Source: Acidobacteriota bacterium (GTDB lineage Bacteria > Acidobacteriota > Terriglobia > 2-12-FULL-54-10). From it: a stretch of DNA of 49,570 bases. The translations under genes and the position numbers were made by a program. The notes beneath the pieces were generated by a model. The model did no database searches. It was not told where the DNA came from and saw nothing but the letters and a program-made list of their open reading frames with translations. Below are positions 1 to 49,570 of the stretch, one piece after another. Where the stretch lies: NCBI GenBank assembly GCA_009691245.1, contig SHUM01000023.1:1-49570 (forward strand), in the 5' to 3' direction. Positions within the stretch are counted from its first letter, which is position 1; each line of letters starts with the position of its first letter.

Positions 1-26
1 GGGCTCTCATCGGAATCATCCGCGCA

Positions 27-1712
27 CTAAATTACCGACTTCCTTTTGAGCCAGTCTTGCAGTGTCTCAACCGACATGCCTTCTACGTTAAGCGAGTGGT
101 GCGTAGCGTCCAGCGCGATGGTGGGCTTTTCCACAATGGCCAGGCAAATGAGGCCCGCCTGATTCAGGCTGTTGGCGATCAGCGCGGCGGATTCGCCGTA
201 ACTCTCGGCGTCGATCACCGAGGCGGCGTGGCCCGCGTCAAACAACCGGCGTTCCACTTGATAGGCCAGTTCGCGGGCATTGGTTCCGGTCATCCAGATT
301 GTCGCGGGCTTCTGCGCGAAGCGGGCGGCGCGCTCTTCCGAAGTTACATTGCGCGCCATCCCTCCTTGGCCGCCGTCATCGGCCAAGCCCAGGATCATCC
401 CCGCGCCAACCGTGGCGTTGGTCAACCGGTCGATGATGATGAACGATCCGGTGCCGCGGCTGCGTGTGTAGGGGTCAAAGGCCAGCGGCGCGCTTAGGCC
501 CACTTCGCATAGCGCAATCCCATTCAATTTCAACTGCTCGACGTGGACGTGCTCCAGCGTGTTCACGTCGATGCGGTAATGGATGCGCGCCACGGAGCCG
601 TTGACCGTCTTGGTGTTCTGCTTGATGTAATACTGCTTTCCGGGAACCAGCGGCGATTCGTTCATCCAAACAATATGCGCGCGCAGGTGCGTGCCGGTCA
701 TCGGCAGATTGTCGGGCCGCACCAGCATGTCGCCGCGGCTGACGTCGATCTCGTCTTCCAGCGTTACGGTGACAGCCTGCGGCGGGAAGGCCTCTTCAAT
801 GTCGCCGTCGAATGTAACGATGGATTTCACGCGGCTGCGCTTGTGCGAGGGCAGCGCCAGCACGGGGTCGCCGCGACGCAGCACGCCGGCGGCCATGGTC
901 CCGCTGAATCCGCGAAAGTCGAGGTTGGGCCGGTTCACCCACTGCACGGGAAAGCGCACGTCTTCGTAATTCTCGTCGTTGGTGATCTTGATATTTTCGA
1001 GCAAGCTCATCAGCGGCTCACCCCTAGACTCGCCGTTGAGCCACCACGGCATCGACTGGCTGGCGTAGACAACGTTGTCGCCCTTGAGCGCCGAGATGGG
1101 CATGAAGTGGACATCATGCTTATGTCCCGTGGCCTGTTCAAGGTTGGACAAAAACTCAACGTAACTTTGGCGAATCTGGTTGAAGGCCGCTTCGCTGTAC
1201 CCCACCAAATCCATTTTGTTGATGGCCACGATGATGTGCCGGATGCCCAGCAGCGAGACGATGAAGCTGTGCCGGCGCGTCTGCGTGGCCACGCCGTTGC
1301 GCGCGTCTACCAGAATGATCGCCAGCGAGCAGGTGGACGCTCCTGTCGCCATGTTGCGCGTGTACTGCTCGTGCCCCGGCGTGTCGGCGATGATGAACTT
1401 GCGCTTGGAGGTCGAGAAGTAACGATACGCCACATCAATGGTGATGCCCTGCTCGCGCTCGGCCTGCAGGCCATCCACCAGCAGCGCCAAATCCACTTCA
1501 GCGCCCACCGTGCCGAAGCGCGCGCTGTCCTTGGTTACAGCCGCAAGTTGATCTTCATAGATAATTTTCGAGTCGTGCAGGAGCCGCCCGATCAGCGTGC
1601 TCTTGCCGTCATCCACGCTGCCGCAGGTGAGCAGGCGCAGCAGTTGCTTGCGCTCATGCTGCGCGAGGTATGCGTGGATGTCGGTGCCGATCAATTCCGA
1701 TTGATGAGACAT
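27..1712 (-). CDS. cysN: Sulfate adenylyltransferase large subunit with degenerate APS-kinase-like tail
   Basis: This is the GTPase subunit of ATP sulfurylase. It couples GTP hydrolysis to formation of adenylyl sulfate (APS) by CysD in assimilatory sulfate reduction. The translation-factor fold is evident: G1 motif GSVDDGKST at residues 31-39, DTPGHEQY near residue 111 and NKMD near 166, followed by EF-Tu-like beta-barrel domains. The last ~90 residues (from about 470) resemble the start of an APS kinase (CysC) domain (IWMTG, VERRL, AGLI), but the Gly-rich P-loop with Lys-Ser/Thr is missing and the domain is roughly half length. It therefore appears to be a vestigial CysNC fusion with no kinase activity. 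The gene lies downstream of cysD on the same strand, 103 bp away. The stop is TAG. The start at 1712 has only a weak ribosome site. Confidence 0.95.
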
Positions 1713-1742
1713 AGATTACCGGGGAGCCACTGTTGCAAAGCG

Positions 1743-1772
1743 GGAAGCATAGGAGGCAAAGGAGGCAGAGGA
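1743..1772. repeat. Purine-rich AGGAGGCA-type repeat between cysD and cysN
   Basis: Two adjacent purine-rich 9-bp units of the form (A)GGAGGCA(A/G)A lie in the cysD-cysN spacer. Similar AGGAAGCAG units occur inside the coding sequence of the PilN-like gene (about 30655-30690) and, on the minus strand, at the 5' end of the PagL gene (about 42950-42985). The function is unknown. Confidence 0.35.
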
Positions 1773-1815
1773 TCGGAAAAAGCTGAAGGCTACTCCGTTC
1801 CTATGCTTCCTTCCC

Positions 1816-2724
1816 TCAAAAGTATCCTTCCTTCTTTTTCTCTTCCATCGAGCCGGCGCCGTCGTGGTCGATGATGCGGCCCTGCCGCTCCGACGTGGTG
1901 GCCAGCAGCATCTCCTGAATGATGTCGGTCAGCGTGGTGGCTTGCGACTCCACCGCGCCGGTCAGCGGGTAGCAGCCCAGCGTGCGGAAGCGGACCATCT
2001 TCATCTGCGGCTTCTCGCCGGGCTTGAAAACCATGCGGTCGTCATCGGCCATGATGAGCGTGCCGTCGCGGTCCACCACGGGGCGGGGCTTCGCAAAGTA
2101 GAGCGGCACGATGGGAATCTTCTCCATGTAGATGTATTGCCAGATGTCCAGCTCCGTCCAGTTCGAGAGCGGGAAGACGCGGATCGATTCGCCCTTGTTG
2201 ATCTTGCCGTTGTAAACGTTCCACAGTTCGGGGCGCTGGTTCTTCGGGTCCCAACGATGCTGCGAGTCGCGGAAGGAATAGACGCGCTCCTTGGCGCGGG
2301 ATTTTTCTTCCTCGCGTCGCGCGCCGCCGAAGGCTGCGTCGTAGCGATACTTGTCGAGCGCCTGCTTCAGCGACTCGGTCTTCATCACGTCGGTGTGCTT
2401 CTTGCTGCCGTGGGTGAATGGGCCGATGCCCTGGCGCACGCCCTCTTCATTGATATGCACGATCAGGTGCAAGCCCAGTTCCTTGGCGCGACGCTCGCGG
2501 AACTCGATCATTTCGCTGAATTTCCACGTGGTGTCCACGTGCAGAAAGGGGAACGGCGGGCGGCCCGGATGGAACGACTTCAGCGCCAGATGCAGCATCA
2601 CGGAGGAGTCCTTGCCGATGGAGTAGAGCATCACCGGGCGCTCGAACTCCGCCACCACCTCGCGCATGATGTGGATGCTCTCGGCTTCCAGTTCCTTCAG
2701 ATGAGTCAGGCGATATTCGCTCAT
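1816..2724 (-). CDS. cysD: Sulfate adenylyltransferase small subunit
   Basis: This is the catalytic subunit of ATP sulfurylase. It transfers AMP from ATP to sulfate to make APS, in a complex with CysN. It belongs to the PAPS reductase/PP-loop family, with the signature [11 protein letters not shown] about 35-45 residues from the start. It also carries the highly conserved [12 protein letters not shown] segment, the [17 protein letters not shown] segment and the [12 protein letters not shown] segment typical of CysD. The start was placed at the ATG preceding [12 protein letters not shown], giving 302 residues, the usual family length. An upstream in-frame ATG would add only four residues. The gene is first in the cysDN operon and divergent from the ferrochelatase gene. 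Confidence 0.96.
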
Positions 2725-2772
2725 GCCAATCAACAATCACTATCTCTGTTCAGCAAAGTGCGTCAAACTTTC

Positions 2773-2778
2773 ATTATA
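2773..2778 (-). promoter_or_regulatory. Candidate -10 element for cysDN
   Basis: On the minus strand a perfect TATAAT lies about 48 bp upstream of the cysD ATG, in the 145-bp divergent cysD-hemH spacer. No convincing -35 hexamer was found at 17 bp. This is inferred from sequence only. Confidence 0.4.
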
Positions 2779-2869
2779 GATGATTTCGCTCGTGGACTTC
2801 TCGCGTCGGCTGACGTACTTTGCTTATACTTGAGTTAGCGGCATAGCAGGATAGGGGATTCGCGTCGTC

Positions 2870-3889
2870 ATGTCAGATGCCATTTTAATCTTCTCCTTTG
2901 GCGGCCCCGAGAAGCGCGGCGAGGTGATGCCGTTCCTTGAGAACGTCGTCGCCGGGCGCAACGTGCCGCGCGAGCGCCTGCTTGAAGTCGCCGAACACTA
3001 CTATCACTTCGGCGGGCGGAGTCCCATTAACGATCACAACCGCGCTCTGATTGCATCGCTCGAAGCGTTGCTGAAGCAACAGGGCCCCGCGCTGCCGGTC
3101 TATTGGGGCAACCGCAACTGGCATCCCTTTCTCGCCGATACACTTGAAACGATGGCGCGCGACGGAGTGCGCCGGGCGTTCGTATTTGCCACCTCCGCTT
3201 TTGGGTCCTACTCAGGATGTCGCCGGTATATTGAAGATTTGGACCAAGCCGCCAACGAGGTTAAAACGAAGACGGGCGGCAGCGTGCCCGAGCTGGTGAA
3301 GCTGCGGCTGTACTGGAACCATCCCGGCTTCATCGAGCCGATGATCGACCTCGTGCGCGGAGCATACGCGCAAATCCCCGCGCCGCGCCGTGACGGCACT
3401 GCGATGGTCTATACCGCGCACAGCGTGCCGATGTCGATGGCCAGCTCCGGCCCTTATGTTTTGCAACTGAAGGAAGCCTCGGCCACCGTTTCCGACGCTC
3501 TTGGCATTAGGGAATGGAAGCTGGTCTATCAGAGCCGCAGCGGTCCGTTGACGCAACCTTGGTTGGAGCCAGACGTGCTGGATCACCTCCGTGGACTCAA
3601 GACCGCCGGGCGCACGGACGTGGTGGTGGCGCCCATCGGCTTCGTCAGCGACCACATGGAGGTTCTCTACGACCTCGACACCGAGGCGAAGCAGCTCTGC
3701 GCTGAGTTGGGATTAAACATGGTCCGCGCCGGGACGGCCGGCGGCGATGCGCGCTTCGTGGAGATGATTCGTGAGCTTGTGCTGGAGCAGATGGGGGAAG
3801 TGAAAACGCGCCGTGCCGTGGGACCGAGCGGTGCTTTCCCGGACATCTGTCCCGCGGGTTGCTGCGCGCTGCCGCAGCGTCCTCGATAA
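2870..3889 (+). CDS. hemH: Ferrochelatase with putative [2Fe-2S] cysteines
   Basis: The enzyme inserts ferrous iron into a porphyrin at the end of heme synthesis (protoporphyrin, or coproporphyrin if the organism uses the coproporphyrin-dependent route). Visible family marks are the FGGRSPIN segment near residues 48-54, FATSAFGSYSGCRRY near 106-120, the catalytic-His segment YTAHSVPMSM and the metal-site segment FVSDHMEVLYDLD. Cys117 together with the C-terminal cluster Cys327, Cys331 and Cys332 (CPAGCC) resembles the cysteine set that binds a [2Fe-2S] cluster in actinobacterial and some other ferrochelatases. The length (339 aa) is normal. It is transcribed alone and divergently from cysD. 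A GC-rich hairpin follows the stop codon. Confidence 0.95.
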   Translation: MSDAILIFSFGGPEKRGEVMPFLENVVAGRNVPRERLLEVAEHYYHFGGRSPINDHNRALIASLEALLKQQGPALPVYWGNRNWHPFLADTLETMARDGVRRAFVFATSAFGSYSGCRRYIEDLDQAANEVKTKTGGSVPELVKLRLYWNHPGFIEPMIDLVRGAYAQIPAPRRDGTAMVYTAHSVPMSMASSGPYVLQLKEASATVSDALGIREWKLVYQSRSGPLTQPWLEPDVLDHLRGLKTAGRTDVVVAPIGFVSDHMEVLYDLDTEAKQLCAELGLNMVRAGTAGGDARFVEMIRELVLEQMGEVKTRRAVGPSGAFPDICPAGCCALPQRPR

Positions 3890-3908
3890 TTGTCTTCGCC
3901 AAAAGGAA

Positions 3909-3934
3909 ACGGCCCGGGCGCAAACCCGGGCCGT
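3909..3934. terminator. GC-rich hairpin between convergent hemH and the TonB receptor
   Basis: The arms ACGGCCCGGG and CCCGGGCCGT are a perfect 10-bp inverted repeat around a 6-nt loop, in the 68-bp gap between two convergent genes. There is no clear U tract on either strand. It is probably a bidirectional transcription barrier. Confidence 0.6.
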
Positions 3935-3957
3935 CGTAATGGATGTTGTCTCCCGCC

Positions 3958-6900
3958 TTAAAATTCGTATCGCAGCGAGAACTGAATCTGCCGGGACGTG
4001 GTGGTGGTGCCTTTGATCTGCCCGGCGGTGGCGTTGCGCGTGCCCGCGGCGTTGCTGACGATTACACGCTCGGCTTCCTCGGGAACGCGGAAGTTGGCGC
4101 GGTCGAGCAGGTTGAACAGCTCGGCACGGAACTCAATCAGCCGGGACTCGGAGAAGTGGAATCGCTTCTTGGTGGTGAAATCCACCTGAGCTAGTCCCGG
4201 TCCGATCAGCGTATCGCGGCCCAGGTTGCCGAGCGTCCCCGGCTCGGGGCGCACGAACTGCGAGGCGTCGAAATACTTCGTGGGATTGCCGGGGTTGGTG
4301 GGGTTGGTATCGCCGCCGGGAATGAGCTCCGGTCGCAGATGATCGCCGCGGCTGCGCACGCTGACAAACGCGTTGTCGAAGCCGAGCAGCGGAGTGAACG
4401 GGTGTCCGGTGGCGAGATTCAGGATGCCGCCCACTTGCCAGCCGCCCGCGACAGTTTTCAGCACCGTGCCCCAGCTTTCGACCCTGGGCAGGTCGTAGGT
4501 GGAGCTCATCGAGAAGACGTGGCGCGCGTCAAACGCGGACAGGCCCTTCTCGCCGTCGTTCTTGTCGAACAGGCTCTGCATGGCCACGGTGTTCAAGCCC
4601 TCCGAGCTGTAGCTGAAGATGCTGCCGGTATCGATGCTCTTCGACCAGGTGTAGGAGCCCTGGAACTGCAAGCCCGCGGACATGCGGCGGTTGAGCACGG
4701 TCTGGAAGGCGTTGTAATAGCTGTCGCCGCCCGTGGTGCGGTACTGCATGGTGGCAAAGTTCGGATTGCGCACCGGGCTGCCATTGGTGAACACCAGGCG
4801 TCCGTCGGAGGCGCGCTTGGTGGGGATGCGGCTGTTGGCGTTCAGCGTGAACTGCGTGCTATGCACGGCATGCGCGCCGACATAGTAAACGGCGAAGCCC
4901 ATGTTGCCGGGCAACTGCTGCTGAATGCCCAGGTTGTACTGCAGGCGATAGGGCTGCTTCAGGTTGTAGTCCATCAACTGCAACGCCACCGCCGCCGGCG
5001 CGCCGTTGCGAATGGACTGATAGCCATTGGGGAAGGGAAGCTGCGTCTGCGCGTTGGGCGTCAGCGTGCGCGTGAGCGCCATGGGGGGATTGGACTGGAT
5101 CAGCGGCAGGTAGTAGTAAGTCGAGAGCTGATCGTCATAGCGGCCAAACCCGGCGCGCACCGCCGTGCGCTGATTGCCGAACACGTCCCAGGCGAGGCCG
5201 ATGCGCGGCGCGAAGTTCTTGAGCGAGGGATTCTGGAAGAACGTGGTCCCGGTGGTCAGCTTGGGGTCTTCCAGGCGGATCAGCGTGGATTGATTTTCGC
5301 GCGTGGAAGTCGGCAGGCCGATGAACTCATAGCGCAGGCCGATGTTCATCGTCAGCCGCGGCGTCAGATGCACGTCATCCTGCACAAAGAAGCCCCACAG
5401 ATTCTGATTGATGTAGGGCAGCGGCTCGGAGTCCGGGTCGTCGGCCTGGAACTGGCTGGGGATGGCGGCGATGAAATTGCTGATGCTGGTGAAGGCGTAG
5501 CGTCCGCCGAAGGTGCGGCTGGACGTGCCGTAGCTGAACTTCTGGCGCTGGAACTCCATGCCGAACTTGATGGCGTGCGAACCGCGATTGATGCTGACCG
5601 CGTTCGAGAACTGGTAACTGTCGAGCAGCATCTGACGGTCCAGGATAGGCTCCATCAGGAACTGCATGCCGTCGAGGCCGGTAACTTCAAAGGAGAAGTT
5701 CGGAATGCCGGGGACCAGTTCGAGGCTCTGGGGCACGGTGATGAGCGGGTAGCGGTAGGCAACGATGTGGCTGCGATTCATGCCGAAGCGAAAGGCATTC
5801 AGCATGGACGGAGAGAACGTGTGGGTCTGGCCCAGCGTGACATACTGATTGCGATTGTCGGTCAGGCTCTCCGAGATCACAATGCCGTCGCGCGGCGAGG
5901 GCCCGCCGAACTGTCCGTCGTCGAAGGTGTAGCTGCCCGAGATGTTGTCCGACTCGGAGATGTTGTAGTCGCCCTTGCCCACGATGTACTCCTCGGTGGA
6001 TTTGGTGGAGGTGGTAGTCTCGCGGGTGCCGCGGCCCAGCAGCGCCAGCGCGGCGTCCTGCGGCGTGATAATGTTCGGCAGCGGAATCAGATCCAGGTAC
6101 GGCTTGATGGCCGGGTTCACCGGGCCGAGAGCGCCATTCTTCGCTGCCGCGGTCATCACGTTGTTGGTGCCGGTGACGGCCAGCCGCTCGCGCAGGCCCT
6201 CATAGTTGCCGAAGAAGAACAGCTTGTCGCGCACGATGGGTCCGCCGGCGCTGCCGCCGAACTGATTGCGCTTGAACGGATCGGTCTTCTGGTCGCTGTC
6301 GAAGTAGTTGGGAGAATCCAGCGCGCTGTTGCGCAGGTAGTGGAACAGCGAGCCATGCAGCGTGTTGGTGCCTGCCTTATGCACCACGTTCAGGATGCCG
6401 CCGGCGGACTTGCCGTACTCGGCGCCGAAGGTGTTGGTGAGCACCTGGAACTCCTGAATGGCGTCCAAGCCCAGGTTGTGGCCGGTAGCGCTGCCGGGCG
6501 AGGTGCCCGCGCCGTCGCTGATGTCCAGTCCGTTCAGCCGGAAGGACACTTGATTATGCCGCGCGCCGGAGACGGAGAAGCGGGTGCCCATTCCGCGATT
6601 CACTTCGCGGCTTTGCTCGCGATACTGCACCACGCCGGGCTGCAAGAGCGCCAACTGCGTGTAGTCGCGGCCGTTGAGCGGCAGGTCGCGAATCTGCTCA
6701 CGGTTAACCAGCGTGCCAACCGCCGCGCTGGTGGTGTCCACCATGGGAGCCGATTCCTGAATGGTAACCACTTCGGAGACCGCGCCGGGGTTCAGGGTGA
6801 AGTTGATCACCGCCTGCTGGCCGATGGTCAGCGCAAGCCCGGAGCGAATCTCCGTCTGGAAGCCTTGCGATCCGGCCTGCACAGTATAGTTGCCAATGGC

Positions 6901-7152
6901 AAGATTGGGCGCCAGATAGCGGCCTTGGCTGTCTGACGTGATGGTGCGCGTGCTGCCGGTGTCGGTGTGATTTATCACCACCTCGGCACCCGGAACGACC
7001 GCGCCGGAACTATCCTGCACGATGCCGGAGATGGTGCCGGTGGTGCCCTGCGCCTGTGCTGTTGATGGCATCCAACCTGCCACGAAGAGCGTCAGCGCAA
7101 TCGTGAAAGCCGGCAGGCTTGTCCATTTCAGGTCAGTCTGGAATAAATTCAT
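3958..7152 (-). CDS. Oar-like TonB-dependent outer-membrane receptor
   Basis: This is a large outer-membrane beta-barrel receptor of the type abundant in Acidobacteriota, probably importing oligosaccharides or other large ligands with TonB energy. The product (1064 aa) has a signal peptide (hydrophobic FTIALTLFVAGW, then AQAQ), a carboxypeptidase regulatory-like beta-sandwich (about 35-115, ISGIVQDSSGAVVPGAEV), a plug domain (LPLNGRDYTQL, then an EFQVLTNTFGAEYGKSAGG segment) and a long barrel ending in the aromatic beta-signal QFSLRYEF. The ATG at 7152 was preferred over one 13 codons upstream because AGGAGG lies just upstream of it (about 7159-7164, minus strand) and the signal peptide then starts properly. 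The gene stands alone, so the substrate is not indicated by context. Confidence 0.93.
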   Translation of the reverse strand: MNLFQTDLKWTSLPAFTIALTLFVAGWMPSTAQAQGTTGTISGIVQDSSGAVVPGAEVVINHTDTGSTRTITSDSQGRYLAPNLAIGNYTVQAGSQGFQTEIRSGLALTIGQQAVINFTLNPGAVSEVVTIQESAPMVDTTSAAVGTLVNREQIRDLPLNGRDYTQLALLQPGVVQYREQSREVNRGMGTRFSVSGARHNQVSFRLNGLDISDGAGTSPGSATGHNLGLDAIQEFQVLTNTFGAEYGKSAGGILNVVHKAGTNTLHGSLFHYLRNSALDSPNYFDSDQKTDPFKRNQFGGSAGGPIVRDKLFFFGNYEGLRERLAVTGTNNVMTAAAKNGALGPVNPAIKPYLDLIPLPNIITPQDAALALLGRGTRETTTSTKSTEEYIVGKGDYNISESDNISGSYTFDDGQFGGPSPRDGIVISESLTDNRNQYVTLGQTHTFSPSMLNAFRFGMNRSHIVAYRYPLITVPQSLELVPGIPNFSFEVTGLDGMQFLMEPILDRQMLLDSYQFSNAVSINRGSHAIKFGMEFQRQKFSYGTSSRTFGGRYAFTSISNFIAAIPSQFQADDPDSEPLPYINQNLWGFFVQDDVHLTPRLTMNIGLRYEFIGLPTSTRENQSTLIRLEDPKLTTGTTFFQNPSLKNFAPRIGLAWDVFGNQRTAVRAGFGRYDDQLSTYYYLPLIQSNPPMALTRTLTPNAQTQLPFPNGYQSIRNGAPAAVALQLMDYNLKQPYRLQYNLGIQQQLPGNMGFAVYYVGAHAVHSTQFTLNANSRIPTKRASDGRLVFTNGSPVRNPNFATMQYRTTGGDSYYNAFQTVLNRRMSAGLQFQGSYTWSKSIDTGSIFSYSSEGLNTVAMQSLFDKNDGEKGLSAFDARHVFSMSSTYDLPRVESWGTVLKTVAGGWQVGGILNLATGHPFTPLLGFDNAFVSVRSRGDHLRPELIPGGDTNPTNPGNPTKYFDASQFVRPEPGTLGNLGRDTLIGPGLAQVDFTTKKRFHFSESRLIEFRAELFNLLDRANFRVPEEAERVIVSNAAGTRNATAGQIKGTTTTSRQIQFSLRYEF

Positions 7153-7441
7153 ATCGATCCTCCTGATAAGTTCCGTTCCGAGGGGAACCATTCGCGTGAC
7201 TTCGTTAATCGTTAATGAATAGAATCCGAAGCATTTTTGCTTGATTTAGGGCCAAAGTCAATCCCCAATTAAGGCGTACCGGATCGTCCATCAATGGATC
7301 GCAAATTTACTGCGGCGCCAACCCATCCAGTTAACAATTCGCAATCCTGGGCATTTTGTGTCCGGTCAGCCCAAATGGGGTGGAAGAGTTCTATTACCAA
7401 TTCCGCCGAGCGAACTTGATGCTGTCGGCATGGAGCTGGGC

Positions 7442-7597
7442 AGTGGGTCAATTTGAATTCCGGATGCCGGATTCGACGGTGTCATCCTGAGCGCAGCGAA
7501 GGATATGCTTTCCAAACTGTTGCAGAAAAGCATATCCTTTGCTGCGCTCAGGATGACAGGCCGCCACCCTCGGTCGCAAAATTCAAACTGACCCACT
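7442..7597. repeat. Nested palindromic intergenic element
   Basis: This is a nested inverted repeat in the 694-bp non-coding stretch between the TonB receptor and the histidine kinase. Outer arms (7442-7459 and 7580-7597) pair AGTGGGTCAATTTGAATT with its near complement. Inner arms (7481-7509 and 7529-7558) are a near-perfect hairpin built on TCCTGAGCGCAGCGAAGGA. A partial copy of the inner motif occurs at 28939-28960, and a copy of the outer arm at about 20245-20267. It is therefore dispersed and probably a REP/MITE-type element. No gene is seen in the rest of the stretch (7153-7846). Confidence 0.8.
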
Positions 7598-7846
7598 ACC
7601 TTGGGCTGGGTAAGCTGGTTTTATCTACTGCATCTAGTATACAATCACTGAGATGAGCGCTTAGTCAGTGCTCACAAGCCAGTGGATATCACCCCGCCAG
7701 TCCACTGATTCTAATAATTGAATTATTGTTCATTGTGTGCGTTTAGTCTCTGTGGAAGGGTCTTTCGTTCCAATTTGCTTATGAATCAGCCTGGGTAATC
7801 GGGGGCAGGGTCCTCCAATACAATCGATATTCATCAGGGCCGCATT

Positions 7847-9778
7847 ATGGAATCAGCTAATCCGTCGCTTTACCGGGAGGTTCTCGACTCCATCCCGAGC
7901 ATGGTGGGTTTGTTCAGCCCAGAGGGCATCGTCCTGGATGTCAATCTCGCTCCATTGGAAATGTATGGACTGCGCCGCGATGAAGTCATTGGCAAGCTAT
8001 TCTGGGATACCCCATGGTTTGCCCACAGTCCCGAGGAACAGAGGCTGTGGAAGGACACTTTCCAAAGGCTCCAGCTCGGCGAGGTGGTTGATCTTGAAAC
8101 CCGCACACAGTTGCCAGATGGCGGTAGCGTCTATTTCCAGCAGTACTTTGTTCCAGCGGTGAATGCCACGGGGAAGATCACCCACGTCATTGGGTTTGCG
8201 ACTGACATCACAGACATGAAGCTTGTGGAAGCGGAACTGAGGAAGAAGGAAAAACATTTTCAGATGCTGGCTTCCTCCGGTGCCGCCTATACCGTCATCA
8301 TTCAGGATGGCTTGATTCGGGAGGCCAGTAAGTCGTACCAGGAGGCTGTCGGGTATCCGATTCAGGAACTAATAGGCAATAGCTTCCTGCTTCAAGTGCA
8401 TCCTGATTATTGGGATGTGGTGCGAGAGAACGCCGCCAAACGTTTAGCCGGAAATGCCCCACCGACTTCTTATGAAATCAAGATTGTTACCAAAGGCGGA
8501 GAAGAGCGTTGGCTCTCCGTTTCGGGTGAGCAGATAAGTTTTGAAGGGCGACCGGCGATTCTGGGGACCGGGTTTGACATCACCCGTCTCAAGATGGCGG
8601 AAGAGGAACTGCGCCGCAGCCAGTCGCAACTGAAAGCGCTGCTGGAAGCGGTTCCCGACGCCGTATTTCGCTACCAGACCGATGGAACCTTAATCGCCTT
8701 CCATCCCCCTAAACCTTACTGGGAGCTGGCTATTCCTCCGGAGAGGCTTGTAGGGTCAAATATTCGTGACATGGACGTTCCTCCCGAAGTTGTCCAATTT
8801 CTTTTGGAAGCCACGCAACGCGCGGTCTCAACTCAGCACCCTCAGTTGGTTGAGTACTCACTTCCCACTCCGGCAGGATCACGGACTTTCGAGGCCCGTC
8901 TTGCTGCAAGCTTAAACGACGAAGTGGTGTCGATTGTTCGCGACGTTACCGTCCGCAAGGAACACGAAGATTCTCTCCGCAGCTTCAATGCCCGGCTGGA
9001 GGAGCAGGTGTTCGAGCGGACTCTTCAGCTTGTGGAGGCGAAAGAATCGGCGGAAGCAGCCAACCGGGCCAAGAGTGCATTCTTGGCCGGAATGAGCCAC
9101 GATTTGCGGACCCCGCTCACTTCCATCATCGGGCTGAGCGAGTTGTTGCAGAAGGAAGGCTCATCTGGGGCCATCACCAATATCACTCCCCATGTCATCA
9201 AAGACATGGAGAAAATTTCCGGCTCCGGCAAGCAGTTGCTCGAAATGATCAATGACATTCTTGATTATTCAAAAATTGAATCGGACAGCCTCAGCATTCT
9301 GCCGAGGTGGGTATCCATTTCCGAGGTTCTGCAATCCGTGAGGGATCTCACCGATTCGCTCATTCAAACCAATGGGAATGCCATGGTTTTTGAAGTCGAG
9401 GAGCAAGGCGAGTTTTGGGCCGATCCGACCCGCTTTAGGCAGGTGATCTGCAACCTAATTTCAAACGCGGCAAAATTTACGCATCATGGAACCATTACTC
9501 TGCGTGTGGTTAAGGAGGCTGGAGCGGATTTTCCCTGGCATTGCTGGCACGTCCTGGATACCGGGAGAGGAGTCCCGGAGATTTTTCGTGAACAACTCTT
9601 TCGACCATTTCAGCAATACCAGGACGAAGTTCCCGCAAAGGGTGGAAGCACGGGTCTGGGCTTGGCCATTAGCCGACATCTCTGCGAATTGATGGGCGGA
9701 TTCCTGGAGTATGCGCCCCGAGAGATGGGCGGCTCACGATTTACTGTTCGTTTGCCCATCCTGCCGCGCAGGAACTAA
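7847..9778 (+). CDS. PAS-PAS-PAS hybrid-less sensor histidine kinase
   Basis: This is a signal-sensing histidine autokinase of 643 aa with no transmembrane segment, so it is probably cytoplasmic. Three PAS domains follow one another (about 10-125, 137-255 and 258-370; the first two end in GFATDITDMK and GFDITRLK). A short coiled coil (EEQVFERTLQLVEAKESAEAA) leads to a HisKA domain with H-box MSHDLRTPLTSI near residue 416. The HATPase_c domain has N-box CNLISNAAKF, G1 DTGRGVPE and G2 GGSTGLGLA. No receiver domain or response regulator gene adjoins it, so it is an orphan kinase. PAS residues do not reveal a cofactor. Confidence 0.93.
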   Translation: MESANPSLYREVLDSIPSMVGLFSPEGIVLDVNLAPLEMYGLRRDEVIGKLFWDTPWFAHSPEEQRLWKDTFQRLQLGEVVDLETRTQLPDGGSVYFQQYFVPAVNATGKITHVIGFATDITDMKLVEAELRKKEKHFQMLASSGAAYTVIIQDGLIREASKSYQEAVGYPIQELIGNSFLLQVHPDYWDVVRENAAKRLAGNAPPTSYEIKIVTKGGEERWLSVSGEQISFEGRPAILGTGFDITRLKMAEEELRRSQSQLKALLEAVPDAVFRYQTDGTLIAFHPPKPYWELAIPPERLVGSNIRDMDVPPEVVQFLLEATQRAVSTQHPQLVEYSLPTPAGSRTFEARLAASLNDEVVSIVRDVTVRKEHEDSLRSFNARLEEQVFERTLQLVEAKESAEAANRAKSAFLAGMSHDLRTPLTSIIGLSELLQKEGSSGAITNITPHVIKDMEKISGSGKQLLEMINDILDYSKIESDSLSILPRWVSISEVLQSVRDLTDSLIQTNGNAMVFEVEEQGEFWADPTRFRQVICNLISNAAKFTHHGTITLRVVKEAGADFPWHCWHVLDTGRGVPEIFREQLFRPFQQYQDEVPAKGGSTGLGLAISRHLCELMGGFLEYAPREMGGSRFTVRLPILPRRN

Positions 9779-9811
9779 CCAGCAGGAATTTGGAAGCCGC
9801 GGACACGCCAC

Positions 9812-11521
9812 TCAGAATCCACCCTGCGCGGCGGCGTACATCTTCTGCCCGCCGACGTAGGTGGCCAGTGGACGAATCTTCAGTATTTCTTCTTCCGGTA
9901 CAGTCATGATGTCCGCGGAAAGAATCACAAAGTCGGCAAGTTTGCCCGCTTCGATGGAACCCTTTAGGTCTTCCTCAAATGTCATGTAGGCGTTGTTGAC
10001 GGTGGAGACGCGTAGCGCCTCAGCCCGGCTAATTTTCTGCCGCATACCGGCCAGGGCTCCACGCTCGCTGCGCCGCGACACATAGAAATAGATATTCAGG
10101 AATGGATTCGCCTCATTGGATTGTCCCGGAAAATCGCTGCCCGTGGAGACGACCAATTTTTTGTCGAGCATCTCGCGCATAGGGACCACGCGGTCCGCTC
10201 GCGTCTGGCCATAAGTGCGGACGTTGCCCTCGTATCCACGGTAGGGTTGAATCTGCGCCGAGACCACCACTCCCAGTCGCGCCATGCGGTCCATTTGATC
10301 GGGATTCACCATCGGGATATGCTCGACCACCCAGCGGCGCCCGATGATGGAGCGCTCGGCGTTGGCTGCTTCATAGGCGTCCAGCACGGCGTCGAGCGCG
10401 CGGTCGCCGGAGATGTGAATCGCGGGTCGCCAACCGTTTTGATTGACCGCAAGCATCGCCTCGCGGACCTGTTCCGGCGTGATGCGCATTGCACCCGAAC
10501 CACCGTCGGGCGGCTGCAAATGCGGCTCGCGCGTCCAGGCTGTCGCGCCACCGGCATCCACCGCTAACTCGCTCACGGAGTCCAGCCGCAGCCACTCATC
10601 CCCGAAGCCTGGTCCTACGCCCCATGGTGATAAGATTTCATCCATGCGATTCCAGTCGGCGACGGTTACATCGATGCCCATGCTGATGCGCATCTTCAGC
10701 CTGCCGGCGCGGCGCGCATCCTGATAGGCGCGCATTGCTTCCGGCGTCATCTCCACTTCACGCATGCTGGTGATGCCCATTGACAGATTGCGCGCCTGCA
10801 TCGTTTCCAGGACCCGCTGCTGCAGCTCGCGCGCAGGGGAAGGGATGATGCGCGGCAGCACGGCGTTGACCATTCCGGGCGGACCGATCTGTCCGGTTGG
10901 CTCGCCGTTCTGATCCATCGGCACTTCGACGCCCGCAATCATTTTGGTTTCGCGCGTGATGCCCGCAGCGCGCAGGGCGGCGGAGTTCAGAAAAGCATCG
11001 CCGCGAGCGCGCATGACCACCAGTGGACGATCCGGCGCCACTTGATCCAACTCGGCTCGCGTCGGGGCGCGATGTTCCGCGAGACCCTCTTCCGTCCACC
11101 CGATAGTGGCAATGATCGGCTCGCCGGTCCGGGCGGTCGCGATCGCCGCCCGTATCCTGCTGAACATTTCACCAAGTGACTGGATTCCCTTCATGCTCAC
11201 GCCGCGCTGCTCGATCATGCCGCCGATATAGGAGTGATTGTGGTTGTCCATTAATCCGGGAATCACCGTGCGTCCGCGCAGATCGGTCTGCCGCGTTTGC
11301 GCGCCAGCCAGCTTGCGAATTTCGGTGGTACTGCCCACTGCGAAAAATCGGTCGCTGCGGATTGCGAATGCCTCATGAACGCGGTCAGACGAATCCACCG
11401 TTACCACTTTCCCGTTGTAGAAAATTTCGTCAGGGACAAGAGGCGACTGCTGCGCGGCGGCGCCCCTCGCGCTCAACGTCAGAGCTGCCAGTAGGATGAA
11501 ATAAATTGGGGAATATCGCAT
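9812..11521 (-). CDS. Exported amidohydrolase family 3 protein (YtcJ-like)
   Basis: This is a metal-dependent hydrolase of the amidohydrolase_3 group, probably cleaving C-N bonds of an unknown amide. The product (569 aa) begins with a signal peptide (MRYSPIYFILLAALTLSA, then AAAQ), so it should act outside the cytoplasm. Family features seen are the N-terminal beta segment (IFYNGKVVTVD), the metal-binding HNH in VIPGLMDNHNHS, the HISGDRALD and VVEHIPM segments, STGSDFPG, and the C-terminal KLADFVILSADIMTVPEEEI. The ATG at 11521 was chosen because the signal peptide begins there and GAGG lies at ribosome-site distance. An ATG ten codons upstream would add a non-hydrophobic stretch. It is convergent with the kinase gene. 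Confidence 0.9.
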   Translation of the reverse strand: MRYSPIYFILLAALTLSARGAAAQQSPLVPDEIFYNGKVVTVDSSDRVHEAFAIRSDRFFAVGSTTEIRKLAGAQTRQTDLRGRTVIPGLMDNHNHSYIGGMIEQRGVSMKGIQSLGEMFSRIRAAIATARTGEPIIATIGWTEEGLAEHRAPTRAELDQVAPDRPLVVMRARGDAFLNSAALRAAGITRETKMIAGVEVPMDQNGEPTGQIGPPGMVNAVLPRIIPSPARELQQRVLETMQARNLSMGITSMREVEMTPEAMRAYQDARRAGRLKMRISMGIDVTVADWNRMDEILSPWGVGPGFGDEWLRLDSVSELAVDAGGATAWTREPHLQPPDGGSGAMRITPEQVREAMLAVNQNGWRPAIHISGDRALDAVLDAYEAANAERSIIGRRWVVEHIPMVNPDQMDRMARLGVVVSAQIQPYRGYEGNVRTYGQTRADRVVPMREMLDKKLVVSTGSDFPGQSNEANPFLNIYFYVSRRSERGALAGMRQKISRAEALRVSTVNNAYMTFEEDLKGSIEAGKLADFVILSADIMTVPEEEILKIRPLATYVGGQKMYAAAQGGF

Positions 11522-11705
11522 CGGCTCGACCTCGAAAAGAAATGGTTCCAATGAATTCGATCATGTTACTACGAAATGCAACCACCCACCACAAACCAAC
11601 CGGTGGATAACTTCTTATCATCCTGTTCGAATGGGCTATGACGGGCATATAGTGGCCCGGTCCTGGTAGACCCCAACGGTGTCCGCGCCGAGAGGTGAGG
11701 AGATT

Positions 11706-13349
11706 ATGAGTTCGACGAAGAAAATGCGTACTTGGAAAAAATGGCTGCTGAGGTTCTGCATTGCGTTCACGGTGGTCATCGCCGTCCTTGGGGTCCTCGG
11801 CTATCAGGCCGCGATGCGCATTGAGCCATTCATTCGCGAGCAGACCGCGCTCTATCTCAGGCAACGCTTCGATAGCGAGGTGGAGATCGGCCGGTTCGAT
11901 GTGGGGATGTCGTCGCCGCTGAGTTGGCCGGTAGATTGGAGAAATCTGTGGCGCATGATCGCCGAGCGCGGGCGCGTCGGGCGCGTGGCCATCGACATCA
12001 GCGATATCGCGCTGCGGCACAAGGGTCGCCGCGATCTGCCAGCCCTGCTGGCGATGAAGAAACTTTCCTTTGTCGTCAATGTCGATGACGTACTGAGCGA
12101 GCCGCCCCGCATCCGTCTCATTCTGATCGACGGCATCAATATTAATATCCCGCCGAAAGGCGAGCGGCCTGGATTTTCCGCCGGAAACGCGCCGCCGGTC
12201 GAGTCTGCGCCGCCAACCACTAAGGCTCCCACTGTAGTCATCGATCAGGTGGTGATCTCCAATGCCAACCTGAAACTGCTGCCGCGAAACCAACGCAAGC
12301 CACCGCTTGAGTTTGACATTCAACGCATCCGACTCGATGGCGCATGGCCCGGCCTGCCATTTGTTTACGACGCATCGTTAGTAAACGCCAAGCCGCCCGG
12401 CCAGATCGAGAGCAGCGGAAAGTTTGGTCCCTGGGTGGCGGACGAGCCGGGCGAGTCGGCTATCGAAGGCGAGTACATTTTCCAGAATGCCGACTTGGGC
12501 GTCTTCAAGGGTGTTGCGGGAATCCTCAACTCAACTGGAACGTTCCGGGGCCAGTTGAATCGAATCATCGCCGATGGTGAGACCGATACGCCGGATTTCC
12601 GTCTGACTTCGAGCGGCAATGCCATGCCGCTGCACACAAAATTCCATGCGGTTATTGATGGCACCAACGGCAACACCGCGCTGGAGCCGGTCGAGGCGCT
12701 ACTGGGCAAAACCAAGTTCACCGCGCGCGGCAGCGTGGACCGTGATCCGGACAAGTCGGCTCGCAGCATGCTGTTCTACGTGCTGATGAAGGATGGGCGT
12801 GTGGACGACGTTCTGCGCCTGGCCATGAAGGGCGATAAGACCATGCTCACCGGCGGCATGAATCTCGATATGTGCCTGCACATCCTTCCGGAGTCTGGCG
12901 ACCTGGCGGATCGGCTCAATCTGAGCGGAACCTTCGAGCTGGTGTCGGCTTCGTTCATGTCGGATCAGGTGCAGCAGAAGATCGATGAGTTGAGCCGCAA
13001 GGGGCAGGGCCGTCCCAAGGACACGGCCATCACCAATGTTGCGTCTAATTTCTACGGAGACTTCATACTCGATAAAGGGGTCTTTGATCTGCACCGCCTG
13101 GAGTTTGATGTGCCGGGCGCGCTGGTGCAACTCAACGGAAATTATTTGTTCGAAACCGAGGCGATCGATTTCCACGGACAGCTTCGCCTACAGGCGAAAC
13201 TTTCCAAGACACAGACGGGCTGGAAACGCATTCTGCTTACGCCGGTGGATCCGTTCTTCTCCAAAGAGGGCGCCGGGACACTGCTGAATATTCAGGTTGT
13301 CGGCACCCGCAGCGCGCCGCAGTTCGGTCTGGATAAAGCGAAGAAGTAG
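11706..13349 (+). CDS. AsmA-like membrane-anchored periplasmic protein
   Basis: The protein (547 aa) has one N-terminal transmembrane helix (WLLRFCIAFTVVIAVLGVLGY), followed by a long beta-rich periplasmic region that resembles AsmA/TamB-type bridge proteins. It shows repeated short beta strands, a central MPLHTKFHAVIDGTNGNTALEP segment reminiscent of AsmA-like DUFs, and a C-terminal barrel-like part (LRLQAKLSKTQTG). Such proteins are linked to phospholipid transport and envelope integrity, but that role is inferred here. The start at 11706 follows GAGGAG. A GTG at 11679 is in frame but lacks a ribosome site. The downstream VOC gene starts only 21 bp after the stop, so the two may be co-transcribed. 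Confidence 0.7.
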   Translation: MSSTKKMRTWKKWLLRFCIAFTVVIAVLGVLGYQAAMRIEPFIREQTALYLRQRFDSEVEIGRFDVGMSSPLSWPVDWRNLWRMIAERGRVGRVAIDISDIALRHKGRRDLPALLAMKKLSFVVNVDDVLSEPPRIRLILIDGININIPPKGERPGFSAGNAPPVESAPPTTKAPTVVIDQVVISNANLKLLPRNQRKPPLEFDIQRIRLDGAWPGLPFVYDASLVNAKPPGQIESSGKFGPWVADEPGESAIEGEYIFQNADLGVFKGVAGILNSTGTFRGQLNRIIADGETDTPDFRLTSSGNAMPLHTKFHAVIDGTNGNTALEPVEALLGKTKFTARGSVDRDPDKSARSMLFYVLMKDGRVDDVLRLAMKGDKTMLTGGMNLDMCLHILPESGDLADRLNLSGTFELVSASFMSDQVQQKIDELSRKGQGRPKDTAITNVASNFYGDFILDKGVFDLHRLEFDVPGALVQLNGNYLFETEAIDFHGQLRLQAKLSKTQTGWKRILLTPVDPFFSKEGAGTLLNIQVVGTRSAPQFGLDKAKK

Positions 13350-13370
13350 ACGGAGTTCAGGAGGAAAACC

Positions 13371-13742
13371 ATGCAGAAGGCAATCAATTGGTTCGAAATT
13401 CCGGCGAGTGATTTTGATCGCGCTGTTAAGTTTTACGAAACAATCTTCCAGGAAAAGTTGAACGTCATGAATCTCGGTGCGACGAAGCTGGCCATGTTTC
13501 AAGTGGACTGGTCCAAATCAACCGGGGGCGCCATCGCGGCGGGGCGTGGTTTTGAGCCCAGCCAGAACGGGACCAAGGTTTACCTGAGCGGCGGTGAAGA
13601 CCTGAGTGGTGTGCTCGGCCGCGTGGAGGAGGCCGGCGGAAAGATCGTCGTGCCCAAGACGCAGATCACGCCCGAGGTCGGATACATGGCCGCCTTCATT
13701 GACACGGAAGGCAACTGGGTCGGCCTGCACTCACCCCAATAG
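13371..13742 (+). CDS. VOC (glyoxalase/bleomycin-resistance fold) family protein
   Basis: This is a small one-domain vicinal-oxygen-chelate protein (123 aa). It contains the hallmark opening INWFEIPASDFDRAVKFYETIF, the TGGAIAAG strand and the closing YMAAFIDTEGNWVGLHSP, which carry the usual beta-alpha-beta-beta-beta repeats. The substrate is unknown; many relatives of this short type are annotated only as VOC family proteins. The ATG follows CAGGAGGAAAACC, a strong ribosome site. It sits 21 bp behind the AsmA-like gene. Confidence 0.88.
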   Translation: MQKAINWFEIPASDFDRAVKFYETIFQEKLNVMNLGATKLAMFQVDWSKSTGGAIAAGRGFEPSQNGTKVYLSGGEDLSGVLGRVEEAGGKIVVPKTQITPEVGYMAAFIDTEGNWVGLHSPQ

Positions 13743-13957
13743 CCAAACCCCAATTCAAGCCAGAAAGTTGCGCCGCTGCTCTACGCCGGTTTTTTAGAGG
13801 TACGCCGGCGTGTGCCCCCGATGCCTTGAGGCAACCCTTTTTCCAATCCGCCGCTCCAATGTATACGTAATGGTTAGTGAGAGGTGAAATCGTCCCCCTA
13901 GAGAATCAGGGTATCGCCAATCGAAAATACGAAGTCAGAAAATGGAGGAAGGTAGAC

Positions 13958-14512
13958 ATGAAAAAGCAGAATCGATTGTTTTTGGCAGCGGCACTGGCCG
14001 CGCTGGTACTGGCGGCGGGGACCGTTACAAATTCGATGGCCGCGTCCGCCGGACCGCAGGCCACCGCCGGCTCCACACTCGGTGATCAGGTCCGCAAGGA
14101 GCTGAACAAGCTTCCGTTCATCACCGTGTTCGATCGCATGGATTATGAAGTCACTGGCGACACCGTCCGCCTGACCGGACAAGTAACCAAGCCGTGGCAC
14201 AAGAGCGACGCCGAGAAGCTGGTGAAACGTCTGGAGGGCGTAACCACAGTCGTCAACGAAATCGAAGTTCTGCCGCTCTCGCGCTTCGATGACCAGGTGC
14301 GCATGGCCGCCTATCGCGCGCTCTTCCACAGCAACAGCTCGCTGCAGCACTATCGTATCGGCTCAAACGCCCCGATCCGCATCATCGTTCGCAACGGGCA
14401 TATTTCACTGGAAGGGTTTGTCGGCAGCCAGTTCGATAAGACCATGGCGGAGGTGCTGGCGCGGCACGTGCCGAATGCCTTCTCGGTAACCAACAATCTG
14501 AAGATTGGCTGA
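13958..14512 (+). CDS. Exported protein with two BON domains
   Basis: The protein (184 aa) has a signal peptide (FLAAALAALVLAAGTV, then SMAAS) and two BON domains. The first covers about residues 45-110 (VTGDTVRLTGQVTKPWHKSDAEKL, then GVTTVVNEIEVLP) and the second about 115-184 (IRIIVRNGHISLEGFVGS, then VTNNLKIG). BON proteins bind phospholipid membranes and are periplasmic, often stress-related (OsmY type). The ATG was placed after GGAGGAAGG at about 13944-13952. A longer in-frame reading from 13877 would hide the signal peptide. A clear intrinsic terminator follows at 14542. Confidence 0.88.
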   Translation: MKKQNRLFLAAALAALVLAAGTVTNSMAASAGPQATAGSTLGDQVRKELNKLPFITVFDRMDYEVTGDTVRLTGQVTKPWHKSDAEKLVKRLEGVTTVVNEIEVLPLSRFDDQVRMAAYRALFHSNSSLQHYRIGSNAPIRIIVRNGHISLEGFVGSQFDKTMAEVLARHVPNAFSVTNNLKIG

Positions 14513-14541
14513 CGCGATCCTCTCCGTCACGGTCAGTCAGC

Positions 14542-14582
14542 AAAAAAGCCACGGCGTCCCATTCGGGCGCTGTGGCTTTTTG
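14542..14582 (+). terminator. Intrinsic terminator after the BON gene
   Basis: The arms AAAAAGCCACGGCG and CGCTGTGGCTTTTT form a long hairpin with an A-rich left and T-rich right flank, 30 bp after the BON stop codon. The A and T tracts allow function in both directions. Confidence 0.85.
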
Positions 14583-14623
14583 CGTTTGGGTTTTAGCCCG
14601 TCCTTACCTTTGGTGTATAGAAA

Positions 14624-14723
14624 TCAGAGCCCCGACCGCCAGGGAGGAGGCACGTCTACCGAAGATCGCACCGAATATCACAGGCCGTTGAAGGTGCCCC
14701 CTCCCTGGCGGTCGGGGCTCTGA
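14624..14723. repeat. Palindromic element A (CAGAGCC family)
   Basis: This is a 100-bp inverted repeat. Both ends read TCAGAGCCCCGACCGCCAGG (right end inverted), around a ~45-bp core. The core, including GGCCGTTGAA next to GTGCCCCCTC, is shared with element B at 33948-34085, so these are true dispersed copies rather than chance hairpins. Confidence 0.85.
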
Positions 14724-14755
14724 TAGACCAACTGCAAGAATGGTCTGCATTACTT

Positions 14756-15265
14756 TTATTTGCGAACGTGAGAGACGCTCAACGGTGTGGGGCCGCGTAG
14801 TGTCTGGAACACCACACAATAGCGTTCGGTGAGTTCCACCATCTTGGCCAGTTGCTCGTCCGGCGCGTCCGAGTCGATCTCAAAGCGCAGGCGGATGTTG
14901 GCCAGTCCAACCGGAGATTCCTTCGAGACGCCGAGTGTTCCGCGCGCATCCCAGTCCCCCTCGGCCACCACCACGGCGTCGCGCAGTGGAATGTCCAGCG
15001 CAGTCGAGACGGCTTTCATGGTGACGCCAGCGCAGGCCGCCAGCGCTTCCAACAACATGTCGCCGGAGCAGACGTAGCTGCCATCGCCACCAGTAACTGG
15101 ATGCAGTCCCACCGCCACCATCGCCTTCCCGGTCTCCACTTTACAGGCGATGCCGTCGCTGTCCAGCCGGCTGCGCGCCGAGAGCGTAACGATCGCGCTG
15201 GACGGTTCTTCCTTGTATTTGTTTTTCAGCGGCGCTTGTAGCGCGCGCAATTCATCTTTGTTCAT
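14756..15265 (-). CDS. OsmC-family protein
   Basis: This is an OsmC/Ohr-fold protein (169 aa) that would reduce organic hydroperoxides or bind small thiols through two cysteines. Both conserved Cys sites are visible: ALAACAGVTMKAV in the middle and ERYCVVFQTLRG near the C terminus. It also has the GDGSYVCSGDMLLEAL segment. The ATG beginning NKDELRALQ was chosen; a longer version would run into the end of the upstream gene. No Shine-Dalgarno is visible, but TATAAT lies 6 bp before the ATG, hinting at a leaderless transcript. It is downstream of the ECF sigma factor and GIDE-like genes on the same strand, which suggests a role in the same stress response. Confidence 0.88.
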   Translation of the reverse strand: MNKDELRALQAPLKNKYKEEPSSAIVTLSARSRLDSDGIACKVETGKAMVAVGLHPVTGGDGSYVCSGDMLLEALAACAGVTMKAVSTALDIPLRDAVVVAEGDWDARGTLGVSKESPVGLANIRLRFEIDSDAPDEQLAKMVELTERYCVVFQTLRGPTPLSVSHVRK

Positions 15266-15271
15266 CTTTTT

Positions 15272-15277
15272 ATTATA
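15272..15277 (-). promoter_or_regulatory. TATAAT box just upstream of the OsmC-family gene
   Basis: A perfect TATAAT sits 6 nt before the ATG on the minus strand, the spacing expected if transcription starts at the A of the start codon. No good -35 element was found. Confidence 0.4.
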
Positions 15278-15341
15278 GGTGAATTTAGGGTAAAGCGCGG
15301 AACGCACATCAGCCCGATTCGCGGCCACATGCTTGAGTCGG

Positions 15342-16370
15342 CTAACCGCCGCCGCTTTCAAAGACGCACGAGAGGATCAACACGACGCTGATCGCCAGGC
15401 AGACCAGCGCCATCTTGGCGGTTTTGTGCGATTTCTTGCGCACCCTGCCATGCACTTGATCGGGCGTTCCCTCGCCGATAAGGAAGGTGTCGTCGGGATG
15501 CTCCTTGCGGATGACGATGGGGTAGGCCCATTGCGATCCGGGCGGCGATTCAAACGCGGGACCAATCACGTACACCGGATCGCCCGGCAGCAGACTCTCT
15601 TCCGTGACGCGAAGTTTGTCTTTACCCACATTTTTGGCGATCTCCCTGGCGCGCCGCAGGCGTTGCTCGGCCTCGGTGATCTGCGGTTGAGCGGTGCCCG
15701 GATCAATATGCGGTTCAATACCGTTCTGGCGCATTTTCTCGCGCAGGACGGGATCATTGATGATGGTGGCCAGCCGCTCATGCCCCGTCTGGACCCCCTC
15801 GCGCATCCAGCCGGGAAGGCTCTCCAATCCCGTTCGTTTCAGGGCAAGCTCGTAGTGTAGATCGCGTATCCGCGCCTCCAGCCCTTCGCCGGTCCAGCTC
15901 AGGCTGCTCAGAAAATCGCGCTGACTTTCGGGCGGATTCCACTTCTCGCCCGTGGTGAGTGTCAGGTCCGAGAGCAGTTGGAACTCGGCTTTCTCCGGGA
16001 CCACCCAGACGCGCCCGCTGGCGTCCTCCACGAAAAACGGGACTGACTGCTGATCCCGCAACTCCGTTTCCCAATCTTGTTCAGATTGTTTTTCGTTGTA
16101 GACCTCCACGAAGCTGCGTGTAACCAGGCAGTTCAGTCCGAGCACGGCGCTCTTGACCGTCGCGGCGCCCACGGCGCGTCCCGCCACCTGTACCATGCCT
16201 TCCTGAATCTGCGCCACTGGCGTTACTGCCAGCCTGGAGGCCAGCTTCGCCGGGTAACGCTCTTTCCGGGAAACGTAGAAAAGCGCGGCGGCGAAGACCA
16301 GGAAGATTGCTCCACCGGTGAGGCCTTCGCAAGTTAGCAAATAATTCTCCTTGACCTGCCGGCTAGCCAC
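15342..16370 (-). CDS. Two-helix membrane protein with GIDE-like domain
   Basis: The protein (342 aa) has a transmembrane helix at each end: GAIFLVFAAALFYV near residues 20-33 and MALVCLAISVVLILSCVF near the C terminus. The region between looks like the GIDE domain known from mitochondrial MUL1 and many bacterial membrane proteins: QEGMVQVAGRAV, then a conserved Cys in LNCLVTRSFVEVY, then PFFVEDASGRVWVVP. A helical middle section and a C-terminal DPVYVIGPAF and TFLIGEG section follow. The function in bacteria is unknown. It starts at GTG and overlaps the sigma factor stop by 8 bp, which implies translational coupling. Identification of the domain is from residue pattern only. Confidence 0.65.
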   Translation of the reverse strand: MASRQVKENYLLTCEGLTGGAIFLVFAAALFYVSRKERYPAKLASRLAVTPVAQIQEGMVQVAGRAVGAATVKSAVLGLNCLVTRSFVEVYNEKQSEQDWETELRDQQSVPFFVEDASGRVWVVPEKAEFQLLSDLTLTTGEKWNPPESQRDFLSSLSWTGEGLEARIRDLHYELALKRTGLESLPGWMREGVQTGHERLATIINDPVLREKMRQNGIEPHIDPGTAQPQITEAEQRLRRAREIAKNVGKDKLRVTEESLLPGDPVYVIGPAFESPPGSQWAYPIVIRKEHPDDTFLIGEGTPDQVHGRVRKKSHKTAKMALVCLAISVVLILSCVFESGGG

Positions 16371-17016
16371 ATTCCGCGATGGATTTGCAGTGGCAGTCGA
16401 GACAGCCGTGCTCGGCGCAAACGCCGCAGGCGCGTTCGATCTGCTGGCGCAGCGCCTGCCGCGCGCGATGCACGCGCACCGCCGCGTTGTTGGGGCTGAT
16501 ATCTTCCTGCGCGCTTAAATCCTTGAGCGAGCCTTCCTGTAGCTCCACGATCTCGATAGCGCGCCGATACTCCGGCTTGAGCAAATCCAGAAATTCGCGG
16601 AAACAGCCGCAGACTTCATGCTCCTCCGCTTCGGTCAAGGAAGCATTGCGCTCCCAATCTTCCGCCCAGCCATGCAGGGCGCGCTGCTCGGCGGCCTGAT
16701 GGCGGAAGTGGTCAATGACCGCATTGCGCAGCACGCGATAGAACCACGCCGTAGCCCTCTCCTCATTGCCGGGATCGCGGGGCAGATCGCTGCCACGCTC
16801 ACCAGCGCGCTCCATGCCGCGCACGAAGGCGTCCTGCAGGATGTCCTCGGCTACCTCGCGCGACCCCACGCGTTTCTCAACGAATGCGAGAAAACGCTGC
16901 TTGCCTTGCAGCAGCCGCGCCATGACCTCGGCGGGAACCGCTTCGCCGGGGGATCGACCGGGGGACAGGGAGGTCCCGGCAGACTGCGAATTGGTCGCTG
17001 GATTTCCAGACTTCAT
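16363..17016 (-). CDS. ECF sigma factor with metal-sensing Cys-rich tail (CorE/ECF44-like)
   Basis: This is an extracytoplasmic-function sigma factor (217 aa) with sigma2 (EDILQDAFVRGMERA, then ATAWFYRVLRNAVIDHFR) and sigma4 (KPEYRRAIEIVELQEGSLKDLS, then NNAAVRVHRARQAL). Two cysteine features are unusual for ordinary ECF proteins: a CXC pair at Cys136/Cys138 in the sigma2-sigma4 linker, and a C-terminal Cys-rich tail with Cys197, 200, 205, 208, 210 and 216. That combination is the hallmark of CorE/ECF44 sigma factors, in which copper or cadmium binding to the tail switches activity without an anti-sigma factor. No anti-sigma gene is seen here. The gene is divergent from a metallothionein gene, which fits metal control. 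The metal is not deducible from sequence. Confidence 0.9.
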   Translation of the reverse strand: MKSGNPATNSQSAGTSLSPGRSPGEAVPAEVMARLLQGKQRFLAFVEKRVGSREVAEDILQDAFVRGMERAGERGSDLPRDPGNEERATAWFYRVLRNAVIDHFRHQAAEQRALHGWAEDWERNASLTEAEEHEVCGCFREFLDLLKPEYRRAIEIVELQEGSLKDLSAQEDISPNNAAVRVHRARQALRQQIERACGVCAEHGCLDCHCKSIAECG

Positions 17017-17078
17017 GGCCTCAGCGTAACACGTTTTTTGTGGGCCGAATCACGCGAATGGGCCTGTAAACAGGCACT

Positions 17079-17107
17079 GTAATGTTTTTTTATCTGATCC
17101 GTCTAAT
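17079..17107 (+). promoter_or_regulatory. Candidate ECF-type promoter of the metallothionein gene
   Basis: TGTAATG (17079-17085) and CGTCTAAT (17100-17107) lie 14 bp apart, about 45 bp upstream of the metallothionein ATG. This resembles ECF -35/-10 pairs, whose -10 often contains CGTC. An inverted repeat CCTGT-AA-ACAGG lies just upstream at about 17063-17074. It is inferred by eye from the shape of ECF promoters. Confidence 0.35.
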
Positions 17108-17151
17108 AGGGTGGAAGCAATGATAATTACAACCAAACAGGAGGCTGAATC

Positions 17152-17280
17152 ATGGCAACTAAGAATCAATGCAAGTGCGATTGCTGCAAGAATTGCGACT
17201 GCGGCCCCGAGGGCTGCTCCTGCAAGTGCGATGGGAAGACGGGCTCATGCGCCTGCACTTGCAAATGCTGCTCCAAATAG
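17152..17280 (+). CDS. Bacterial metallothionein-like peptide (42 aa, 14 Cys)
   Basis: This is a tiny open reading frame of 42 codons with 14 cysteines (positions 7, 9, 11, 12, 15, 17, 22, 24, 26, 33, 35, 37, 39, 40), arranged as CXC and CC motifs spaced by Lys, Asp, Gly and Ser, with no aromatic residues. That composition is diagnostic of metallothionein, a cytoplasmic peptide that chelates Cu(I), Zn or Cd in thiolate clusters. AGGAGG at 17139-17144 is placed 7 bp before the ATG, so it should be well translated. It is transcribed divergently from the CorE-like sigma factor, 135 bp away. It is not one of the SmtA family (no zinc-finger-like His/Cys pattern) and looks closer to the short Cys-rich copper-binding type. 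It is easy to miss because of its size. Confidence 0.88.
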   Translation: MATKNQCKCDCCKNCDCGPEGCSCKCDGKTGSCACTCKCCSK

Positions 17281-17340
17281 GAGCCGTGGCCAGTTGATGA
17301 GAATGCTGCCAGGTTTGCGGCACGACTCCCGGAGTAGTAT

Positions 17341-19008
17341 TCAATTGGTCGAGATGCGGAAGGTGGTTTTGACCACGAAGAAGTTGTCGCCGGGCGCCGA
17401 CAGCGACCCGAACATGGAGCGCAGTCCGGCGCTCGAGCGCGTGGCCTCGGTCTTGGTGCGGTCCTGCTGCCAGACCAGGAAGAAGGTGGTGCCGGGGCGC
17501 CACTCCCAGCGCAGCACTAAATTACTGCGGAATGATTGCACGTTGAAGTCGCGGTTGGCGACGGTAAACGTCGCGCCGTTGTCGCGCACCGACCAGTCGC
17601 CGTTGGCGAGTCGCGTGAGCGAGTCGCCTGGCAGCAATCCGCCTTCAGCCTCACCATAGAAGCGCACCTCGCGCGAGCGCGCCGCGGCCAATTCGCCGAT
17701 GCGCTCATAGCGGCCGCTGGCGGCGAACGGCTCGGCGTAGAAATCCAGATTCAGGTCCGGCTTGAAGGTGTAGCCGAGGCGCATCTGCATCAGCATGGTC
17801 GAGCGCTCGATTTGCCCGAAGATGGAGCGCACGCCATAGGTCTCTACTCCACCGCCGGTGCGCTGGGTGATAAACTGCCGCGTGGAGCGTTCGCGCCGGT
17901 AGTCCGGCGTGATGGAGACCTGCCAGGCCGGCGCGGGGCGCAACGAAAAGGTCCCGTTCACCTGTCGCACCCAGTCGCCTTCCTCGTTTCTCTCGCAGAC
18001 GCCCTTCACCGTCCAGCGCGTCTGCGCGGAGGCCGAGTTGCTGAACGAGCCATCCATCTTCAGTTCGCGCGCCTGCTGCATGGAGGGTCCACCACGCGTC
18101 AGCACCGGGTCCTGCCCGCGTCCGTTCAGCGACCAGTTGAACGAAGTGCGCCAGAAATTCAGGAAGGTGAAATTGAAGTTCTGCTGGAAGTTGTACTTCC
18201 GGCCGAGATCGCGGTCGAAGTAGTTGGTCATCCCCGTCTGGCTGTTGATGTTCCACGAACGCAGGTAGCGACCAGGCGTGGTGTCGCGATAATTCGCATA
18301 CACAAAATTATTCAAGTCGCCGGCCACCGCCAGCCGCCCGAAGTCCAGGCTGTCAAACTCCGGCGTGTCGTACATGAACTGGCTGCCCCACAGCCAGTGT
18401 TCGCCGGTAACCTTGGCCAGCTTCAAGTGGCCCTTGGTGCCGCCCAGCGAAGTGCGGGTGGGATCGAACGGCGTGCCTCTTACACGGTCGGGGCGCTGAA
18501 ACAAATGGTACACATTGCGCTGGGTGCGCTCGATGACCGCCGGGTCGCCCGAGATGTAGCTCCACGCGAACAACCCATCGAGTTCATAGGCATTGCGCCC
18601 GAAGCGCAGCAGCGTATCGGCCACGCCGCTATAGGCGCGGCGCGTGAGCAACTCGGCCAGCGGCTCGCCGGGCTTCAAGTCGCGGTGCATGGCGGTGAAC
18701 AGCGTCGAGACCGTCGAGCGCGCGGCGCCGAACTCCTGCAGCACGCGGCCCACGCCCCAGAAGGTGCGCGGCGCTACGCGGACGTCCGCGTGCGTGTCGG
18801 TGGCGCGCGTATAGGTGCGGGCGTTCTCCTCATCGGTCAGGGCGGTCAGCACGGCGAGATTCAGGCCCGATGGCAGTCTGCCGCTCACCTTCCCAGCGGC
18901 CAGAATGGTGCTGGTAGTGGGATAGTCAACGAAATCGCCCGTCGCCGGGCCGATGGGCCGCGCGCCGATGCGCCGCGAATAGTAGTAATTGTTCACCGGC
19001 CCCTGCAA
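17341..19008 (-). CDS. DUF5916-type beta-barrel protein, C-terminal part (split gene 1)
   Basis: These are 555 residues forming the outer-membrane barrel portion of a DUF5916 protein (alternating strands such as GRYLRSWNINSQTG, ending FFVVKTTFRISTN). The reading frame is the same as that of the upstream piece at 19057-19986. Between them the sequence continues as SLFSERRAFFLEGNSLL, the conserved family segment, so the real gene is 17341-19986 with one internal TAA. The start shown (TTG) is only the first in-frame alternative start after the stop and may not be used. It is paralogous to the intact protein at 21705-23942. Confidence 0.75.
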   Translation of the reverse strand: MQGPVNNYYYSRRIGARPIGPATGDFVDYPTTSTILAAGKVSGRLPSGLNLAVLTALTDEENARTYTRATDTHADVRVAPRTFWGVGRVLQEFGAARSTVSTLFTAMHRDLKPGEPLAELLTRRAYSGVADTLLRFGRNAYELDGLFAWSYISGDPAVIERTQRNVYHLFQRPDRVRGTPFDPTRTSLGGTKGHLKLAKVTGEHWLWGSQFMYDTPEFDSLDFGRLAVAGDLNNFVYANYRDTTPGRYLRSWNINSQTGMTNYFDRDLGRKYNFQQNFNFTFLNFWRTSFNWSLNGRGQDPVLTRGGPSMQQARELKMDGSFSNSASAQTRWTVKGVCERNEEGDWVRQVNGTFSLRPAPAWQVSITPDYRRERSTRQFITQRTGGGVETYGVRSIFGQIERSTMLMQMRLGYTFKPDLNLDFYAEPFAASGRYERIGELAAARSREVRFYGEAEGGLLPGDSLTRLANGDWSVRDNGATFTVANRDFNVQSFRSNLVLRWEWRPGTTFFLVWQQDRTKTEATRSSAGLRSMFGSLSAPGDNFFVVKTTFRISTN

Positions 19009-19056
19009 CAGACTGTTGCCCTCCAGGAAGAACGCGCGCCGCTCGGAGAACAGAGA

Positions 19057-19986
19057 TTAAAAGGTGCTGAGATTCACTTCGGCGGGATCGGCCTCCACCT
19101 GCCCGAAGTCCGGGTTGATGGTGGCATCGAGCGTCAGATTCGAGCTGAGCGCCATGTTGAGGTCCAGACCCGTGCGCGCCTCGAGATTCCTGCCATCGTC
19201 AAATGGGTTGGCCGGATCGCGGTCGCCGCTTACGCGCGACGCGCCCGCCACGTAGGGATACAGCTCGACGCGGCGGCGCGGCTCGACGCCTTCAAAGCCG
19301 CGCAGCTCGCCAAAGCGCGAGGCCCAGCCGCGCTCCGTACGCCCGATGCCCACCCAGTAGTCGTCTTCATTCAGCGTCGGCGTGTAGCGGCGGACATTCA
19401 TGCCCCAGACCATGTCCGGCGATTCACTGAAGCGCAGTTGCGTGAGCGGAATCCAGAATTCAGCGGTCCAGCCTTGCGCGTCCACGCGCGTGCGCGCCTG
19501 CCAGACGGGGTCATAGGTGAAGTCAACGGGGAACTGATTGTCGGTGGCATGATATCCGTCCGCGCGGACGCCGGAGGCGCTGACCGCGAACGAATACGCG
19601 GTGCGCCGATCCAGATAGGTGTCGATGGACACCTGCAAAAACTCAGCTTCATTAACATTGTCGCGGCGGCTCATGGGCGCCTGAATCGACACGGGATCCT
19701 TGCTGGTCATGCGCGCGCCGATGTAGAGCGAGGTGTCGTCATAAACGATGCGCACCTCGGTGGGCTCGCTGGGCGCAGCGCCTTCGTTCGGCTCCTTCTG
19801 CACGAAGTCGCTGATGGGCGCCGCTTGCGCCCATGCCGGATCATCAAGTTGGCCGTCCAGCTTGATCGCGCCATTGGCCACGCGCACGGCTCGCGCCTGC
19901 TTGCGGTTGGCAGGAACCTGGTCCTGCGTGCGCGTCGTGCAAACCGAACCGAGCAACGCGATGAGTAAGAATATAATGGCAGGCAT
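19057..19986 (-). CDS. DUF5916-type protein, N-terminal part with CBM9-like domain (split gene 1)
   Basis: The product has a signal peptide (IIFLLIALLGSVC), then a carbohydrate-binding family 9-like domain (IKLDGQLDDPAWAQA, VRIVYDDTSLYIGARM, WTAEFWIPLTQLRF), then the beginning of the barrel domain (TINPDFGQVEADPAEVNLSTF). It ends at TAA at 19057-19059, exactly where the family continues with a Glu or similar residue and then FSERRAFFLEG. DUF5916 proteins sit in the outer membrane of Acidobacteriota and Bacteroidota; their role is unknown. No Shine-Dalgarno is visible, but TATAAT lies 8 bp before the ATG, consistent with a leaderless mRNA. A single substitution explains the split. Confidence 0.8.
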   Translation of the reverse strand: MPAIIFLLIALLGSVCTTRTQDQVPANRKQARAVRVANGAIKLDGQLDDPAWAQAAPISDFVQKEPNEGAAPSEPTEVRIVYDDTSLYIGARMTSKDPVSIQAPMSRRDNVNEAEFLQVSIDTYLDRRTAYSFAVSASGVRADGYHATDNQFPVDFTYDPVWQARTRVDAQGWTAEFWIPLTQLRFSESPDMVWGMNVRRYTPTLNEDDYWVGIGRTERGWASRFGELRGFEGVEPRRRVELYPYVAGASRVSGDRDPANPFDDGRNLEARTGLDLNMALSSNLTLDATINPDFGQVEADPAEVNLSTF

Positions 19987-19994
19987 ATCGTTAA

Positions 19995-20000
19995 ATTATA
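19995..20000 (-). promoter_or_regulatory. TATAAT box immediately upstream of the split DUF5916 gene
   Basis: A perfect TATAAT on the minus strand lies 8 nt before the ATG, again compatible with transcription starting at the start codon. No convincing -35 element was found. Confidence 0.4.
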
Positions 20001-20122
20001 GTCCAGTCTGGTCGGCGACGTCCGTAGTAATCAGCGCGATCCTCATTCAGCTATTCACTTCCTGAAACGGTCGAGCGGCTCACATAGTTAACAGCGTCCG
20101 CAAGAAAAATTTGAGGAATCAT

Positions 20123-20267
20123 CTTGCCCGAAGGGCAAGTGCTGCCCCGGCGCGCCGTGCAAATAGTAGCCCCGGTAGGGGCGAAAGACGCTCCGCGCGG
20201 TTCTTTCGCCCCTGCCGGGGCTTAATTGATTTCACACGGCGATCCAATTTCAAACTGATCCACTACC
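20123..20267. repeat. Cluster of palindromic repeats before dinB
   Basis: Three pieces lie in the 340-bp gap between the DUF5916 gene and dinB. A short palindrome built on CTTGCCCGAAGGGCAAG (20123-20139) is also found at about 33660. A hairpin of AGCCCCGGTAGGGGCGAAAG and its near complement occupies 20168-20224. A copy of the outer arm of the 7442-7597 element (TTTCAAACTGATCCACTACC) lies at about 20248-20267. No gene is seen. Confidence 0.8.
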
Positions 20268-20326
20268 GTTTCGGATGGATTCACCCTGGGATGGCAGTCC
20301 ATTCTTATCCGTGATTAAATTTAGAT

Positions 20327-21556
20327 GTGCATACCGTTTTCCATGTCGACATGGACGCCTTTTTCGTTTCAGTGGAAGAATTGTTTGATCCTTCCCTGAA
20401 GGGCAAGCCGGTGGTGGTGGGCGGGCGTCCCAACGAGCGTGGCGTCGTTGCGGCGGCTTCCTATGCGGCGCGAAAATTCGGCATTCATTCAGCGATGCCG
20501 CTGCGCACTGCCTATAAGCATTGTCCACAAGCGATCTTTGTGGAGGGTCATCCGCAGCGGTATCGCGAGTATTCGGGGAAAGTTTTCGAAGTCCTGCAAC
20601 GCTTCTCGCCGCTGGTGGAGATGGCCTCAATCGACGAAGCCTACCTGGACATGACCGGCACGCATAGCCTGATGGGGTCGCCGCTGCGTGCAGCCGACGC
20701 GCTGCATGATTCCATGAAAGACGCTACCGGATTGAACTGCTCAATCGGGATCGCTACTTCACGGCTGGTGGCGAAGGTGGCCTCCGCCCAAGCCAAGCCC
20801 AACGGTGTGCTCTGGATCATCCCCGGACAGGAAGCATCATTCCTCGCTCCGTTGCCGGTGCGCAGGATTCCCGGCGTGGGCAAGGTGATGGAGCAGGCTC
20901 TGTCTGCTTTGCATATTTCCACCGTCAGCGATCTCGCAAAATTTGAAGCTGCTTTTCTGGAACAGCGTTTCGGCAAGTGGGGATTGGCGCTGGCGGGCAA
21001 GGCGCAAGGTCTGGACGCAGGCGGCTGGTTTGATCATGAGATCGGCGGTGAGTCGGCGCCCAAGTCCATCAGCCATGAGCACACCTTCAGCGAAGACACT
21101 GCCCAAGTGGACGTGCTGGAAACCACTCTATCGCGCCTATCTCAGATGGTGGGCCGACGGTTGCGTGAGCACCGCCTGTACGCGCGCACCGTGCAACTGA
21201 AACTGCGATCCCCGGATTTTTCCACCATCACGCGCGCCCGTTCTATTAACCAACCCACGCAGTTGGACAACCACATTCTTGACGAGGTGATCACGCTGTT
21301 TCATCAGAACTGGAAGGCCGGGCAGATGGTGAGGTTGTTAGGCGTGCAAGTCTCGTCGCTCGATCGTTCGGGGCCTCAGCTCGATTTGCTGGATGGCGGA
21401 GAAAACCGGAAACGGGAGCAGGTGTTATCAGCGGCGGACCGCTTGCGTGACAAATATGGCGAATCCGTTTTGTCAGTGGGGTCGGCAGTGAAAAGCAAAC
21501 TCCGCGAGCGAACGCACGAGAACCAGCCGAATCTGCCTGGGAAGAAGATGGAGTAG
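20327..21556 (+). CDS. dinB: DNA polymerase IV (Y family)
   Basis: This is a translesion DNA polymerase of 409 aa. Motifs visible are the first catalytic Asp in FHVDMDAFFVSVEE, GVVAAASYAARKFGIHSAMP near residues 40-60, and the catalytic SIDEAYLDMT near 103-112. It also has the helix-hairpin-helix RIPGVGKVMEQAL and a little-finger domain (SKSISHEHTF-like stretch, then VQLKLRSPDFSTIT). The start is GTG at 20327, because an in-frame stop lies five codons upstream and the N terminus fits the family. There is no beta-clamp-like motif that I can recognise with confidence at the C terminus. It lies between two DUF5916 paralogues; no SOS box was identified. Confidence 0.95.
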   Translation: MHTVFHVDMDAFFVSVEELFDPSLKGKPVVVGGRPNERGVVAAASYAARKFGIHSAMPLRTAYKHCPQAIFVEGHPQRYREYSGKVFEVLQRFSPLVEMASIDEAYLDMTGTHSLMGSPLRAADALHDSMKDATGLNCSIGIATSRLVAKVASAQAKPNGVLWIIPGQEASFLAPLPVRRIPGVGKVMEQALSALHISTVSDLAKFEAAFLEQRFGKWGLALAGKAQGLDAGGWFDHEIGGESAPKSISHEHTFSEDTAQVDVLETTLSRLSQMVGRRLREHRLYARTVQLKLRSPDFSTITRARSINQPTQLDNHILDEVITLFHQNWKAGQMVRLLGVQVSSLDRSGPQLDLLDGGENRKREQVLSAADRLRDKYGESVLSVGSAVKSKLRERTHENQPNLPGKKME

Positions 21557-21576
21557 TGTGTTCCGTGGAAGTGCGG

Positions 21577-21678
21577 AACAGAGCCGCGACCGGGAGGGAG
21601 CGGTGCGGCGCAGTCTGGCGTGTTCGCTGAACACGCCGCTTAAACGCTCAACCGCTCCCTTCCGGTCGCGGCTCTGTT
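21577..21678. repeat. Palindromic element D (CAGAGCC family)
   Basis: An inverted repeat of about 100 bp lies between the convergent dinB and DUF5916 genes. The ends read AACAGAGCCGCGACCGGGAG and its complement with a few mismatches. An internal hairpin (CGTGTTC / GAACACG-type) lies in the loop. It may also serve as a bidirectional terminator. Confidence 0.8.
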
Positions 21679-21704
21679 GGCTAGACCCCATCCGTAAAAC
21701 TGTT

Positions 21705-23942
21705 TTAGAAGCGCAAGAGCCGGTTGATCTTGACCACGAAGCCGCGATTTTCGAGGTCGGAGCCGCGCGCCGGCAGAGTCGAGCGGCCCTCCGTGTAGAC
21801 TACGAAGAGTTCGCTGCCCGGCTGGTATTCCCAGCGGAACCGCAGGTTGGTGGAAAGCGAAGCGGTGCTGGACGCGTATTGCACGAGCGCGGCGACGAAC
21901 ATCCGCGGCGTTACGGTGAATACCGACCGCGCGCCGATCAGCTTATCCGTGAACTTTCCCGCCGGAAGGTCAATCCAATTGATAGAGATGTTCGGCTCGA
22001 AACCGAGTCGCGGCGTCAGCTTCACGCGTCCGCGGAAGCGCGCCGTGCGCTTGGTGCCGTTGTAGAAATCTCCGGTCTCAAAGGTTGTGGTGCCGGAGAT
22101 GCGGTACTGCGCGCCGGCGTCATAGGACACCAGGAAGTTGTGGAAGCCATACCCGCCGGGGGCAATGCGAACATTGCGCGAGATACTGAACGGCACGGTG
22201 AGCAGTTCGTAGGTGCTCCCGAAGCTCATCGCGAATATGTCGCTGTTGTGGAAGTCGGTGCGGAAATTGAGCACAGACTCGCGCGTCTCCAGCACATTGT
22301 TATTGTCCGTGATGTAGTCCACGCTGCCTTCCAAGGTCAGCTTGCGCACGAAGCGATTATTCTGGGTGCGCGGGCTGAAGCGCGCCGCGGCGAGGTTGCG
22401 CCGGAAATCCTGCCGCCGCAGCAGACCGATCTCGGGATTGAAGTTTGGTTCGACGACGAGGCGGTCGAGTATCAGCCCGTAGCGGTCGTGTGTCCAGTTG
22501 AACTGCGCGCGATAGGCCCGGTCGTCGCCGTCGCGTCCCGAGGTGCGCGACTGCGCGGCGAATCCGCTGAGGTAGAGGTTGGTGCGGAAAGCGAAGTTGC
22601 CGTCCACGCCCCAGACGTCGTTGGCTCCGGGAGCTAGGGTGGAGACCGAGCGGCGCGTATAGAGCGCGCCGATGTTGCTCCGCTTGAGCACGTCGCGGCG
22701 CAGGCGCAGGACGGTGAAGTTGGTCTGCTGCACGCGCGCGGCGGCTTTGTCGTCGGTTTCGATGTTGAGCGCGCCGAGTGTCCAGCGCCCCGCCTTGCCA
22801 TTCACCCGGCCGCCGGCAATGACCGGGATGTCGCGCGCACCGGCGATGCCGATGCGGCGGCTGTAGAAAATGGTCGGTGCCATGTCGCCGCCGACATCGG
22901 CCACCGCGCCGCTGCCGAATAAAAATGTCCCCTGACCTTCCAGGAAAAACTCGCGCTTTTCCGGGAACGACAGGCTGAAGCGAGTGAGATTCACCTGCTG
23001 CTCGTCGGCCTCCACCTGCGCGAAATCGGTGTTGTAGGTGAAGTCGGCGGTGAGGCTCTTGGTGAGGCCGTACTTTATATCCACGCCGGCGTCAGGATCG
23101 AAATCGTTGTCCACGGGCGGAACCGCGAGGCGGTCCGTGGTGAGTCGCGCGATGGCGTAGGGCTTGATCTCGAAATTGCGCTTCGAGGGCGGCGCTTCCA
23201 GGTCAACTAGTGTGGCGCCCAGCGCGAAGCGGTTCCAGCCGCTGACGCCCCAGTTGGGATTCAGCGGCGTCAGGTTGGTCCACTCGCTTTTGCCCGCGAC
23301 GTGGCGGCGGAACTGGATGTGCCACTTCTGCTCGCGGTTCGAGGCGTAGCGCAGCGTCTTGAAGGGGATGGCCAGCTCGGTGATCCATCCGCCCTCGTAG
23401 CGCGTCGAGCGGGCGTCCCATACGCCGTTCCAATCGGGGTAAAACTTCTCGTCGGTGATCAGTCCGTCGCGCATGCCACCCACCGGCGAGACGCCAAACT
23501 GGTAGCCGTTGCGCCCGTCATACATGGTGTCGAAGCCGACGGCAAAATGGTCCTGCGAGGTGATATTGGCGTTGTCGCGGCGCATGTCGTCGGCAACGAT
23601 GCGCTCGGGAAATTCAGTCCCGCAGCGGCAGGCGATGTAGACGTTGGTGTCGTCAAACATCACCCAAGCCTCGGTGCGGTCGGTGGATGGCTGCCCCGCC
23701 TTGGGCAGTTGCTGCACAAAGCTGGTGATCGGCTCAATGGTCTGGTAGAACTCCTCATCGAGCTTGCCATCCACGTGGAGTGGTTCACTGATGCGCGTCG
23801 CGTGAATGATGACTTCGCCTGCGCCGCCGGGGTTCTGCGGAAATGCAGGCTCGGCCAATACGAACGCGAGGAGGCCAGCGAGGCTGGGGATGATGCAGTG
23901 GAGGCTGAAGCTGCGACGATGCTGGTTCATCCGTGATGCCAT
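21705..23942 (-). CDS. DUF5916-type outer-membrane protein with CBM9-like domain
   Basis: This is an intact paralogue (745 aa) of the split gene at 17341-19986. It has a signal peptide (IIPSLAGLLAFVLAEPAF) and a CBM9-like domain (LHVDGKLDEEFYQ, AWVMFDDTNVYIACRC, WITELAIPFKTLRY). The family hallmark DFAQVEADEQQVNLTRFSLSFPEKREFFLEGQGTF is split here only for length. A beta-barrel follows, ending in NRGFVVKINRLLRF. The function is unknown; it is outer-membrane by architecture. An in-frame extension upstream to 24149 would cross the tRNA-Pro gene, so an ATG at 23942 or 23930 is the likely start; neither has a strong ribosome site. Confidence 0.85.
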   Translation of the reverse strand: MASRMNQHRRSFSLHCIIPSLAGLLAFVLAEPAFPQNPGGAGEVIIHATRISEPLHVDGKLDEEFYQTIEPITSFVQQLPKAGQPSTDRTEAWVMFDDTNVYIACRCGTEFPERIVADDMRRDNANITSQDHFAVGFDTMYDGRNGYQFGVSPVGGMRDGLITDEKFYPDWNGVWDARSTRYEGGWITELAIPFKTLRYASNREQKWHIQFRRHVAGKSEWTNLTPLNPNWGVSGWNRFALGATLVDLEAPPSKRNFEIKPYAIARLTTDRLAVPPVDNDFDPDAGVDIKYGLTKSLTADFTYNTDFAQVEADEQQVNLTRFSLSFPEKREFFLEGQGTFLFGSGAVADVGGDMAPTIFYSRRIGIAGARDIPVIAGGRVNGKAGRWTLGALNIETDDKAAARVQQTNFTVLRLRRDVLKRSNIGALYTRRSVSTLAPGANDVWGVDGNFAFRTNLYLSGFAAQSRTSGRDGDDRAYRAQFNWTHDRYGLILDRLVVEPNFNPEIGLLRRQDFRRNLAAARFSPRTQNNRFVRKLTLEGSVDYITDNNNVLETRESVLNFRTDFHNSDIFAMSFGSTYELLTVPFSISRNVRIAPGGYGFHNFLVSYDAGAQYRISGTTTFETGDFYNGTKRTARFRGRVKLTPRLGFEPNISINWIDLPAGKFTDKLIGARSVFTVTPRMFVAALVQYASSTASLSTNLRFRWEYQPGSELFVVYTEGRSTLPARGSDLENRGFVVKINRLLRF

Positions 23943-24049
23943 TCCATAAGCGTGTTGCCCCGTCAGAGAAGTATCCAGCGCTGTTGACTGGTCAGCAACC
24001 AATCTTTCGACCAGAATTTTCGCGGGCCAGAATTTTCGTGGGGTAGGTT

Positions 24050-24128
<79 letters not shown>

Positions 24129-24194
24129 TGAACACGAGCCCCAGCACACAGGCTCGCACCTTGAACTAAAGTGACTCCTTCAGAGTTAACACGA

Positions 24195-24617
24195 TTACTT
24201 GAGCAGGGTCAAGATATCGCTCAACTCCGCGCGCACGCGGCGCAGCGTTTCTTCAGGTGATTTGGGGGCAGATGACGCGTGTCCGCCGCGCTTGCGTCTT
24301 GCGGTCCCTCTCGTATTCGTAGAGGTCGCTGGCAGCGCGAATAGAGTGGGTGCGGGTGCGCCCCTCTGCAACGCGGTGCGCGCGCCGGGGATGGTGAAGC
24401 CCTCGTCGTAGAGCAGCCGTTTGATCTCCAGCACCAGTTCGATGTCCTTGCGCCGGTAGCGGCGATGCCCGGAGGACTCCTTCACCGGCTGCAGCATCGG
24501 GAATTCTTTTTCCCAGAAGCGCAGCACGTAGGCCTCGACGCCTGTCAGTTCGGCCACTTCCCGAATCGGGAAATAGAGTTTGTCCGGGATGGGCTTCAGC
24601 GCTGGTTTGGCGGACAT
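24195..24617 (-). CDS. MerR-family transcriptional regulator
   Basis: This is a short regulator (140 aa) with an N-terminal MerR winged-helix domain: [26 protein letters not shown], then [30 protein letters not shown] basic linker and a short C-terminal helix ([17 protein letters not shown]) follow, with no effector-binding domain and no metal-binding Cys. Such short MerR-like proteins are common next to tRNA or IHF genes in many phyla. The effector is unknown. The ATG at 24617 was chosen because the HTH begins 14 residues later; the upstream in-frame sequence is Arg-rich and unlike a protein start. Confidence 0.88.
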
Positions 24618-24764
24618 TATGGTCTTATGACGCCTTCGTGCGATGCTCGTTCGCCGCGGGAACTCATTCCGGGGAGTGGAAACCGGACGCAGGCCTATCT
24701 TAGCAATTGCCCCGTGCAGGCGCAACGCGCAAGAAAGCCACAGCCGCACCGCGTGGCGTTTTAC

Positions 24765-24916
24765 GTTACAGTGCCGCGCGCGTCAGCAAGCGGACACGGT
24801 CGGCGGTGCATGATGTTCGATTTGGAAAACCCGCGCCCGAATTCATGCTGGGTCGTGACATAAAGCATTGTGCCAGGGCGAGCGGGTCCGCTTGCTTACG
24901 CGCGCGGCACTGTGAC
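24765..24916. repeat. Palindromic element F (GCCGCGCGCGTCAGC family)
   Basis: This 152-bp inverted repeat lies in the 380-bp gap before lolA. The ends read GTTACAGTGCCGCGCGCGTC, then AGCAAGCGGAC, with 33 of 38 arm positions matching their complement. The same terminus, with CAGAGCC for CAGTGCC, forms the right end of element E at 33735-33879. No gene is seen in it. Confidence 0.8.
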
Positions 24917-24997
24917 GCACCGTCGGCAACGGTACGGGGCGGGGAAGCATCCTATTCACCTCGGGCCTGTGCGGCTATGCTATTCTGAAGGGGTGCA

Positions 24998-25837
24998 ATG
25001 GTTTACGGGCGACCACATCGCGTGCGATTGAGCGACAGGCTGGGCCATCGAATGGGCCAACAGATGGGCCATGGGCTGGGCCAGCAGATGGGAACGGCGA
25101 GCAACGCCTTTTTGCTGATCCTGTTGGCCGCTGCACAATGGACCGTTGCCCTGCCGGGACTGGCTCAACCGCCGGCGCCGAAGCAAAACGCAACTGATCT
25201 CAATCTCCCCGTGATCAAGGCTCCGGCGACCTTGGCTCCGGCAACCAAGGCCCCGGCGATTACACAGGTTTTGCGCGAGGTCGAGAGCAATTACAATCGC
25301 ATGAAGACCATGAAGGCGCAGTTTCGCCAGATTGTCCGCGAAGGTCCGCGCACGGTGCGCCAGGAGTCGGGGACGCTCTACCTGAGCAAGCCTGGCAAGA
25401 TGCGCTGGGAGTACGTCTCGCCCGAGACCAAGCTGTTCCTGACCGAAGCGAATCGCATGATCCTCTACCTGCCTGGCGAGAAGCGCGTCATGCAGACCTC
25501 GGTGAAAGAGAGTGACGATCTGCGCGCGCCGCTGCGCTTCCTGCTGGGCCGGCTCGATTTCAATCAGGAGTTCCAGCGCTTTGAGACCTCCGCCGCGCTG
25601 ACGCCGATCGAGCCGGGCAACGTCATCTTCAAGACCTACCCCAAGCGCCTGGCAGGGCAAGTGGAGTCCATGATTTTTGAGATTAACGCGGCGCGACAGA
25701 TTCGCCGCGTGATCCTCAGCGAGTCTGGCGGCACGGAGACAGAATTCCGTTTCACGGACGTGCAGGCCAACCCGCCCGTCAGCGCGGAGATATTTCGCTT
25801 CACGCCGCCGCCGGGCACCGAGATTGTGTACCAGTGA
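24998..25837 (+). CDS. lolA: Outer-membrane lipoprotein carrier protein LolA
   Basis: This is a periplasmic chaperone that ferries lipoproteins from the LolCDE exporter to the outer membrane. The LolA fold is evident from residue ~85 on: VESNYNRMKTMKAQFRQIV, GTLYLSKPGKMRWEYVSPETKLFL, ILYLPGEKRVMQ, LRFLLGRLDF and VILSESGGTETEFRFTDV. The N terminus is odd: a signal-like hydrophobic run (AFLLILLAAAQWTVAL) is preceded by about 30 residues with Gly-Gln-Met repeats (GHRMGQQMGHGLGQQMG) encoded by a near-perfect DNA repeat at 25051-25091. An internal ATG just before the hydrophobic run may be the true start, but AAGGGG precedes 24998. The gene is followed by the pilus/secretion operon. Confidence 0.87.
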   Translation: MVYGRPHRVRLSDRLGHRMGQQMGHGLGQQMGTASNAFLLILLAAAQWTVALPGLAQPPAPKQNATDLNLPVIKAPATLAPATKAPAITQVLREVESNYNRMKTMKAQFRQIVREGPRTVRQESGTLYLSKPGKMRWEYVSPETKLFLTEANRMILYLPGEKRVMQTSVKESDDLRAPLRFLLGRLDFNQEFQRFETSAALTPIEPGNVIFKTYPKRLAGQVESMIFEINAARQIRRVILSESGGTETEFRFTDVQANPPVSAEIFRFTPPPGTEIVYQ

Positions 25838-25913
25838 CTTTGTATCAATGAACGGGGTTTAAGAAACTGCTGATAGTGCGCGCGCGCCGCGCCGATAGAA
25901 TAGCCGGTGGACT

Positions 25914-27119
25914 ATGCCTGAGTTTGTTTGCCGCGTCGCCGATGATCGCGGCCAGATCATGAATCGCGTGGAGACGGCCAGCTCCGAGGTGGAGCTGCGC
26001 GACCGCTATTCCCAGGCCGGGTTGCACATCTTTTCCATCGAGCGCCGAGCGGGAGTTTCTGGACTGTTCAGCGGCGGCAAGGAGTCAAAGAAGATCAAGA
26101 TGGGTGAGTTTCTGGTCTTTAATCAGCAGTTCATCACGCTGATCAAGGCCGGGCTGCCGATATTAAAAGTTCTGGATCTGCTCAGCGGCCATATCGCCCA
26201 GCCCTCCATGCGCGCTTCGCTCAACGAGATACGCGACCGCGTGAAGGGTGGCGCGCTGCTCTCGGAGGCCTTCGGGGAGCAGGGGGTCTATCCGCAGATC
26301 TATACCACATCGCTGGTGGCGGGCGAAAAATCCGGCAACATTGAAGAGGTTTTGCAGCGCTACATCAGTTATCAGCGCACCTCGCAGACGGTGAAGAAGA
26401 AGCTGCTGGCCTCGCTCGTTTATCCGGCGCTGCTGGTGGTGATGGTAATGGTTCTGTTGACGTTTCTGGTTATCTACGTCATCCCCAGTTTCGCCGAGCT
26501 ATACCGCAACATGTCGCAGGAACTCCCGGCGGTTACCGTCTTCCTGATCAACTTCACGGACGCGTTTCGCAACTCCTGGCTGCTCATCATGTTGGCGATG
26601 GCGGGTAGCGCACTAGGGCTGTGGTCCTGGAGCCAGAGCGAAACGGGGGCGCAAGGCGTGGATCGGCTTAAGTCAAAACTGCCCGGCGTGGGGCAGATAT
26701 GGACCAAGTTTCAGGTCGCGCAATTCTCGCGCATCCTGGCCACCCTGATCGCCGGCGGCATTCCCGTGGTGCAGGCGCTCGAAACGGCGCGCCAGTCGGT
26801 TGGCTCGGCGCTGCTGCGGCACACGCTGGATATTGCCACGCAGAAAGTTCGCGAGGGCCAGTCGCTGCATGAAGGGCTGGCGGCGACGGGATTCTTCCCC
26901 GGCCTGGCCATTGAGATGGTTGAGGTCGGCGAAAGCTCCGGCGCGTTGCAAGCCATGCTCAACGGAGTGGCCGATTTCTTCGAGGAAGATGTCTCCACCG
27001 TGCTGACCGCTCTGTTGTCATTAATCGAACCAGCTATTCTGCTATTCATGGGCGGAGTGGTAGCCTTTATATTGATCGCTTTATATTTGCCGATATTCTC
27101 ATTGGCCGGCAAGATATAG
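25914..27119 (+). CDS. Type II secretion/type IV pilus inner-membrane platform protein (GspF/PilC)
   Basis: This is the polytopic inner-membrane platform on which the assembly ATPase acts (401 aa). Two T2SSF domains are seen, the first around GEFLVFNQQFITLIKAGLPILKVLDLL and the second around AQFSRILATLIAGGIPVVQALE. Each is followed by long hydrophobic helices (LVYPALLVVMVMVLLTFLVIYV, LLIMLAMAGSALGLW, ILLFMGGVVAFILIALYLPIF). The N-terminal segment MPEFVCRVADDRGQIM is typical of PilC-like proteins. It is the first gene of the operon, with the ATPase gene 61 bp downstream. Confidence 0.94.
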   Translation: MPEFVCRVADDRGQIMNRVETASSEVELRDRYSQAGLHIFSIERRAGVSGLFSGGKESKKIKMGEFLVFNQQFITLIKAGLPILKVLDLLSGHIAQPSMRASLNEIRDRVKGGALLSEAFGEQGVYPQIYTTSLVAGEKSGNIEEVLQRYISYQRTSQTVKKKLLASLVYPALLVVMVMVLLTFLVIYVIPSFAELYRNMSQELPAVTVFLINFTDAFRNSWLLIMLAMAGSALGLWSWSQSETGAQGVDRLKSKLPGVGQIWTKFQVAQFSRILATLIAGGIPVVQALETARQSVGSALLRHTLDIATQKVREGQSLHEGLAATGFFPGLAIEMVEVGESSGALQAMLNGVADFFEEDVSTVLTALLSLIEPAILLFMGGVVAFILIALYLPIFSLAGKI

Positions 27120-27180
27120 GCCAGAAGAATACGGTGGCGGCCCATGGCCGCACGAGAATCGTCGGAAGGAAGCAATAGCA

Positions 27181-28902
27181 ATGGCCAATGGGCCCAATGG
27201 ACGCGCCAATGGAGCGGGAGAAGCGAGGAACGGGGCCAATGGCGCTTCGCTCGTGAACCCCGCCGTGCCTGACCTTGCCGCCAATTTGGCGAATGGTTTG
27301 GCCGCCAACGTGGCCAATGAAGAGCAGCGCAGCCGCGAGCTGGCTCAGCGCTACCGTTGCGAGTTCATCCATCTGCGCGATTACAAGATCGACCCGGAAC
27401 TGTTCCGCTCCATCCCCGTTGATCTGATGTTCCGCTACAACTTCGTCCCGTTGCAAATTGCGAATGACGCGCTGGAGATCGCCATGGCCGATCCCAGCCG
27501 CCTCATGCTGATCGACGAAGTATCGCTACTGCTCGACCGCCGTCTGGTGGTGCGTGTTACCACGCTGACTGAGATCAACGACTATCTCAAGAAAACCCAG
27601 CAGTCGCAGCGCGTGCTGGAAGAGGCCACCGAGGCCTTTTCCTTAAGCGTGGTGGACGACGACGAGAACGGCGATGAAAAACTTTCCATCGACCGGCTCA
27701 CCAAGGACAGCGAAACCAGCCCGGTCATCCGCCTCATTGACACCGTGCTGTTCACCGCGCTGGAGCGCCGCGCCAGCGACGTGCACATCGAGACCGGCGA
27801 CACGGAAGTGATCGTGAAATACCGCATCGACGGCGTGCTGCAACGCGCGATGCAGCCCATTAGCAAGGAATATCACTCGCCGCTCATCTCGCGCATCAAG
27901 GTGATGAGCGAGCTGGACATCGCCGAGCGCCGCGTTCCCCAGGACGGCCGCTTCCGCGTGCGCTACAAGGGCCGCTACATCGACTTTCGCGTCTCCATCA
28001 TGCCCGCCATCCACGGCGAGGACGCCGTGCTCCGCATTCTCGACAAGGAGTCGATGAGCGAGCAGTTTCACAATCTCACGCTGGACGTGGTGGGCTTCCC
28101 CGAGCGTGATCTCCAGAAATTCCGCCGCTACATCATGGAACCTTACGGCATGGTGCTGGTAACCGGCCCGACGGGGAGCGGCAAGACCACCACGCTCTAC
28201 GCCGCGCTGAACGAAATTCGCACGGATGAAGACAAGATCATCACCATCGAGGACCCGGTTGAATATCAGCTCAAGGGCATCACCCAGATTCCCGTCAACG
28301 AGAAAAAGGGGCTGACCTTCGCGCGCGGACTGCGCTCCATTCTGCGCCACGATCCGGACAAGATCATGGTGGGCGAAATCCGCGACAACGAGACGGCGCA
28401 GATCGCCATTCAGTCCGCGCTCACCGGCCATCTGGTGTTCACCACCGTCCACGCCAATAACGTGGTGGATGTGCTGGGCCGCTTCCTGAACATGGGCGTG
28501 GAGCCATATAATTTCGTGGCCTCGTTGAATTGTATTCTGGCGCAGCGGCTGGTGCGCGTGATCTGCCCCAACTGCCGCAAGCAGGTGCGTTACTCGGATC
28601 AGATGCTCGAAGAGTCCGGCCTGAATCCCAAGGCCGAGGGCGATACTGTTTTCTACGAAGGCCAGGGCTGCATCGATTGCGACGGCACAGGGTACCGCGG
28701 CCGTACGGCGATCTCCGAATTGCTGGACATGACCGACCGCATCCGCGACATGATCGTCGCCAAGCGGCCCACGTCCGAGATTCGCCGCGCCGCCCGCGAG
28801 GAAGGCCTGCGCTCGTTGCGCGATGCCGCTGTGCTGAGGGCCAGGCACGGCATGACCACGTTGAAAGAGATTAACAAAGTTACGTTCATCGACCAGACGT
28901 AA
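27181..28902 (+). CDS. Assembly ATPase of type IV pilus/type II secretion (PilB/GspE)
   Basis: This hexameric ATPase (573 aa) powers pseudopilus or pilus assembly. The domains are an N-terminal MshEN-like domain (FIHLRDYKIDPELFRSIPVDLM), then the catalytic core with Walker A GPTGSGKTTTLYAAL near residues 326-340. The core continues with an Asp box (ITIEDPVEYQ), Walker B (DKIMVGEIRDNETA) and a His box (LTGHLVFTTVHAN). A zinc-binding tetracysteine is formed by CPNC near 462 and CIDC near 497. The first 45 residues are a low-complexity Asn-Gly-Ala stretch encoded by repeated GCCAATGG units, which is unusual. No GspE-partner gene is missing nearby apart from the secretin. Confidence 0.95.
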   Translation: MANGPNGRANGAGEARNGANGASLVNPAVPDLAANLANGLAANVANEEQRSRELAQRYRCEFIHLRDYKIDPELFRSIPVDLMFRYNFVPLQIANDALEIAMADPSRLMLIDEVSLLLDRRLVVRVTTLTEINDYLKKTQQSQRVLEEATEAFSLSVVDDDENGDEKLSIDRLTKDSETSPVIRLIDTVLFTALERRASDVHIETGDTEVIVKYRIDGVLQRAMQPISKEYHSPLISRIKVMSELDIAERRVPQDGRFRVRYKGRYIDFRVSIMPAIHGEDAVLRILDKESMSEQFHNLTLDVVGFPERDLQKFRRYIMEPYGMVLVTGPTGSGKTTTLYAALNEIRTDEDKIITIEDPVEYQLKGITQIPVNEKKGLTFARGLRSILRHDPDKIMVGEIRDNETAQIAIQSALTGHLVFTTVHANNVVDVLGRFLNMGVEPYNFVASLNCILAQRLVRVICPNCRKQVRYSDQMLEESGLNPKAEGDTVFYEGQGCIDCDGTGYRGRTAISELLDMTDRIRDMIVAKRPTSEIRRAAREEGLRSLRDAAVLRARHGMTTLKEINKVTFIDQT

Positions 28903-28938
28903 TGCCAGACGTAATGTTTGTCGCAGTTTTGTGTAGGT

Positions 28939-28960
28939 GTCATTCCGAGCGCAGCGAGGA
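28939..28960. repeat. Partial copy of the TCCTGAGCGCAGCGA intergenic repeat
   Basis: GTCATTCCGAGCGCAGCGAG lies between the ATPase gene and pilM. It matches the left inner arm of the 7442-7597 element with few changes, but it has no partner arm here. Confidence 0.6.
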
Positions 28961-28990
28961 CTCTGCTGTTCTGGAGAAGTAGAAAGACCC

Positions 28991-30001
28991 ATGTCATCAG
29001 GAAATGGAAATTCGGGAGGCATCACTCGACTGCTGCGGCGGTTCGTGGGCACGCCCATGCCTACACTGGGCTGCGAGATAGCGACGGCTGGAGTCACGCT
29101 GGCGCGCTGGAATGACGGCGCGGCGCAGTTGAATGCCACGGCCTGGCGACCGCTGGCGCCGGGTGCGCTGGACCCCACGCCGCTGCGCGAGAATCTGGCG
29201 CAGCCGGAGCAGTTGCGTGCGGCGCTGGCAGGCTGCCTGGATTCTCTGGGTCTCGGCGGCGCGCGCAGCGGAGGCAAAGACGAAGGCAGGGGCATCGACA
29301 CCGCGCTGGTGATTCCCGATCAGGCGGCGCGTCTCTTTGTGCTCGACTTTGACAAGCTGCCGCGCAGCACTCCCGAGGCGATTCAGTTGATTCGCTGGAA
29401 GCTGAAGAAGTCCGTGCCGTTCGACATTGACGCTTCCGCCGTCTCGTTCACTGCGCGGCGCCGCCCGTCGGGGGCAGCCGCAGGCTGGCAGGTGATCAGC
29501 GTGGTAACGCCGCACACAGTGATTCACCAGTATGAGCAACTGCTGGAGTCGCTGGGGCTGACTCCGTCGCGCGTAACGCTCTCGTCGTTGGCCGCGCTCG
29601 CGCTGATTCCGGAAAGCGATGTGGGGAGCACTCTGCTCGCCAAATTTAATCCGCCGTGGTTCACCACCGTGATCGTGCAGGGAGGCAATCTGTGCCTGTT
29701 CCGTTCTGGGGCGCTGGGCCAGACCGCCGATCCCACGACTGCGGAGATACTGGAAGCGATCTATCCATCCTTCGCTTATTTTCAGGATAACTTCGGGAGC
29801 ACGCTGGAGCGCGTCTTCCTGTGCGGCCTGGGCGATGCTTCGTCCGGTGTCGCGGAAGCCTTGGCCGATGAATTGCGTCTGAACGCTCAGCCGCTGCTGA
29901 GCGCTGCTGACCTGCCGACGGCGTCCCATTGGACCAGCGGGAACGCCGAGCGTTACGCGGCCTCGCTGGTGGGTTTGGTGCGAGAGCAACAGTTCGCCTA
30001 G
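28991..30001 (+). CDS. pilM: PilM-like actin-fold assembly protein
   Basis: This is a cytoplasmic actin-like protein of the type IV pilus inner-membrane complex (336 aa). It shows the PilM opening MPTLGCEIATAGVTLARWND, then IDTALVIPDQAARLFVLDF. The helical FDKLPRSTPEAIQLIRWKLKKSVPFDI segment follows, then VISVVTPHTVIHQYEQLLESLGL, and a last VSNPPW-like strand (FTTVIVQGGNLCLFR). It should bind the N terminus of PilN. The ATG at 28991 was chosen because the upstream in-frame residues come from the repeat just described. Co-directional with pilN, 21 bp upstream of it. Confidence 0.85.
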   Translation: MSSGNGNSGGITRLLRRFVGTPMPTLGCEIATAGVTLARWNDGAAQLNATAWRPLAPGALDPTPLRENLAQPEQLRAALAGCLDSLGLGGARSGGKDEGRGIDTALVIPDQAARLFVLDFDKLPRSTPEAIQLIRWKLKKSVPFDIDASAVSFTARRRPSGAAAGWQVISVVTPHTVIHQYEQLLESLGLTPSRVTLSSLAALALIPESDVGSTLLAKFNPPWFTTVIVQGGNLCLFRSGALGQTADPTTAEILEAIYPSFAYFQDNFGSTLERVFLCGLGDASSGVAEALADELRLNAQPLLSAADLPTASHWTSGNAERYAASLVGLVREQQFA

Positions 30002-30022
30002 CGCAGGAATTAGTTTGAGGAG

Positions 30023-30763
30023 ATGCAGCAAAACAGCATGAGAGTGCCCATCAATCTCGCCAGCCGTCCCGCCGACGCGATTCGCCCGCTGCGCATGACG
30101 GCCATCAGCCTGGGTCTGCTGGCTCTGGTGTTGGCGGCCGTAGCGGTGCGCGCGGAGTTGCAATCGCGCGATGAATTCCGCGTGCTGGTGGATCGCACCA
30201 GTCAGTTGCAGGGCGAAGTCCGCGAACTGGAGGCCGCGCAGCAGGAGATGGAAGATTGGCTGGAGACTCCGCAAGTCGCGCAGATACGCAACCGCTCGGC
30301 GTTGCTCAATTCCTTGATTGAGCAGAAGAGCCTATCCTGGACGCGCCTGTTCCAGGACCTGGAAACCACCCTTCCCAGCGGTGTCCGTATCCTCAGCATC
30401 GCGCCCAAGCTGCCCGATATGAATCAGGCGCAGTTGCCCCTGCTGAACCTCGCCGTCGTGGCCGAGAGCGTCAGGCCGCTGGTCGATTTCGTCAAGAAGC
30501 TCGAAGACTCTTCGCAGTTCGCCAATCCCGTGGTGCTCGATCAGCGATTTCCGGTCGCGAAGGAAACCGGGGGAGAGATTGAGCTGAGTCTTACCGCGGT
30601 ATATTCTCAGGACGAATTACCCGCGCCGCTGGCGGATGAAGCAGACGATGTAAAGGAAGCAGAGGAAGCAGAAGACGCAGAGGAGGCGGCGGAGTCTGTT
30701 GCGCCGCCCGCCCCAATTCAGACAGGCGCAACAGCGGTCATACAGAAGGAGGCGCGCCGATGA
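30023..30763 (+). CDS. pilN: PilN-like inner-membrane alignment protein
   Basis: The protein (246 aa) has the PilN signature near the start (RVPINLASRPADAIRPLRM, binding to PilM), one transmembrane helix (ISLGLLALVLAAVAVRAEL), a coiled coil (LVDRTSQLQGEVRELEAAQQEME) and a ferredoxin-like domain (WTRLFQDLETTLPSGVRILSI). The C-terminal ~45 residues are an acidic low-complexity tail (DEADDVKEAEEAEDAEEAAE) encoded by AGGAAGCAG repeats. The stop codon overlaps the pilO start (ATGA type), a sign of translational coupling. Confidence 0.85.
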   Translation: MQQNSMRVPINLASRPADAIRPLRMTAISLGLLALVLAAVAVRAELQSRDEFRVLVDRTSQLQGEVRELEAAQQEMEDWLETPQVAQIRNRSALLNSLIEQKSLSWTRLFQDLETTLPSGVRILSIAPKLPDMNQAQLPLLNLAVVAESVRPLVDFVKKLEDSSQFANPVVLDQRFPVAKETGGEIELSLTAVYSQDELPAPLADEADDVKEAEEAEDAEEAAESVAPPAPIQTGATAVIQKEARR

Positions 30764-31368
30764 TGTCATCAATGTTCTCATGGCTTGAGCCGCGCTCCCC
30801 GTTCACCGCCACCTCCAGCCGCTTGGGCGCAACCAGGCCGGAGATACAATGGAAGATTGCCAGCGCCGTTCTGACGGTGGTCTGCGCCGGATTGCTCTAC
30901 TTTATTTTGCAGGCTCCAGGACGCTCTTCCGAGGCGCGACAGGCTCAGATTCAGGAGCTGGAATCGCAGCAGCGGACGGGGCAGGCGCGCGTCGCCGAGC
31001 TTCGTGAGTTGACCAGTCGCGTGCAATCGGCCACGCAGTCCGGGCAGAAGTTTGTCGCCGACAATTTCATGGGCCGCGCCAACGCCTTCTCCAGCATGTT
31101 GAAGAATCTCGAAGAGCTGGCCACGCAGAATCACCTGCGGCCCTCGAATATTTCTTATGATTTGCTGGACGAAAAGAACGAGTTGGGCTGGACCGCCATC
31201 GAGGTTTCGCTATCGCTGGAAGGCGAGTACGCCGACGTGGTGCGCTTCATTAATAAAGTCGAGAAATCAAAGATTTTCTGGATTATCCGCGGCCTGGATG
31301 TTGGCAGCGCGGCCGAGACCGGTTTGCGAATGCGACTGACCACGGAGACTTATCTGCTGCCCTCCTAA
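30760..31368 (+). CDS. pilO: PilO-like inner-membrane alignment protein
   Basis: The protein (202 aa) has one transmembrane helix (IASAVLTVVCAGLLYFIL), a coiled coil (RQAQIQELESQQRTGQARVAELRELTSR) and a small C-terminal domain (WTAIEVSLSLEGEYADVVRFINKVEKSKIFWIIRGLDVG, split here). This matches PilO/GspM-type alignment subunits that pair with PilN. The ATG at 30760 overlaps the pilN TGA by 4 bp. The proteins of the M-N-O-P set form the inner-membrane alignment complex between the ATPase platform and the secretin. Confidence 0.83.
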   Translation: MMSSMFSWLEPRSPFTATSSRLGATRPEIQWKIASAVLTVVCAGLLYFILQAPGRSSEARQAQIQELESQQRTGQARVAELRELTSRVQSATQSGQKFVADNFMGRANAFSSMLKNLEELATQNHLRPSNISYDLLDEKNELGWTAIEVSLSLEGEYADVVRFINKVEKSKIFWIIRGLDVGSAAETGLRMRLTTETYLLPS

Positions 31369-31417
31369 AGGAGCAAGTCGTGAGGAACGCACGCGAAGTG
31401 ATTTCCAGCGAAACCAT

Positions 31418-32152
31418 ATGATGACGGGAAACACATCTCGATCCTCTAAACTCGAGGCCACTGCGACGGCCAGCCCGGCCGCCGGAAAAATGCTGGGCGC
31501 TGTGAATAAGCCATTGCTGCTATTGCTGTTGATTGGCGCTTCGGCTTTTATGATTTACCGTCTGGTGGCGATACTGGGCGGAGATGGCGCTGGCCAGCCG
31601 CAGGTAACTGCCGGTACAGCCGCGCCCAGCGGAGGTTCCAGGAAAGTCGCTGGTCCGCGCGCGGCGGCGGGCGCGGTCAGCCCGCTCGATCCCTCGCTCC
31701 GGCTGGACCTACTGGCCAGCAGCCGCGCCGTGAATTACACCGGCAGCAAGCGAAACATCTTCGTCTTCGGCGCCGCTAGCGGAGAATCCGCTGGAGCGCA
31801 GTCCGGCGGCACTCGCCTGCCCGGTAAAATGATGCCTGATGCCGGGGCGCCACCCGACGCGCCGCCCGACGTGCCCGTAACGCCGCCGGTGGTTCTGCCC
31901 CTCAAGTTTTTTGGCGTCGCGCAACTCTCCGGAACTTCTCAGACTAACCCAACGATCAACTCGTTGACCAAGGCCCTGCTCACCAACGGCGACGCCATCA
32001 TCATCGCCCAGACCGGCCAGACGGTTGCGCAACATTACAAGATTCTGCGCATCGGCGTCAGCAAGCTGGAGCTGGAAGATATGCGTGACCACAGCAAGCA
32101 CGAGATTCCGCTCGCTGAGCCAGAAACCCCCGCGCCGCCGCCCGCGCGGTAG
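31418..32152 (+). CDS. PilP/GspC-like periplasmic connector
   Basis: The protein (244 aa) has a transmembrane or signal-anchor helix (PLLLLLLIGASAFMIYRLVAIL), a Gly-Ala-Pro-rich linker, then a small beta domain (PLKFFGVAQLSG, DAIIIAQTGQTVAQHYKILRIGVSKLELEDM). That matches the PilP/GspC homology-region domain that contacts the secretin. A Pro-rich C terminus follows. It is 49 bp behind pilO. PilP is usually a lipoprotein, but no lipobox is visible here, so GspC-like is equally possible. Confidence 0.75.
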   Translation: MMTGNTSRSSKLEATATASPAAGKMLGAVNKPLLLLLLIGASAFMIYRLVAILGGDGAGQPQVTAGTAAPSGGSRKVAGPRAAAGAVSPLDPSLRLDLLASSRAVNYTGSKRNIFVFGAASGESAGAQSGGTRLPGKMMPDAGAPPDAPPDVPVTPPVVLPLKFFGVAQLSGTSQTNPTINSLTKALLTNGDAIIIAQTGQTVAQHYKILRIGVSKLELEDMRDHSKHEIPLAEPETPAPPPAR

Positions 32153-32172
32153 GTTTTTTTCGGATGGTGTTA

Positions 32173-32256
32173 CAGAGCCGCGACCGGAAGGGAGCGGTCC
32201 CGTTCAATGGCCTGTGATAATCGTCAAGCGCGCCCGCTTCCTTCCGGTCGCGGCTC
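32173..32256. repeat. Palindromic element C (CAGAGCC family, inverted copy)
   Basis: CAGAGCCGCGACCGGAAGGG and its near complement bound a core containing TTCAATGGCCTGTGATAATC. That core is the reverse complement of the core in element A (14624-14723), so this is the same element in the opposite orientation. The right end is slightly decayed (CTCAG for CTCTG). It lies between the PilP-like and pseudopilin-like genes. Confidence 0.75.
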
Positions 32257-32292
32257 AGATCGGCTCGCATCATCAGTAAACAGGCTCCAGTC

Positions 32293-33174
32293 ATGACAGA
32301 CTTCAGCAAACAACTCGGCATGGTCCGCGCGAGGCAAACTTGCCGGCGGCGTGATCGGGGCGAGCGAGGCTACGTCCTGCTGGTGATCGTCGCGCTGGCC
32401 TCGGTGCTGATCGCGGTCATCTACCGCATCATGCCGAGCTACGCCTTTGACGCGCAGCGCGACCGCGAAGAAGAATTGATCTTCCGCGGCGAAGCCTACC
32501 AACAGGCGATCCTGCTCTTCGTGCGCAAGACCGGCAACTATCCCACCTCGCTCGAAGCCCTGCTCGATACCAACAACACGCGCTTCATCCGCAAGCTCTA
32601 TAAAGACCCGATGACGCCGGAAGGCGAGTGGCGGTTGATCCACATTGCTGGTTGCACGATCAGCGATTCGCAGGTCACAGGTGGCACGCCGGGCAAATCG
32701 GATATGGGAACTGTGAAGACAGTCGATATAACAAGCCAAGGCAGCGCCATCTCGCCCAACCCCGTTCGCCCCACCTTCGGTGGCGGAGCCATTGCCGGAG
32801 TGGCCAGCATGAGCGAGAAGACCTCCATCCGCATTCTGAAAGATCAGCTGTCATACGACAAGTGGGAATTCATCTTCAACTTTAGGGAAGACCCAGCCGC
32901 CGCAACGGGCCCGCTCGCCCAGCAATGCGGTGGAGGCCAAGGTGGCGGTGGCGGTCAAGGTGGCCAAGGTGGCCAAGGCGGTCAAGGCGGCCAGGGCGGC
33001 CAGGGCGGATTCGGGAATCGCCACCCGGGCTTCAATCCAATACCCGGACAAAACAATCCCTTCGGAACTGGTTCAGGCACATCGGGCCAGCAGCCCATCG
33101 GCATTCCTTCCGTCCCCGGCCAACAACCCGGTGGTGGTCCTACCCAGCCAGGCGGCCAACGCCGCGCCTTCTGA
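32293..33174 (+). CDS. Pseudopilin-like protein with Gly-Gln-rich tail
   Basis: The protein (293 aa) has a pilin-like N terminus: a basic leader, then GERGYVLLVIVALASVLIAVI, followed by a helix (DREEELIFRGEAYQQAILLFVRKTGNYPTSLEALLDT) typical of pseudopilin/GspG-related proteins of Acidobacteriota. The usual Glu at position 5 after the cleavage glycine is absent (Gly-Tyr-Val-Leu-Leu-Val). The C-terminal third is unusual: a run of Gly-Gly-Gln repeats encoded by about 75 bp of 9-bp tandem DNA repeats (32935-33010), then a Pro-Gly-Gln-rich tail. It is the last gene of the operon. No secretin gene follows. The exact role (minor pseudopilin or other) is unknown. Confidence 0.7.
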   Translation: MTDFSKQLGMVRARQTCRRRDRGERGYVLLVIVALASVLIAVIYRIMPSYAFDAQRDREEELIFRGEAYQQAILLFVRKTGNYPTSLEALLDTNNTRFIRKLYKDPMTPEGEWRLIHIAGCTISDSQVTGGTPGKSDMGTVKTVDITSQGSAISPNPVRPTFGGGAIAGVASMSEKTSIRILKDQLSYDKWEFIFNFREDPAAATGPLAQQCGGGQGGGGGQGGQGGQGGQGGQGGQGGFGNRHPGFNPIPGQNNPFGTGSGTSGQQPIGIPSVPGQQPGGGPTQPGGQRRAF

Positions 33175-33176
33175 AG

Positions 33177-33675
33177 TTGCCCGGAGGGCAACACCGTGAA
33201 TAGCCGTAGGTGCCAACCTACGGTTGCAGACCCCCACCTATGCCAGCAACCCCGCAGTGGATGACTACCGTTTGTTGCATTCGCAAGGTACGAACAGGTA
33301 ACGGCGCGTCCAATTTGCGCAAGGTGCCCGCTATGGCCAATGGACCGGCGGGGAATGTCCGGCCCCTGCAGAGTCTGTGTGATAACTTCAATTTTGCGTG
33401 AGGGCACGGTTTCAACCGTGCCGATTATTCGCCCCAAATTTCAGGGGTTTTAACCCCTGAGGTTCACAGTCATAACGAGCGCACGATGTCGCCCGTACAT
33501 CGTACCCCAGCGGTCAAAACCGCTGGTTCCACGCTGTTGTGACGGCACGGTTGAAACCGTGCTCTTACGAAAAACCAGCGTTATCATGCAGACTCCTTCA
33601 GGGCCGTTATCGTTATGAGGCATTCGGGTCCGTAGGTTTCACCTGCGGCTATTCACAGTCTTGCCCTTCGGGCAA
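33177..33675. repeat. Composite palindromic repeat cluster
   Basis: Two large arms (33177-33223 and 33630-33675; TTGCCCGGAGGGCAACACCG, then TGAATAGCCGTAGGTG, about 40 of 47 matching) enclose about 400 bp. Within it lie five short hairpins: 33403-33422 (GGCACGGTT/AACCGTGCC), 33441-33460 (TCAGGGGTT/AACCCCTGA), 33483-33503 (ACGATGT/ACATCGT), 33507-33526 (CCAGCGGT/ACCGCTGG) and 33545-33562 (GCACGGTT/AACCGTGC). No gene is seen. This is the start of a 907-bp non-coding stretch after the pseudopilin-like gene. Confidence 0.8.
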
Positions 33676-33734
33676 GCGGAATGCCATCTAGACCATTTTT
33701 ATAGTTACGGTAGAGGCTGCCTACACGATCCAAA

Positions 33735-33879
33735 CAGAGCCGCGACCCACGGCACGCCGGGGCAGGCCGTAAGGGAGTGGACCGGGCGCCGTGGGCACGA
33801 TGTTCGGTGTCGCGTACCGGAATCAAAGCGAGCGGTGCGGTATGACCACCCGGTTCGCTCGCTGACGCGCGCGGCTCTG
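33735..33879. repeat. Palindromic element E (mixed CAGAGCC/GCGCGCGTCAGC ends)
   Basis: The left end reads CAGAGCCGCGACCCACGG (as in elements C and D). The inverted right end reads CAGAGCCGCGCGCGTCAGCG (as in element F). It therefore looks like a hybrid between the two repeat subfamilies. No coding capacity is seen. Confidence 0.7.
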
Positions 33880-33885
33880 TGACGC

Positions 33886-33914
33886 AAAAGCAGCGCCGAT
33901 GTCGGCGCTGCTTT
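33886..33914. terminator. Symmetric hairpin with A/T flanks
   Basis: AAAGCAGCGCCGA and TCGGCGCTGCTTT form a perfect 13-bp stem around a 2-3 nt loop, directly after element E. It has the shape of an intrinsic terminator, although no gene ends just upstream on the plus strand. Confidence 0.6.
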
Positions 33915-33947
33915 GGAAATGTTGCGTTATTTTTCTGACTCGTTCGG

Positions 33948-34085
33948 CTAGGCCATTTTTACAGTTGGTGTATCAGAGCCCCGACCGCCAGGGAGGGGGC
34001 ACGCTGGCCGAATATTACGGACCGTTGAACGTGCCCCCTCTCTGGCGGTCGGGGCTCTGATACACCAACTGTAAAAATGGCCTAG
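33948..34085. repeat. Palindromic element B (long near-perfect inverted repeat)
   Basis: The arms of about 56 bp (33948-34003 and 34030-34085) differ at only one position. They run from CTAGGCCATTTTTACAGTTG through TCAGAGCCCCGACCGCC to GTGCCCCC. The core matches element A. The right arm contributes the TAG stop codon (34082-34084) of the beta-propeller gene, so the element has inserted at or grown into the gene end. Confidence 0.88.
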
Positions 34086-34939
34086 AAGATCTCCGGGAAG
34101 CTGAAGGTCAGCACGGAGTTGGTGCGCATGTCGGCCACAATGATCTCCTTGTTCTTCAGGTTCACGGTTACGCCGCGCGGCTTCTTCAACGTGGTCTTAG
34201 GCCCGCCGATCTTCCACTTGGGAGCGACATCGCCATTGTCGTTGACGTGCCAGACACCAACGAAGGTATTCTTCGGCTCGGCCTCGCCACCCGCGCCGGG
34301 TTGGGTCGCCACGATCCAGCCGCGCGATGGAATCAGCGCCATCTGATTAATGCGCACGATCTCGGTCTTGGGTCCGGCGATGATGGTGCGCGGAGGAATG
34401 TCGCCATTTCCAGTGCGCGGGTAGGTGGCCATGCCGCCGCCGGCGCCCAAGTCGCCCATCTGCCCGGAGCTGCCGCCGGCGTAGTTGCCGCCGGCCACCA
34501 GCACATTGGCGATGGGGTCGGCGACCACGGTCTGCGCGCCGCGCAGCAGCGTTTTCGGGCCCTTGATGATGCGCAAGGGCGCGACATCGCCATTAGCGGT
34601 GCGCGGAAATGCCATAATCGCCGCGCCGATGCCGACGATGATCTCGTTGTTCACGGGATCGACTTCCAAGCGATCGAGGCCCGAATAGACCGCGCCGGCC
34701 AGTTGCGTCTTCGATCCTTGGATGATGCGGATGGGCGCGGCATCGCCGTCGGCGTCGCCCTTGTAAACCAGAATGGCCTGCGCGAACGGGTTGGTTACCA
34801 TGAACTCGTCGTTCACGGCGTCATAGCGAATGTCGTGCATGGTGCGTCCGAGCAGCGTGCGCTGTCCGGCGAGCAAACGGTTGGGCTGAGTGTTTTCTTT
34901 CCCCATCCTGGGGAATGCAGCGATCTGCGGATGAGCCAC
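34082..34939 (-). CDS. Beta-propeller (NHL-like) protein, C-terminal part (split gene 2)
   Basis: These are 285 residues of ~50-residue propeller repeats (GDVAPLRIIKGPKTLL, NNEIIVGIG, AIMAFPR). The reading frame is identical to that of the piece at 34940-36325, and the repeat begun there (EILVPN) is completed here (IAAFPRMGKENTQPNRLLAGQRTLL). The only break is the TGA at 34940-34942. The GTG at 34937-34939 is directly next to that stop, so translational restart is conceivable, but a single interrupted protein is the simpler reading. The stop codon lies inside palindromic element B. Confidence 0.75.
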   Translation of the reverse strand: MAHPQIAAFPRMGKENTQPNRLLAGQRTLLGRTMHDIRYDAVNDEFMVTNPFAQAILVYKGDADGDAAPIRIIQGSKTQLAGAVYSGLDRLEVDPVNNEIIVGIGAAIMAFPRTANGDVAPLRIIKGPKTLLRGAQTVVADPIANVLVAGGNYAGGSSGQMGDLGAGGGMATYPRTGNGDIPPRTIIAGPKTEIVRINQMALIPSRGWIVATQPGAGGEAEPKNTFVGVWHVNDNGDVAPKWKIGGPKTTLKKPRGVTVNLKNKEIIVADMRTNSVLTFSFPEIF

Positions 34940-36325
34940 TCAGTTGGGCACCAGTATTTCCTGGCGCTTGCTGTCATAGGCGACGCCGCCGGGATTGCCG
35001 ATGGCCAGCGCCACCTTGCCTTGCGGGGCGCTGCGGATGGTGCGCAACGGGGCGGTGTTGCCGCTGGCGCTGATGGCGAACGCAGTGGCCGTGTGGTTGC
35101 CCATGTTGGCCACCCAGATTTCCTTGTTCTTGGGGTCCAGATAGACGCCGGTGGGATTCTTGATGCCCGTCTTCGGTCCTTTGATGATGCGGCGCGGAGC
35201 CACATCGCCTTTGTCCTCGGGGCCGAACACCAGGACGGAGTCGCCCACGTCATTGGCCACGTACAGCTCGTTCGTTGCCGGATCGTAGGCCATGGCGGCG
35301 GGCCAGTTCATCCCCGTCTTGGGACCTTCAATGGTGCGCAGCGGCGCGATGTTGCCGCTGCCCTTGAGCGGATAGGCGGTGATGGATGGCTTGTCGAAGC
35401 GGCCCGTGCCGGGCTTCTGGCGATCGTTGAAGTTGCCGTGACTGCTGACGTACATCACGCCGTTCTTGGGATCGAGCGCGATACCGTGCGGATCTTCGAG
35501 GCCGGTGAGCGGGCCTTCGATGCGGCGCAGCTCTTTCTCGTCGCCAGCGGCCTGCTTGCGATAGACCACTACGGCGTGCTCGTGCTGCACGGTGAGGAAC
35601 AGTTCATTCGCTTCCTCGTCCACGGCGATGCCGAACGTCCCGTGCGGAGTGCGCAGCTCGCGCATCGGCTTTACGTTGCCCTCGGCGTTGCGCGGGAAGA
35701 TGACCATAGTGTCGACCGTGTCATTGGCCACGGAGTAGATGTCACCGGTCTTGGGATCAACGTAGAGGCCGCAATTGAACTCCAGCTTGGTCTCGGGGCC
35801 GTCAATCATGCGCTTGGGTTCGCTGAAGGCGGCGTTGGACGGCGTGTTGGTGTTGCGGTCGAAGACCTTGATGCCGAACAGGTTCTCGTCCTGCAAGAAT
35901 ACTTCATTGGAATTGAAGTCGACGGCCAGCGCGCTGTAGGTGGGGTAGGTATCGCGGATGGTGCGCAGGGGCGGCTTCTCGTCTTCACCGGGAATATAGC
36001 GGCGCTTCAGATCGCGCGAGTTGCGCGCGGCGTCAGCGGTGGGATTCTGCATGGCAATTGGCTGATAGCCCGGCTGGTAAAATGCTGCGCCTGCCTCCGC
36101 GCTCACTGGAGTCCATTCGCACATGGGGGCGGCGGGATCGCTCATGGGAATTGAAGAGACCAGGCGCGGCTGGCCGGTTGCCTGGCGGTCCGCCGATTCC
36201 GATGATTGCGCGAGTTCCGACGATGTGGGCAGAACCGCTGGCCAATAGGTGAATCCTACGGCCAGAAAAAAAATCGCCGAGACAATCACTCCCACTCTGG
36301 GTGGGGAAAATTTCGGGTGATTCAT
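34940..36325 (-). CDS. Beta-propeller (NHL-like) secreted protein, N-terminal part (split gene 2)
   Basis: This is an exported or membrane-anchored protein: one hydrophobic N-terminal segment (VIVSAIFFLAVGFTYWPAVL), then about seven propeller repeats with the pattern PLRTIEGPKTGM, DPATNELYVAND, SVLVFGPED. The function is unknown; such proteins bind ligands or act as scaffold or enzyme-like lactonases. The ATG at 36325 follows AGGAGG and is a strong start. The reading ends in TGA at 34940-34942 in mid-repeat and the frame continues into the 285-residue piece. The full protein would be about 746 aa. A cytochrome c gene lies 199 bp upstream on the same strand. Confidence 0.82.
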   Translation of the reverse strand: MNHPKFSPPRVGVIVSAIFFLAVGFTYWPAVLPTSSELAQSSESADRQATGQPRLVSSIPMSDPAAPMCEWTPVSAEAGAAFYQPGYQPIAMQNPTADAARNSRDLKRRYIPGEDEKPPLRTIRDTYPTYSALAVDFNSNEVFLQDENLFGIKVFDRNTNTPSNAAFSEPKRMIDGPETKLEFNCGLYVDPKTGDIYSVANDTVDTMVIFPRNAEGNVKPMRELRTPHGTFGIAVDEEANELFLTVQHEHAVVVYRKQAAGDEKELRRIEGPLTGLEDPHGIALDPKNGVMYVSSHGNFNDRQKPGTGRFDKPSITAYPLKGSGNIAPLRTIEGPKTGMNWPAAMAYDPATNELYVANDVGDSVLVFGPEDKGDVAPRRIIKGPKTGIKNPTGVYLDPKNKEIWVANMGNHTATAFAISASGNTAPLRTIRSAPQGKVALAIGNPGGVAYDSKRQEILVPN

Positions 36326-36524
36326 GAAGCAACTCCTCCTGGGGCTAACGGGTCGTTTGCTGATTAAACCGTGAAAGTGTGCACTTTGTGCAATTTGGAT
36401 AATTTGGCAAAGTTGGCATAGGAGAAACAGCCTCCTCTGCCAGACTCCAACGCTAGAAACTCAAGCTCACATTGTCTCGTAGTCTGACCGGATTTTCCAG
36501 CCCCAGTCGTTCCGGCTTGCGCCG

Positions 36525-37028
36525 TTAGTGGGAAATAGGCGAACCAGCATCGCCCACGGACAAGCTCTGGGCCGAGAGGCTATGGAGGTAGCGAGAGACT
36601 TTCCAGATGTCCTCGTCCGGCAACGCCTCGCCAAAGCCCGGCATGGCCGTGTAGCGAATGCCCAGGTCGATGATGGAGAAGGTCTGCCCGTCGGTGAGCG
36701 GCGCGGTAGTGGGCGCGAGGGAAGACACGGGTGGATAGAACTTCATGCCGTTGGGTCCGGGTCCCTTGCCATCGGCGCCATGACAGAAGGCGCAATGCTT
36801 CTCATAAATCACCCGGCCAGCGGCGAGGGTCTCCGCATTTTGAGGCAATGGATTCAATACGTCGGTGTCGGCGCCGCGATTGCGGAACAGAATCCAGCGC
36901 GCAACCCAGCGCTCCACTCCACCGGGCGCTCCGCTGGCCGACCAGTTCTCGCGCAGAAAGGAGAAGACGGCGAACAGCAATACCGCTCCGATCAAAGCAA
37001 GACCCGCCGCTGCATATTTTTTCTTCAC
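36525..37028 (-). CDS. Membrane-anchored monohaem cytochrome c
   Basis: This is a small c-type cytochrome (167 aa) with an N-terminal anchor (AAAGLALIGAVLLFAVFSFL), then haem-binding CAFCH near residue 79 in IYEKHCAFCHGADGKGPGP. The distal Met ligand is probably in YTAMPGFGEALPDEDIWKVSRYL. It should carry electrons in the periplasm. The start is GTG with GAGGG at ribosome-site distance. It belongs to the same strand as the propeller protein downstream, which may be co-transcribed. Confidence 0.88.
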   Translation of the reverse strand: MKKKYAAAGLALIGAVLLFAVFSFLRENWSASGAPGGVERWVARWILFRNRGADTDVLNPLPQNAETLAAGRVIYEKHCAFCHGADGKGPGPNGMKFYPPVSSLAPTTAPLTDGQTFSIIDLGIRYTAMPGFGEALPDEDIWKVSRYLHSLSAQSLSVGDAGSPISH

Positions 37029-37184
37029 TCGCGTAGCCCTCTAATAGGTGTCGGCAACTCGCTGATCGAGTCCGGCCCCTTGCTGGAGAGTAGCGTGTAG
37101 GCTACAGTGGCGCAAGGGGTGAAATATACAAGGCAGGAGAGAGTGTACGGCCCAATACGCCTGAAGATGCGGCTTTAATTACCC

Positions 37185-38540
37185 ATGATTGAAGGGGCGG
37201 CTGCGGCCATCCTTACTAACATGCGTCACCGCGGCCCGCTCGCCAGAATGAAAAAACTACTGAAGCCATTCACGTATCAATCAAGCGGTCTAGGCAAGGA
37301 TCAACATCGGGAGTTGTTCTGCGACAAAACCCGTCTGCGGGATATCGCCGCGCGCGTGGGCACACCAGCGTACGTCTATAGCGGGAATCACGTGCTCGGG
37401 CGCTACCGCGAGATTGACTGTGCGCTGCGTGGATATCCGCATCAGGTTTGTTTCGCGGTCAAGGCCAACAGCAATCTGGCTCTGCTCCGATTGCTGGCCA
37501 AACAGGGAGCGGGATTTGACATTGTGTCCGGCGGCGAGCTCTATCGCGTGATCGAAGCTGGTGGCAGCCCGGCGCGTACCGTATTTTCCGGTGTCGGCAA
37601 GACCGCCGAGGAGATGGACTACGCGCTGGCCGCCGGTGTACGCATGTTCAATTGTGAGTCGGAGAGCGAGCTGACGCTGCTCGACGAGCGCGCCCGTAAA
37701 GCGGGCAAGAAGGCGCTGGCTGGCCTGCGGGTGAATCCGCATGTTGACCCGCGCACCCATCCCTACATCTCCACGGGGCTGCGCGAAAACAAGTTCGGCA
37801 TTCCCATCCGTGAGGCGGAGAAGCTCTATCAACGCGCCCAGGCACTTCGCGGCATCAGGCTGGAAGGTTTGAGCTGCCACATCGGTTCGCAGATCACGCA
37901 CCTCAGCGCATTCTCGCAAGCGCTGACCAAAGTGGTGGAGTTGGCCAACCGCTTGCGCGCCAAAGGTTGTCCGGTGCGCCATCTGGATGCGGGCGGCGGT
38001 GTGGGCGTGGCGTATAAGTCCTCCGATATTTTGCCCAGCATTGCGGCCTATGCGCGCACCGTGCTGCGCTGCGTACGAGGCAGCGGGCTGAAGCTCTACG
38101 TGGAGCCGGGCCGCGCGATTGTCGCCGAAGCAGGAGTTTTGCTGACTCGCGTGCTCCATATCAAAGCCGAGGGCCGCAAGCGTTTCGTCATTGTTGACGC
38201 GGCGATGAATGATCTGATCCGCCCGTCGCTGTATGGCGCACATCACGACATTCGCCCGGTGCTGCTCGCTAAAGCTTCCGCGAAGCAGAAACCGATGGTG
38301 GCAGATGTGGTGGGGCCGGTCTGCGAGTCAGGCGACTTCTTTGCCCGCGACCGCGAGATGCCTTCTTTGCAGGCCGGTGAGCTGCTGTCCATTGACACCG
38401 CGGGCGCGTACTCATTTGTGATGAGTTCAAACTACAACTCCCGACCCCGCGCCGTTGAGGTGATGGTGGATGGCAGTGAGTGGCGAGTGGTTCGCAAACG
38501 GGAAAGCTTGCGCGACCTGATTCGCGGAGAATTCGCATAA
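37185..38540 (+). CDS. lysA: Diaminopimelate decarboxylase
   Basis: This PLP enzyme (451 aa) converts meso-diaminopimelate to lysine, the last step of lysine synthesis. The family pattern is clear: PLP-lysine in VCFAVKANSNLALLRLL near residue 90, GAGFDIVSGGELYRV, the SCHIGSQI segment, LDAGGGVGVAY, YVEPGRAIVAEAG and the substrate-contact CESGDFFARDRE. The closing AGAYSFVMSSNYNSRPR is also typical. An ATG at 37248 (KKLLKPF) would give the more usual family length; no ribosome site separates the options. Convergent with the response-regulator gene. Confidence 0.95.
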   Translation: MIEGAAAAILTNMRHRGPLARMKKLLKPFTYQSSGLGKDQHRELFCDKTRLRDIAARVGTPAYVYSGNHVLGRYREIDCALRGYPHQVCFAVKANSNLALLRLLAKQGAGFDIVSGGELYRVIEAGGSPARTVFSGVGKTAEEMDYALAAGVRMFNCESESELTLLDERARKAGKKALAGLRVNPHVDPRTHPYISTGLRENKFGIPIREAEKLYQRAQALRGIRLEGLSCHIGSQITHLSAFSQALTKVVELANRLRAKGCPVRHLDAGGGVGVAYKSSDILPSIAAYARTVLRCVRGSGLKLYVEPGRAIVAEAGVLLTRVLHIKAEGRKRFVIVDAAMNDLIRPSLYGAHHDIRPVLLAKASAKQKPMVADVVGPVCESGDFFARDREMPSLQAGELLSIDTAGAYSFVMSSNYNSRPRAVEVMVDGSEWRVVRKRESLRDLIRGEFA

Positions 38541-38615
38541 GACTGGATCAAGTATGCGAAGGAGAAAATCTGGGACTAGTGCTTAGAAGCCGGATCGATC
38601 GGCTGCAAAGTCCCG

Positions 38616-39191
38616 CTATTCCTTGACTTCATTGGCCAGCACGGCTTGCACCTGGCTGGCAAATTCCAAAAATTGAATGGGCTTGTAGAGGAAGTAACAG
38701 CCGGACTTGTCCAGAAATTCCTTCACTTCCGGACGCTTGTCCCCAGTGAGGAAGAGGATACGCTCGGCGGGCAGTAACGCGTTATCCTGAACGTGAGTGA
38801 ACAGGACTTGGCCGCTCATCTCCGGCATCTGCAGATCGCAGATCATTAGATCGAATTGGCGTGAGGCCAGCTTGGAAAGCGCATCTTTTCCATTGCTGGC
38901 TGTTTCAATCTCAGCATCCCAGGACTCCAGCACTTTTTGCAGCAGCCTTAGAATCAGGTCGTCGTCGTCCACTAGAAGGATCGTCTTGGCCCTGGTGGAA
39001 ATGGAGGGATCAATCTCATTGATCACCACTGGTTCGGCTGGTTGCCAAATCCGGGCTACCGTGCAATAGGCACACTGCAGCTGCAGTCCACGGCCCTCAG
39101 CCAGCTTGCGCACCTGATCCATGTTCAGATTAAATACTTTGTGGTTCCGGCAGGTCATGCAGTGCAGAGTGATTTGTCGAGACTCGATCAT
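38616..39191 (-). CDS. Response regulator with N-terminal zinc-ribbon-like domain
   Basis: The protein (191 aa) starts with a small Cys domain (LHCMTCRNHKVF and LQCAYCTVARIW, two CXXC knuckles), followed by a receiver domain. The receiver has the acidic patch LLVDDDDLIL, phospho-Asp in MICDLQMPEMSG, the switch Thr in ILFLTGDK and the conserved Lys in YKPI. No output domain follows, so it probably signals by protein contact. The ATG at 39191 follows CAGGAG with good spacing; the one six codons upstream has no ribosome site. It lies alone between lysA and tRNA-Arg; the partner kinase is unknown. Confidence 0.85.
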   Translation of the reverse strand: MIESRQITLHCMTCRNHKVFNLNMDQVRKLAEGRGLQLQCAYCTVARIWQPAEPVVINEIDPSISTRAKTILLVDDDDLILRLLQKVLESWDAEIETASNGKDALSKLASRQFDLMICDLQMPEMSGQVLFTHVQDNALLPAERILFLTGDKRPEVKEFLDKSGCYFLYKPIQFLEFASQVQAVLANEVKE

Positions 39192-39448
39192 CTTAATATT
39201 CTCCTGCATTGACAGGGGTGCGGTTTTAATCTGCGTGGTTCAATTTGCGTGGTTCATGGGTTTGCGCGGACATCTTCATCCCCGCCAATTATAGCAATGC
39301 TGCAGCCATCTTCGGGCCACAACTCAGCGCAATCACATTCGCGGAGTACTCTTTTCGAGTCAGAGCAGTTGCCATGGGCCTCCCAGAATGCGGCAAAATG
39401 AGCGAGCTGAGCCCGATTCTAAATCCATACAATCAATTAGGATGAAGA

Positions 39449-39524
39449 TGGTAGGCGCGGTTGGTCTCGAACCAACGACCCTCTGCTTAGAAGGCAGATG
39501 CTCTATCCCCTGAGCTACGCGCCC
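39449..39524 (-). tRNA. tRNA-Arg (TCT)
   Basis: A 76-nt cloverleaf is read on the minus strand: acceptor GGGCGCG with CGCGCCT, D arm GCTCAGGGGATAGAGC, anticodon stem TCTGC/GCAGA around loop CTTCTAA with anticodon TCT, and T arm GGTTCGAGACC. The encoded 3' end is CCA. Confidence 0.95.
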
Positions 39525-39992
39525 TTACGAATCTAAAAGGACTCCCGTAAGCAATTTCATCGACCGTTGTTTCACTGTAGCAAAACCTCTCTATTCCTTC
39601 AAAGTGTAGCAAAATTCCGGGTGGTTGGTTTCAATGGCTTCCTTAGAAGCAGACCAATGCCAATCAGCGAAATCTGCATTGATGCCTACGTCAAATTCAT
39701 ACAGAGGTCCCGTACGCCGCTGATGTCATTAATTCTATTGAAGCGGTTCGGATGTTGAGCAGCTGCTTTTCAAGCAGTCGCTCGCACGCACGATTCACTA
39801 TCTATTTTTTGAATAGGGCAATCTGGGGAACTCGCGCGCCTACCAAGAAAGGGGAAAGTCGATTTCATCGCGAAGTAATCATGTCTCGCCCTGTGGCAAT
39901 CAAGTTGCTGGAGTTCAGATCGTTTCCGCTGAACCTGTTTGGGAAACAGGATTATTCGTCTGCAGGATGATTGCGAGGGCTACTCTAGCAAT
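39525..39992. other. Non-coding stretch after tRNA-Arg
   Basis: About 470 bp with no supportable gene. It holds only short open frames without homology marks or ribosome sites, and a direct repeat of TGTAGCAAAA (about 39577 and 39606). No integrase or attachment-site duplication of the tRNA end was noticed. Confidence 0.5.
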
Positions 39993-40442
39993 ATGCGGTG
40001 GCAGAAGCTTCATGTCGGGATTCTCCTGTTTGTCTGCCTCCTGTTGCTCAACGCAGCGCAGGAAGCGGCGCAGAATGGTCAGCTATATTCCGAAGGCCCC
40101 AAGGCTCAACATCCGCATATTGACCCCACGCATTGCATCGGCTGCCAGGCCTGCACCACCGTGTGTCCCGAAGGCGACGTGCTGGCCATGCTCGGCGGCA
40201 AGGCGGTAATCGTCAACGGACACAAATGTATTGGACACGGCCTGTGCGCCGAGGCTTGCCCGGTGGGCGCCATCACCATGGTTATGGCCGCCCCGTCCAT
40301 GAGCGCCGACATGCCGTTCCTGACGCCGGATTATGAGACGAGCACTGCAAACCTTTTCATCGCCGGCGAACTGGGTGGGCTGGCGCTGATCAAGAACGCC
40401 ATCAATCAAGGACGCGACTGCATCGACACCATCTCCGCGTGA
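39993..40442 (+). CDS. Membrane-anchored 2x[4Fe-4S] ferredoxin part of a flavin oxidoreductase (split gene 3)
   Basis: The product has a hydrophobic N terminus (LHVGILLFVCLLLLNAAQ), then two 4Fe-4S motifs (CIGCQACTTVCPEG and CIGHGLCAEACPVGA), then the flavoprotein-type segment TANLFIAGELGGLALIKNAINQGR. The last segment belongs to a pyridine-nucleotide oxidoreductase chain. The stop TGA at 40440-40442 is in frame with the next gene, and the fused product of about 448 residues matches ferredoxin-FAD fusion reductases. The start shown is the ATG before the hydrophobic run; no strong ribosome site was found. The split explains why neither half is complete alone. Confidence 0.8.
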   Translation: MRWQKLHVGILLFVCLLLLNAAQEAAQNGQLYSEGPKAQHPHIDPTHCIGCQACTTVCPEGDVLAMLGGKAVIVNGHKCIGHGLCAEACPVGAITMVMAAPSMSADMPFLTPDYETSTANLFIAGELGGLALIKNAINQGRDCIDTISA

Positions 40443-40478
40443 ATTGCCACCGGACGCGGATCTCCAGCTGCCGCGAAT

Positions 40479-41339
40479 GTGCTGGATGTTCTGATTATTG
40501 GCGCGGGCCCGGCGGGAATCAGCGCATCGCTGCGGGTCATCGAAAATGGTTTGAGCTACCTCACCATCGAACGCGACGAGATTGGAGGAACCGTCTCCAA
40601 GTACCCACGCCAAAAGCTGGTGATGACCAGTCCGGTACAGTTCCCGCTACACGGCAAATTCAAAAAAATGGAATTATCAAAGGAAGACCTGCTGGCATTC
40701 TGGAACAAGGTGCTGGAGCGGCCGGATTTCCACGTGAAGACCGGCGAGAGCGTGGAGAACATATCACGTGATGCGGAAGGAATATTCACGGTGGCGACCA
40801 ACACCGGAAAACACCATTCACGTGCCGTGCTGCTGGCCATTGGCCGCAACGGCACACCCAGGAAGTTGGGAATCAAGGGAGAAGAATTGTCCAAGGTGAT
40901 GTACCGCCTGATTGAGGCGGATCACTATGTGAACAAGAAAATCATGGTGGTGGGCGGCGGCGACAGCGCCGTGGAGGCCGCCATGGGCCTTTCCGAGCAA
41001 CCCGGAAATCAGATTACACTTTCCTGCCGCCGCGATTCCTTTAATAGAATTAAGGAGCGGAATTCCCGGCGGATTCAGGACTATGCGCGCAGGGGAAAAG
41101 TCCGTGTATTATTTAATTCAAGTCCTGTCGAGATCAACAGCCAGTCGGTCGTGCTGGATATTCAAGGCGTCACTGAGGTAATTCCCAATGACTTTGTGTG
41201 GGTACTCGCCGGCGGCACGCCGCCCAGCGATTTCCTTGCCAAGATCGGCGTGGCATCGCGGATGCAAGCTATGACATTGGCGGCTTCCCATGAAGCCAAA
41301 GCAGAATTAGAAGCCAAGCAAGCGCTCGTTTCGGTTTAA
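40479..41339 (+). CDS. FAD/NAD-binding part of the split flavin oxidoreductase (split gene 3)
   Basis: A nucleotide-binding fold of the YpdA/thioredoxin-reductase-like kind (286 aa). It has the FAD dinucleotide-binding motif LIIGAGPAGISASL near the start, then LTIERDEIGGTVSKYPRQKL, the NAD-binding motif IMVVGGGDSAVEAAMGL near residues 145-161 and a closing FVWVLAGGTPPSDFL. The frame is identical to that of the 4Fe-4S piece. The intervening residues IATGRGSPAAANVLD read smoothly from one half to the other. It may be translated from the GTG at 40479 without the ferredoxin part, but no ribosome site is apparent. Confidence 0.82.
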   Translation: MLDVLIIGAGPAGISASLRVIENGLSYLTIERDEIGGTVSKYPRQKLVMTSPVQFPLHGKFKKMELSKEDLLAFWNKVLERPDFHVKTGESVENISRDAEGIFTVATNTGKHHSRAVLLAIGRNGTPRKLGIKGEELSKVMYRLIEADHYVNKKIMVVGGGDSAVEAAMGLSEQPGNQITLSCRRDSFNRIKERNSRRIQDYARRGKVRVLFNSSPVEINSQSVVLDIQGVTEVIPNDFVWVLAGGTPPSDFLAKIGVASRMQAMTLAASHEAKAELEAKQALVSV

Positions 41340-41403
41340 CTGTCTTGCAGCTCGCGTCGAACGCCTTGAGCGTTTGCGGATTTCAGCGAGGAGGGGGCAC
41401 CGT

Positions 41404-42147
41404 GTGAAAAAGTTTTTAGATGGCAATTTATTCATGACCGCATTGGTAGCAAGCGCATGTTTTTCCGTCGTTCTGATTGTGCTTGCATTGCAGCGACCGG
41501 CAAAAGATAGAGCGCCGGCGGAGGCTTCGACCGCCACCTCATTACCTCCCGGCCATCCGCCCGTGGCCCCAGGGGATGGCTCGGAAAGCATGCCTGGTGC
41601 GGACAAGGCGCCAGACAAGGCTCTAAACAAGGCAAAGGAAGAAGAAGTTCATTCTCTCGAAAAGCTGTTGAAAGAAAATACCGACCACACCCCGATCCTG
41701 TTTCGCCTGGCCGAACTCTCACGTGAGATGGGAAAACTCTCAGAGGCCGTCGGCTACCTGAAGGACATTCTGAAAAAAGATCCGGATAATTCCGATGGAC
41801 ACCTGGAACTGGGCCGAGTCCTCCATGAATTGGGCGACACCAAAGCTTCGATTGATGAAATGAACATGGTGCTGGCGAAGAACTCCAGGCAGGTGGATGC
41901 CCTCTATAATCTGGGCGCAATCCATGCCAATGAGGGCAATCTCGATCAGGCGCAACGGTATTGGAACCAAGCCGTGGCCAGCGATCCAGATTCCGAAAGC
42001 GGCAAGAATGCCCATGGCGGCTTGCAGAAAATTAGCGGACCTGTGAGCTGGCCGGCGGCATCCAGGCCCACTTCTGGCAAGCCCACTTCCGAATTTGATT
42101 TTTCAAAGTTCTCCGCATCTACCTCGCCGCCTCCCCCCAACCGTTGA
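41404..42147 (+). CDS. Membrane-anchored TPR protein
   Basis: The protein (247 aa) has one N-terminal transmembrane helix (NLFMTALVASACFSVVLIVLAL), a Pro-rich linker, then about four tetratricopeptide-like repeats (HTPILFRLAELSREMGKLSEAVGYL, NSDGHLELGRVLHELGDTKASI, VDALYNLGAIHANEGNLDQA). It probably acts as a periplasmic scaffold. The start is GTG at 41404, because GAGGAGGGGG lies just upstream and the helix then begins near residue 8. It is 64 bp behind the oxidoreductase. Confidence 0.88.
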   Translation: MKKFLDGNLFMTALVASACFSVVLIVLALQRPAKDRAPAEASTATSLPPGHPPVAPGDGSESMPGADKAPDKALNKAKEEEVHSLEKLLKENTDHTPILFRLAELSREMGKLSEAVGYLKDILKKDPDNSDGHLELGRVLHELGDTKASIDEMNMVLAKNSRQVDALYNLGAIHANEGNLDQAQRYWNQAVASDPDSESGKNAHGGLQKISGPVSWPAASRPTSGKPTSEFDFSKFSASTSPPPPNR

Positions 42148-42306
42148 GTGCATCCAATTAATCTGACCAAGGCGGAGCAATTTGAATCGGGGTAGCAGTC
42201 GATTGCGGATTCTGAAGAGTGTCCTTGGACAGTCTTGCAGCACGGTTGCGTGTCGCGCTTAAGAGAGGTTTCCCGCTTGGCGAATGGCGTGGCTCGCCCC
42301 CTGTCG

Positions 42307-42957
42307 CTATTTCCACCAGGACATGCCGCTGTGGAAATAGAGAGCGTTGTGGCCTGGATTGTATTTGGTCATGCCAGCATTTGAGATGTGGTGGTAGCGC
42401 AGGCCAAATATCCAGGCGCGTCGCGATGAGCGAAACCAATACGCGCCAAACCCGCCTTGCGGCGTGAAGTTGAAATGCGAAGCGCCGCGCGGGAACTTCT
42501 CCGAAGTAAGCAGCATCCCAGATGCCACGTTGATGTAGGGGACCACCTTGCCGCCGCTTTCAAAGTTCCACTGCAACATCGTCGGTGCCGCGCCCACGCC
42601 ATAGATCGCACCTTGCTGGCGAATCAAAAAGACCGGCTCGAATTCCATCGCTGTTTCCAGCGAGCCGCGGAAGGGGCGCCTGCCGACGGAGTTGAGCAGC
42701 ACGCGGCCCATTCGTATTTGTATGCTCAAGTACTCGCCGCCGCGCGTGCCGCCGGGCAGGTCCATTGCGGCTCCCGAGGTGATGGCGAACTCATGAGCGT
42801 GTTTCTCCAGGGGCAAAGAGAATGCTCCCGACTGCGCACGAGCTGCGCTGGCCACGGCCATGAGCAGACCAACGAGCAGACCAACGCGCAGACAAATGCG
42901 CGCCCCGGCCAGCGCCCCAGTCCGCCACCCAGTCCGCCGTGGCTTCATCTGTCTCAT
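42307..42957 (-). CDS. pagL: PagL-family lipid A 3-O-deacylase-like protein
   Basis: This is a small outer-membrane beta-barrel enzyme that removes an acyl chain from lipid A. The N terminus is a signal peptide (LRVGLLVGLLMAVASAARAQ) preceded by a basic stretch. The active-site segment LRYHHISNAGMTKYNPGHNAL carries the His-X-Ser-Asn pair of PagL. By my recollection of the Pseudomonas enzyme, a catalytic Glu stands where this protein has Asn, so activity may differ. The ATG at 42957 is near AGGAAG; an upstream GTG at 43002 is less likely. The barrel ends in LYFHSGMSWWK with aromatic residues. Confidence 0.85.
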   Translation of the reverse strand: MRQMKPRRTGWRTGALAGARICLRVGLLVGLLMAVASAARAQSGAFSLPLEKHAHEFAITSGAAMDLPGGTRGGEYLSIQIRMGRVLLNSVGRRPFRGSLETAMEFEPVFLIRQQGAIYGVGAAPTMLQWNFESGGKVVPYINVASGMLLTSEKFPRGASHFNFTPQGGFGAYWFRSSRRAWIFGLRYHHISNAGMTKYNPGHNALYFHSGMSWWK

Positions 42958-43091
42958 CTGCTTCCTTTGCTTCCTCTGCGTCGACGAGACTTGCCGGCTC
43001 ACGCCGGCGGCGCAGAATTTATTGCGATACGATACGACAGTCCTATTGTAAAAGGTGACCTTGGTTCTATGGTAGCAAACGAATCTCCAGA

Positions 43092-43197
43092 CTATTCTGA
43101 GATTGTTGAACGGAAGGGTTGATTTGGAGGGACGCCGGGGGGACGAACTTCTGATTGGCCTTTTCGGGGGGCTGGCAACCGTGCCAGCCCCTTTTTT
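43092..43197 (+). ncRNA. Candidate small RNA, copy 1 of a tandem duplication
   Basis: This ~105-bp unit starts with CTATTCTGAG, contains GATTTGGAGGGACGCCGGGG next to GGACGAACTTCTGATTG, and ends in an intrinsic terminator at 43168-43197 (GGGGCTGGCA / TGCCAGCCCC, then six T). It is repeated about 300 bp downstream with an identical central 38 bp. No start codon with a ribosome site is present, so an RNA is more likely than a peptide. CTATGGT lies 25 bp upstream of CTATTCT in both copies. It is divergent from pagL. Confidence 0.55.
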
Positions 43198-43392
43198 ATT
43201 TCATACTCCCAATCAAGAATCTTAGGGAATTCATCGCGCCTGAGAATGGTCGCCAGCATTCCGGGTTCGTGGAGTCCAGGCTGATCGTGGGGCCTCTGCT
43301 GATTAGTACACGCGATAGGCCTAGTATTACTAGGGCTGCAGTCCCATTCGAAATTGAGACCCGGGTGCTATGGTCAACCTGTTGGGCATCGC

Positions 43393-43504
43393 CTATTCTA
43401 AGTTTGTTAAACGAAGGGCTGATTTGGAGGGACGCCGGGGGGACGAACTTCTGATTGACCTTTCGGGGGGGGGGCTGGCAGCGATGTCAGCCCCTTTATT
43501 TTTT
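43393..43504 (+). ncRNA. Candidate small RNA, copy 2 of a tandem duplication
   Basis: This is the second copy of the unit at 43092-43197. It has the same CTATTCT start, the same core (GATTTGGAGGGACGCCGGGG, then GGACGAACTTCTGATTG) and a terminator at 43471-43504 (GGGGCTGGCA / TGTCAGCCCC, then TTTATTTTTT). The terminator stem carries one changed pair that keeps the hairpin (G-T), as expected under selection for structure. Otherwise the stretch 43003-43574 holds no gene. Confidence 0.55.
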
Positions 43505-43574
43505 ACCGAGACTTTCTGATCTGCTAAGAGGATGAGGGCGAGCGATTCGTGTGGAGGATGCGCTGTACGGACTC

Positions 43575-44024
43575 TTAGGCGGCATTCTGAGTGAGATGAT
43601 CATGGAATGCTCTTAGCATGTCTCTCACTGTAATGATCCCCACCAGGCTGCCGTCTTCGAGCACGGCCATGCTGCCCAGCTTGCCAACTACAAATGCCTC
43701 GGCTACTTCGGCCAGTTTGGCGTCAGGAGCCGTGGTTGCCGGCTCGCGAGTCATTACCTTGCCGATAATAGTCTGCTCCATCACGTCATTGTGCTCACTG
43801 GCTGAGTGCGGCAACAGCATTGAGGGCGTCAGCCGGGCGACATCGCGGTCCGACAACATGCCCACAAGCTGACCATCGCTGACGATGGGAATATGGCGGA
43901 AGCCGGAACTTCGCATCAGCAATGCGGCCTCCAGCAGGCTTTGCGAGGGTCTCATGGTGGTGGGATTGGTGGTCATGTATTCGGCAATCGTCTTTTGATT
44001 TCCGCGCTTAGTAGAATCTGTCAT
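43575..44024 (-). CDS. Two-CBS-domain protein
   Basis: The protein (149 aa) consists of a CBS pair (MTTNPTTMRPSQSLLEAALLM, then HIPIVSDGQLVGMLSDRDVARL, and MTREPATTAPDAKLAEVAEAFVVGKLGSMAVLEDGSLVGIITVRDML). Such modules bind adenosine nucleotides and often respond to energy state. There is no other domain, so the partner is unknown. The ATG at 44024 was preferred because GGAGGG lies close upstream; an ATG 12 codons earlier gives a basic extension. It stands alone, divergent from the DUF4139 gene. Confidence 0.88.
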   Translation of the reverse strand: MTDSTKRGNQKTIAEYMTTNPTTMRPSQSLLEAALLMRSSGFRHIPIVSDGQLVGMLSDRDVARLTPSMLLPHSASEHNDVMEQTIIGKVMTREPATTAPDAKLAEVAEAFVVGKLGSMAVLEDGSLVGIITVRDMLRAFHDHLTQNAA

Positions 44025-44126
44025 TGCCCTCCGCTCCACACCGGCATTCCGACCTGACAAAACTACCGCAACTCATCCCAATACCATGCAGATTCTTGCA
44101 AATTGGAACCTTGACCTCAATTTGGT

Positions 44127-44142
44127 GTCCACTATTGTGGAC
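44127..44142. promoter_or_regulatory. Candidate operator GTCCAC-N4-GTGGAC
   Basis: A perfect 6-bp inverted repeat around 4 bp lies in the 247-bp divergent spacer between the CBS protein gene and the DUF4139 gene. It could be a repressor site, but a chance palindrome cannot be excluded. Confidence 0.3.
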
Positions 44143-44271
44143 CTAATAAGTCATCCCCCGGAATGACATTGAGGACGTATCCAGCCAAGCACTTTTGGCC
44201 TGCCGTCAACCCAAATGTCTCTTTCGGCATCGAAGCAAGAGTCTATAATTTCAATCGGGGGAACACGCATC

Positions 44272-45294
44272 ATGATTATCTACCGCTGGTATACGTTGTC
44301 CGGTATTGGACTGTTGCTGGCCGCCGCTGTCCAGGCCGTTGGCGTCCAGGCCGCTGAACTTCCTGTCCGCCACGTCGTCCTGTTCAAGCACGGCATCGGC
44401 TACTTCCAACGCATCGGACGGCTGAACGCGGGGGAGTCGGCGCAACTCGACTTCAACGCAGGGGACATGAACGACGTGCTGAAATCTCTGACCCTGCAGG
44501 AGTCCGGACAGGGACGTATCACCGGGCTACGCTATGATTCGAGCCTGCCGCTCGAGCGCAAGCTCGCCGAGTTTCCCTTCCAGCTCGGCGAAGGCCAGCC
44601 CATCACCACCGTGCTCGATCAACTGAAGGGTGCGCAGATCGAGATGAAGTTTGCGAGCGAGACCGTGCGCGGTGCCATCATCGGCGCACGCGTGCTCCCG
44701 CGCACCGAGCAGCGCCAGGAGACGCAGCAGGTCTCGCTGCTGCTCGATACCGGTGAGTTCCGCAACGTGGACCTCACAGCGGCCTCCGGCATGAAGTTTC
44801 TCGACGCCAAACTCCAAACGCAGTTCGGCGACTATCTTGCCGCGCTGAACCAGGCTCGCTCACGCGACAAGCGCAGCGTGTATATCGACTCCACCGGCGG
44901 GCAGGCGCGCGACGTAACCGCCAGCTACATGATCCCCATGCCCGTCTGGAAGTCGTCCTATCGCCTGATCTATCCACCTTCAACTAACGCCACCGCCAAG
45001 CCGATGTTGGAGGGCTGGGCCATCGTCGACAACACCACCGGCGAGGACTGGACCGGCGTGCAGCTTTCGCTCGTCTCCGGCCGCCCCATCAGCTTCATCA
45101 GCAGGTTATATGAGCCGCGCTACATCGGCCGCCAAACGGCGGACGTCGAGCAGTCGATAGCGCAAGCCCCGGTGGTGTACGGCGGTGCGATCGAAGAGAA
45201 ACGGGAAAATCAGGCGGTGCGTTTGGCTGGCCGGATGGACGCGCCACAGGCTGCGATGTCCAAGATGCTTGCCGATTCAAGACAGAGAGATTAA
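44272..45294 (+). CDS. DUF4139-type protein, N-terminal part (split gene 4)
   Basis: The product has a signal peptide (IGLLLAAAVQAVGVQA) and then a conserved beginning (VVLFKHGIGYFQRIGRL, then FNAGDMNDVLKSLTL). The DUF4139 portion follows (SYMIPMPVWKSSYRLIY, then WAIVDNTTGEDWTGVQLSLVSGRPISF). The reading ends in TAA at 45292-45294, yet the frame continues into the next piece, and the protein family is expected to continue with a coiled C terminus. The ATG at 44272 was chosen because the hydrophobic leader starts there. The role is unknown; relatives are envelope-associated. Confidence 0.8.
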   Translation: MIIYRWYTLSGIGLLLAAAVQAVGVQAAELPVRHVVLFKHGIGYFQRIGRLNAGESAQLDFNAGDMNDVLKSLTLQESGQGRITGLRYDSSLPLERKLAEFPFQLGEGQPITTVLDQLKGAQIEMKFASETVRGAIIGARVLPRTEQRQETQQVSLLLDTGEFRNVDLTAASGMKFLDAKLQTQFGDYLAALNQARSRDKRSVYIDSTGGQARDVTASYMIPMPVWKSSYRLIYPPSTNATAKPMLEGWAIVDNTTGEDWTGVQLSLVSGRPISFISRLYEPRYIGRQTADVEQSIAQAPVVYGGAIEEKRENQAVRLAGRMDAPQAAMSKMLADSRQRD

Positions 45295-45315
45295 TTAGGA
45301 GCGGTTTCCGAAGCA

Positions 45316-46326
45316 GTGATGGTGCCCGCGTCACCGAGCCAAATTGCCGCCACGGCTAGTGCAGGTGACCTCGGCGAGTTGTTCGAGTATCGCTTCGGCA
45401 GCGCCGTAACAGTGCGCAAGAACGAGTCCGCCATGCTGCCGTTTCTCCAGCAGGACATCACCGCGCGTAAGCTGGTCGTGTTTCGCGAGGGCGGCGGGCA
45501 GAATCCGCTGCACTCCATGGAGATCACCAACTCCACCGGCAAGACGCTCGATGGCGGCCCCATCACCGTCTATGAAGGCGGCGGCTACGCGGGCGAGGCG
45601 CTGGTCGAGACGCTGAAGGAAGACGACAAGCGGCTCATCAGCTACAGCGTGGACCTGGGCACGCGCATCACCACGGCGTTTGATTCCAAGGCCGAAGTGG
45701 TGCGCGAGGTGCACATCCGCCGCGGCGTGATGGCCACCAAAGCCGCCATCGCCGAGACCAGGACTTTCGCCATCCGCAACGTGGATGCCGACCCCAAGAC
45801 CATCGTCATCGAGCATCCGCAGCGCGGCGGCTACAACCTGGTGGGCATGGCGGAGACCGAGAAGACCGCCGACGCCTATCGCTTTGAAGTGAAGGTCGCG
45901 GCCAACGCCACCGAGAAGTTTGCCGTCAACGAAGAGCGCGTCCTGGACCGCGCCGTGGCCCTCAGCAGCGTAACCCCCGACGTGCTGACGTCATATGTTT
46001 CCAACAAGAACCTTAGCGCCACGGCCATCGCGCAGTTGCAGCAGATACTCGATCTGAAGCGCCAGATTGCCGGCGCGGATGGCGAGATGCGCCGCGCGCA
46101 GGAACAACATAACAATTATGTGCAAGATCAGAGCCGGTTGCGCGAGAACATCAACAGCCTGAACCGCGTCGCGGGACAGGAGTTGCAGGTGCAGAACTAC
46201 TCGAAGCAGCTCGCCGCGCAGGAAGTGCAGATCGCCACGCAGCGCGACCGCCTCTCCGCCACGCAGCAGCGCAAGGTCGCGCTTGAGGGCCAGCTCAACA
46301 ACCTCATCGAAAAAATGGATTTCTAA
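45316..46326 (+). CDS. DUF4139-type protein, C-terminal part (split gene 4)
   Basis: This is the second half (336 aa), in the same frame as the first, separated by a TAA and seven more sense codons (LGAVSEA). It continues the beta-rich DUF4139 region (GELFEYRFGSAVTVRKNESAMLPFL), then ends in a long coiled coil (LQQILDLKRQIAGADGEMRRAQEQHNNYV to the C terminus). The ATG at 45316 is the first in-frame start after the stop and has no clear ribosome site. The whole gene 44272-46326 would encode about 684 aa. Confidence 0.78.
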   Translation: MMVPASPSQIAATASAGDLGELFEYRFGSAVTVRKNESAMLPFLQQDITARKLVVFREGGGQNPLHSMEITNSTGKTLDGGPITVYEGGGYAGEALVETLKEDDKRLISYSVDLGTRITTAFDSKAEVVREVHIRRGVMATKAAIAETRTFAIRNVDADPKTIVIEHPQRGGYNLVGMAETEKTADAYRFEVKVAANATEKFAVNEERVLDRAVALSSVTPDVLTSYVSNKNLSATAIAQLQQILDLKRQIAGADGEMRRAQEQHNNYVQDQSRLRENINSLNRVAGQELQVQNYSKQLAAQEVQIATQRDRLSATQQRKVALEGQLNNLIEKMDF

Positions 46327-46339
46327 TTTGCCGCCGCAT

Positions 46340-46449
46340 TGGTAGTCACGGGGAGCGCTCTTCTCACCGTGGGCATTTTTCGCGCCTTGGATTTCTCCCC
46401 CTGTATAGCGAAATACCCACGGTGAGAAATGCGCTCACCGTGGCTACCA
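46340..46449. repeat. Palindromic element with TGGTAGYCACGG ends
   Basis: Arms of about 43 bp (TGGTAGTCACGGGGAGCGCT / complement of TGGTAGCCACGGTGAGCGCA) with several mismatches enclose a ~25-bp loop. A CTCACCGTGGG submotif recurs within each arm. It lies between the DUF4139 and antiporter genes and is of a different sequence family from elements A-F. Confidence 0.75.
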
Positions 46450-46592
46450 TCTCAATCCCGCGCACAATCCCCACGCGAAATCTGCTAGCCTGAATATTCA
46501 TGTCGCGAACGGCGTTCAGGCGATCGGGTAGCGCAGGGAGGGCACTCACCTGCTGACGGTCCGCCGCGAATCATCTGTCAGGAGCGGGTGCC

Positions 46593-47939
46593 ATGGGTAA
46601 GTCTAAGCAATCCTCCATTTTGACCGGCGCGGCATTCTTCCTGGCGCTGCCCGCCTTTGCCGCCGAAGCGGAATCCTCATCTCACATTGACCCAGTCGCC
46701 GCCGTCGTCCTCTCGCTGGCTGTCATCCTGCTGGGCGCGAAACTCGGTGGACATCTCGCCACGCGCATGGGCCAGCCCAGCGTGCTGGGCGAACTCGCCA
46801 TGGGCGTGGTGCTCGGCAATCTCTCTCTATTCGGTTTCACTGCGCTTGACTACCTCAAGACCGACCCGTCCATTGACATGCTCTCGAAGCTCGGCGTGAT
46901 CCTGCTGCTGTTCATGGTGGGCCTCGAGTCCACCGTCGCGCAGATGCTGAAGGTTGGCTGGAGCTCGTTCCTGGTCGCCGTTCTCGGAGTCATCGGCCCG
47001 TTCGCGCTGGGCTGGGGCGTGGGCGCGTGGCTGCTGCCCGAGCACAGCTCTTACATGCACGCCTTCCTCGGTGCGGCGTTGACGGCCACCAGCGTGGGCA
47101 TCACCGCGCGCGTGCTGAAGGACCTCGGCCGCTCGCAGACCACCGAATCGCGCATCATCCTGGGGGCGGCGGTGATTGACGACGTGCTCGGGCTCATCAT
47201 TCTCGCCGTCGTCTCCGGCATCATCAGCGCGGCCAACGCGGGTGGCGAGATGTCTTACATCGCTGTCGGCATGACGCTGCTGAAGGCCGTGGTGTTCCTG
47301 GTCGGCGCGCTCGTGATTGGCGGCAGGATCGCGCCGCGCTTGTTTGGACTGGCATCGAAGTTCCAGGCCTCCGGCGTGCTGCTGGCTTTTGGCCTCTCGT
47401 TCTGTTTCGTTCTCGCCTATCTCGCCAACGTCATCGGGCTGGCGCCCATCGTCGGCGCGTTCGCTGCAGGGCTGATCCTTGAAGACGTTCACTACCGGGA
47501 CTTCACGGACCGCGGCGAACACTCGCTCGAGCATCTGGTCGAGCCCATCGCGTCGTTCCTGGTGCCGGTCTTCTTCATGCTGATGGGAATGCGCACCGAC
47601 CTGCGCTCCTTCGGCGACATGAATGTGCTGGGCCTGGCGGGCGCGCTGTGCATCGCGGCCATCATCGGCAAGCAGCTGGCCATGCTGGGCGTGCTGGAGA
47701 AGGGGCTGGATCGCCTGTCAGTCGGCATCGGCATGATCCCCCGCGGCGAGGTCGGCCTGATCTTCGCCAACATTGGTCTAACCCTGGTGCTGGGCGGCGA
47801 GCGCATCGTGGATCAAAGCACCTTCTCCGCCGTGGTGGTGATGGTGATCGTAACCACCGTCGTCACACCTCCGCTGCTCAAGTGGAGCCTGAACCGCCGC
47901 AGGCTTGTCAATATTGCCTCTGATGGCGATGGTCGGTGA
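46593..47939 (+). CDS. CPA2-type cation/proton antiporter
   Basis: This is a polytopic Na+/H+ or K+/H+ antiporter (448 aa) with about 12 transmembrane helices. Typical features are LAMGVVLGNLSLFG, LGVILLLFMVGLES (the conserved FxxGLE motif), AALTATSVGITARVLKDLG, then AAVIDDVLGLIIL with the Asp-Asp pair that carries ions, and IGMIPRGEVGLIFANIGL. A signal-like segment (AAFFLALPAFAAEAES) precedes the first helix. No RCK domain follows. The ATG follows AGGAG (ribosome site). The downstream phosphatase gene starts 4 bp after the stop, so the two are coupled. Confidence 0.93.
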   Translation: MGKSKQSSILTGAAFFLALPAFAAEAESSSHIDPVAAVVLSLAVILLGAKLGGHLATRMGQPSVLGELAMGVVLGNLSLFGFTALDYLKTDPSIDMLSKLGVILLLFMVGLESTVAQMLKVGWSSFLVAVLGVIGPFALGWGVGAWLLPEHSSYMHAFLGAALTATSVGITARVLKDLGRSQTTESRIILGAAVIDDVLGLIILAVVSGIISAANAGGEMSYIAVGMTLLKAVVFLVGALVIGGRIAPRLFGLASKFQASGVLLAFGLSFCFVLAYLANVIGLAPIVGAFAAGLILEDVHYRDFTDRGEHSLEHLVEPIASFLVPVFFMLMGMRTDLRSFGDMNVLGLAGALCIAAIIGKQLAMLGVLEKGLDRLSVGIGMIPRGEVGLIFANIGLTLVLGGERIVDQSTFSAVVVMVIVTTVVTPPLLKWSLNRRRLVNIASDGDGR

Positions 47940-47943
47940 TGAG

Positions 47944-48948
47944 ATGGCCAACGACATCCGCCTGATCGCCGTGGACCTCGACGGCACCCTGCTGAACTCC
48001 AAGAAACAAATATCGGACGAGGACCGCGCCGCGCTGGCCGAGGCCGCCGCGCGCGGCATCCGAGTGGTCCCGACGACGGGGCGCAATTACTCGTTCGCGC
48101 TGCCAGTGCTGGAGTCGCTCGGTTTTGCGACGACCATGGTGTGCAGCAATGGTGCGATCATCCGGTCGAGCCGCGGCGAGACGCACTTCCAACGCCTGCT
48201 CCCCCGGCGGATAGCGCGGGAGGTTCTGAAGGTCTCGCGCGAGTTCCACCAGTTCGCGGTTTTGATGTATGACGGAGATGGGCCGGGGCAGTTGCAAATG
48301 CTCAAATCCGCGGAATTGCCCAAAGTACACACTTTCACGGAATCCTCCACTCCGCCCACAAATTTCGGATTAACCACTCTGCCCAAATCAGCGGAATCCG
48401 CGGAAAACTCGCCACTGCGTTCCATCGCCGATTCCGCGTGGGCAAAAAAGAATTTCGAGCTGATCGAGACCGTCAAACGCCTGGAAGTTGCGCGCGACTC
48501 CGACCCGCTGGAAATTCTCTACGCCGGACCCGTCGCCGCCATGCGCGAACTGATCGAAACTCTGCGCGCCCACTTCGCCGGCATGGTGTTCGAGGACGCC
48601 CCCGCGCCGGACGGTGCATTTCAGGATGGCGAGGAATCCTTTTGCATGATGCGCACCGAATATCCCGCGCAGGACTTCTCCATGCTCGACGTGATCCACG
48701 CGCAATGCTCGAAGGGGCGCGCACTGGCACAACTCGGCCAATCGCTGGGCATCGCACGGGAGCAGGTCATGGCCATCGGCGATAACTTCAACGATCTGGA
48801 CATGCTGGAGTTCGCCGGCCTCGCCGTGGTGATGGGCAACGCCACGAGTGAGTTCCAGCAGGACACCGTCACTCGGCGCGGCTGGCAACTCACTCACGAT
48901 TGTGACTCAAGCGGCGTGGCTCACGCACTGCGCACTCACGTGCTGTAA
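47944..48948 (+). CDS. Cof-type HAD phosphatase with repeat-derived insertion
   Basis: A HAD-IIB phosphatase (334 aa) with motif I IAVDLDGTLLNS, motif II VVPTTGRNYS, and motif III/IV MAIGDNFNDLDMLEFAGLAVVMGNA. The substrate is probably a sugar phosphate or flavin phosphate. An insertion of about 45 residues in the cap region (ELPKVHTFTESSTPPTNF to SAENSPLRSIADS) looks low-complexity and is encoded by DNA with repeated AAATCCGCGGAATT and AAATCAGCGGAATCCGCGG units (48303-48440), suggesting an intergenic-type repeat captured in the frame. It is 4 bp behind the antiporter gene. Confidence 0.87.
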   Translation: MANDIRLIAVDLDGTLLNSKKQISDEDRAALAEAAARGIRVVPTTGRNYSFALPVLESLGFATTMVCSNGAIIRSSRGETHFQRLLPRRIAREVLKVSREFHQFAVLMYDGDGPGQLQMLKSAELPKVHTFTESSTPPTNFGLTTLPKSAESAENSPLRSIADSAWAKKNFELIETVKRLEVARDSDPLEILYAGPVAAMRELIETLRAHFAGMVFEDAPAPDGAFQDGEESFCMMRTEYPAQDFSMLDVIHAQCSKGRALAQLGQSLGIAREQVMAIGDNFNDLDMLEFAGLAVVMGNATSEFQQDTVTRRGWQLTHDCDSSGVAHALRTHVL

Positions 48949-48993
48949 TGCTGGAGTATGAGAAGAGCGTAGTGAGTGGAGAATGGCGGGGAA

Positions 48994-49416
48994 CTATTCT
49001 TGCTTGCCGGCGCTTTTTGCTGCGTACATCTTGCGGTCGACGAGAGCCATGGCGTCATCGAACGATTCGTTTGGTTTGAGTTCCTGCACTCCGCAACTCA
49101 AGCTGAGTTGAAACTCGGTGATGGGAGAAGTTTTGTTCCATTCCTGCACGCGAGTGAGAACCCGATTCCTGACGATGTTGCCTCCCGCTTCGTTGGTCTC
49201 GACGAGGGCCACCAGAAACTCATCTCCGCCCATGCGAACTACAAAATCGGAGCCGCGGATCGAACTCTTCAGAATGCCGCCCACCTCCGCCAGCACTAAA
49301 TCTCCAAACAAGTGGCCGAAGCGCGTGTTGACGGTCTTGAAGTTATCGGCATCGACGTAGAGGAAAGAAATTAAGGTCTTGTTTCGCTGCGCGCGCTTGA
49401 TCTCTTTTTCCAGCAT
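48994..49416 (-). CDS. GGDEF (diguanylate cyclase) domain, N-terminally truncated
   Basis: This is a GGDEF domain (140 aa) with the active-site motif RMGGDEFLVAL and FLYVDADNFKTVNTRFGHLFGD, normally making c-di-GMP. The start shown (ATG at 49416) lies inside the domain, so the usual opening (D-X-LT-X-X-N-R) is missing or degenerate: reading in frame upstream gives SLTRIGTKSRAGQNE and then a stop in the 34-bp palindrome at 49505-49538. No upstream start was found. It is either a truncated remnant or the end of a gene cut by that palindrome. Confidence 0.75.
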   Translation of the reverse strand: MLEKEIKRAQRNKTLISFLYVDADNFKTVNTRFGHLFGDLVLAEVGGILKSSIRGSDFVVRMGGDEFLVALVETNEAGGNIVRNRVLTRVQEWNKTSPITEFQLSLSCGVQELKPNESFDDAMALVDRKMYAAKSAGKQE

Positions 49417-49504
49417 CTCGTTCTGACCCGCCCGAGATTTTGTACCAATCCTTGTGAGAGAGTTTACATCACAACCTGAGGCCGAGAAACTGGGTTTTTG
49501 ACAG

Positions 49505-49538
49505 GGCTATAGGCCCCCGGCGCCGGGGGCCTATAGCC
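49505..49538. repeat. Perfect 34-bp palindrome
   Basis: GGCTATAGGCCCCCGGC and its exact complement meet without a loop. It lies just upstream of the truncated GGDEF gene and contains the TAG that closes its upstream frame. It is unlike the other repeats in the window. Confidence 0.85.
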
Positions 49539-49570
49539 GAGCGCCGAGTGCGGCCTGCGGGTGTTGTACT

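Follow-up and report, generated by a model that had tools for sequence, protein, structure and literature searches.

Gene content and sequence features of the locus

The window (the whole analysed stretch, 49,570 nucleotides of contig SHUM01000023.1 from an Acidobacteriota bacterium) contains a gene for a CorE-type ECF sigma factor of 217 amino acids (positions 16363..17016, strand -). Its product matches only sigma-70 regions 2 and 4 in Pfam (PF04542 and PF08281), and its best NCBIfam matches correspond to SigZ and fall below the cutoff. The linker contains Cys136-x-Cys138, invariant in alignment A1, and the tail contains six cysteines (positions 197, 200, 205, 208, 210 and 216) arranged as C-x2-C-x4-C-x2-C-x-C plus C216. 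The first five tail cysteines are spaced as Cys181/184/189/192/194 of Myxococcus xanthus CorE (PMC3107203): the four invariant CorE tail cysteines (181, 184, 192 and 194) correspond to C197, C200, C208 and C210, and C205 matches Cys189, on which copper activation of CorE chiefly depends (PMC3107203). With all seven signature cysteines present, the sequence supports a CorE/ECF44-like assignment, as had been proposed in the preliminary description from the linker CxC and the six tail cysteines; that description had also considered a non-metal ECF group without conserved tail cysteines, and the tail cysteines proved to be conserved. No anti-sigma gene was detected by Pfam among the adjacent genes (GIDE, OsmC and the Cys-rich ORF described below).

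The sigma gene is followed on its own strand by genes for a GIDE-like membrane protein (15342..16370, strand -; PF12483), with an 8-nt overlap at the sigma stop, and for an OsmC-like protein (14756..15361, strand -; PF02566), both probably co-transcribed with it. Homologues of these two genes were found beside no other sigma locus collected, relatives of the GIDE-like protein being rare in the class, and both were rejected as parts of the module since they never lie beside another CorE-type sigma factor. It had been suggested that the sigma factor drives its own operon with these genes. This suggestion, and with it self-activation of the operon, finds no support here, as the sigma strand of the window carries no copy of the TGTAA-N17-CGTC element described below. 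The sigma gene probably has a promoter of its own, perhaps leaderless, for which the candidate (17017..17029, strand -) is a TACGCT element located six nt 5' of the ATG; a similar TANNNT element occurs in loci L002 and L027 and is absent from some divergent loci.

On the opposite strand, 135 bp from the sigma start codon, lies an ORF for a metallothionein-like protein of 42 amino acids and 14 cysteines (17152..17280, strand +), annotated from its ribosome site and its recurrence beside sigma loci; no other such ORF occurs in the window. One third of its residues are cysteines, with CxC and CC motifs, and it contains no F, W, Y or H. By composition it fits the class definition of metallothioneins (very small, Cys-rich, CxC/CC, no aromatics) and yet belongs to no described family: no Pfam or NCBIfam match was obtained, a few of its relatives resemble PF01439 below the cutoff, and a PDB sequence search with the peptides returned nothing significant, only noise. 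The ORF is preceded by the ribosome site AACAGGAGG (AGGAGG), included in a 5' untranslated region (17104..17151, strand +) in which a hairpin is weak or absent (z +0.24), and by a CorE-type promoter, TGTAATGTTTTTTTATCTGATCCGTC (17078..17103, strand +; -35 TGTAA, N17, -10 CGTC), which ends 48 nt 5' of the ATG. The frame, its perfect Shine-Dalgarno and its distance from the sigma gene were reproduced exactly as initially described. Beyond this ORF, two adjacent ORFs within 17341-19986 (strand -) match consecutive parts of DUF5916 (profile positions 3-65 and 87-561), and probably represent one gene that a frameshift or stop has interrupted in the assembly.

Recurrence of the sigma-peptide pair

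Relatives of the sigma factor were gathered from 200 genomes near the window, from further genome contigs and from 396 genomes of the phylum, and 107 distinct sigma loci share the signature C.C-x58-C..C.{4}C..C.C with fixed spacing. The M. xanthus AM003 locus (L039) was taken as CorE itself because its cysteines follow the CorE spacing throughout, down to the equivalent of Cys206 twelve residues further on. The sigma factor is missing from the six other genomes of the window's family (one of them of the same genus), and the window therefore has no close comparison. Plasmid-borne relatives showed at most about 42% identity; the one that was inspected, L253, has copper genes nearby and no annotated metallothionein.

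To be accepted under the strict test, a small ORF had to begin with ATG, follow a ribosome site with at least 4 matches, encode 18-80 amino acids and contain at least 6 cysteines, which had to make up at least 20% of the residues. Such an ORF was found at 350 bp or less from the sigma gene in 42 of the 107 distinct loci (74 kb searched), whereas 427 kb of more distant sequence from these loci held a single one (L195), which is similar to the rest. By the strict test, some 60% of sigma loci are without such a peptide. The ORFs of the 42 loci encode 21-55 amino acids, and the paired peptides of relatives in general measure 21-56 amino acids; they align poorly with each other and are grouped here by cysteine content, not by shown homology. 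The ORF is upstream on the sigma strand in 29 loci, divergent as in the window in 10, downstream on the same strand in two and convergent in one. On the sigma tree, the distribution of the pairing needs 10 changes, at least five of them forced by well-supported branches, compared with 34 when labels are shuffled.

Gemmatimonadota and Myxococcota were surveyed after the criteria had been set, with the Cys-density cut-off relaxed to 17%, and yielded six extra pairs, all with the promoter: L240, L242, L243 and L244 in Gemmatimonadota, and L215 and L218 in Myxococcota (the L218 peptide lying 379 bp from its sigma gene). With the addition of L073, whose Cys density is too low for the strict test, and of L020, whose ribosome site falls short of it, at least 50 pairs are known in three phyla. 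The co-occurrence survey called for in the preliminary description thus places the small ORF beside many sigma orthologues, and comparison with these loci indicates that the 42-residue, 14-cysteine frame is real. In L004/L172, a CorE-type promoter downstream of sigma is followed by a 55-residue ORF that has CC and CCC clusters but does not reach the Cys-density cut-off; it perhaps encodes another metal-binding peptide.

Two RNA features accompany the peptide genes of relatives. Most of them carry, between promoter and ribosome site, a small stem-loop whose sequence varies (mean z -1.6 over 41; for example L007, L178 and L184); it was also seen before cupredoxin-like genes. A strong hairpin of up to about 15 bp follows the peptide stop codon in operon-type loci (mean z -3.2 over 29), between the peptide and sigma genes, as in L005, L006, L007, L191, L194 and others; it could possibly act as a partial terminator or RNA stabiliser, giving a high peptide-to-sigma ratio.

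The TGTAA-N17-CGTC promoter and its targets

The element was found by reading the regions upstream of the Cys-rich ORFs. It lies 22-59 nt upstream of 41 of the 42 strict-test ORFs, its last base being T or G instead of C in six of these 41, and the exact form occurs at spacing 17 in 35 of the 42 and at spacing 16 or 18 in none. The genome of the window contains 8 exact matches in 3.43 Mb, among which the window copy alone precedes a Cys-rich ORF, and this copy becomes the single match when a ribosome site and an ATG are also required. The seven remaining matches look like chance, and further regulon members in this genome were rejected; no copper exporter was found behind the promoter.

The combined pattern (promoter, ribosome site and ATG) was then used to scan 399 genomes of the class, and matches were sorted by eye as real-looking or chance-looking before the presence of the sigma factor was checked. 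The sigma factor was present in 22 of 23 genomes with real-looking matches, versus 1 of 21 with chance-looking ones; the exception among the latter (G710) carries a sigma-peptide pair of its own at another locus (L200).

Where a sigma locus has no Cys-rich ORF, the element stands before genes with NCBIfam names of the copper type, namely P1B ATPases (CopA-type), multicopper oxidases, and CopZ-like or cupredoxin-like proteins. The complete M. xanthus AM003 genome has two copies of the element combined with a ribosome site and an ATG, one ahead of a P1B ATPase gene and one ahead of the gene for a heavy-metal-associated protein near corE; copB, copA and the heavy-metal-associated MXAN_3427 have been reported as CorE-dependent (PMC3107203). 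Because the M. xanthus copies precede gene classes reported to depend on CorE, we infer that the element is tied to CorE, with copper indicated as the metal; judged from these sequences, it may be the promoter that CorE recognises. What the genomes compared show directly is the cysteine signature, the promoter with the classes of gene behind it, and the recurrence of the pairing.

Further copies were noted in other contexts: upstream of a gene for a membrane-anchored cupredoxin-like protein of about 123 residues in L163, L164, L165 and L168 (group f5 genomes), as a second copy near the sigma start in L040, and as a second copy 1.07 kb upstream of sigma in L003/L032, before a small secreted-protein-like gene. 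In a deeper sigma branch of Myxococcota (L225-L229, L232 and L233), TGTAAC or TGTAAG, N17 and CGTC lie just downstream of sigma, which suggests that the promoter preference is old.

Proposed module, alternative readings and known systems

These data are best accounted for by a two-gene metal-response module in which a metal-sensing sigma factor drives a metallothionein, a reading that we hold with good confidence. That the sigma factor drives the metallothionein, as first supposed, is very probable because the conserved promoter found before the peptides is shared with homologues of known CorE-dependent genes, which is the decisive evidence. The sigma factor would be made without an anti-sigma factor and stay silent until metal binds its linker CxC and Cys-rich tail; these sensing steps are drawn by analogy from published CorE work. 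The metal-loaded form would then bring RNA polymerase to TGTAA-N17-CGTC 48 nt before the metallothionein gene, its only convincing copy in the genome. Metallothionein made in quantity would bind the excess metal, most likely Cu(I), and protect the cell, and the resulting fall in free metal would switch the sigma factor off. In relatives, the same promoter would drive similar peptides, often in an operon with sigma, or copper-export genes instead; the operon-type arrangement implies positive autoregulation of the sigma factor. Metal binding by both proteins, induction, feedback and copper as the signal are the steps that we infer, copper being the most likely signal by analogy with the promoter targets of other members. 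The metal had initially been given as copper or cadmium; the Cys189 equivalent and the copper-type targets now favour copper, cadmium being less favoured.

That the 42-residue frame is merely a chance opening in the gap between sigma and the DUF5916 gene is hardly credible: the frame is short, has no database family and lacks a close relative for a codon-conservation test, but the recurrent pairing with ribosome site and promoter largely refutes this idea (42 of 107 loci versus one ORF in 427 kb). A role of the Cys-rich mini-ORF as a leader peptide, controlling the downstream sigma gene in cis through its translation or metal binding, is also very unlikely: in 13 of the 42 loci, including that of the window, the ORF is placed divergently, convergently or downstream, from where it cannot affect the sigma mRNA in cis. 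The position of the ORF just upstream on the sigma strand in 29 of the 42 loci and the strong, attenuator-like hairpin between ORF and sigma (mean z -3.2) would suit a leader, but the promoter always lies directly upstream of the peptide and not on the sigma strand in divergent loci, and a cysteine content of one third in the window peptide also speaks against it.

A rather improbable reading, somewhat stronger than the leader, makes the peptide mainly a feedback regulator that strips or delivers metal at the sigma tail instead of storing it in bulk. Its joint encoding with the sensor and the small size of many relatives (21-28 amino acids with 6-8 cysteines) fit this role, against which stand the 14 cysteines of the window peptide, as expected of storage, and the detoxification genes that form the other targets of the promoter; contact between sigma factor and peptide is purely hypothetical. 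The alternative that deserves most weight, though still unlikely, is that the module answers to cadmium or zinc, in the manner of CorE2, and not to copper; both metals are also bound by metallothioneins. The close homologue CorE2 does respond to Cd and Zn (review PMC8999054), but the Cys189 equivalent (for its role, PMC3107203) occurs in the window sigma factor as well as in every signature-bearing relative, and the promoter targets in relatives are of the copper type.

Taking the copper-responsive, sigma-driven metallothionein as the preferred reading, we tentatively propose, as a generalization about as open to doubt as to belief and leaning slightly towards doubt, that CorE-type sigma factors of three phyla have been repeatedly paired with unrelated, largely unannotated copper-thioneins of 21-56 amino acids, and that these pairs form the simplest metal-detoxification circuits known, each consisting of a single sensor-sigma, a single promoter and a single peptide that both sequesters the metal and resets the sensor. 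If true, metal-sensing sigma factors would have a dedicated metallothionein output, and metallothioneins would extend to Acidobacteriota, Gemmatimonadota and Myxococcota in forms missed by family databases. CorE-type regulons could be read straight from genomes through a sequence-defined promoter, and competition of a Cys-rich sigma factor and a Cys-rich peptide for one metal would become testable.

Among known metallothioneins, SmtA/BmtA/NmtA, PmtA and MymT resemble the window peptide in being small, Cys-rich and metal-controlled (a predicted property in the window), but the window peptide has no Pfam metallothionein match at threshold. Fungal copper-thioneins such as Neurospora CuMT have near 25 amino acids and about 7 cysteines in a CxC-x3-CxC-x2-C arrangement, and the peptide of L011 and its relatives resembles the latter in length and cysteine spacing, a likeness of form with no sequence homology shown (PDB search, nothing significant). 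MymT is controlled by RicR (PMC10141476), whereas an SmtB/ArsR repressor controls NmtA (PMC8790569), neither regulator being a sigma factor. The literature searched places metallothioneins under ArsR/SmtB- or CsoR-type regulators and pairs none with a CorE-type sigma factor; likewise, searches on metallothionein with ECF sigma factors, ECF44/ECF238, Acidobacteria and Myxococcus returned no report of the pairing, such absence not amounting to proof. The pairing is thus apparently undescribed, the sigma factor itself being of a known kind.

CorE2 of M. xanthus is like the window sigma factor in architecture and in the mode of regulation predicted for the latter, and differs in the distribution of its tail cysteines and probably in its metal (Cd/Zn) (review PMC8999054). 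The nearest described system is CorE of M. xanthus (formerly ECF44, now within or near ECF238), which shares with the window sigma factor the linker CxC, the 181/184/189/192/194 tail spacing and the lack of an adjacent anti-sigma gene; the promoter element would also be the same, judging from L039, L206 and L208. The published targets of CorE are a multicopper oxidase, P1B ATPases and a heavy-metal-associated protein, whereas the predicted target in the window is a metallothionein.
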